Part shown: piece by piece, positions 1 through 37,168 of the stretch | Layout: each line of letters begins with the position of its first letter | Numbering within the stretch: position 1 is the first letter of the stretch | Origin: Nitrospirae bacterium GWC2_57_13 | GTDB lineage: Bacteria; Nitrospirota; UBA9217 | Assembly: GCA_001805055.1 (NCBI GenBank) | Contig: MHDZ01000040.1 | Coordinates: 1-37,168, forward strand | Direction of reading: 5' to 3' | Length of the DNA stretch: 37,168 nt | Notes under the pieces: generated by a model | Seen by the model: only the letters and a program-made list of their open reading frames with translations | The model's database searches: none | What the model was told of the DNA's origin: nothing | Translations under genes and position numbers: made by a program

Positions 1-229
1 TGATCTTCTTGCCGTCCCGGTCCTCGAAGGTATACATCTCCTTCTCCACGATGTCCGTTGATGCGCCTATGCTCCTGGCGAACAGTTCCGTGAACTCGAA
101 GATGGGAACGCGGATCTCCTGAAATCCGTAATCCTCAAAAAGCCCGCCAGCCACCGCCTCAAGATGCTCCCAAGCCGGCATGTCCGACGGAAGGATGTCC
201 TTGACCCCTTTAATTGCCTGAATCGACAT
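1..229 (-). CDS. hisS: Histidyl-tRNA synthetase, N-terminal part (cut by window edge)
   Basis: Partial gene: the first 76 codons are present and the 3' part lies beyond base 1. It would charge tRNA-His in the cytoplasm. The visible N-terminus starts MSIQAIKGVKDILPSD and continues with EIRVPIFEFTELFARSIG and VEKEMYTFEDRDGKK. These match the start of class II HisRS (the KGxxDILP segment, motif 1 region and the MYTFxDRxG stretch). The ATG at 229 has a GGAG ribosome site about 6 bases upstream. It is the last gene of a same-strand run mlaE-mlaF-mlaD-hisS, so it may be co-transcribed with the lipid transport genes. The identity is firm for this length; the catalytic motifs 2 and 3 cannot be seen. 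Confidence 0.9.
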   Translation of the reverse strand, partial: MSIQAIKGVKDILPSDMPAWEHLEAVAGGLFEDYGFQEIRVPIFEFTELFARSIGASTDIVEKEMYTFEDRDGKKI

Positions 230-285
230 GAAATCTCCTATGCATCAATAAGAACAGATCTAGAAATATTGATTGCGAAACGTCT

Positions 286-320
286 CATTCCGTATTCCGC
301 ATTCCGAACTCCGCACTTCT
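286..320. repeat. Heptad array, about five 7-bp units
   Basis: Five consecutive units in one 7-bp phase lie between hisS and mlaD: CATTCCG, TATTCCG, CATTCCG, AACTCCG, CACTTCT. The last unit touches the mlaD stop codon (TAA at 322-320 on the minus strand). The period matches the array at 1143-1233 but the unit sequence differs. Confidence 0.7.
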
Positions 321-1120
321 TATGGTTTTCTCAGCAATTTCCACGGATGCTTCTTCACATCCTCCGTGGCATCCTTCAGGTTCTTCGTCATCTCCTGGAT
401 ATTCTCGAGCGTGGCATCAACGTTCTTGCGATTCTCACCGACCAGTTTATCGCTCTTATCGAGCAAGGTCTTCAGGCTTGCAGCGCTTTCATCAAGCTTG
501 GTGATCAGATCAGGAAGCCTCTTCAGTCCTGCGGCGACTTCTTCCTTGTTGCCCGTCATGACCTTGACATTTCCCGTGACCTCTTCAAGATTCCGGACCG
601 TTGCCTTGAGCGATCTTGCAATGGCTGGATCGCCGAGCATGCTGTCCAGGTTGTCAGCGATACTCTTGAGCTTCAGTGCCACAGAATGCCCGATCTTGGT
701 GAGGTCTTCCAGCTTGAGGGATTCCTCGCCCATGATAACGGCGTCATCGGCCAGCGGCCTGGCATTCGGAGATCCGGCGCTCAACTCTACATACTTGCCG
801 CCCACAATGCCGAGGGTCTTGATCGCGGCCCGCGTATCCTCCTTGACGACCGTGCGCTGATATACGCTCAGTCTGACCTCGACCTTGTCTCCATACTCGG
901 AAGCAACGCGCACTTCCTTCACCTTTCCGACCTTTGTGCCGGAATACCTGACGGGCGCGTTCTTTTCAATGCCGTCGCTGTAGCTGAAAAGCACCCGGAC
1001 CTCCCGCTTCTTGCGGAATATGCTCTCAAGATCGCTGACCGTGAACACCATCACCGTCAGGACCACGAATGCGGTGAGCAGGAACGCTCCCGCGCGTATT
1101 TCGGAACGCTGGTACTCCAT
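320..1120 (-). CDS. mlaD: MlaD-family (MCE domain) substrate-binding protein
   Basis: Periplasmic, membrane-anchored MCE-domain subunit of an Mla-type ABC system that moves phospholipids between the inner and outer membranes. From the chosen ATG the protein is 266 residues: a short cytoplasmic start, one membrane helix (about residues 10-30), the MCE domain (about 38-115, with PVRYSGTKVGKVKEV and LGIVGGKYVELSAG), then a long helical C-terminal half rich in heptad-like leucines. The start at 1120 is chosen because AAGAGGTG stands just upstream. An in-frame start at 1159 would add 13 residues encoded partly by the 7-bp repeat array, which looks spurious. It lies downstream of mlaF and mlaE on the same strand. 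The longer helical tail resembles MCE proteins of non-enteric bacteria rather than the short E. coli MlaD. Confidence 0.9.
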   Translation of the reverse strand: MEYQRSEIRAGAFLLTAFVVLTVMVFTVSDLESIFRKKREVRVLFSYSDGIEKNAPVRYSGTKVGKVKEVRVASEYGDKVEVRLSVYQRTVVKEDTRAAIKTLGIVGGKYVELSAGSPNARPLADDAVIMGEESLKLEDLTKIGHSVALKLKSIADNLDSMLGDPAIARSLKATVRNLEEVTGNVKVMTGNKEEVAAGLKRLPDLITKLDESAASLKTLLDKSDKLVGENRKNVDATLENIQEMTKNLKDATEDVKKHPWKLLRKP

Positions 1121-1142
1121 ATGCACCTCTTGTGGCACAACG

Positions 1143-1233
1143 CATGGAGCATGGCGCATAGAGCAGGAACCTCTCTGCCCTCTGCCCTCTGCCCTCTGCT
1201 CTCTGCTCTCTGCCCTCTGCCCTCTGCCCTCTG
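1143..1233. repeat. Heptad array, 13 in-phase 7-bp units
   Basis: Read on the plus strand from 1143, units follow each other without a break: CATGGAG, CATGGCG, CATAGAG, CAGGAAC, CTCTCTG, three CCCTCTG, two CTCTCTG, three CCCTCTG. The array fills most of the gap between the mlaF stop (1238) and the mlaD start (1120). The first three units form a different sub-family (CATRGMG) from the CYCTCTG units but keep the phase. Resemblance to the heptanucleotide STRR repeats known from cyanobacteria is by analogy only. Confidence 0.9.
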
Positions 1234-1237
1234 CCCC

Positions 1238-2023
1238 CTACCCCACCAGAAGATCGTCCCGAAAATCCTTGCTCGACGCATGGAACGAGATCGGTCCGTC
1301 AGGGCTGCCGGTGATGAACTGCTGAACCAGCGGATCAGCGCTCTCCCGGATCTCCTGCGGCGTCCCCTCAGCCAGGACCTTTCCGCGATAGAGCAGAATG
1401 ATCTTGTCAGCGATCTTCATTGCTTCATGAACGGCGTGGGTCACAACGATACAGGTGATCCCCAGAAGTCTGTTCAGGTCCTTGATCAGCTTCGTGATGA
1501 CCGAAGCAATGATGGGATCAAGACCTGAGGTGGGTTCGTCAAAATACACCACTTCAGGATCAAGGGCAAGGGCGCGGGCAAGAGCTACGCGCTTCTGCAT
1601 GCCGCCTGACAGCTGTTCCGGATAGAGGTCCTCAAAATCACGAAGGCCCACCAATTCTAGCTTCATTTTGACCATGATATGCACGATATTTTGGTCGAGC
1701 GCCGTGTGTTCCCTGATCGGCAGCGCAATGTTCTCAGCCACGGTAAGTGAATTGAGAAGCGCATTATTCTGAAACAGTACGCCGATCCGCTTGCGATAGG
1801 GGTCCAGGGAACGGCCGCGCAGAGCAGTGATGTCAAGATCGCCATACCGCACTTCTCCAGAATCAGGCGCTGTCGCGCCGATCAGGATCTTGAGCATGGT
1901 GCTTTTGCCGCCCCCGCTCGTGCCGAAAACATAGGTGATCTTCCTTCCTTCAGCCGAGAAGCACAGGCCATCAAGCACTTTGCGGTTTCCATAGGTCTTA
2001 GATATGTTGTCGACTGTTATCAT
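1238..2023 (-). CDS. mlaF: Mla-type ABC transporter ATP-binding protein
   Basis: Cytoplasmic ATPase of the Mla phospholipid transporter; 261 residues, the usual length. Walker A is GTSGGGKST (about residues 34-42), the ABC signature is LSGGMQKRVALARA, and Walker B runs VYFDEPTSGLDP. The H-loop histidine follows in CIVVTHAVHEA. The SGGMQKRV form of the signature is typical of the MlaF/Ttg2A branch. It sits between mlaE (87 bases upstream) and mlaD (117 bases downstream) in the order E-F-D. Its ATG at 2023 lacks a clear Shine-Dalgarno, and the gap to mlaE is AT-rich with degenerate 7-base periodicity, so its expression may depend on read-through from mlaE. Confidence 0.95.
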   Translation of the reverse strand: MITVDNISKTYGNRKVLDGLCFSAEGRKITYVFGTSGGGKSTMLKILIGATAPDSGEVRYGDLDITALRGRSLDPYRKRIGVLFQNNALLNSLTVAENIALPIREHTALDQNIVHIMVKMKLELVGLRDFEDLYPEQLSGGMQKRVALARALALDPEVVYFDEPTSGLDPIIASVITKLIKDLNRLLGITCIVVTHAVHEAMKIADKIILLYRGKVLAEGTPQEIRESADPLVQQFITGSPDGPISFHASSKDFRDDLLVG

Positions 2024-2109
2024 TCAGCACAGAGCATCAGAAATTAGAGATTGAGATAGTAAGATATTTCGGCTGCATAACTCAATATCTTAATATCTAT
2101 TCACTTATT
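2024..2109. other. mlaF-mlaE gap: AT-rich, degenerate 7-bp periodicity
   Basis: This short gap is much richer in A+T than its surroundings. Read on the minus strand next to mlaF it gives TCTCTAA, TTTCTGA, TGCTCTG, TGCTGAA: four weakly related heptads in one phase. A partial inverted repeat is also present (AGATATT and AATATCT forms). No gene fits. Confidence 0.35.
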
Positions 2110-2898
2110 CTAACCATAAAATGCCGTTGTCATGATCGTATCGAACACGATGATCGTGAGCGTCGATGACACCACGGCAAGCATGGTGGCGCGGCCGACT
2201 CCTTCCGCACCGCCCTCAACGGCAAAACCCCGGTCGCATCCGACCAGAACGATCACCGCGGCAAAGACAACGGACTTCAGCAATCCTGAATAAACGTCCT
2301 TGAACACAATGACATCCAGCGTCTCTCTCAGATAGGTGTCCAGGGTGATGCCCAGCCGCAGGTTGCCGTAGAGAAAGCCCCCGGCAAGGGCCGTAACACT
2401 CGCGATGACCGTGAGCGCGGGAAGAGAGACCAGCATGGCCAGAAAGCGGTTCACCACAAGAAATCGAACAGGGTTGATCGCCATGGTCTCCAGGGCCAGG
2501 ATCTCCTCAGCCACCTTCATGGTCCCGATCCGTGAGGTAAAAGCCGCTCCCACCCTTCCCGCAATGATCAGTGCCGTGATGAGCGGCCCCACTTCCCTCA
2601 AGAGCGCCACGGCAACAAAGCCGGGGAGGTAGGACAGCGCTCCCAGTTCCCGAAGCTGAAAGGAAACGAGGACGGTGAAAGCGATGCCGAGAAACGCCGA
2701 GACCGTCATAACGAGTGGCAGGGACCGGGCCCCGACCTCATCGATGCGTCGCAGGATCCCCGCCTGACCACGCCTCACGGGGTCATGCAGCACGATCCGG
2801 GACTGGACCAGGGTCTCACGGAAAAGGAAATAGATGCGAGATAGGATCCCGAGAAAAGCAATGAATGCCCTGCCGACGTACCCGAAGAGGTTTCTCAT
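2110..2898 (-). CDS. mlaE: Mla-type ABC transporter permease
   Basis: Inner-membrane permease of the Mla lipid transporter; 262 residues, normal for the family. An amphipathic N-terminus (residues 1-30) precedes membrane segments at about 55-80, 90-115, 150-180, 200-220 and 240-260. Family signatures visible are GFVAVALLREVGPLITALIIAGRVGAAF in two parts: the LLREVGPLITALIIAGR stretch, then TSRIGTMKVAEEILALE. These are the MlaE coupling region that contacts MlaF. It is the first gene of the mlaE-mlaF-mlaD-hisS run. A GGGAC-type hairpin at 3006-3042 separates it from the STAS gene upstream. Confidence 0.95.
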   Translation of the reverse strand: MRNLFGYVGRAFIAFLGILSRIYFLFRETLVQSRIVLHDPVRRGQAGILRRIDEVGARSLPLVMTVSAFLGIAFTVLVSFQLRELGALSYLPGFVAVALLREVGPLITALIIAGRVGAAFTSRIGTMKVAEEILALETMAINPVRFLVVNRFLAMLVSLPALTVIASVTALAGGFLYGNLRLGITLDTYLRETLDVIVFKDVYSGLLKSVVFAAVIVLVGCDRGFAVEGGAEGVGRATMLAVVSSTLTIIVFDTIMTTAFYG

Positions 2899-3005
2899 AT
2901 TCTAATCCGGACAATCCGGAACAAAGTCCGCCACCGCCGCTCCCCCGGCCCGCTTCCTATTTTTGTTTGATCCGGGGCGGGCGTGTCAGACATTTTCTTG
3001 AAGAA

Positions 3006-3042
3006 AGGGATAGTCCCCTTAAACCAAAGGGGGACTGTCCCT
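3006..3042. repeat. GGGACAGTCCCC-type palindromic element (single copy), possible terminator
   Basis: AGGGATAGTCCCCTT (3006-3020) faces AAGGGGGACTGTCCCT (3027-3042) across a 6-base loop. The stem has one wobble pair and one bulged base. The same core recurs in triplicate at 8297-8407. It lies just after the STAS gene stop (3059, minus strand), where it could end transcription, but no clear T-run follows on that strand. Confidence 0.8.
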
Positions 3043-3058
3043 GTTTGCACGAAGCCGC

Positions 3059-3406
3059 TTATAATCCTGCCTCAGCCTCGGCAAGGGAAGCGTATATCTC
3101 AAATACGCTCGAAAGCCGAGCCAGCTCAAAAATGTCCCTCACCGGAGGGCTCAGATCAACAAGACGGAGCCGAAGCGACCGTTTCATGCAGTTCTGCATG
3201 GCCTCGACAAGGGTGGCGATGCCCGAGCTGTCCATATACCGCACCTGGGAAAGGTCGATCAGCACCGCCTTGGATCCGGCATCTATCTGACGGAATGCCT
3301 CGGCGATCTTTCCCCGCACATCGGGCGACGTGCTCATATCCACATCGCCCCGTATCTTCATGAGCATCCCGTGATCAGTTCGATCAAGCGAAACTTCAGC
3401 CTTCAT
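3059..3406 (-). CDS. STAS-domain anti-sigma factor antagonist (SpoIIAA/RsbV type)
   Basis: Small cytoplasmic partner-switching protein of 115 residues, one STAS domain over its full length. The signature is LIDLSQVRYMDSSGIATL; the DSSG motif (residues 59-62) holds the serine that a cognate kinase phosphorylates in this family. When dephosphorylated, such antagonists bind the anti-sigma kinase and free its target. The kinase-type gene lies 28 bases upstream and a SpoIIE-type phosphatase precedes that, so all three parts of the switch are present. No sigma factor gene is adjacent, so the output is unknown. The start at 3406 has no strong ribosome site. Confidence 0.9.
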   Translation of the reverse strand: MKAEVSLDRTDHGMLMKIRGDVDMSTSPDVRGKIAEAFRQIDAGSKAVLIDLSQVRYMDSSGIATLVEAMQNCMKRSLRLRLVDLSPPVRDIFELARLSSVFEIYASLAEAEAGL

Positions 3407-3434
3407 CTGCGTTCAACTTTCTCTTCAAGATTCG

Positions 3435-3848
3435 TTATCCCTTGCGTTTTTCGAGTGTAAGCAGTGTTCCGCGTTCGCGGGACGTGTCGTACTCAACTCG
3501 GTCAAAGACCGTTCCCATGAAGTGGGTGCCCAGTCCTCCGGGCCGCACGTCGGCGAGGTCCCGGGGCGCGATGCGGGAAGCGTCAACCTGTTTCCCGAAA
3601 TCCTCGATCACAATGGTGCATCTGCCGTCTTCCGTTGTCGCCTTCAAGGTGATGATCTGGGAATGATCACCCTCATACGCGTACTTGATCACATTGGAGC
3701 ATGCCTCATCCACGGCAAGGATGATCTTTCCCGCCTCTTTTTTAGAAAAGCCCGCATCAATAACAAGCGGATAGAGTGCGCTCCTGATGACATAAAGGTA
3801 CTTGGGATGGCTCGGCACGGTCAGCGTAACAGCAGCTGTCGCGGTCAT
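3435..3848 (-). CDS. Anti-sigma regulatory factor, serine kinase of RsbW/SpoIIAB type
   Basis: GHKL-fold ATP-binding protein of 137 residues. The N-box ILAVDEACSNVIKYAYEG and the G-box region VRPGGLGTHFMGTVFD (GGLG) are both readable, so ATP binding looks intact. It would phosphorylate the neighbouring STAS protein and bind a sigma factor or other target. The start is put at 3848, where the ATG overlaps the TGA of the phosphatase gene as ATGA, a classic sign of translational coupling. A start at 3866 is possible but would extend far into the upstream gene without a ribosome site. Confidence 0.9.
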   Translation of the reverse strand: MTATAAVTLTVPSHPKYLYVIRSALYPLVIDAGFSKKEAGKIILAVDEACSNVIKYAYEGDHSQIITLKATTEDGRCTIVIEDFGKQVDASRIAPRDLADVRPGGLGTHFMGTVFDRVEYDTSRERGTLLTLEKRKG

Positions 3849-5134
3849 GGGCACGCTCCAAAGCACAGGAGCGTGATATCATCGTGCTGCGCGGTAAGGC
3901 CGGTGAATGCATTCACGCTCTGAACGATCGCGGCTGACAAACCGCCGGGGTCTGCCGGCCCGCTCTTCACCACCGCCTCAAAGCGCTCATAACCGTATAG
4001 TTCCTCCTGGTCGTTCATGGCCTCAATGACACCGTCGGTGTACAGCACGACACTATCGCCTTTTCCGAGTGTGACGATCTCCTGGCCAAATGCCATGCCC
4101 GGCAGAATGCCGAGGGGCGCGCCGACCGCTTGCGTCAGTTTTTGCATTGTCCCATCACCGCGGCGCACAAGCGGCGGGAGGTGGCCTGCATTCGTTACTG
4201 TCAGACGCCCCGTTTCCGTCTCGACCTCGAGGTAGAGAGCCGTGGCGAACATGCCCCTCCTGCTGCGCGCCGCGAGCAGATCGTTCAGCTTTCCGAAGGC
4301 CTCGCCGGGACCGCGCTCCGTATAGGCAAGGGTCCGGAGATCGCTCCCCAGCTTGGCCATGAACAGCGCCGCAGGAACGCCTTTGCCCGAAACATCGCCG
4401 ATCACGACGCCGGTCCGTCCGCGGTCAAGGGGGATGAAATCATAAAAATCCCCGCCCACTTCCTGCGCAGGGGTATAGTGGGCGCTGAACGTGTAGCCTG
4501 CGGCACGGGGGGGAGAATCAGGCAGGAAGCTTTGCTGGACCGTACGGGCGAATTCCATGTCCTTCACGAGCCGCTGCTTCTCCATCAGGCTGCGGTGCAT
4601 CTTGGCGTTCTCAATGGCAATGGCAGCCGTGCTGCACAGCGCCACAAAGAGCTCCAGGTCATCTGCGTCAAAGGGCTTCTCGTCGAGCCGGTTGATCACC
4701 TGGGCCACACCGGTGATACGCTCCCCCACCTTGAGCGGAACGGCGATCATGGATTTGGTGCGGTATCCTGTCGCTTCATCATGGCCCCGGTAGAACTTGG
4801 GATGCTGATACACGTCTTCGATCAAAAGGGGGGTGCCTTCCTGGGCAACGGTACCGGCGATCCCCTGCCCGAGCTTCAGCCTGAACTCCTGCTTCAGCCT
4901 GGCGCCAACGGCTCCCAGAGCCACTTGGTAGACCAGTTCGTTCGTTTTCTCGTCGATGAGCATAAGGCTGGAAGCATCGGCGTTCATGACCTTTTCGGAT
5001 ATGGTCATGACGTTCTCCAGAATCTGATCAAGGTTCAGCGAGGAGCTGATGATCCCGTTCACTTCAATCAGCGTGGAGAGCCGCTCGATCTTTCGCTCAA
5101 GCCTCAACGTATCAACAGGCTTCGTCATGGCCAT
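3845..5134 (-). CDS. GAF-domain SpoIIE-family PP2C serine phosphatase (RsbU/RsbP type)
   Basis: Cytoplasmic sensor phosphatase of about 429 residues that would dephosphorylate the STAS antagonist two genes downstream. A GAF domain spans roughly residues 25-165 (LGQGIAGTVAQEGTPLLIEDV; KSMIAVPLKVGERITGVAQV). A short linker helix contains the KDMEFARTVQQSFLP stretch common before SpoIIE domains. The PP2C domain then fills about 205-428, with metal-binding aspartates in GGDFYDF, VVIGDVSGKGVPAALFMA and VLYTDGVIEAMN. Three start codons (GTG 5137, ATG 5134, ATG 5128) lie close together and none has a clear ribosome site; 5134 is a choice, not a proof. No membrane segment is visible, so the GAF ligand would be cytoplasmic. 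Confidence 0.92.
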   Translation of the reverse strand: MAMTKPVDTLRLERKIERLSTLIEVNGIISSSLNLDQILENVMTISEKVMNADASSLMLIDEKTNELVYQVALGAVGARLKQEFRLKLGQGIAGTVAQEGTPLLIEDVYQHPKFYRGHDEATGYRTKSMIAVPLKVGERITGVAQVINRLDEKPFDADDLELFVALCSTAAIAIENAKMHRSLMEKQRLVKDMEFARTVQQSFLPDSPPRAAGYTFSAHYTPAQEVGGDFYDFIPLDRGRTGVVIGDVSGKGVPAALFMAKLGSDLRTLAYTERGPGEAFGKLNDLLAARSRRGMFATALYLEVETETGRLTVTNAGHLPPLVRRGDGTMQKLTQAVGAPLGILPGMAFGQEIVTLGKGDSVVLYTDGVIEAMNDQEELYGYERFEAVVKSGPADPGGLSAAIVQSVNAFTGLTAQHDDITLLCFGACP

Positions 5135-5255
5135 CACAATAGCATACCAACCGGATTTCGGTCAACGGGAAAGTGGGGTCCTGAAGCCTGATACGGGAAG
5201 GATGATACGAGATTCGGCCGTTTGAACACGTTCTCGCTTCCTCATGCCCCCTGCG

Positions 5256-6503
5256 TCAGGATCCGGGCAGAGCAGCGCCCTTCAATTGCCTGATGCGCTC
5301 TATCACAGGCGGATGGGAATAGTAGAAGGCGGCATAGACCGGGTGCGGATGCAGATTGGCGAGGTTTTCCCGCGAGAGCTTCACCAGGGCATCGGCCAAG
5401 GCAGCGGGATTGCCGGTCAAGTCCACGGCGAACCGGTCAGCAACCCCTTCGTTCTTCCGTGAGAGATGGCTGAACAACGGTGTGAGCGGAAACAGGGCAA
5501 TGTTAAAAAGGAACAGGACGATCGCTGACTGAGCGGCAAAGGAGGCTACTTCCAGTCCCGCCAGACCCGGCAGGCCATCCCATCGGAACAGGTGAAAGGC
5601 GGAATAAAGGCCGATCAGCGCCAGGGTTTCGCTCACGACGATCTGCTTCAGCACATGCCGTTTCTTCCAATGGCCGGCCTCATGGGCAAGGACTGCCAGG
5701 ATCTCCTCGTGGGTCATCTGCCTGAGCAGCGTATCAAAAAGCACGATGCGCTTCACCCTGCCGATGCCCGTAAAATAGGCATTCGAGTGTTTGCTCCTTT
5801 TTGACGCATCTACCTGAAAGACGCGGCTGATCATCAGTCCGGCCCGTTCCATCAGACCGCGCACCTGTTCTTCCAGGCCCTCCTCCTTCAGCGGCTCAAA
5901 GCGGAAAAAAAGCGGCTCGATGACCACGGGAGAAAGATACATGACGAAGATGCCGAAACTCAGGAGGAAAGCCCAGACCCAGAGCCACCACCAGTCAGGA
6001 CTTGTCTGCACGAGGGAAAAGGAGGCCAGCAGAACCGCCCCGCCGAGTACTGACGAAATGGCCAGTGACTTGATGAGGTCGGTGAGCCAGAGAGCGGGAG
6101 TCATGGTATTGAAGCCGTGACGCGCCTCGATCCCGAACTGGAGGTAGAGGCTGAAGGGTATGCCGATGATTGTCTCGGCCAGGAGGAACAGGAGAAAAAA
6201 GAGCGTCCCCTGCAAAACAAATGAATCCGTCAGAGAGGCAACCCATTGGTCGTAGACACCGAGCAGACCGGTGAAAAGAACAAGCATGACAAGGATGCCG
6301 CTGACAGCGGATTCCAGAAGCCCCAGACGGGAGGTATCGGCCGTATATGCGGTGATCCGACGAAGACGCTCCGCATCGACAGCGCCGGCGAATTCCGGCG
6401 GCACAATGCCGCCTTTCGATCTCAGATGGGAGAGGTTCAGATACCGGAGCCAGAACCGTGCTGCAAGGACAGCGAGATAGAGGCATAGGAGGGCGATCAT
6501 CAT
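5256..6503 (-). CDS. M48-family membrane zinc metalloprotease (Ste24/CAAX protease 1 type)
   Basis: Inner-membrane peptidase of 415 residues with several hydrophobic helices (about residues 1-20, 66-90, 95-125, 145-170, 175-200, 320-345). The zinc motif HEAGH is at about residues 273-277 (AVLAHEAGHWKKRH). The third ligand region EGVADRFAVDLTG lies about 95 residues later, matching the ENEAD-type glutamate of the family. The N-terminal half and the SNAYFTGIGRVKRIVLFDTLL stretch (split here by family convention) resemble Ste24-like M48A enzymes rather than HtpX. Bacterial members act in membrane protein turnover; the substrate is not known. It stands upstream of the partner-switching genes on the same strand with a gap of about 120 bases. 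Confidence 0.92.
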   Translation of the reverse strand: MMIALLCLYLAVLAARFWLRYLNLSHLRSKGGIVPPEFAGAVDAERLRRITAYTADTSRLGLLESAVSGILVMLVLFTGLLGVYDQWVASLTDSFVLQGTLFFLLFLLAETIIGIPFSLYLQFGIEARHGFNTMTPALWLTDLIKSLAISSVLGGAVLLASFSLVQTSPDWWWLWVWAFLLSFGIFVMYLSPVVIEPLFFRFEPLKEEGLEEQVRGLMERAGLMISRVFQVDASKRSKHSNAYFTGIGRVKRIVLFDTLLRQMTHEEILAVLAHEAGHWKKRHVLKQIVVSETLALIGLYSAFHLFRWDGLPGLAGLEVASFAAQSAIVLFLFNIALFPLTPLFSHLSRKNEGVADRFAVDLTGNPAALADALVKLSRENLANLHPHPVYAAFYYSHPPVIERIRQLKGAALPGS

Positions 6504-6887
6504 GCCCCATCATACGGGGGCAGGCGGTGAGAGGTCAAGATAGATTACGGGAGAGAATACAGACAAGGCGCCCCGATAATCTCGGCAGGTACCCTCTGCA
6601 GGGTCGGCTCATCGGGACGCCTTAAAGGCGGCACTGTCAATGATCTGGAGACTTGGCCCGGAAGATCTCCTCCCATGGGGAGCCTGGAAGTTCTCTGCTG
6701 GTGGACTCTAGGGCGGCAATAGCATAGTTTACAATTTTTCCAGGGGTAAGAAGGCCGCCTTGCTGCGCTACTTCCAGTCTCCGTTCGAACAGTACCACCT
6801 CTACTGCTACGATAGAACGGGGCCCGCAAATTGTCAATAACGCGAAAGTCGTATTTTACCGAATTGCAGAAAATACACTTTTCCCAA
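6504..6887. other. 384-bp gap between M48 protease and LuxR-type regulator
   Basis: No recognised gene. One weak open frame on the minus strand (TTG at 6837 to TGA at 6637, 66 residues) reads VEVVLFERRLEVAQQGGLL and then TPGKIVNYAIAALE, which looks vaguely like a small helical antitoxin or a gene remnant. It has no ribosome site, and its third-position usage is less GC-rich than the neighbours. A palindrome AAGGCGGCCTT lies inside it. Treat it as unresolved. Confidence 0.3.
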
Positions 6888-7529
6888 TTAATGGGACAGC
6901 AGGGCAATGGCCTTGGTCCTGCTTTTGACCTTCAGTTTGCGGTAAATGCGGTACAGGTGCGTCTTTACTGTCCGTTCGCTGATGCTGCTTTCGACGGCGA
7001 TCTCCCTGTTCGTGGAGCCCTGCAGCAGCATCGTCAGGATCTCCATTTCCCGGTTCGTCAAGGGAGGCAGGCCGGGAATATGGGACTGAAGTGTTTCGGG
7101 CAGCAGCATTGGTTTCGAAATCGCTTTTTCCAGAAGCCTCCGCTCTGCCCAGATCTCGCCGTCATGGACGGCGCGCAGGGCCTTTGCCATGATGGCCGGA
7201 GGATCAACGGTACTGATATATCCCCTGATCCCGGTTTTGAGGTCCGTGATCAGATCCTCATCGCTCAGGCCGTTCTCAAGCAGCAGGACCACCCGCGTTT
7301 TCTGATTCTTCGCCTGAACGGAATGGATGAACCGCGATAGCGTGCGCTTCTTCAGCACTTCGGGATTCAGGACAACGATGTCCGGCTCGGCGGAAAGCTG
7401 CCTGATCGCTGTCTCGCGCGTCGAAACCATTGAAATAAGGTTGAAATCCTGGTGTTTCCGGAGAGCCGTCGCGATCGTCTCGACCTGGGCGGGATCGCTG
7501 TCAACTATCATAATACGAATATCACCCAT
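6888..7529 (-). CDS. LuxR/NarL-type DNA-binding regulator with degenerate receiver domain
   Basis: Cytoplasmic transcription factor of 213 residues. Residues 1-120 have the fold pattern of a response-regulator receiver (MIVDSDPAQVETIATAL at the start, GYISTVDPPAIMAKALRAV near the end). The usual phosphoacceptor aspartate is asparagine 55 (DIVVLNPEVL), and the conserved lysine before the last helix is replaced (YIST). Residues about 148-210 are a full LuxR helix-turn-helix: LTNREMEILTMLLQGSTNRE then SISERTVKTHLYRIYRKL. It may therefore act without phosphorylation. The start at 7529 is supported by GGGAGG seven bases upstream and a promoter at 7584-7612. It does not directly follow a kinase gene; maf stands between it and the histidine kinase. 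Confidence 0.9.
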   Translation of the reverse strand: MGDIRIMIVDSDPAQVETIATALRKHQDFNLISMVSTRETAIRQLSAEPDIVVLNPEVLKKRTLSRFIHSVQAKNQKTRVVLLLENGLSDEDLITDLKTGIRGYISTVDPPAIMAKALRAVHDGEIWAERRLLEKAISKPMLLPETLQSHIPGLPPLTNREMEILTMLLQGSTNREIAVESSISERTVKTHLYRIYRKLKVKSRTKAIALLSH

Positions 7530-7583
7530 TGATAACCTCCCGTTTTACACCGTCGCACTGCCTTGAAGTATCTGGATAATTCT

Positions 7584-7612
7584 ATTGTGGATTTTTTTAC
7601 TACTTTTGTCAA
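7584..7612 (-). promoter_or_regulatory. Sigma-70-type promoter for the LuxR-type regulator
   Basis: On the minus strand TTGACA (7612-7607) and CACAAT (7589-7584) are separated by 17 bases, about 55 bases before the regulator's ATG. The -35 is perfect and the -10 matches four of six. This makes the regulator separable from maf upstream. Confidence 0.55.
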
Positions 7613-7694
7613 GTTAGAAATTTACATTCTCAGACAAAGGTATGGCCAGAATAGAATATAAGCTAAAAAGTATGAAACTCTGCAACGAAAAAGT

Positions 7695-8273
7695 TCACAT
7701 CAACTCTATACCGAACCGCCTCAGAAGCCCTGCAAGCAGCGACAATGGCAGCCCGACCACGTTAAAATAGCAACCCTCGATCCTGTCCACGAGCAGTGCG
7801 CCACGCTCCTGTATCCCATAAGCCCCTGCCTTATCCAGGGGCTCGCCCGTCCGGACATAGGAAGCGATCTCAGACTCCGCTAGCTCGCGGAACCAGACCT
7901 TGGTGACAGCAGCGGCCTCGGCCATTTCCTCAGCGCTCTTGTCAAGGACCGCCAGCGCCGTGATCACCCGATGCATCTTTCCCGAAAGCATGCTCAACAT
8001 GCGTTTTGCATCCTGGGCGTCATCGGGCTTTCCGAGGATCGAACCCTCCAGAACGACAATGGTGTCAGCTGCGATGATGATCCCTTCTTCTGTTCTGAGC
8101 CCGGCCGCCTCGGCCTTTTGGCGGGCAAGCCGGCATGCATAGACTTCAGGAGTCTCTTCTGCCAGCACCCGCTCGTCAACATCAGCAGGTGCTGCCGTGA
8201 ATGAGAGGCCGATCTGACGAAGCAGCTCTTTTCTCCTGGGGGAATTCGAGGCAAGAATGATCTTCGGTCTCAT
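7695..8273 (-). CDS. maf: Maf-family nucleoside triphosphate pyrophosphatase
   Basis: Cytoplasmic house-cleaning enzyme of 192 residues, normal family length. Maf proteins hydrolyse non-canonical or modified nucleoside triphosphates to monophosphates; overexpression was originally linked to septum inhibition. The N-terminal signature ILASNSPRRKELLRQIGL is intact, as is IIAADTIVVLEGSILGKP with the catalytic aspartate, and YGIQERGALLVDRIEGCYFNVVGLP in the C-terminal part (read as two adjoining motifs). Substrate class (dTTP/UTP or m7GTP branch) cannot be assigned safely. It follows the triple palindromic repeat and the histidine kinase on the same strand. Confidence 0.93.
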   Translation of the reverse strand: MRPKIILASNSPRRKELLRQIGLSFTAAPADVDERVLAEETPEVYACRLARQKAEAAGLRTEEGIIIAADTIVVLEGSILGKPDDAQDAKRMLSMLSGKMHRVITALAVLDKSAEEMAEAAAVTKVWFRELAESEIASYVRTGEPLDKAGAYGIQERGALLVDRIEGCYFNVVGLPLSLLAGLLRRFGIELM

Positions 8274-8296
8274 GCACCACCACTTGGGGGATCAGT

Positions 8297-8407
8297 ACAG
8301 GGACAGTCCCCCTGAATGCAAAGGGGACGAAGACAGGGACAGTCCCCCTGAATGCAAAGGGGACGAAGACAGGGACAGTCCCCCTGAATGCAAAGGGGAC
8401 TGTCCCT
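8297..8407. repeat. Tandem 36-bp triplet of GGGACAGTCCCC palindromic element
   Basis: Three copies begin at 8297, 8333 and 8369, exactly 36 bases apart, each running ACAGGGACAGTCCCCCTGAA then TGCAAAGGGGAC. In the last copy the right arm is completed to GGGGACTGTCCCT. AGGGACAGTCCCC thus pairs perfectly over 13 bases with it across an 11-base loop. The array fills the gap between the histidine kinase stop (8409) and maf start (8273). It shares its core with the single copy at 3006-3042. Confidence 0.93.
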
Positions 8408-8408
8408 A

Positions 8409-10055
8409 TTATAACGGGAACCGAACCATCGCCGTTGTTTCACCGTTATCGCACGCGAGCGTGAACGTGCCGTTCAGATCATCCTGGACGAGGTTTGAAA
8501 CGAGCTGCAGCCCCAGGCTTTTGTACATCTCGATGCAGAAGCCTTCAGGCAGGCCGCAACCGTCGTCCGTGAAGGCGATCGCGGCCTCACCTTCAAGCCC
8601 ACCCGAAACATTGATAACGATCCTCCCCGATGCCCTGTCGGCAAAGCCGTGCTTGATGCTGTTCGTGGCCAGTTCATTTGCAATGAGCGCCAAAGATGTC
8701 GCCTTCTGCGAGGTAACTTTTACATCGGTGCCGCTGATCTCATAGGCAAAATGCTTCTGGGCGCCGTTCAGCAGTTGGACGATCATGTCCATGACCTTGC
8801 CGATCATCTGCGCGACATTGACGAATTTGACGTCTTCCTGGGAAAGGAGCTGATGCACGAGAGCAATGCTCCGGATCCTTGTAAGATTGTCAAGGATCAG
8901 ACGCAGCGCTTCGGGGTCCGTTGTCTGCTGGAGTTGCATCGATGAAAGTCCCACGATCGCCTGGAGATTGTTCTTGATCCGGTGATGGGCCTCCTTCAGC
9001 AGCGTGGTGATCTGCTGGTTCCGCTTCTCCATGTGGTAGTAGAGATCCGCGTTCTCGATGGCTGCCGCAGCAAGGGCGGCGGCGTTCGTCAGGAGCATCA
9101 CTTCGTCGTCCGTGACGTAATGGATCCGGTCCAGACCAAGACACAGCAGGCCATGGATCTGGTTCTTCGTCATGAGGGCCATGCCGATGCGCGTCATGGG
9201 CGTATCGATCACTTCGTCAAAACAGCTCTGCGCCTCGACAAGCTTCGGATAGCGCGCAAGGGCGTCCGTGTCCTGCCGGACCCATTCTACCTGACGAAAA
9301 CAGGACTGGGGCGATACGTCGTCCTTCGGAGGATAGGAATGAAAGACCAGTATCTTCGGGTCCTGGAGCAGGACGTTCCGGCACATGCTGTCACCCAGGG
9401 ACACGACAGGCGGTTCATCGACGCCGGGAACGGACCCCACGGCAGCGGCCAGATTCAGCGTCACCCGGGACAGCACAGGGCAGCGCACGCACTCGTCGAT
9501 CCTCTCCCCCAGCGACGCGGAGGCGGCGTGGTCCCAGGAACACAGGGTGCTGGAGAAAGACCAGCATCGATGGTCGGTGCTGTGAAAGGCGGGGCAGTCC
9601 CCGTAGACGCAGTTCATTTCCTCCCAGCACTTCTTGAGCTTGCCCTGGTCGACGAGCCACAGCACCGCGCTTCGCGCATCAACGATCGGCATGAGGATCG
9701 CAAGGATCTTTTCGAGCAGCGGCTTGAGCTGCATGGTCGTCGTAATGGTCTTGGAGATGGCAAAAAGGGTCTGCAGGTCCTGTCGCTGCGAAGAGATCTT
9801 GCTCATCAGGTCCTTCGAAAGCAGCGCTTCCTTCCGGGCCTGATAGATAATGAGCAGCATAGCCGATGCAACCAGGCCCGCCAGCACGGAAAGCAGCAGG
9901 CCGATCAGTATCCTGATCTTGAGGTCATCGGCAAGGAGCGGCGGGAACAGCAAAAAGAAGGTGATGGCAGCCACGGTCACGATCGCAAGAAAGGCGACCT
10001 TGATCGGCAGTGGAATAAATGCTCCTTTTGACGCTTTTTCTTCAGGTTCAAGCAT
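8409..10055 (-). CDS. Membrane sensor histidine kinase with cysteine-rich CW/GAF region (HisKA_2 type)
   Basis: About 548 residues from the ATG at 10055 (a TTG at 10079 is the alternative; neither has a strong ribosome site). Two membrane helices lie at about residues 18-42 and 47-70, with almost no periplasmic loop, so sensing is probably cytoplasmic. A GAF-like region (about 85-330) carries a cysteine-rich insert at about 140-195 with KKCWEEMNCVYGDCPAFH, HRCWSFSSTLC and ECVRCPVL. This recalls the two-CW type proteins of Deltaproteobacteria and could bind a metal or Fe-S cluster. The phosphoacceptor motif EAHHRIKNNLQAIVGLSS (His 357/358) defines the HisKA_2 family. The C-terminal ATPase has NELATNSIKHGF and FTDDGCGLPEGF. 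It begins 47 bases after korC, so it may sense the redox or substrate state of that oxidoreductase; this is inference. Confidence 0.9.
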   Translation of the reverse strand: MLEPEEKASKGAFIPLPIKVAFLAIVTVAAITFFLLFPPLLADDLKIRILIGLLLSVLAGLVASAMLLIIYQARKEALLSKDLMSKISSQRQDLQTLFAISKTITTTMQLKPLLEKILAILMPIVDARSAVLWLVDQGKLKKCWEEMNCVYGDCPAFHSTDHRCWSFSSTLCSWDHAASASLGERIDECVRCPVLSRVTLNLAAAVGSVPGVDEPPVVSLGDSMCRNVLLQDPKILVFHSYPPKDDVSPQSCFRQVEWVRQDTDALARYPKLVEAQSCFDEVIDTPMTRIGMALMTKNQIHGLLCLGLDRIHYVTDDEVMLLTNAAALAAAAIENADLYYHMEKRNQQITTLLKEAHHRIKNNLQAIVGLSSMQLQQTTDPEALRLILDNLTRIRSIALVHQLLSQEDVKFVNVAQMIGKVMDMIVQLLNGAQKHFAYEISGTDVKVTSQKATSLALIANELATNSIKHGFADRASGRIVINVSGGLEGEAAIAFTDDGCGLPEGFCIEMYKSLGLQLVSNLVQDDLNGTFTLACDNGETTAMVRFPL

Positions 10056-10102
10056 GGGCTTCTCGCGGGCGCCTGTCAACGGCTTGAGTTGCGCAAACGC
10101 CT

Positions 10103-10642
10103 TCAGGCATCGCAGACGCGGGCGCCGCTCTGCAGTGCTTGCTCGTTCATGGCGATGAGGGCGTGCCGGCGCGGCGGCAGAATCATCTTGAGCGCCTTTA
10201 CAACGGACTCCATGGACACCACACCGGTCTTTTTCAGAAACGCCCCGAGCATCACCATGTTCGCAGTGCGGATGTCTCCCAGGCTCTCGGCAATGTCGTT
10301 CGCCGGCACCTCGACGCGCTGAATATCGGAACGAGTGGCAGGATCCTGCACAAGTGAAGTGTTCAAAAAAAGGTATCCACCCGGCCGGACCCTCGTCTCG
10401 AATTTGCGGTAAGACGCGTCATTAAAGATCAGCATCGAGGCGGGATTCTGGACCACCGGCGAGCCGATCTCGCTGTTTGATATGATCACGGTGCAGTTCG
10501 CCGTACCGCCGCGGATCTCGGCGCCGTACGAGGGAAACCAGGTTACATTCTTGCTTTCAAGCATACCGGCATAGGCCAGCATCTTGCCTGTCAGCAATAC
10601 TCCCTGCCCCCCAAATCCGGCTATCATGACATCGTGCTGCAT
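10103..10642 (-). CDS. korC: 2-oxoacid:acceptor oxidoreductase gamma subunit (KorC type)
   Basis: Cytoplasmic gamma subunit of a 2-oxoacid (probably 2-oxoglutarate) ferredoxin oxidoreductase; 179 residues, the usual size. The N-terminal signature DVMIAGFGGQGVLLTGKMLA and the following WFPSYGAEIRGGTANCTVI are typical of the KorC/VorC family (catalytic domain of pyruvate/ketoisovalerate oxidoreductase). The enzyme makes acyl-CoA and reduced ferredoxin, or runs in reverse in the reductive TCA cycle. It is downstream of korB but 306 bases away, an unusually long spacer for this pair. No alpha subunit or ferredoxin subunit is in the window. The exact 2-oxoacid cannot be decided from sequence alone. 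Confidence 0.92.
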   Translation of the reverse strand: MQHDVMIAGFGGQGVLLTGKMLAYAGMLESKNVTWFPSYGAEIRGGTANCTVIISNSEIGSPVVQNPASMLIFNDASYRKFETRVRPGGYLFLNTSLVQDPATRSDIQRVEVPANDIAESLGDIRTANMVMLGAFLKKTGVVSMESVVKALKMILPPRRHALIAMNEQALQSGARVCDA

Positions 10643-10948
10643 GCGTTCTTTCCTTTACCCCGTTGCTGCGGAAACTCATTGGAATAATGCCGATTCAACC
10701 GCATAAATACACTATCGGATAAACATTTCAACAACCGTGCAGGAGTCCGCTAAAGATGAGTTTCCGCAAGGCTCGTTGAAGCCCGTTAGAGCCGTCAATG
10801 AACCGGCTGAAATTGAACAAGCCAGCGCATAATGGCAAACTACAGCGGCTCTAAGCGGGCTGAAAGGCGCTTCCGGCCTGAGTTGGCGCGACAAAACCGT
10901 GTGGTCTCCGACGATACTATACAACAACGGGGTTTACACGGCCCGCCG
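10643..10948. repeat. 306-bp spacer between korB and korC with two inverted repeats
   Basis: TGCGGAAACTCAT (10667-10679) pairs perfectly with ATGAGTTTCCGCA (10756-10768), bounding 102 bases. Next to it AGCCCGTTAGAGCCG (10780-10794) pairs with CGGCTCTAAGCGGGCT (10846-10861) with one bulged base. The surrounding sequence shows no plausible gene. This looks like a structured insertion (a MITE or insertion-sequence relic) or a long regulatory leader of korC; I cannot choose between them. Confidence 0.6.
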
Positions 10949-11710
10949 TCAATCGGTCTCCGCCTTGCCGGCGCTCCCCTGGTCTTTGTATACCCCCAGG
11001 GGAAAATAGGGCGCCATATGATCGCGCACCCAGTCGACAGCCTGCACCGGCGCCATCCCCCAATCCGTTGGACAGAGCGACAGCATCTCGATCAGTGAAA
11101 ATCCGCGTCCCTCGATCTGATAGCGGAAGGCCTTCTGGATCGCCCTCTTCGCCGCAAGGATGTTCTTCGGACTGTCCAGGGCAACCCGTTCGATATACAC
11201 CGGCCCGTCGAGCGTTGCGAGCATCTCACAGACCCGGATCGGATTTCCGGCGCTGCGGACGTCCCTGCCCGCGGGCGTGGTCGTCGTTTTCTGACCGAGC
11301 AGCGTCGTGGGCGCCATCTGGCCCCCCGTCATGCCATAATTCCCGTTGTTCACAAAGAGGACCGTGATGTTCTCACCGCGGGCCGCAGCGTGGACGATCT
11401 CAGCGGTTCCGATGGCAGCCAGATCACCGTCGCCTTGATAGCTGAAAATGATGTTCTCCGGCCGGGAACGCTTCATGCCTGTCGCAACAGCCGGAGGCCG
11501 TCCATGGGGGACCTCGACCATGTCGATGTCGAGATAGTCGTAGGCGAAAACAGCGCATCCCACCGGAGCGATTCCTATTGTCCGATCACGGATTCCGAAC
11601 CGGTCGATCGTCTCTGCGATGATCCGATGCAGAACGCCGTGGCTGCAGCCTGGACAGTATCGGAACGGCTTGTCCTTCAGACAGGACGGCCGCGCGAACA
11701 CTTTCTCCAT
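10949..11710 (-). CDS. korB: 2-oxoacid:acceptor oxidoreductase beta subunit (KorB type), TPP-binding
   Basis: Cytoplasmic thiamine-pyrophosphate subunit of 253 residues. RYCPGCSHGVLHRIIAE opens the domain. The TPP/Mg signature is YQGDGDLAAIGTAEIVHAAA (GDGD at residues 93-96) followed by the paired asparagines 121-122 in VLFVNNGNYGMTGGQ. PTTLLGQKTTTTPAGRD is the usual continuation in KorB. The ATG at 11710 has AGGGAG upstream. It is the first gene of the unit; the region upstream is shared with the tRNA-Phe promoter on the other strand. The alpha subunit normally precedes beta in an operon, so korA must be elsewhere or the complex is of a split type. Confidence 0.93.
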   Translation of the reverse strand: MEKVFARPSCLKDKPFRYCPGCSHGVLHRIIAETIDRFGIRDRTIGIAPVGCAVFAYDYLDIDMVEVPHGRPPAVATGMKRSRPENIIFSYQGDGDLAAIGTAEIVHAAARGENITVLFVNNGNYGMTGGQMAPTTLLGQKTTTTPAGRDVRSAGNPIRVCEMLATLDGPVYIERVALDSPKNILAAKRAIQKAFRYQIEGRGFSLIEMLSLCPTDWGMAPVQAVDWVRDHMAPYFPLGVYKDQGSAGKAETD

Positions 11711-11797
11711 ATCCGGCTCCCTTCACGATACGCGTTCTCTGCTTTGATGGATTGCTTCACTTCGGCAAGGAATGACAAGGAGCGCGTCGAAAAAACC

Positions 11798-11827
11798 TTG
11801 ACAATCAACCCTGCGGTCTGTTATTGT
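11798..11827 (+). promoter_or_regulatory. Promoter of tRNA-Phe
   Basis: TTGACA (11798-11803) and TATTGT (11822-11827) with an 18-base spacer stand about 29 bases before the mature tRNA 5' end. The -35 is a perfect match to sigma-70 consensus, the -10 four of six. Confidence 0.7.
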
Positions 11828-11855
11828 ATCGCTTCGCAAACGTCCGCACACAGAC

Positions 11856-11931
11856 GCCGAGGTAGCTCAGTTGGTAGAGCAGAGGCCTGAAAAGCCTCGT
11901 GTCCGCAGTTCGATTCTGCGCCTCGGCACCA
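11856..11931 (+). tRNA. tRNA-Phe (GAA)
   Basis: A 76-base cloverleaf. The acceptor stem GCCGAGG pairs with CCTCGGC, then A and an encoded CCA. D arm is GCTC...GAGC with AGTTGGTA in the loop. Anticodon stem GAGGC/GCCTC encloses loop CTGAAAA, anticodon GAA at 11889-11891. T arm is CGCAG TTCGATT CTGCG. All stems pair fully. It reads phenylalanine UUC/UUU codons. No integrase or att-like duplication of its 3' end is seen nearby. Confidence 0.97.
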
Positions 11932-12043
11932 TCAAATCAACTTACCACCGACAACGTACAACAAAAAGAACCGGTCCCTTCCCTGCCTGCAGTCTCCTAC
12001 CTGCTGTTTCTACTTGTTTCTACCTTCCTGTTGTTCCAACCTG

Positions 12044-13441
12044 CTATTTCTTGTCGAAGAGCCCCAACTGCGCCATGAGCTCGCCCGGGAACGGAACGGG
12101 ATATGCTCCGTCAAAGCAGGCTACGCAGTAGTTTATCGGGAAATTGACCACCTGCTTCACCCCCTCCAGGCTGATATAGGAGAGGGAATCGGCAGTGACA
12201 TATCTTCTGATCTCTTCAACATTGTGGGATGCGGCGATGAGCTCCTGACGCGTCGGCGTATCGATGCCGTAGTAACAGGGGTACATGGTCGGCGGTGAAC
12301 TGATACGCAGATGGACCTCCGCAGCTCCGGCGTTCCGGATCATCTTGATGATCTTCTTGCTCGTCGTGCCGCGCACGATGGAATCGTCCACAACGACTAC
12401 CCGCTTACCCCGGAGGGCGTCGGCCACCGGATTGAGCTTGATCTTGACTCCGAAATGCCGGATACTCTGGCGCGGCTCGATAAAGGTCCGGCCAACGTAA
12501 TGGTTCCTGATGAGCCCTGTATCAAAAGGAAGCCCCGCCTCCTCCGCGTATCCCAGCGCCGCCGGAACACCCGAGTCCGGCACGGGGATGACTACGTCGG
12601 CCGAAACGGCCGACTCCTTCGCAAGCTGCCTGCCGAATGCTTTGCGGATAGCGTACACATTCTGTCCGAAGACCTTGCTGTCTGGCCGAGCAAAATAGAT
12701 GAACTCGAAAATGCAGTGGGATGGCTCTGCGTGCTTGAAGGGAAAGGAAGAGTGTATGCCGTCCTTATTAATGACGATCATCTCGCCCGGCTCGACGTCC
12801 CGCACATAGGTTGCCTCGATCAGATCAAAGGCGCATGTCTCCGACGCAACCACGGCTGCGCCGTCAACCTCGCCCAGGGCGAGAGGCCGGAATCCGTGGG
12901 GGTCCCGCACGGCGATGATCTCTTTTTCCGTGATCAGCACCAGGCTGTAGGAACCCTGCACGTGACCGAGGGCATCGACGATCCGCTCGTGAAGCGAGGC
13001 CATGCGCGACTGGGCTATCAGATGGATGATGACCTCACTGTCCATGGTGGACTGAAAGATCGAACCATAGGCCTCAAGCTCGTCCTTGAGTATCCCGGCG
13101 TTCACCAGATTTCCGTTGTGAGCAATGGCAAGTCCGCCCAGGGCGAAATTGACGAGTATTGGCTGGATATTTATGGCGCTGCTGTCGCCGGTGGTGGAGT
13201 AGCGATTGTGGCCGATGGCGGCGTTGCCCGGCAATTTTTTGATCCGCTCTTCAGTGAAAATATCGGCTACCAGCCCCATGGCCTTCTGACTGAAGAGCTC
13301 CTTCCCGTCCGACGAGACGATGCCCGCTGCTTCCTGCCCGCGGTGCTGCAGGGCATAGAGGCCGAGATAGGTCAGATTTGCAGCGTCAGGATGGCCGTAT
13401 ATGCCAAAAACACCGCACTCTTCACGAAATCCATCAAACAT
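12044..13441 (-). CDS. purF: Amidophosphoribosyltransferase
   Basis: First committed enzyme of purine synthesis: PRPP + glutamine to 5-phosphoribosylamine. From the ATG at 13441 it has 465 residues. A short propeptide MFDGFREE precedes the nucleophile cysteine in [10 protein letters not shown], as in the self-processing Bacillus-type enzymes. The glutaminase domain (about 9-240) includes [16 protein letters not shown] and [10 protein letters not shown]; the PRPP site is [18 protein letters not shown]. Cysteines in [14 protein letters not shown] and [11 protein letters not shown] match the [4Fe-4S] ligand pattern of the Bacillus type. The start is preferred over one at 13468, which would lie inside purB. 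It follows the purB stop by 7 bases, so the two are coupled. Confidence 0.96.
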
Positions 13442-13448
13442 CACGCAC

Positions 13449-14753
13449 CTACGCTTTCGAAGAACCAAAGACCCGCCGGTAAATATAGTCGACCCGCTTC
13501 AGGGTATGGGACAGGTCGAAACAACTGTCGATCTCGCTGCCCTTCAGCAGCCTGTTGATGTCATCATCCCGCTTCAAGCGCTCGCGGAAGTCGCCGCCCC
13601 GTTTCCAGACCTCCATGGCGTTTCGCTGCACATAGCGGTAAGCGTCCTCCCGGATCGCGCCCTTTTCCACCAGGGCGAGCATCACTGTCTCCGAATGGAA
13701 CAGCCCCTTGGAAATGGCCATATTCCGCTCCATGTTCCTGGGATATACGATAAGTTTGTCCACCAGGGACGTGAAGCGGCCGAGCATGTAATCGATAAGG
13801 ATGGTGCTGTCGGGGATGATGATCCTCTCGACCGACGAGTGGCTGATGTCCCGTTCGTGCCAGAGGGCGACGTTCTCCATGGCCGCAAGCGAATTCGCCC
13901 GAACGACACGCGCGAGGCCCGTGAGGTTCTCCGCCGAGATGGGATTCCGCTTATGCGGCATGGCGGATGAGCCCTTCTGTCCTTCGGAAAAAAACTCCTC
14001 TGCCTCCAGCACTTCCGTGCGCTGAAGGTGCCGGAGCTCTACAGAGAACTTCTCGATCGATGACGCGATGAGGGCGAGGGTAGAGAGGTATTCCGCATGA
14101 CGGTCGCGCTGCACGATCTGCGTGGCCGCTGGTTCCGGCCGGAGTCCGAGCTTCCTGCAGACGTGGCGCTCCACTGAGGGATGAATATTCGCGAAGGTGC
14201 CTACGGCGCCTGATACCTTTCCGACGCTGATCACGTCCTTCGCCCGCTCCATGCGTTCGAGGGACCGGCGTACTTCCTCGTACCATACCGCCATTTTCAG
14301 GCCGAACGTGACAGGTTCCGCGTGTATGCCGTGGGAGCGGCCGATCATGACGGTCTTCCGGTAGCGAAGGGCTTTGCGTTTCAGTGTTTTGAGCAGAAGC
14401 TTGAGGTCTGCAATGATGATGTCGGAAGCACGGCGCATGAGCCATGCAAGAGAGGTGTCGAGTACATCAGACGAGGTAAGACCGAGATGGATGAAGCGGG
14501 AATCGGGCCCCACGTTCTCGTTCACCGCGGTCAGAAAGGCGATCACATCGTGCTTCACCTGCTTCTCGATGGCCTCGATGCGGTCCAGGGAGAAGGCGGC
14601 CTTTTTCTTGATGTTCGCCAGCGCTTTTACGGGGATCAGACCGAGTTTCGCGTTCGCTTCGCAGGCGAGCAGCTCGACCTCGAGCCAGGCACGGTAGCGG
14701 TTTTCCGGGTCCCAGAGAACGGCCATTTCAGGCCTGCTGTAACGAGAGATCAT
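13449..14753 (-). CDS. purB: Adenylosuccinate lyase
   Basis: Cytoplasmic lyase of 434 residues acting twice in purine synthesis (SAICAR to AICAR, adenylosuccinate to AMP). The fumarase/aspartase-superfamily signature [16 protein letters not shown] is intact, with the mobile-loop serines. The N-terminal [20 protein letters not shown] and [15 protein letters not shown] with [16 protein letters not shown] are typical of PurB. Start 14753 is chosen for its GGAG ribosome site; a longer frame from 14777 would read through a short 7-bp repeat. It is upstream of purF on the same strand and about 125 bases downstream of the M17 N-terminal domain gene. Confidence 0.96.
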
Positions 14754-14773
14754 GCAAACTCCTGTTCTGCGCT

Positions 14774-14794
14774 TCAACTATCGACTATCGACGC
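14774..14794. repeat. Short heptad array upstream of purB
   Basis: Three in-phase units TCAACTA, TCGACTA, TCGACGC sit in the gap before purB. They are too few to prove a repeat alone but keep the 7-bp habit seen at 286-320, 1143-1233 and 20446-20480. Confidence 0.4.
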
Positions 14795-14878
14795 CAGCCC
14801 GGGTCACGGTCCGGCACACGGACAGTAAGCCTCAGCCGCATGCCCTGCGGGCTCGCAGCAACTGCGCTCTAGTCCCCT

Positions 14879-15364
14879 TCAGGCCTTTGCGCTCCGCGCA
14901 AGCTTTTCGTAGGACGCTGCGTCAGCTGCCAGCAGGCTCATGTCGAGCATGCGGCCACCAGCCCCTTCAGACAGGCCGTCCTGTATCGTTTGGACCGGTT
15001 CCTCTTGCGCAAACAGGTCATCACCATGGGTGAATGCAAGAACAGCGCGTGATATGCCGGCACCGACCGCTGCTGATGCGGCGTTCCTGACCGCTGCCCG
15101 GAGCGCCGAGGCGTCAAAACCGGCCCGCTCACCCAGTCCTATCATGAAAATTTTTTGCGCAGGTATCTTTCTCTGCGAGGTAAGAAGGGCGACGTCTCCG
15201 AGCGAGCCGTTGATACGGCGCTCAAGGAGGATCGCGGAGAGAGAGCCGCAGAGCAGCCAATCAAGCTCTCCGGCAAGACCTGTCAGCGGTCGTACATCCT
15301 CATAGATGCCAACGATCACCGCTTCGGCCTCAAGCTTCTTTATGTCCTGCAGCAGCACTTTCAC
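14879..15364 (-). CDS. Stand-alone M17 leucyl aminopeptidase N-terminal domain protein
   Basis: 161 residues that align by eye with the N-terminal, macro-like domain of cytosolic leucyl aminopeptidases: LAGELDWLLCGSLSAILLER, then LTSQRKIPAQKIFMIGLGER and a helical AVRNAASAAVGAGISRAVL stretch. In the usual enzyme about 300 residues with the metal-binding catalytic domain follow; here the frame stops in LARSAKA and the next gene is purB. It starts with GTG at 15364, overlapping the nusB TAG by one base, so it is translationally coupled to nusB. It cannot be a peptidase by itself. The role is unknown; ligand binding, DNA binding (known for PepA N-domains) or partnering with a separate catalytic subunit are all possible. 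Confidence 0.8.
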   Translation of the reverse strand: MKVLLQDIKKLEAEAVIVGIYEDVRPLTGLAGELDWLLCGSLSAILLERRINGSLGDVALLTSQRKIPAQKIFMIGLGERAGFDASALRAAVRNAASAAVGAGISRAVLAFTHGDDLFAQEEPVQTIQDGLSEGAGGRMLDMSLLAADAASYEKLARSAKA

Positions 15365-15834
15365 TATTGCGCCGGACCTTTCACCGGATTCGCTTCTCGT
15401 CCCGCGCCTTCGCCCCTGTCGGCGTCCAGCTTGCCTGCCGTCCGTGCCAGGCTGTCCAGAATGCCGTTGACAAAGGCCCCGGAATCATCGGTACCGAACC
15501 TCTTGGCGATCTCGATCGCCTCGTTGATCGACACGCTCGTCGGTATGTCCAGGCGAAAGAGTATCTCGTACGCTGCAATCCGCATCACGTTCCGGTCGAC
15601 AGCCGCCATGCGATCAAGGCTCCAGTTCCTGGCACTCTCCTGTATCTTCAGGTTGATCTTCTCGCGGTGCTTGTAGACCCCTTTGACGATCTCTTCGGAA
15701 AAAGCCTTCAGGTCCTCTTCCAGCTCATGCTCGGACCAAAAACGCTTCAGCATGGCCGCCGATGGCTTCTCGGTGCTGATATCCAACTGGAACAGCATCT
15801 GGAGCGCGCACTCCCGCGCCTTGCGTCGTTTCAT
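15364..15834 (-). CDS. nusB: Transcription antitermination factor NusB
   Basis: All-helical RNA-binding protein of 156 residues that with NusE binds boxA RNA and supports antitermination of rRNA operons. MKRRKARECALQMLFQLDIS is the classic arginine-rich start; NWSLDRMAAVDRNVMRIAAYE and SVSINEAIEIAKRFGTDDSG followed by FVNGILDSLAR are diagnostic C-terminal motifs. It follows ribH by 35 bases, the widespread ribH-nusB arrangement. A charged tail of about 20 residues extends past the usual end. Confidence 0.96.
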   Translation of the reverse strand: MKRRKARECALQMLFQLDISTEKPSAAMLKRFWSEHELEEDLKAFSEEIVKGVYKHREKINLKIQESARNWSLDRMAAVDRNVMRIAAYEILFRLDIPTSVSINEAIEIAKRFGTDDSGAFVNGILDSLARTAGKLDADRGEGAGREANPVKGPAQ

Positions 15835-15869
15835 ACCAGTGATCTGCCGGGCTCGCGGACGCTCATCAT

Positions 15870-16337
15870 TTATCCAAGCTGCTGCATCAGGTTCGCCATT
15901 TCTATGGCTGACAGGGCGGAATCCCAGCCTTTGTTGCCGCTCTTCGTTCCGGCGCGTTCGATCGCCTGTTCAATACTGTCCGTGGTCAGCACGCCGAAGA
16001 TCACCGGCAGCCCCGTCTCCATGGACACGGACGCTACACCCTTGCTCACTTCAGCGCTCACGTATTCGAAATGAGGCGTAGCGCCGCGGATGACAGCGCC
16101 GAGGCAGATCACGGCCTGATATTTCTTTGACTGCGCCAGAGACTTCGCAGCGAGGGGGATCTCGAAGGAACCGGGGACCTTTACGATATCGATATCGCCG
16201 TCAACGGCACCGTGGCGCATAAGGGCGTCAAGCGCCCCGTCCACGAGCTTTGACGTGATAAAATCATTGAACCGGGACGCCACGATCCCGAACTTCAGTC
16301 CTTTTGCCGAAAGATCTCCCTGGATCAGTTTTGGCAT
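15870..16337 (-). CDS. ribH: 6,7-dimethyl-8-ribityllumazine synthase
   Basis: Penultimate enzyme of riboflavin synthesis, condensing 5-amino-6-ribitylaminouracil with dihydroxybutanone phosphate; forms icosahedral or pentameric shells. 155 residues, normal length. [37 protein letters not shown] and [17 protein letters not shown] (with the catalytic histidine) are all present, as is the C-terminal [28 protein letters not shown] precedes the ATG. It lies 13 bases downstream of ribBA. Confidence 0.97.
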
Positions 16338-16350
16338 TACGCCCTCCTCG

Positions 16351-17565
16351 CTATACCTTTTCGAGCATGTGCCCGAGCTTGTCCTTTTTTACCTTGAGAT
16401 AGTGGATATTCTTGGCATGGGGATGCGTCTCGATGGCAACGCGCTCGACAACGGTCAGGCCGTAGCCCTCGAGCCCCACGATCTTCTTGGGGTTGTTCGT
16501 CAGCAGCCTGATTTTTCGCACGCCGATGTCACGCAGGATCTGGGCTCCCAGTCCGTAGTCCCGCAGGTCAGCTTTGTACCCCAACGCGAGGTTCGCCTCG
16601 ACGGTATCTTTTCCCTTGTCCTGCAGCTCATAGGCCTTCAACTTCCCTTCGATGCCGATGCCCCGGCCTTCCTGGCGCATATAGAGGATCACGCCCTTTC
16701 CTTCTTCGTCGATCATCTTCATGGCGTTCTGGAGCTGCTCGCCACAGTCGCAGCGAAGCGATCCGAAGACATCGCCGGTGAGGCATTCCGAATGGACCCT
16801 GACAAGCACTGAATCGTCGGGACTGATGTCTCCTTTTACCAGGGCGATATGGTTCAGCTTGTCGATGTCATTCGCATACAGAATAGCCGTGAACTCCCGT
16901 CCGTGACTCGTGGGGAGCTTCGTGACCGCGGCGCGCCGGACAAGGGACTCCATCTTTACGCGATAGGCGATAATGTCCTTGACCGTGACGATCTTGAGGC
17001 CGAATTTCCCGGCAAACTCCATGAGTTCGGGAACGCGCGACATGGTGCCGTCGTCGTTCATGATCTCGCAGATCACTCCTGCAGGCGTGAGCCCGGCGAG
17101 CCGCGCCAGGTCCACGGAGCCTTCGGTCTGGCCCGCCCGCTGAAGCACACCACCGGGACGGGCCCGGAGCGGGAACACATGCCCTGGCCGCGCCAGGTCC
17201 TCAGCGCGCGACGTGGGGTCGATGGCCGTCTTGATGGTCATGGCCCGGTCCGCCGCGGAGATGCCGGTGGTGACGCCCCGCTTCGCCTCGATCGAGATCG
17301 TGAAGGCGGTTCCGAAGGAGGACGTATTGTCCTGCGTCATCATGGGGAGTTGCAGTTTTTCGACCTGCTCAACCGTCAAGGACAGGCAGATCAACCCTCT
17401 GCCGTGCTTAGCCATGAAATTGATGGCCTCGGGCGTCACCGCCTCGGCGGCCATGGTGAGATCGCCTTCGTTCTCCCGGTCTTCGTCATCAACGAGGATC
17501 ACGACCTTGCCCTGCCGGATATCCTCGATGGCCTCTTCTATGGTATTGAACTTTGTTTCGGCCAC
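16351..17565 (-). CDS. ribBA: Bifunctional DHBP synthase / GTP cyclohydrolase II
   Basis: Fusion of two riboflavin-pathway enzymes, 404 residues. Residues 1-200 are Rib[21 protein letters not shown] (acidic metal site at 26-35) and [20 protein letters not shown]. Residues about 205-404 are Rib[22 protein letters not shown] carries the three zinc cysteines (given here as one motif, [13 protein letters not shown]), and [20 protein letters not shown] the GTP-binding part. It starts with GTG at 17565, with GAGGTG seven bases upstream. Both halves look catalytically complete. A 111-base gap separates it from ribE upstream. Confidence 0.96.
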
Positions 17566-17676
17566 GCTTCATCACCTCATAATTCCTGATTCTTACATAA
17601 AGGGCATCTCCACAGGTGCCCAGGTCAGCCTTGTCTGCGTGCTGAACCGCCTGATCGTCACGGTCTTGCGCTGATC

Positions 17677-18315
17677 TCAGGCGAACCCGTGTTCCCGCAG
17701 GAACCCGAGGTCCACGTCCTTGCCCGTACCTGTCGCAAGGAGTCGCTCCACATATTTGCCGATAATATCGGTTTCAAGATTCACACTGTCGCCCGCGGCC
17801 TTGAATCCCAGCGTCGTAAGCTTTGCCGTATGGGGGATCATGGCGATCGAGAACCCCTTGGCGTCGAGATCGGCCACCGTGAGGCTGATGCCGTCCACGG
17901 CCACCGACCCCTTTTTGATAAGGTACCGCAGGGCTGCATCGGGTGCATCGAACAGGATACGCCAGGAATTGCCTTCCTGCCGCCTCTCCCGCAACCTGCC
18001 CACGGCATCCACATGCCCGGTCACCAGGTGCCCGCCGATGCGGGAGGACATCCTGAGCGCCCGCTCAAGGTTCACCTGATGTCCCGGCTGGAGCGCGCCT
18101 AAATTCGTTACCTTCAACGTTTCTGCCGCCACATCAGCGGAAAACTCAGACCCAGTCATCTCTGTCACGGTCAGGCAGACGCCATTCACGCAGATACTAT
18201 CGCCCAGCGCCGTGCCCTCGAGCACGATCGAAGCCGAGACCGTGAGCCTCGCCCCTGCAGCGGAGCGCCGAAGCGCTTTCACGGCGCTCAGTTCTTCCAC
18301 GATCCCTGTGAACAT
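17677..18315 (-). CDS. ribE: Riboflavin synthase alpha subunit
   Basis: Last step of riboflavin synthesis: dismutation of two 6,7-dimethyl-8-ribityllumazines. 212 residues in two lumazine-binding repeats. The first begins MFTGIVEELSAVKAL and contains ICVNGVCLTVTEM; the second has GHLVTGHVDAVGRLRERR and VAVDGISLTVADL, each with the expected ligand-binding serine/threonine and valine contacts. The stop codon of the upstream lipoprotein gene (TAG) forms part of its ribosome site TAGGAG, so the two genes are tightly linked. ribD is not in this run. Confidence 0.96.
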   Translation of the reverse strand: MFTGIVEELSAVKALRRSAAGARLTVSASIVLEGTALGDSICVNGVCLTVTEMTGSEFSADVAAETLKVTNLGALQPGHQVNLERALRMSSRIGGHLVTGHVDAVGRLRERRQEGNSWRILFDAPDAALRYLIKKGSVAVDGISLTVADLDAKGFSIAMIPHTAKLTTLGFKAAGDSVNLETDIIGKYVERLLATGTGKDVDLGFLREHGFA

Positions 18316-18322
18316 CCCGCTC

Positions 18323-19030
18323 CTACTTCTCCAGAAAGGGCAGGAGCACGATCTCTATCCGCCGGTTCTTGCGTTTCCCCTCATCCGTGTCGTTCAGCGC
18401 AACGGGCCGGTACTCCGAATAGCCGGTGGCAGAGAGGAATTTGGGATCAATGCCTCCCGATTCCTGGAGGTATCGCACCACGTGGGTCGCGCGTGCTGTC
18501 GAGAGCTCCCAGTTCGTGGGGTATTTCTTCCGAATGGTGCTCGTGATAGGGACGTTGTCCGTGTGCCCCTCCACCTGTATCCTCTTGTCCTTGACGTCCT
18601 TCAGGATGGAGACGACTTTATCGAGCACGGTCTTTCCCTTTTTACTGACTTCCGCGCTGCCCGATGGGAAGATTATCTTGTCCACGAGGGTCATGGTCAG
18701 GCGATCCTTCATCTCGGTGATCTGGATCTCGCCTTCTTTGATCTCGCTCTCAAGCTTCTTGATCAGATCGAGGCGGGTCTGGCTCGACTCCTGGAGCTTC
18801 TCGACCTTCTCCTGGAGCGGGGTCAGCTCTTCAACTTTGGACTCAAGGTTCTGTTTCTCGCTCTTGAGCGAATCAAGCTCCTTCTGCAGGTTCATCACCT
18901 GTCCCTCAAGAGCGCCCTTCTCGGTCGAGAGCGTTTCCGCTTCCTTCACCTTCAGATCATACGTGCCGGATGATACGCATCCCGAAATCAGAAGCACAGT
19001 AAACAATGAAAACACAAGCCCTCTGTTCAT
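18323..19030 (-). CDS. OmpA-family peptidoglycan-associated lipoprotein
   Basis: Outer-membrane or periplasmic lipoprotein of 235 residues. A lipoprotein signal peptide ends in the lipobox LISGC (cysteine 18). Residues about 25-110 form a coiled coil rich in Leu/Glu/Lys heptads (LQKELDSLKSEKQNLESKVE). The C-terminal OmpA/MotB domain includes VEGHTDNVPI, NWELSTARATHVVRYL and NRRIEIVLLP, the peptidoglycan-binding residues. Start at 19030 is set by GAGGAGGGC upstream and by the promoter at 19084-19112; a frame from 19075 has no such support. It heads the ribE-ribBA-ribH-nusB run, an odd leader for a vitamin operon. Confidence 0.92.
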   Translation of the reverse strand: MNRGLVFSLFTVLLISGCVSSGTYDLKVKEAETLSTEKGALEGQVMNLQKELDSLKSEKQNLESKVEELTPLQEKVEKLQESSQTRLDLIKKLESEIKEGEIQITEMKDRLTMTLVDKIIFPSGSAEVSKKGKTVLDKVVSILKDVKDKRIQVEGHTDNVPITSTIRKKYPTNWELSTARATHVVRYLQESGGIDPKFLSATGYSEYRPVALNDTDEGKRKNRRIEIVLLPFLEK

Positions 19031-19083
19031 GGTGCCCTCCTCGAAGTGATTGTAAAGGAAAGAATGGGGTGGCATGACGGTTC

Positions 19084-19112
19084 ATAATAACTTTCTCCTG
19101 AAATATTGTCAA
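19084..19112 (-). promoter_or_regulatory. Near-consensus promoter for the lipoprotein-rib run
   Basis: Minus strand: TTGACA (19112-19107), 17-base spacer, TATTAT (19089-19084), predicted start about 45 bases before the lipoprotein ATG. Eleven of twelve consensus positions match. No FMN riboswitch-like fold was recognised in the short leader. Confidence 0.8.
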
Positions 19113-19142
19113 GAATTAATGCGTTACAGCCCCTGCAGCTGC

Positions 19143-19171
19143 TTGACTTCCGCCCCTCCCGATGATAGCAT
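19143..19171 (+). promoter_or_regulatory. Candidate promoter for the mqn genes
   Basis: TTGACT (19143-19148), 17-base spacer, TAGCAT (19166-19171), about 15 bases before the mqnX ATG. It is divergent from, and about 30 bases away from, the lipoprotein-rib promoter. Confidence 0.5.
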
Positions 19172-19186
19172 GCCCCTACATTCGAA

Positions 19187-20419
19187 ATGATTCTCACTGC
19201 ACCGATATTGCTCACCATGCGCCGCGGCGCTCCTCCTGTAACGGATGGCGCCATCGTGGTCCTGCACGACCGCATCATCAATGCCGGTCCTGCGGAAAAG
19301 ATCCTCCGACAGTACCGGGGTCACCGGGTCCGTTCCTTCGAAAACGCTGTTCTGATGCCGGGCCTCGTGAACGTCCATACCCACCTCGAACTTCCCGCTC
19401 TGCTGAAGGAAATCCGCTCATCCACGCTCCCCGGCTGGGTGCTGAACCTCATCGAGGCAAAAAAACGGCTGCAGCCCGTTGACTACCGGACAGCAACAGC
19501 GGAAAACATCAAGACCCTGCTCAGGACAGGCACGACCGCCCTGGGCGAGATCTGCACCCACGGCGCCAGCCCCGCTCTCCTTAAACAGAGCGGCCTCCGG
19601 GCAGTCATCTATCATGAGATCATCTCGATGGACCCACGGTTGCCCGGTCCGGTGCCGCCAGCAGGACTGGCCCGTGGTCGATGGGTAAAAACAGCGCTGC
19701 TGCGACCAGGCATCTCCCCTCATGCCCCTCACACGGTCTCCGGACCGGTCCTGCGGCAAATCACGGCAGCAGCACGAAAAAAGGGCCTCCCCCTCGCCAT
19801 GCACGTGGCCGAGTCTCTTGATGAGGTCCGGCTGCTCCAGGGAAAAGCAAGCGGCTTTTCCCGGCTCTATGAAGCTGCAGGCTGGGACCCAAACTGGGCG
19901 CCCTCGGCCCCCTCGCCCATTGCATACCTCGCACTGGTCGGTATCTTGGGTCCCCGCCTCCTCGCGGTCCATGCGGTCCATGCTGATGCCCGTGACCGGA
20001 TGCTTCTGAAGAAAGCCCTGGTCCCTGTGGCCCATTGCCCCCGCAGCAACAACGAGACAGGAGTGGGAACAATGCCGCTCAAGCTCTTTCTCGATGCGGG
20101 CATCACCGTGGGCCTCGGTACGGACAGCCTTGCCAGTTCCCCGAGCTTGAGCCTCTGGGACGAGATGCGCTCTGCCCTTGCCCTGCACAGGAACACGGGC
20201 GTGACCAGCCATCATCTGCTGCTGCTCGCCTCCACGGGCGGCGCGAAGGCCTTGGGCATGGGAAGCGACATCGGCAGTATCGAGGCCGGCAAAAAGGCAG
20301 ACATCATCGCCATCCGGCTTCCCGTGAAAAACACGAACGATATCTATTCCGACTTGCTCAGGGAAACAGAATCCGGTATTATGACGATGGTGAACGGAAA
20401 GATATTGTATCAGGCATAG
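19187..20419 (+). CDS. mqnX: Amidohydrolase, probable aminodeoxyfutalosine deaminase
   Basis: Metal-dependent amidohydrolase of 410 residues. Zinc ligands are visible: HTH at residues 64-66 (GLVNVHTHLEL), the histidine of MHVAESLDEV, the histidine of HAVHADARD, and the aspartate of GLGTDSLASSPSLSLWDEMR. The C-terminus returns to the strand fold with GSIEAGKKADIIAI. Family membership alone would fit many deaminases (MtaD/SsnA type). The next two genes are mqnE and mqnC, which supports conversion of aminodeoxyfutalosine to deoxyfutalosine-type product in menaquinone synthesis. The ribosome site is weak and the leader very short. Confidence 0.85.
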   Translation: MILTAPILLTMRRGAPPVTDGAIVVLHDRIINAGPAEKILRQYRGHRVRSFENAVLMPGLVNVHTHLELPALLKEIRSSTLPGWVLNLIEAKKRLQPVDYRTATAENIKTLLRTGTTALGEICTHGASPALLKQSGLRAVIYHEIISMDPRLPGPVPPAGLARGRWVKTALLRPGISPHAPHTVSGPVLRQITAAARKKGLPLAMHVAESLDEVRLLQGKASGFSRLYEAAGWDPNWAPSAPSPIAYLALVGILGPRLLAVHAVHADARDRMLLKKALVPVAHCPRSNNETGVGTMPLKLFLDAGITVGLGTDSLASSPSLSLWDEMRSALALHRNTGVTSHHLLLLASTGGAKALGMGSDIGSIEAGKKADIIAIRLPVKNTNDIYSDLLRETESGIMTMVNGKILYQA

Positions 20420-20445
20420 CTCCATGACGCCTGCGCCATTTCTGC

Positions 20446-20480
20446 ATTACATCAAATTTGAAATTTTCAATTTTAACTTG
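20446..20480. repeat. AT-rich heptad array between mqnX and mqnE
   Basis: Five in-phase units: ATTACAT, CAAATTT, GAAATTT, TCAATTT, TAACTTG. The sequence is AT-rich, unlike the CCCTCTG and CATTCCG arrays, but the 7-base period is the same. It ends where the mqnE leader hairpin begins. Confidence 0.65.
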
Positions 20481-20494
20481 CGGTCGGAGACCGC
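20480..20494 (+). promoter_or_regulatory. Hairpin over the mqnE ribosome site
   Basis: GCGGTC (20480-20485) and GACCGC (20489-20494) pair perfectly over a three-base loop GGA. The GGAG of the likely ribosome site (20486-20489) lies in the loop and first pair, three bases before the ATG. It might limit initiation, but a 6-bp stem could also be chance. Confidence 0.4.
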
Positions 20495-20497
20495 GCT

Positions 20498-21571
20498 ATG
20501 ACCATCGAAAAGATCAAAAACAAAGTGCATGCAGGCCAGCGGCTCACCGCCGAGGACGGCCTTGCTCTGTTCAAATCCCATGACCTGCTCACTCTCGGCC
20601 GCATGGCCTCCGAAGCTGCGCAGAAAAAGAACGGCAACAAGGTCTATTTCGTCCAGAACATGCACATCAATCCCACGAACATCTGCGTCAATCGCTGCAC
20701 GTTCTGCGCGTTCAGCAAAAGCAAGGGTGAAGATGGCGCCTACGAAATGAGCCTCGACGACATCCTAGCCCGGGCGCGCACGGCGGGCGAAAGCGTTCGG
20801 GAGTTCCATATCGTTTCAGGCCTCCACCCCGACCTCCCCTTCGAATGGTATCTTGATATGCTCCGGACGCTCAGAAAGGAATTCCCTTCCGTCCACCTCA
20901 AGGCCTTCACGGCCGTCGAGATCGACTATCTCGCAAAGATCGCCGGCCTTGGCCTGCGCGAAACGCTGCTGGAGCTGAAGGAAGCGGGGTTGGGCTCCCT
21001 GCCCGGCGGCGGCGCCGAGATCTTCGACACTCCGACGCGCAACACCCTCTGCGCTGAGAAGATCAGCGGAGCGCGGTGGCTCGAGGTGATCGAGGCGGCC
21101 CACAGCGCGGGCCTCAAGTCGAATGCAACCATGCTCTACGGCCATATAGAGACCTATGAGCACCGCATCGACCACCTGGTCCGGCTGCGCGAGCTCCAGG
21201 ACCGCACCAACGGCTTCCAGGCATTCATTCCCCTGAGCTTTCATTCCCAGAACACGGAGATAAAGAAATCCGCTTATACCACGGGATTCGACGACCTCAA
21301 GACCCTGGCCCTGTCGCGGCTCATGCTCGACAACTTCGACCATATCAAGGCTTACTGGGTTATGCTGGGCGAGAAGATCGCCCAGGTCTCCCTCAGCTTC
21401 GGTGTTGATGACCTTGACGGGACGGTCGTTGAGGAACGCATCACCCGGGCCGCCGGCGGCGCCACGGACGGCAGCATGACCAGGGACGAACTTCTGCACC
21501 TTATCCGGCAGGCAGGCAAGACTCCTGTGGAACGGGACACAATCTACCGGGAGATCAAGGTGTGGGGATAG
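20498..21571 (+). CDS. mqnE: Aminodeoxyfutalosine synthase (radical SAM)
   Basis: Radical SAM enzyme of 357 residues that joins chorismate-derived 3-enolpyruvylbenzoate to SAM-derived adenosine in the futalosine menaquinone pathway. The cluster motif is CxxxCxxC at cysteines 63, 67 and 70 (NPTNICVNRCTFCAFSK). LLELKEAGLGSLPGGGAEIF and FIPLSFHSQNTEIKK are characteristic; SFHSQNT rather than TYQPGNT separates MqnE from MqnC. The last 60 residues hold the usual LGEKIAQVSLSFGVDDLDGT. It is paralogous to mqnC just downstream. Confidence 0.94.
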   Translation: MTIEKIKNKVHAGQRLTAEDGLALFKSHDLLTLGRMASEAAQKKNGNKVYFVQNMHINPTNICVNRCTFCAFSKSKGEDGAYEMSLDDILARARTAGESVREFHIVSGLHPDLPFEWYLDMLRTLRKEFPSVHLKAFTAVEIDYLAKIAGLGLRETLLELKEAGLGSLPGGGAEIFDTPTRNTLCAEKISGARWLEVIEAAHSAGLKSNATMLYGHIETYEHRIDHLVRLRELQDRTNGFQAFIPLSFHSQNTEIKKSAYTTGFDDLKTLALSRLMLDNFDHIKAYWVMLGEKIAQVSLSFGVDDLDGTVVEERITRAAGGATDGSMTRDELLHLIRQAGKTPVERDTIYREIKVWG

Positions 21572-21724
21572 GGTCGCAAACCTGAAAAAATGCAAAGATC
21601 GGCCGGCGTCCCGTGAGCGAAGGGGCTGCCGGCTCGATCGCAAGGATCCGCGATGAGCCGCAAACCCATTTCCGTGCGTTATGCGATAAAACAAGAGGCT
21701 GACCGGACGAACTACTGATAGCCT

Positions 21725-22789
21725 ATGAAGACAAAGAGCATCGAATCGAAAATAACAGCAGGTACGCGCATCACGGCCGACGAAGCGCTTGCATTGTACC
21801 GGACTGCGGACCTTCTGACCCTGGGCGAGCTTGCCTCGACCGTCAGAAAGCGGCTCCATCCTGAACGCGTCGTGACCTTCATTGTAGACCGGAACATCAA
21901 CTATACCAACATCTGCAGGAACCGCTGCTCCTTCTGCGCCTTTTACCGCGACGCGGACAGCCCTGAAGCCTACGTGCTGTCCAGGGATGAGATATTCAGG
22001 AAAATCGAGGAGACCGTGGCCCAGGGGGGCACGCAGATCCTGATGCAGGGCGGCGTGCACCCGGACCTCGGGATCGAGTACTTCGAGGACCTCTTCTCGG
22101 CCATCAAGGCCCGGTTCTTCATCCAGATCCATTCCCTCTCGCCTTCGGAGATATCCTTTCTGGCCGAACATGCGAAGATCAGCGTAACTGAGACGCTGCA
22201 GCGCCTCAGGGCCGCGGGCCTCGACTCCGTCCCCGGCGCAGGCGCCGAGATCCTCGTAGACCGGGTGCGGAAACAGGTGAGCCCCGACAAGATCAGATGG
22301 CGCCAGTGGGCCGACGTCATGGAGACCGCCCACGGTCTCGGCATGCCCACAACAGCAACGATGATGTTCGGCACAGTCGAGACGGACAAGGAGATCGTGC
22401 AGCATCTGGTGAGGCTGCGCGAGATCCAGGACAAGACCCGCGGATTCACGGCCTTCATTCCCTGGACCTATCAGCCGGGCAATACCAAACTCGGCGGCAG
22501 GGCAGCAACGGCCGTGGAATATCTCCGTACCCTGGCCTTGTCAAGGATCGTGCTGGACAACTTCCGGAACATCCAGGCCTCCTGGGTGACGCAGGGCGCG
22601 AAGATCGCCCAGGTAGCGCTTGAGTTCGGCGCCAATGACTTCGGCAGCACTATGCTCGAGGAGAACGTGGTTGCCGCCGCAGGCATCACCTTCCGGATGA
22701 CGAAGCAGGAGATCGTGAACATGATCAAGGACGCAGGCTACACGCCTGCCCAGCGCGATACACAGTATACCATCCTCGCCAGATACTGA
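21725..22789 (+). CDS. mqnC: Cyclic dehypoxanthinyl futalosine synthase (radical SAM)
   Basis: Radical SAM enzyme of 354 residues that cyclises dehypoxanthine futalosine. Cysteines 64, 68 and 71 form the CxxxCxxC motif (YTNICRNRCSFCAFYRD). QILMQGGVHPDLGIEYFEDL, GLDSVPGAGAEIL and FIPWTYQPGNTKLGG are MqnC signatures. The ATG at 21725 lacks a strong ribosome site. The 153-base gap after mqnE contains only a 21-codon open frame (21653-21718) of no evident meaning. mqnA, mqnB and mqnD are not in the window. Confidence 0.94.
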   Translation: MKTKSIESKITAGTRITADEALALYRTADLLTLGELASTVRKRLHPERVVTFIVDRNINYTNICRNRCSFCAFYRDADSPEAYVLSRDEIFRKIEETVAQGGTQILMQGGVHPDLGIEYFEDLFSAIKARFFIQIHSLSPSEISFLAEHAKISVTETLQRLRAAGLDSVPGAGAEILVDRVRKQVSPDKIRWRQWADVMETAHGLGMPTTATMMFGTVETDKEIVQHLVRLREIQDKTRGFTAFIPWTYQPGNTKLGGRAATAVEYLRTLALSRIVLDNFRNIQASWVTQGAKIAQVALEFGANDFGSTMLEENVVAAAGITFRMTKQEIVNMIKDAGYTPAQRDTQYTILARY

Positions 22790-23398
22790 TCTGTTCCAAG
22801 GTTCACGCAACCGTCACCGTCATTCAACCCTTCAGCCTAAAAACGTCAATTGAACCACGGATGAACACGGTTAAAGACTGAAAAAAAAGGCATCTTATCT
22901 TTCTGATGCGCCACCAGTTAGGTGACTCGCGCATTTCGCGCCAATTCGCGTTTACCCCGTTAGAAGATTCTTATTTCTAACGGGGTGAATTCGCGGCTAA
23001 GTACTTTTTCCAGGTTCTGTTGCCGGCACGATCAGCAAAATTCAGGATGTCGATAAGCTTCAGCGAGAAGAAGCGCTAAGAACAAATTCAGATTCAGGGA
23101 TTTTGTGTTGCTCTGAACTTCGAGTGCAGTACATTTACGACAGGTATGGGGTGAAATAGCGCCAGTGATGAAGTTATGGTGCAGAAAATAATCCCGACTG
23201 AGATGAGCGTTGCATTGCCGGTGCTCATCTTCGAAACTGAAAAACAGTGATAAACAAAAGGCTTATCTTTCCTTTACACAAACCATGTGGAAAACCTGTT
23301 ACTAACTCTGTGAATACTTTCCTGCATCACAGGCTATTCGCACTGCTAATGCAAATTGCATAAAAAAAGGGCATATTTTTTCTTTTTATATCAGTGTG
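22790..23398. other. 609-bp convergent gap between mqnC and mtaB
   Basis: No firm gene. It opens with GAACCACGGATGAACACGG, a degenerate short-period phrase, and then TCGCGCATTTCGCGCCAATT. A strong hairpin stands at 22954-22986. The rest is AT-rich. One small frame on the minus strand (ATG 23228 to TGA 23094, 44 residues) has a hydrophobic run LISVGIIFCTITSSLALF that could be a membrane helix, but it lacks a ribosome site and is not convincing. Confidence 0.35.
22954..22986. terminator. Hairpin flanked by 8-bp direct repeats; possible two-way terminator
   Basis: ACCCCGTTAGAA (22954-22965) pairs perfectly with TTCTAACGGGGT (22975-22986) over a 9-base loop. AATTCGCG stands directly on both sides (22943-22950 and 22988-22995), like a target-site duplication. 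Its place between convergent genes suits a terminator, though no long T-run follows. Confidence 0.5.
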
Positions 23399-24673
23399 TT
23401 ATAAAATTACTGAAAAAGTGCGCTTCTCGTCCACTTCAGTGACCTTTACTGTTCTTTTTTCCCCTATATCGGCCCCATTTGCGCCTTTCAGGGTCATTCT
23501 GATGTAGTTATCCGACAGTCCTGTCAGAAGCCCGGACAGCGCGTCGACCTTGTCCTCGACCACGACTACAAGCTCCTGCCCTGCAAAACTCCTTCGGAAC
23601 GCCTGGTTCTTCTTCTGCCCCAGGTCCCTCAACAGTTTGCTCCGTTCCTTTTTCACCTGCTCCGGCACCTGGCCGGACATGGAAGCTGCCGGTGTGCCCG
23701 GCCGGGGAGAATAGGAGAAGACATGCAGGTGCGTGAGCGGTGATCGTTCAATAAGATGCAGGGTGTTTTGGAACTGAACATCGCCTTCTCCGGGAAAACC
23801 GACCATCACATCAGCGCCGAGCGCTATGCTCGGGATCCTCCCGGCAAGAGAATCAAGCAGATTGCGATAGGTCAAGGAAATATACTCTCTGTTCATCGCA
23901 GCGAGAATGCCGTCGTCGCCGCTCTGGAGCGGAATATGGAGGTGGCGGCAGAGACCGTCACCTATGAGTTCAATTAGTCCCTGCGATATCTCATTCGGCT
24001 CTATAGAGCTGACCCGTATCCGGGAACCGCCGCGTCTCGAGAGGAGATTCCTGAGCAGCCCAGCGAGGTCAGGTCCGTCAGAGAGGTCTTCGCCGTATCT
24101 GCCGATATGGATGCCTGAGAGCACTATCTCTGGGCAGCCTGCCTGCAGAAGAGCATCAAATTGCTCCGTTACCTTCTCCAGGGGAATACTGCGTGATGGG
24201 CCCCGTGCCAGGGGCACAATGCAGTAGGTGCATCTGCTGTCACAGCCGTCCTGGATCTTGAGGAACCCCCGGGTCCTGCCGTGAACTGGACTGATGTCAG
24301 CTGCCATGCTCGTCGGACCAGGCTGATCTTCGCGCACCGTATCAAGAAGGAGACGATTCACGATCTCCCCTTTTTCCTGATTGCCAAGCACGAGATCCAC
24401 ACCGGCAATCTTCCTGATCTCGTCAGGTCGGGTCTCAGCGTAGCATCCCGTGACCACGACTTTTGCTCCTTTCCCCTTGCGCACTGCAGAACGGATCGCC
24501 TGTCGGCACTGGTAGTCTGTCCGGGCGGTGACGGAACAGGTATTGATGACGTAGACGTCCGCCTCGCCGGAGAACGGAACGATCGTACCGCCCCATGCCT
24601 CCAGGTCCTGGCGCATGCGGTCTGTCTCGTACTGATTGATCTTGCACCCCAAGGTCGTGAAAGCTATGCGCAT
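23399..24673 (-). CDS. mtaB: tRNA t6A37 methylthiotransferase MtaB
   Basis: Radical SAM methylthiotransferase of 424 residues that converts t6A37 to ms2t6A37 in ANN-reading tRNAs. The auxiliary [4Fe-4S] cluster uses cysteines 10, 46 and 77 (TLGCKINQYETDRM; NTCSVT; TGCYAE); the radical SAM cluster uses 144, 148 and 151 (QDGCDSRCTYCIVPLARG). CKINQYET is diagnostic of MtaB against MiaB. The C-terminal TRAM-like region is short. Its ATG overlaps the end of miaB by 10 bases. Confidence 0.93.
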   Translation of the reverse strand: MRIAFTTLGCKINQYETDRMRQDLEAWGGTIVPFSGEADVYVINTCSVTARTDYQCRQAIRSAVRKGKGAKVVVTGCYAETRPDEIRKIAGVDLVLGNQEKGEIVNRLLLDTVREDQPGPTSMAADISPVHGRTRGFLKIQDGCDSRCTYCIVPLARGPSRSIPLEKVTEQFDALLQAGCPEIVLSGIHIGRYGEDLSDGPDLAGLLRNLLSRRGGSRIRVSSIEPNEISQGLIELIGDGLCRHLHIPLQSGDDGILAAMNREYISLTYRNLLDSLAGRIPSIALGADVMVGFPGEGDVQFQNTLHLIERSPLTHLHVFSYSPRPGTPAASMSGQVPEQVKKERSKLLRDLGQKKNQAFRRSFAGQELVVVVEDKVDALSGLLTGLSDNYIRMTLKGANGADIGEKRTVKVTEVDEKRTFSVIL

Positions 24674-25974
24674 AGCTCACCGTGCAGCGAATTTCTGGCG
24701 TCCCGCGTGATCCGCACCTTAGCGACCGTGCCGATAAGGCTGGAAGCTCCCTCCACGTTCACTACCGTGTTGCCCCGCGTCCTGCCTGCCAGTTTCCCGC
24801 CCTTGCGGCTCTGGCCCTCGAACAGCACTTCAACGACATGTCCCACCTGATCACGGTAATACTGGGCTGTTATTTCCCGCTGAAGCGCCAGCACCGAGGC
24901 AAGACGAGCTTCCTTCTCGGGTTCAGAAAGATGATCAGGCATGGCAAGCGCTGCAGTGCCGGGCCGTGTTGAATAGCGGAAGGAGAAGATGTTCGCATAC
25001 CGTACTTCTTTCAGCAGCGACATGGTCTGCTCGAAATCATCGAGCGTCTCGCCGGGAAAACCGACGATGATGTCCGTGGTTAGCGCGAGCCCCGGCACTG
25101 CGGCCCGCAGCTTCCGGACCTTTTCGAGATACGCGGACCGGTCATAGCCGCGGTTCATGGACTTCAGTACCCGGTCCGACCCGCTCTGGACCGGCAGGTG
25201 GAGCGCTTCGCATACCTTGGGAAGGTCTCGCATGGCAGCTATCAGCTCATCGGACAGGTCCCGGGGGTGGGACGTGACAAAGCGGATGCGCTCGATGCCC
25301 GAAACGCCATTGATCATGGAAAGAAGCAACGGAAAATCGATCTGCCTGCCGAGGCCCTTGCCGTAGGAGTTGACGTTCTGGCCAAGCAGTGTCACTTCCT
25401 TAAAACCTCGCGCTGCCAGGTCACGCGCTTCATCCACAATGTGCTCAGGCGTCCGAGACCGCTCCCTGCCGCGCAAATAGGGCACAACGCAGTAAGTGCA
25501 AAAATTATCGCACCCGTGCATGATCGAGACCCAGGCCTTGATGCTTCCTGCCCGGGTCGAGGGTATCCGCTTGAGATGGTATTCCGGGTCTCCTTCCGTG
25601 GAGACGACGGCCCGGCCTGTCGTCTGACCGCGCTCGAGAAGCTCGCCGAGCCTCCCGATGTCCGAAGGGCCAAGCACGAGATCTACGTGCGAAGCGTGGC
25701 GGAGCAATTTTTTCCCCTCCTGCTGGGCTATGCAGCCGGCAACAGCGATCTTGAGTCCAGGCCGTTCTTTCTGCAGTTCCCTGAGCCTCCCGAGCTCGCT
25801 GTAGAACTTCTGTTCGGCCTTCTCGCGGATGCTGCAGGTATTCAGGATGACCAGGTCTGCATCGGCCGCGCCCGCGGCAACAGTGTAATCCCGCCCCGAA
25901 AGGATGCCTGCCATGCGCTCCGAATCGTGCTCGTTCATCTGGCAGCCGAAGGTGATGATGTGAAAGGATTTCAT
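24664..25974 (-). CDS. miaB: tRNA-2-methylthio-N6-isopentenyladenosine synthase MiaB
   Basis: Radical SAM methylthiotransferase of 436 residues acting on i6A37 of UNN-reading tRNAs. Auxiliary cluster cysteines 11, 47 and 81 (TFGCQMNEHDSERM; LNTCSIREKAE; AGCIAQQ); radical SAM cysteines 155, 159 and 162 (MHGCDNFCTYCVVPYLRG). ARGFKEVTLLGQNVNSYG and TDIIVGFPGETLDDFEQTM are standard. A TRAM domain ends the protein (about 375-433, VEVLFEG..GRTRGNTVVNVEG). The ATG lies only 8 bases after a TATAAT box, so the mRNA may be leaderless. Confidence 0.95.
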   Translation of the reverse strand: MKSFHIITFGCQMNEHDSERMAGILSGRDYTVAAGAADADLVILNTCSIREKAEQKFYSELGRLRELQKERPGLKIAVAGCIAQQEGKKLLRHASHVDLVLGPSDIGRLGELLERGQTTGRAVVSTEGDPEYHLKRIPSTRAGSIKAWVSIMHGCDNFCTYCVVPYLRGRERSRTPEHIVDEARDLAARGFKEVTLLGQNVNSYGKGLGRQIDFPLLLSMINGVSGIERIRFVTSHPRDLSDELIAAMRDLPKVCEALHLPVQSGSDRVLKSMNRGYDRSAYLEKVRKLRAAVPGLALTTDIIVGFPGETLDDFEQTMSLLKEVRYANIFSFRYSTRPGTAALAMPDHLSEPEKEARLASVLALQREITAQYYRDQVGHVVEVLFEGQSRKGGKLAGRTRGNTVVNVEGASSLIGTVAKVRITRDARNSLHGELCA

Positions 25975-25982
25975 GGGAGGGT

Positions 25983-26011
25983 ATTATAGACCGCGAAAGG
26001 GCGCGATACAA
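25983..26011 (-). promoter_or_regulatory. Promoter of miaB-mtaB, very close to the start codon
   Basis: Minus strand: TTGTAT (26011-26006), 17-base spacer, TATAAT (25988-25983), then 8 bases to the miaB ATG at 25974. The -10 is perfect, the -35 four of six. Transcription would begin within a few bases of the ATG. Confidence 0.65.
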
Positions 26012-26026
26012 GAGGGAATCGAGGTT

Positions 26027-26833
26027 CTATGCCGGTGTGTGCTTCACCAGGACCGTGTCGCCGCGCTTCACGTTGAGGGCCGTGCGCGCGTTCTGCTTGT
26101 ACAGGAATATCTCCAGAAGGCCCGAACTATTAATGATGATGCCGGGCTCGCCCGGCTGCGCCTCGGCGTAGAATTTCCTGAGTCCTGCGATCTGCTTGTC
26201 CTGAAAGGTGAGCGTCACTATGCCCGGCGCCTTATGGTCAGGCGTCAGCTCCTGGATGTCGGCATAGGTGATGTTCGTGATCACGTTCCCGAAACGATCG
26301 ATGTGTATCACATGGCCTTCGATGCCGTCAGGCAGTTTTTTCGGCACAGGAACATTCAGCTTCACGAAGTCCGTTATCTCGTCCCCGAAATTTCCCGAGG
26401 GAATGCCCTTCGTGATCCACGCGGCCACAGGAGCGAAAATGTCCCTGCCGTGAAAGGTGGGGCCTGGATTCGGGAGGTAGTAGTGGCCTGCCGTGATGTG
26501 GTGCACCCGTATGCGTTCCGCCTCGGAATAAATGAGGCTGAAGATGCCGTTGTCAGGGCCGACGAAGTAGAAGCTCTCCGTCACGACGATGATGGGCCTG
26601 CGGCCGCTGCCCACGCCGGGATCAACTACGGCAACATGCACCGTGCCCCTCGGAAAGGATGTGTATGCCGCCTTCAGGGTAAAAGCGCACTCCCAGATGT
26701 CCTGGGGCGCAATATCGTGGGACAGGTCTACGATTTGCGCATGGGGATTGACCGAGAGGATGACCCCCTTCATTGCGGCAGCAAAGGAATCCCTCAGCCC
26801 GTAATCGGTCGTGAGTGTGATGATGAATGACAT
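26027..26833 (-). CDS. SAM hydrolase (DUF62 / SAM hydroxide adenosyltransferase family)
   Basis: 268-residue enzyme of the family that includes fluorinase and chlorinase; most bacterial and archaeal members hydrolyse S-adenosylmethionine to adenosine and methionine. The N-terminal ITLTTDYGLRDSFAAAMKG is the SAM-site signature. The Asp-Arg-His set of the hydrolase branch is present: D71 and R78 in VVDPGVGSGRRP and H128 in GPTFHGRDIFAPVA. FVGPDNGIFSL completes the family pattern. Start 26833 is set by GGGGAGGGCGC upstream. It is next to two SAM-consuming tRNA-modifying genes, though its own stop is separated from miaB by that gene's promoter. Confidence 0.9.
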   Translation of the reverse strand: MSFIITLTTDYGLRDSFAAAMKGVILSVNPHAQIVDLSHDIAPQDIWECAFTLKAAYTSFPRGTVHVAVVDPGVGSGRRPIIVVTESFYFVGPDNGIFSLIYSEAERIRVHHITAGHYYLPNPGPTFHGRDIFAPVAAWITKGIPSGNFGDEITDFVKLNVPVPKKLPDGIEGHVIHIDRFGNVITNITYADIQELTPDHKAPGIVTLTFQDKQIAGLRKFYAEAQPGEPGIIINSSGLLEIFLYKQNARTALNVKRGDTVLVKHTPA

Positions 26834-27507
26834 GCGCCCTCCCCGAACCATTCATCCCATGCCTGATGCGCATCATAGCAAGCCGCTCTTTTGCTGTCAA
26901 GCCCTGCCGATTTCTGTGTCGATTTCTGCGGACCATTCCCGGCCGATGCCGTTATGGATAGTCAGGCAGGCGCGGGCAGAGACGTCCCCGGCCTTCAGCT
27001 GCAGAAAAAAAGGAGGACCAAATGCACCCCCGATGCTCAGGGAGCTATGCTCCAAGATTGAATACGCATGCACGTGCACACTTAGGTGGTACAAAGCAGC
27101 TTTTGCGCTATCATATTCGCGATATACGCTGTATACTAATTACAGGATGCAGGATAATTTGCTCTGAAGAAAATACCTATACTACCTTCCGTTTCGATTA
27201 ATAAATATCATCACCGGCTCTGACTTATCCGAATATTCAGATCTTCACTCCTGGGATTGTGGTGGTTTCTCAGCGTACATTTCTTTAATGTCAACATTCG
27301 ATATCATAACGGCCTGATACCAGTCTTGCTATCCCAAGTCGGATTAACCGAACCAAAAGGCGTCTCTCGCAAAAGACGCAAAGGCTATAATCCGGGATTG
27401 TTTTAAGCATTTCTTTGCGAGCTTGCTCCGTCCCATATCAAATGCTAATATATACGGAACCGGGGCGTCTTTGCGAGAACTTTTCTTGCTAGTAAGGAGA
27501 GTATTCA
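26834..27507. other. 674-bp gap before the glucan synthase gene
   Basis: No gene recognised. Divergent promoters for the SAM hydrolase and the glucan synthase should lie here. A 10-bp palindrome TGCACGTGCA is at 27069-27078. TCTCGCAAAAGACGC (27365-27379) and GCGTCTTTGCGAGA (27465-27478) form an inverted repeat with one extra base. A weak promoter-like pair TTGCTC (27423-27428) and TAATAT (27446-27451), 17 bases apart, lies between the arms. AAGGAG at 27494-27499 is the ribosome site of the next gene. Confidence 0.45.
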
Positions 27508-30500
27508 TTGAAGTTGAGCAATAAGACCATTCTCAAGACCCTAGCCAATGTGCTGACGCGCATTCAGGGGAAAAACCTGGAAGCAACGTGCAACCTGGAC
27601 GAGCCTCCACTGCGATCGGAATTATTCAGCAGCGACCAGATGGAGCAGCATGGCAAGACCCTGGCAGGTCTGCACCGGTTGAGCCCGGGACATGCTCCTG
27701 ACCGGCTTCTGGCGCGGTTGGCTGAGAATGAAGCCATCCTGACCGGGACCCGCAGCCTGCTGGTGGAGGCGGTCAAGACGGCTCGCAGGATCACGCCGGC
27801 GGCGGAATGGCTGCTCGATAACTTCTATCTGATCGAAGAACAGATCCGCACGGCAAGGAGACACCTGCCAAAAGGTTACAGCCGGGAGCTGCCCCGCTTG
27901 CTGGATGGCCCCTCTGCCGGGCTTCCGCGCGTGTATGACATCGCCCTGGAAACGATCTCGCACGGCGACGGGCGCGTGGACCCCGAAAGTCTCAGCAGTT
28001 TCGTTGCAGCCTACCAGAAGGTCACCGCTCTGAAGCTGGGAGAACTGTGGGCGATCCCCATTATGCTGCGCCTGGCGCTTATTGAGAATCTCCGGCGCGT
28101 CGGGGCGCGAATCGCATCCGGCAGGAGAGACCGGGACCTGGCCGGCAATTGGGCGGACCGGATTACCGAGGTTGCCGCGAAGGACCCGAAGAGTCTGATT
28201 CTGGTCATTGCCGATATGGCACGCTCAAACCCGCCGCTGACGAGTGCGTTTGTCGCGGAATTTTCCCGCCGGCTTCAGGGACAGAGCCCTGCCCTGGCTA
28301 TGCCGCTCACCTGGATCGAGCAGCACCTCTCCGAGTTCAGCATGACGATAGAGCACTTGGTGCAGTCGGAGAACCAGCAGCAGGCGGCCGACCAGGTGTC
28401 GATGAGCAACAGCATCGGCAGCCTCCGTTTCCTGGGAGCCATGGACTGGCGCGAATTTGTCGAGACGATGAGCGCTGTCGAGCAGACCCTGCGTGAGGAT
28501 CCCCACGGTACTTACGTCAAAATGGATTTTTCCACTCGCGACCGCTACCGTCACGTAGTGGAGAAGCTTGCGAAAAACGGCATGCTGTCTGAAGTAGAAG
28601 TGGCAGCCAACGCGCTCCGGCTTGCGCGTGCGAGCGCGGCCCATAAAGACGACACGGCAGGCAAAGATGATCGCGCGGCTCATATAGGCTACTACCTGAT
28701 CGACAAGGGACTGGCGCAACTTGAACACCTGGCGGGTGTCCGGTTATCCATTACGGAGCTTCTTCGAAAAGCAGGCCGCCGGTTTCCCTTGTTCCTCTAT
28801 CTCGGCACGATCACCCTGATGACAACGATTTTCACAGGGAGCCTGCTGCTCATGGCGCATGCCGGTGGGTACCCGGATTGGCTGCTCGCGCTGACGGGAT
28901 TCCTTTCGATGCTGGGTGGAAGCCAGATGGCGGTGGCGTTGGTGAACTGGCTGGCTACATTGCTGGTGACGCCGCATCCTCTGCCGCGGATGGATTTCTC
29001 CGAAGGAATTCCGGAGGAATCGCGCGCCCTGGTGGTGATCCCAACGTTCCTCACGAGTGCTCCCGACATCGAAGATTTGGTCGAGGCGATGGAAGTCAGG
29101 TTTCTGGCAAATCGCGATGAAAACCTGCACTTCGGGCTGCTGACCGATTTTCCGGACGCGTCGGAGGAAATACTGCCGGAGGACGAACCGCTCCTGCTGC
29201 TCGCCCGGCAAAGAATCGAAGAACTGAATAAGAAGTACGGGAATGCAGAGAGCGATACGTTCTTCCTTTTTCACCGCCCCCGCCGATGGAATTCCATGGA
29301 GCGCGTCTGGATGGGTTACGAGCGCAAGCGGGGAAAGCTTGCGGAACTAAATTCACTTCTGCGCAACAGCTCGCGTGACCGGTTCTCACTCGTTGTCGGC
29401 AATACTGCAGCGCTGATCAACGTGAAGTACGTGATTACCCTGGACACGGATACGCAACTCCCGCGCGACTCGGCGGGGCAGTTCGTGGGAGCCATGGCGC
29501 ACCCGCTGAATCGTGCGCAATACGACGAAGGCAAACAGCGCGTTGTCGCGGGGTACGGCATCCTTCAGCCCCGCGTGGCCGTGAGCCTGCCGGGCACGAA
29601 CCGGTCCAGGTACGCGCAACTGTTCGGGAGCGAGCCGGGTATCGATCCGTATACCCGCGCCGTCTCCGACGTCTACCAGGATGTGTTCGGCGAAGGTTCC
29701 TTCATCGGCAAAGGTATCTACGAAGTCGACGCCTTCGAGCGGGCGCTGGGCGGACGCTTCCCCGAAAACCGGATCCTGAGCCACGACCTGGTTGAAGGGT
29801 GCTACGCGCGCTCGGGGCTGTTGAGCGATGTAATGGTGTACGAGGAATATCCTTCCCGCTACAGCGCAGATGTGAGCCGCCGGCACCGCTGGATTCGCGG
29901 GGATTGGCAGATTGCGTCGTGGTTGCCGGCGCGCGTCCCCGGACCCGACAAGCTCCGTCAGAAGAATCCGCTCTCGGTGCTGTCCCAATGGAAGATCTTC
30001 GACAATCTTCGTCGCAGTCTCGTGCCTTCGGCGTTGACGCTGATGTTGCTGCTGGGCTGGCTGGTCATGTCGCCGCCCTGGTTATGGACCTCAGCGGTGA
30101 TCGGAATCCTCCTGATTCCACCGTTGGTCGCGTCGGTTCTGGATCTGTTCCAGAAGCCGGACGAGGTGCTGCTGAAGCAGCACCTCGCCGCCACGGTACG
30201 CTCGACCGGCAGGCACTTGACCCAGGCGGCATTTACGCTCGCATGCCTCCCCTACGAGGCGTATTATAGTCTGGATGCGATGGTGCGCACGATCTTGCGT
30301 ATGCTGATCACGCACAAACGACTTTTGGAATGGAGTCCGTCAGGCGATACGGACCGCGATCGCCGCGAGGATTTTGTCGCCTCGTGCCGGTCAATGTGGA
30401 TCGCTCCGGTGATCGCAGCTGCCACGGTGATCTCCCTGGCGCTTGCGAGGCCGGCCGCGCTGGCCGTGGCCGGTCCCCTGCTGGTCCTCTGGTTTGCCTC

Positions 30501-33500
30501 TCCCGCGGTCGCCTGGTGGATCAGCCGATCGCTCGCCCCCCCATCGCCACGGCTTTCGGCCGACCAGATCCTCTTTCTCCGGGAGCTTTCACGAAAGACC
30601 TGGTCGTTCTTCGAGACCTTCGTGGGCCCGGAGGATCATTGGTTGCCTCCCGACAACTATCAGGAGTATCGCGCTGCCGCGGTTGCGCATCGCACGTCGC
30701 CGACCAACATGGGGCTTGCGCTGCTCGCGAATCTGTCCGCGTACGACTTCGGCTACATTCACGCCGGACAACTCATCGAGCGCACCACGAATGCATTCCG
30801 CACTATGGAATCCCTGGAACGGCACCGGGGCCACTTCTACAACTGGTACGACACACAATCTCTACGACCGCTGCACCCTCTCTATGTATCGACGGTGGAT
30901 AGCGGGAACCTTGCAGGCCATCTCCTGACATTGCGGCCGGGTCTGCTCGCACTTTCCGATCAAAAAATCCTGGGCTCGCGATGGTTGGAAGGCTTAAGCG
31001 ACTCGCTCGAGGTCCTCGTGGATGCAGCGGGAGGAGCCGCGAAGTCACAGCTCGCTCAACTTCAAAAGAAGCTTGCGTCCGCATCCGATTCCCGTCCGAC
31101 CACGCTCGAAGCGGCGCGGCAGTGTCTGGACGTTCTGGCTGCGTCCGCCGAGGACGTGATCCCTGCTCTTGAAACCGGCTCCGACAGCCAGCCGGCGTGG
31201 TGGGCAAGCGCCTTCGCCCGTCAATGCCGGGACGCCCTCGAGGAGTTGACGGTCCTCGCTCCGTGGATCCTGCTGCCGGCCGATCCGGACGGGCTCGGCG
31301 GCGTTCCCGGCATCGAGGGAATCCCAACGCTGCGCGAACTGGCGGAACTTGAGGAACAGACTGAGTGGTCTGTTGAGCTTCGGCTGCGCGTCAAGGAAGC
31401 AAACCGTCATGCCCGTGCAAGGATCGCAGCCATCGAACGCCTTGCACGGCAAGCAGACAATTTCGCCCGTATGGAGGTTGATTTCCTGTTCGACAAGACA
31501 CGCCGTCTATTGGCCATCGGGTACAACGTGAGTGAGCGCAGGCGGGACGCGAGTTTCTACGATCTGCTGGCTTCGGAAGCGAGACTCTGCAGTTTCGTGG
31601 CGATTGCTCAGGGACAGCTGCCGCAGGAAAACTGGTTTGCCCTGGGGCGTTTGCTCACGAGCGCCGGTGGAGAACCGGTTCTCCTTTCGTGGAGTGGTTC
31701 GATGTTCGAATACCTCATGCCGCTCCTGGTGATGCCGACGTACGAAAATACGCTGCTCGACCGGACCTGCAAGGCGGCCGTCGAGAGGCAGATCCAGTAT
31801 GGGGGGCAGCTCGGCGTGCCATGGGGCATGTCGGAATCCTGCTATAATGCGGTCGACATTCATCTCAACTACCAGTATCGCGCGTTCGGCGTTCCGGGCC
31901 TGGGGCTCAAACGCGGCCTCGCGGACGATCTGGTCGTCGCGCCGTACGCCTCGGTGCTTGCATTGATGGTGGCGCCCGAGGAGGCGTGCCGGAATCTGCA
32001 GCGCCTCGCTGCCGAGGGGTACGTCGGGAAATACGGCTTCTTTGAAGCCATCGACTATACCCCTTCCCGTCAACGACGCGGCCAATCCAGTGTCGTGGTC
32101 CGGGCCTTCCTGGCACATCACGAGGGCATGAGCCTCCTCTCTCTGGCCTATCTGCTCCTGGACCGTCCGATGCAGAAGCGATTCGGGTCTGACCCGGAAT
32201 TCCAGGCAACAATGCTGTTGCTTCAGGAGCGGGTTCCGAAGGCTACGGCGTTCTTTTCGCGCGCCGCCGAGCTCTCCGAACTGCGGACGACTTCCCTCGG
32301 CCAGGAAATGCCGGTCCGGGTTTTCAGCACCCCCGACACCCCGATACCGGAGGTGCAGCTTCTGTCGAACGGCAGATACCACGTGATGGTCACGAACGGG
32401 GGCGGCGGTTACAGCCGCTGGAAGGACATCGCGGTGACACGCTGGCGCGAAGACAGCACCTGCGACAATTGGGGTACATTCTGCTACCTGCGCGACGCGG
32501 CGAGCGGGGAGTTCTGGTCGACGGCGTATCAGCCGACGCTCAAACGGCCGGACACCTACGAAGCGATCTTCTCGGGCGCTAGAGCGGAGTTCCGCCGCCG
32601 CGACCACGACTTCGACACGCATACGGAGATCGCCGTCTCTCCTGAGGATGATATCGAACTGCGCAGGATCACGATCACCAACCGCGGCAGGACGCGCAGA
32701 GTGATCGACGTTACGAGTTACGCGGAGGTCGTCCTTGCACCGCCTGCCGCGGACGCGTTGCATCCGGCTTTCGGCAACCTCTTCGTCCAGACGGAGATCC
32801 TCCCCCAACGCCAGGCGATCCTCTGCACCCGCCGGCCCCGCTCCCTCAATGAGCCGGTGCCCTGGATGTTGCACCTGATGGCCGTGCACGGGGCGGACAG
32901 CGTGGACGTTTCCTGCGAGACCGACCGGATGCGGTTCATCGGCCGCGGAAACACGGTCGCCGATCCGCAAGCAATGAGAGGACCCGCCGCGCTCTCGGGC
33001 AGCCAGGGCTCCGTGCTTGATCCGATTGTCGCGATCCGGCACCGGATCATGCTCGATCCGGAAGAATCGGCGACGATCGATATCGTCTCCGGCGTCTGCG
33101 AAACCCGCGCCGCAGCTTTACACCTTGTCGGGAAATACCAGGATCGGCGCCTTGCGGACCGCGCCTTCGACCTGGCGAGTACACACGGACAGGTGGTCCT
33201 GCAACAGCTCAATGCAACGGAGGCCGACGCTCAACTCTATGGACACCTGGCCGGCAACGTCATCTATGCCAATTCCTCTCTGCGCGCCGACGCGAGCGTT
33301 CTCGTCAAGAACCGCCGCGGGCAATCCGGCCTGTGGGGCTATTCCATTTCCGGCGATTTGCCGATCGTGCTGGTGCAGATCGCAGATCCGGTGAACATCG
33401 ACCTGGTGCGACAACTCGTGCAGGCCCACGCGTACTGGCGTCTCAAGGGACTGGCGGTGGATCTGGTGATCTGGAACGAAGATCGCGCCGGTTATCGGCA

Positions 33501-36183
33501 ACTACTCCAGGAACAAATCATGGGGTTAATTGCCGCAGGCATCGAAGCCAACGTGAGCGATCGACCGGGCGGCATCTTTTTGAGGCTCGCGGACCAGATA
33601 TCGGAAGAGGACCGCGTTCTGCTCCAAACAGTCGCCCGCGCCATCATCACTGACAGCCGGGGAACCCTGGTGGAGCAGATCACTCGTCGAAGTCTGGCGG
33701 AAGTGACCGTGCCGCTCCTTTCCCCGACCCGAACCCCTCGCTCCGAACCCCCGGCAATCGCCGCGTTGCCTCGCCTTGATCTGACGTTCTTCAACGGGAT
33801 GGGCGGATTCACCACGGATGGACGCGAGTATGTCATGACGACGACGCACGAGCAGGTGACGCCGGCTCCCTGGGTAAACGTCTTGGCAAACCCTTTTTTC
33901 GGGACCGTCATTTCAGAGAGCGGGTCCGCCTATACCTGGAGCGAGAATGCCCATGAGTTCCGCCTCACTCCCTGGGGGAATGATCCGGTGAGCGATTCGA
34001 GCGGAGAGGCATTTTACCTCCGTGATGAAGAGCGCGGCCACTTCTGGTCCCCCGCGCCGCTTCCCAGCCGCGGGGCGACTCCTTACGTCACCCGCCACGG
34101 CTTCGGCTACAGCGTCTTCGAGCACAGGGAACGCGGCATCCGCTCAGAGATGTGGGTCTACGTGGCACTGGATGCAGCGATCAAGTTCACGGTGCTGAAA
34201 GTGCGAAACGAGTCCGGCAGGTCGCGCCGGCTCTCAGTCACCGGTTACGTGGAATGGGTGCTGGGAGATCTGCGGCCTAAAACGGCAATGCAAGTGATCA
34301 CCGAGATCGACCCCAAAACCGGCGCGATCTTCGCTCGGAACCCCTATAACCCGGAGTTCACCGACCGAACGGCCTTCTTCGACACAGGCGAGACGACGCG
34401 GACCGTGACCGGCGACCGGACCGAGTTCCTCGGCCGCAACGGCACCCTTCATGAACCGGCTGCGATGACCCGCAGCCGGCTCTCCGGCAGGGTGGGGGCT
34501 GGCCTGGACCCCTGCGCCGCTATCCAGGTCCCCTTCGATCTTGGGGACGGGCAGGAGCGGGAGATCATCTTCAGGCTCGGCGCTGGGAGAAACTCCGATG
34601 ACGCAGGCAACCTCGTGCGCCGCTTCCGGGGAGCCGTTGCCGCGCGCGGGTCGCTTGAAAAGGTCTGGCAGTACTGGACTCACACCCTCGGCGCAGTGCA
34701 GGTGGAAACGCCGGACCAGTCCGTCAACATGCTGGCCAACGGCTGGCTTCTCTACCAGACACTGGCATGCCGTCTCTGGGCACGGAGTGGTTACTACCAG
34801 TCCGGGGGCGCATTCGGTTTCCGTGACCAGTTGCAGGACGTGATGGCGCTCATTCATACCGAACCCGGGCTCATGCGCGAGCACCTCCTCCTCTGCGCGG
34901 CCCATCAGTTCAAGGAGGGAGATGTCCAGCATTGGTGGCATCCCCCGACGGGACGCGGCGTGCGAACACACTGTTCCGACGATCTTCTCTGGCTGCCCCT
35001 GGCCGCGTGCCGCTACGTTCTTACTACCGGAGACACCGGGGTGCTGGATGAAACGGTCCGCTTCATCGAGGGCCGCCCGGTAAAACCGGACGAGGACTCC
35101 TATTACGATCTTCCCCGCGCGTCCGGAGAAGCGGCAAGCCTGTACGATCACTGTGTGCGGGCCATTCTGAGGGGCCTCAGCCGAGGCGAGCACGGCTTGC
35201 CGCTCATCGGGTCGGGTGATTGGAACGACGGCATGAACCTGGTGGGCGAGCACGGCAAGGGGGAAAGCGTATGGCTCGGATTCTTCCTGTATGAAGTGCT
35301 TGAGCGGTTTTCAGAGATCGCGCGTTTGCATGACGATCCGTCATTCGCCGAACGCTGCCAGAAAGAAGCCGATCATCTGCGTAAGAATATCGAGAAGCAT
35401 GGCTGGGACGGCGAGTGGTATTGCCGCGCTTTTTTTGACGACGGCTCTCCGCTTGGTTCGGCAAGTAATCCTGAATGCCGTATCGATTCCATTGCGCAAA
35501 GCTGGTCTGTTCTCTCCGGCGCCGGTGATGCCGATCGCTCCCGCAGGGCAATGGCAGCGGTGGACAGATATCTTGTCCGCCGGGCGCATGGCCTGATCCA
35601 GCTCCTGGACCCGCCCTTCGACAAATCCGATATGGATCCAGGTTATATAAAGGGATACGTTCCCGGAGTACGGGAGAACGGAGGGCAGTATACCCACGCG
35701 GCGGTCTGGACTGCGATGGCCTTTGCCGCATTGGGCGACAGCTGCCGCGCGTGGGACCTTCTTGCGATGATCAATCCAATAAACCATGGGAGATCGCCTG
35801 AAGAGATAGCGATCTACAAAGGAGAACCCTACGTTGCCGCTGCCGACGTGTATGCTGTCTCGCCCCACGTCGGCCGGGGTGGCTGGACATGGTACACGGG
35901 ATCGGCCGGGTGGATGTACCGGCTTATCGTGGAATCACTTTTGGGGCTTCGGCTTGAAACAGACAAGCTGCGCTTCGATCCGTGCCTGCCCACGGTGTGG
36001 GATTCTTTCATGGTGCACTACCGGCACCGGGAGACCCTCTACCATATCACCGTCCGGCAAACGCGCGACAACAGCACGGAAAGCGTGATTGTCGATGGCG
36101 TTGAGCAGAGCAACAAGACTATATCCCTTGTAGACGACCGTCGGGAGCACGCGGTTGAGGTGAGAATGCAAAGAGGTGACTGA
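27508..36183 (+). CDS. Cyclic beta-1,2-glucan synthase (GT84-GH94), NdvB/Cgs type
   Basis: Inner-membrane giant of 2891 residues, close to the size of Brucella Cgs. It polymerises UDP-glucose into beta-1,2-glucan, sets chain length and closes the ring for export to the periplasm, where such glucans act in osmoadaptation and surface interactions. Order: N-terminal helical region (1-420); membrane helices at about 427-488; GT84 glycosyltransferase (about 500-800) with DTD at 646-648, SHDLVEGCYARSG and RRHRW at 791-795; further helices at about 837-880 and 965-1010; glycoamylase-like domain (about 1300-1555, PWGMSES at 1438, HHEGM at 1537); two beta-sandwich regions (about 1590-1860 and 2110-2360); GH94 catalytic barrel (about 2400-2860) with GDWND near 2570. 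TTG start at 27508 follows AAGGAG by 8 bases. No nearby transporter (ndvA) gene. Which glucan is made needs testing. Confidence 0.92.
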   Translation: MKLSNKTILKTLANVLTRIQGKNLEATCNLDEPPLRSELFSSDQMEQHGKTLAGLHRLSPGHAPDRLLARLAENEAILTGTRSLLVEAVKTARRITPAAEWLLDNFYLIEEQIRTARRHLPKGYSRELPRLLDGPSAGLPRVYDIALETISHGDGRVDPESLSSFVAAYQKVTALKLGELWAIPIMLRLALIENLRRVGARIASGRRDRDLAGNWADRITEVAAKDPKSLILVIADMARSNPPLTSAFVAEFSRRLQGQSPALAMPLTWIEQHLSEFSMTIEHLVQSENQQQAADQVSMSNSIGSLRFLGAMDWREFVETMSAVEQTLREDPHGTYVKMDFSTRDRYRHVVEKLAKNGMLSEVEVAANALRLARASAAHKDDTAGKDDRAAHIGYYLIDKGLAQLEHLAGVRLSITELLRKAGRRFPLFLYLGTITLMTTIFTGSLLLMAHAGGYPDWLLALTGFLSMLGGSQMAVALVNWLATLLVTPHPLPRMDFSEGIPEESRALVVIPTFLTSAPDIEDLVEAMEVRFLANRDENLHFGLLTDFPDASEEILPEDEPLLLLARQRIEELNKKYGNAESDTFFLFHRPRRWNSMERVWMGYERKRGKLAELNSLLRNSSRDRFSLVVGNTAALINVKYVITLDTDTQLPRDSAGQFVGAMAHPLNRAQYDEGKQRVVAGYGILQPRVAVSLPGTNRSRYAQLFGSEPGIDPYTRAVSDVYQDVFGEGSFIGKGIYEVDAFERALGGRFPENRILSHDLVEGCYARSGLLSDVMVYEEYPSRYSADVSRRHRWIRGDWQIASWLPARVPGPDKLRQKNPLSVLSQWKIFDNLRRSLVPSALTLMLLLGWLVMSPPWLWTSAVIGILLIPPLVASVLDLFQKPDEVLLKQHLAATVRSTGRHLTQAAFTLACLPYEAYYSLDAMVRTILRMLITHKRLLEWSPSGDTDRDRREDFVASCRSMWIAPVIAAATVISLALARPAALAVAGPLLVLWFASPAVAWWISRSLAPPSPRLSADQILFLRELSRKTWSFFETFVGPEDHWLPPDNYQEYRAAAVAHRTSPTNMGLALLANLSAYDFGYIHAGQLIERTTNAFRTMESLERHRGHFYNWYDTQSLRPLHPLYVSTVDSGNLAGHLLTLRPGLLALSDQKILGSRWLEGLSDSLEVLVDAAGGAAKSQLAQLQKKLASASDSRPTTLEAARQCLDVLAASAEDVIPALETGSDSQPAWWASAFARQCRDALEELTVLAPWILLPADPDGLGGVPGIEGIPTLRELAELEEQTEWSVELRLRVKEANRHARARIAAIERLARQADNFARMEVDFLFDKTRRLLAIGYNVSERRRDASFYDLLASEARLCSFVAIAQGQLPQENWFALGRLLTSAGGEPVLLSWSGSMFEYLMPLLVMPTYENTLLDRTCKAAVERQIQYGGQLGVPWGMSESCYNAVDIHLNYQYRAFGVPGLGLKRGLADDLVVAPYASVLALMVAPEEACRNLQRLAAEGYVGKYGFFEAIDYTPSRQRRGQSSVVVRAFLAHHEGMSLLSLAYLLLDRPMQKRFGSDPEFQATMLLLQERVPKATAFFSRAAELSELRTTSLGQEMPVRVFSTPDTPIPEVQLLSNGRYHVMVTNGGGGYSRWKDIAVTRWREDSTCDNWGTFCYLRDAASGEFWSTAYQPTLKRPDTYEAIFSGARAEFRRRDHDFDTHTEIAVSPEDDIELRRITITNRGRTRRVIDVTSYAEVVLAPPAADALHPAFGNLFVQTEILPQRQAILCTRRPRSLNEPVPWMLHLMAVHGADSVDVSCETDRMRFIGRGNTVADPQAMRGPAALSGSQGSVLDPIVAIRHRIMLDPEESATIDIVSGVCETRAAALHLVGKYQDRRLADRAFDLASTHGQVVLQQLNATEADAQLYGHLAGNVIYANSSLRADASVLVKNRRGQSGLWGYSISGDLPIVLVQIADPVNIDLVRQLVQAHAYWRLKGLAVDLVIWNEDRAGYRQLLQEQIMGLIAAGIEANVSDRPGGIFLRLADQISEEDRVLLQTVARAIITDSRGTLVEQITRRSLAEVTVPLLSPTRTPRSEPPAIAALPRLDLTFFNGMGGFTTDGREYVMTTTHEQVTPAPWVNVLANPFFGTVISESGSAYTWSENAHEFRLTPWGNDPVSDSSGEAFYLRDEERGHFWSPAPLPSRGATPYVTRHGFGYSVFEHRERGIRSEMWVYVALDAAIKFTVLKVRNESGRSRRLSVTGYVEWVLGDLRPKTAMQVITEIDPKTGAIFARNPYNPEFTDRTAFFDTGETTRTVTGDRTEFLGRNGTLHEPAAMTRSRLSGRVGAGLDPCAAIQVPFDLGDGQEREIIFRLGAGRNSDDAGNLVRRFRGAVAARGSLEKVWQYWTHTLGAVQVETPDQSVNMLANGWLLYQTLACRLWARSGYYQSGGAFGFRDQLQDVMALIHTEPGLMREHLLLCAAHQFKEGDVQHWWHPPTGRGVRTHCSDDLLWLPLAACRYVLTTGDTGVLDETVRFIEGRPVKPDEDSYYDLPRASGEAASLYDHCVRAILRGLSRGEHGLPLIGSGDWNDGMNLVGEHGKGESVWLGFFLYEVLERFSEIARLHDDPSFAERCQKEADHLRKNIEKHGWDGEWYCRAFFDDGSPLGSASNPECRIDSIAQSWSVLSGAGDADRSRRAMAAVDRYLVRRAHGLIQLLDPPFDKSDMDPGYIKGYVPGVRENGGQYTHAAVWTAMAFAALGDSCRAWDLLAMINPINHGRSPEEIAIYKGEPYVAAADVYAVSPHVGRGGWTWYTGSAGWMYRLIVESLLGLRLETDKLRFDPCLPTVWDSFMVHYRHRETLYHITVRQTRDNSTESVIVDGVEQSNKTISLVDDRREHAVEVRMQRGD

Positions 36184-36303
36184 CAGCATCAGCGTTTCTT
36201 CGAAGATGGCTTCTGCTGCATATGGTCCGGGAGTCAGGGGTTCTGTTTCTTATCAATGGTCTTTTGCGTCGTTTCGACCACAGGGAATCCATGCTTCCGA
36301 TCA

Positions 36304-36451
36304 TTACTAAGATGGTCATTAGTAGAGCCTCATAGAAAATATTCCGTCATTCCGGGCTTGACCCGGAATCCAGAGTTTTGGCATTGTTTCTGCATTCCCG
36401 CTTTCGCGGGAATGACGAACTATGTGGCATTACTACCGCATGTCTTAGTAA
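36304..36451. repeat. MITE-like element with REP-type hairpins
   Basis: TTACTAAGA (36304-36312) and TCTTAGTAA (36443-36451) are perfect terminal inverted repeats. Inside are two hairpins: ATTCCGGG/CCCGGAAT (36349-36369) and CATTCCCGC/GCGGGAATG (36393-36414), with an outer CGTCATTC/GAATGACG pairing (36345-36352 with 36410-36417). The ATTCCC...GGGAAT core is of the common REP/dRS3 kind. It lies after the glucan synthase. Confidence 0.8.
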
Positions 36452-36529
36452 GCTGGTCCTCGACGATCTGATAGCAAAAGCAGGCTCTGAAAGGTATATC
36501 TTATCCTGCGTTCGCACCAATGGAGGAAC

Positions 36530-36556
36530 AAAAAAACGGCCGCCTTTCGGCGGCCG
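36530..36556 (-). terminator. Rho-independent terminator of the DoxX gene
   Basis: CGGCCGCC (36537-36544) pairs perfectly with GGCGGCCG (36549-36556) around TTTC. On the minus strand the stem is followed by seven T residues (A-run 36530-36536 on plus), 30 bases after the DoxX stop. Confidence 0.93.
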
Positions 36557-36588
36557 GATCTGTGTACCCACCTGGCTGCGCTTGTTGA

Positions 36589-37038
36589 CTAATTGCTTTT
36601 GTCGGCCAACGCCTTGTCTGCCGACCAGGTACCTCCGCCTCTGATGATCAGCGCAACGGCCATGGCAATCACGAGAAGATGATACTCGAAGCCCTCCCCG
36701 GCCTGGCTCCCGGACCAGTTCATGAAAAACCCATGCTTGGCGTGCAGCATCGGCACTGCCACGAGCATGACGCTCATAATCCCCAGAGCCGCTACACGCG
36801 TGAATAATCCTGCCAGCAGTCCGAGTGCTCCGAAGAACTCGGCAATGATCGCCAGAAACGCGAACATCGCGGGTATCTCCAACTGGCCCGTGAAGAATCC
36901 CATTGTTCCGCTGAATCCATGCCCCCCGAACCATCCCAGCAGTTTCTGGGCGCCGTGCGGGAAGAATACGAGCCCCAGCATGACCCGCAGCACCAGGGCG
37001 GCCCTGTCATCCTTTGTTGCGATCAATTTTTTGAACAT
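36589..37038 (-). CDS. DoxX-family inner membrane protein
   Basis: 149 residues with four membrane helices (about 15-35, 55-78, 83-103, 118-138), the DoxX fold. LVLRVMLGLVFFPHGAQKLL and the glycine-rich GWFGGHGFSGTMGFF are typical, as is FFGALGLLAGLFTRVAALG. Family members are linked to oxidative-stress or redox membrane complexes in some bacteria; no specific role can be assigned. GGGAGG stands before the ATG at 37038 and a strong terminator follows, so it is a single-gene unit. Only 130 bases follow to the window edge, with no gene start visible. Confidence 0.92.
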   Translation of the reverse strand: MFKKLIATKDDRAALVLRVMLGLVFFPHGAQKLLGWFGGHGFSGTMGFFTGQLEIPAMFAFLAIIAEFFGALGLLAGLFTRVAALGIMSVMLVAVPMLHAKHGFFMNWSGSQAGEGFEYHLLVIAMAVALIIRGGGTWSADKALADKSN

Positions 37039-37168
37039 AGACGCCTCCCGCTTTTTCCCAGCCTATTTAGCATGGGTGCCGTCACAATAAGGCGGGTTTT
37101 TGGTCCGCCTGCAAGTGCACAACGCAACCTTTTTCGCTGGCGCGATATCGAAGGCAACCGGTTCCTTC

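Follow-up and report, generated by a model that had tools for sequence, protein, structure and literature searches.

The 7-bp array at positions 1143–1233 of the window, which is the whole 37,168-nt stretch of DNA analyzed here, is real and lies far beyond chance. Taken as a whole, the reading that we favor, and consider probable rather than firm, is that it belongs to a dispersed extragenic element of the REP/STRR type, which is copied between genes and whose arms grow by slippage. The array between mlaF and mlaD would then be one copy of a non-coding family-A element, family A being one of at least four families of period 7 that the genome carries, every one with a fixed word of its own.

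The array between mlaF and mlaD

The sample is a Nitrospirota MAG with a draft genome of 3.3 Mb, of which 2.44 Mb (74%) was analyzed; the window is its contig 40, and at the mla locus its nearest named relatives are Nitrospirota MAGs. The genes mlaE, mlaF and mlaD run on the minus strand and are followed by hisS, the N-terminus of which was recognized by Pfam (5.2e-08). The mlaF-like ABC ATPase (1238–2023, minus; an ORF matching Pfam ABC_tran at 1.8e-28) ends with a stop codon at 1238–1240 that adjoins the array, and the mlaD-like gene was placed at 320–1120 (minus; gene model, Pfam MlaD at 7.8e-19). The mlaD start at 1120 is clear of the array, is conserved in homologues, and has an RBS-like AGAGGTG just upstream. 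In the transcribed (minus) sense, the array thus begins directly after the mlaF stop codon and finishes ahead of the mlaD ribosome-binding site.

The minus-strand layout of this array is (GCAGAGR)9 – 11 nt – (CYATGCN)3. An earlier note on this DNA had described thirteen heptads at 1143–1233, strictly in phase and belonging to two sub-families, CATRGMG and CYCTCTG. The split into thirteen works, except that CAGGAAC, counted as the fourth "heptad", is a linker and no unit, and the layout indicates that the supposed sub-families are the same word on opposite strands: a single family, GCAKRGN, which appears as GCATRGN on the plus strand and GCAGAGN on the minus strand. The GCATRGN arm at 1142–1161 (plus) comprises the 3 units GCATGGA GCATGGC GCATAG, located by TRF (GCATGGA, 3.4 copies at 1142–1165) and by the word scan; it forms the 3' arm (CYATGCN) on the minus strand, and the same arm occurs in 47 genomic inverted pairs. 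The strandless linker of 11 nt at 1162–1172, defined by linker comparison, reads GCAGAG-AGGTTCCTGCT-CTATGC on the minus strand, and the linker consensus of family A is near AGATTCATACC. The GCAGAGN arm at 1173–1234 (minus) is lengthened to 9 units and was detected by TRF (CTCTGCC, 9.1 copies at 1173–1236, 96% match, score 114), by the word scan, and by a lag-7 score of 55, compared with zero arrays of 14 or more in a Markov-2 shuffle of the 2.44 Mb. The phase is not strict across the switch, since the linker measures 11 nt in 15 of the 47 genomic pairs and 7, 9, 10, 15, 16, 17 nt and other lengths in the rest. An in-phase switch of sub-families is hence ruled out in favor of a strand flip around a linker of variable length.

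Period-7 arrays across the genome

When arrays with a score of at least 12 were counted in the 2.44 Mb, 163 were found at lag 7, compared with 18 at lag 6, 39 at lag 8, and approximately 0.5 in shuffles; lags 14 and 21 also exceeded their neighbors. This strong excess, together with the recurrence of arrays in other intergenic regions, bears out the autocorrelation check that the earlier note had proposed. By our home-made gene model, on which all intergenic calls rest, 138 of the 163 lag-7 arrays are intergenic, and the arrays at lags 3 and 6 are nearly all coding. Lags 8–10 gave smaller intergenic sets with words of their own (CTTCYYAN, CACGAAGN, CACGAAGNN, and CACGGATNAA).

A looser threshold gave 231 arrays, and clustering with no preset word assigned 188 of them to four words: TTTNCAA (58), GARTGCG (44), GCAGAGR together with GCATRGN (73), and CTGWCTN (13). 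Some 86% of the arrays lie in intergenic DNA. We refer to GCAKRGN as family A, GGARTKC as family B, and TTTNCAA as family C. In TTTNCAA, six of the seven positions are fixed at 0.84–0.98 and the remaining one is fully degenerate. On reversed sequence, families A, B, and C lost almost all of their matches (14 vs. 171 and 4 vs. 89 in the forward reading). The word patterns used for the reversed-sequence and inverted-pair counts were picked after the data had been seen; the lag, clustering, neighbor-unit, and stop-codon tests were not guided by words.

Other arrays had been listed in the window as keeping the period with quite different units. That given as YATTCCG at 286–320 is real at about 286–317: it is a family-B array (GGARTKC, 287–317, minus, approximately 4 units) lying 2 nt past the mlaD stop and before hisS, and was recovered by TRF (score 39 at period 7), the lag-7 analysis, and the word scan. 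The one placed at 20446–20480 shrinks to a short family-C array of 3 TTTNCAA units (20457–20477, plus) flanked by genes for an amidohydrolase and a CofH/MqnC-like protein; the word scan found this array, which falls below the TRF threshold. Of the short arrays, that at 14774–14794 corresponds to 2.3 exact copies of ACTATCG at 14777–14792, in intergenic DNA, and no lag-7 array was found at 2024–2109. Elsewhere in the genome, two of the longest GCAGAG arrays (L110:12765-13008 and L137:735-876) contain N runs, so the assembly may understate how many copies the living genome has.

Repeats of other kinds were also seen. A dispersed period-9 element of the same genome (CCTTTGCGT CCTTTGCGAG CTTTGCGAG; e.g., L137:5487-5515, L094:7316-7344, and L045:7413-7441) has a conserved flank near AACCTGGACTTAAGGGTTT and often occurs as inverted pairs approximately 42 nt apart. 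The window itself holds ACAGGGACAGTCCCCCTGAATGCAAAGGGGACGAAG as three perfect 36-bp tandem copies with a diverged copy 5 kb away (8297–8400 and 2994–3035), and a separate palindromic repeat of the GGGGACAGTCCC type was recorded with it.

Architecture and folding of family A

Inverted pairs of GCAKRGN were of one polarity, 47 "+-" vs. 0 "-+", with a modal linker of 11 nt and similar linker sequences. Their arms are unlike, one being the GCAGAG arm that lengthens and the other the GCATRG arm, and in 33 tandem gene contexts the GCAGAG arm was turned toward the upstream gene 25 times (25:8). The family-A element can accordingly be modeled as an imperfect palindrome of approximately 50–190 bp, (GCAGAGN)n – ~11-nt linker – (NCYATGC)m. 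Elements also nest, as in a family-A element within a period-8 element. For family B, the word scan of the analyzed genome gave zero inverted pairs within 200 bp, so that the palindrome model cannot be extended to every family.

Most family-A copies fold more strongly than shuffles as RNA, with a mean z-score of −2.65 over 35 elements and −3.53 for the mlaF–mlaD element. The arms pair with a regular mismatch (GCAGAG vs. CTATGC), so that these values do not prove a conserved RNA stem. The mlaFD transcript is predicted to carry an imperfect hairpin immediately after the mlaF stop codon, which could alter mRNA stability or the translational coupling of mlaF and mlaD. A search of Rfam 15 at the gathering score, covering the window and four contig slices with arrays, returned only a tRNA, and no known RNA family was thus matched to the array.

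Placement at gene junctions

Arrays of periods 7–10 occupy approximately one-fifth of the intergenic regions, at a density of 0.30 per kb in divergent regions and 1.11 per kb in tandem ones. Fifty period-7 arrays start no more than 9 nt past the upstream stop codon, where 28.2 were expected with the RBS zone excluded (0 of 3000 permutations reached this number), and where a gap left 60 or more free nt the figures were 26 and 9.1. The same test gave no excess for periods 9 and 10. By word, stop-codon abutment was found in families A, B, and D and was absent in family C. Such placement is consistent with copies persisting where they would do little harm, namely past stop codons and off promoters and ribosome-binding sites.

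Same junctions, other words in relatives

A ten-gene block common to up to eight relatives has arrays at corresponding junctions, a few nt past the stop, with differing words. At the mlaF–mlaD junction, the word is GCAGAG in the window, GGAGTTC in L184, GGATTGC in L186, and GGAGTGC in L191, with no array in L188; at the mlaD–hisS junction, it is GGARTKC in the window, CAAATTC in L184, GGATTKC in L186, and AGTTCAG plus AAGTACC in L188. Period and place are therefore conserved at orthologous junctions while the word changes. That the 7-bp period is kept while each lineage has its own words suggests an underlying process that favors period and position, with a replaceable word. The remark in the earlier note that the period is kept while the sequence differs thus holds both within the genome and between species.

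Three relatives that are 95–97% identical (L187, L189, and L190) differ in a family-B array by exactly one heptad, a clean 7-bp indel seen at one locus. An inverted period-10 element of approximately 169 bp (ACCACAGATGAACACGG ... ATCCGTGTTTATCTGTGTTCATCCGTGGT; L187:2936-3168) stands at the stop codon of a HATPase/STAS gene junction in two of these three genomes and is absent in the third.

Within the phylum, 31 of 246 genomes carried the B word. The C word was present in 16 of 118, one genus from a different family reaching 158–276 matches in each genome, and the A word in 7 of 118, most of which belong to the family of the window genome; reversed-sequence controls were near zero. Family-B copy number was 0 and 33 in two species of one genus (G006 and G010). 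Such swings inside a genus are a mark of dispersed elements. The small vocabulary, the word-specific spread, and the common architecture (an inverted pair of one polarity with a similar linker) also speak against the view that free sequence at a fixed period excludes a spreading element.

Origin of the arrays

Ordinary slippage, in which heptads, as units that the replication machinery favors, grow in place out of chance seeds, is a doubtful general explanation, though several observations agree with it: the rise of lags 7, 14, and 21 above their neighbors, the long and homogeneous GCAGAGA arms, the raised identity of adjacent units (0.71 vs. 0.42 in family A and 0.58 vs. 0.42 in family B), and the indel of exactly one heptad that separates close species. 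In the passages of PMC4679880 and PMC4692102 that cite it, Mrazek's polymerase-footprint proposal for heptanucleotide repeats points the same way. Against these stand the origin of 188 of 231 arrays from four words, the inverted pairs of single polarity with a similar linker, and the word-specific spread across genera. Moreover, neighboring TTTNCAA units share the variable base in 20% of cases vs. 26% at random and often occur in an order beginning TTTGCAC, which indicates that the arrays do not in general come from slippage. The few words, the neighbor-unit test, and this unit order rule out pure slippage as the whole story; of the earlier suggestion of slippage, the shift of unit number by exactly 7 bp stands, and slippage alone cannot account for the TTTNCAA family.

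It seems unlikely that the arrays are tandem sites for a regulator that binds DNA or RNA, paired like operators and with the word skeleton read by the protein. The six fixed and one degenerate position of TTTNCAA, the paired inverted layout, the stop-codon placement and polarity tied to transcription, and a precedent among the Geobacter metallireducens motifs described in PMC2700814 would suit such sites. A copy number ranging from 0 to 33 within one genus is unlike a conserved regulon, however, and the differing words at an orthologous junction and the depletion in promoter-bearing divergent regions likewise disagree. It is similarly improbable that a period-7 process builds or inserts arrays right after stop codons with a lineage-exchangeable word, phage genomes included. 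Still less credible is a dedicated period-7 machine that builds arrays unit by unit just past stops on chromosomes and phages alike, with a lineage-specific word. It would explain the constancy of junctions and period across species with different words, and the stop abutment that occurs at period 7, including on viral contigs, and not at 9 or 10; yet no enzyme or template was found, and ordered units with similar linkers better fit the copying of ready-made elements.

Under the preferred reading of a dispersed element, whole elements would spread between genes through such copying, and the family-A arms would then gain or lose whole 7-bp units through replication slippage, as supported by the homogeneous GCAGAG arms here and the clean 7-bp indel in the family-B array of close species. 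No copying enzyme was found: the four Y1_Tnp (Y1 transposase) matches in the genome had no arrays in the flanks examined, which speaks against a RAYT-driven REP element. Neither an exact empty site nor a target duplication could be demonstrated for a heptad element.

Relation to known repeats

To our knowledge, an excess of heptanucleotide repeats in bacterial genomes has been on record since 2007 and has no settled cause. This Nitrospirota group separates the ingredients, namely a fixed period, few exchangeable words, an inverted layout, and post-stop placement. Related species at the same junctions provide natural before/after comparisons, by which slippage, mobility, and selection become separately testable.

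The nearest kinds are heptanucleotide repeats and the paired motifs of Geobacter and, by behavior, REP elements; a search of literature text for the exact array strings gave no relevant match. The heptanucleotide SSRs or STRRs of cyanobacteria and GGGNATC of Xanthomonas and Nostoc are mainly intergenic with a 7-bp period (PMC4692102). The present arrays share that period, the intergenic bias, a degenerate unit position, and length and sequence variation among related genomes, and some inverted pairs were reported for the Xanthomonas repeats (PMC4692102). The comparison with STRRs is sound as an analogy: tandem 7-bp units occur in many mainly intergenic copies (138 of 163), and whole-unit length change between related genomes was seen at the L187/L189/L190 locus. 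In contrast to those repeats, several words coexist here, the linkers of family A are alike and its polarity is fixed, and the arrays adjoin stop codons; the words, too, are different from GGGNATC and TAACTGA. The TAACTGA direct repeats of marine Beggiatoaceae are likewise heptamers in short tandem sets, intergenic and patchy across taxa, but they are one word located directly upstream of start codons (PMC4679880), whereas several words occur here and the stop side is favored and the start side avoided.

Gmet_H4 and the class 1–3 "global regulator binding sites" of Geobacter metallireducens are, in the part of PMC2700814 that describes them, also multicopy tandem repeats of 7–9 nt; classes 1–3 form opposite-strand pairs with variable spacing, and their function is only predicted. 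Their words differ from ours, and stop placement, word exchange, and slippage, analyzed here, are not analyzed in that part. REP and BIME sequences are dispersed extragenic palindromes, a share of which lies within 15 nt past stops, with a possible effect on translation or mRNA stability (PMC12306157). Our elements resemble them in all these respects, with the multicopy extragenic palindrome found for family A only (47 inverted pairs, mean fold z −2.65). They differ in having heptad arms, which the 20–40-bp REP palindromes lack (PMC12306157), and no link to Y1 (RAYT) was found.

Phages and plasmids

Plasmids and INPHARED phages, searched as carriers of the mlaF–mlaD element, gave no match. A family-A element was observed in frame within a phage tail-fibre J gene (L242:8697-8765; also L255 and L259), where the segment is about AQSAERRAQSVTPCTMPYAPC and has no clear counterpart in distant homologues; homologues without the in-frame element exist, with alignments too loose to fix its ends. 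The four-unit GCAGAG pattern occurred in 33 IMG/VR stretches, some of which showed the inverted layout of family A inside clear phage (structural) gene clusters. Of the family-A-like phage arrays, 8 of 29 adjoined a stop codon, compared with 4% by chance, and one phage array began 1 nt past the stop of a portal gene.
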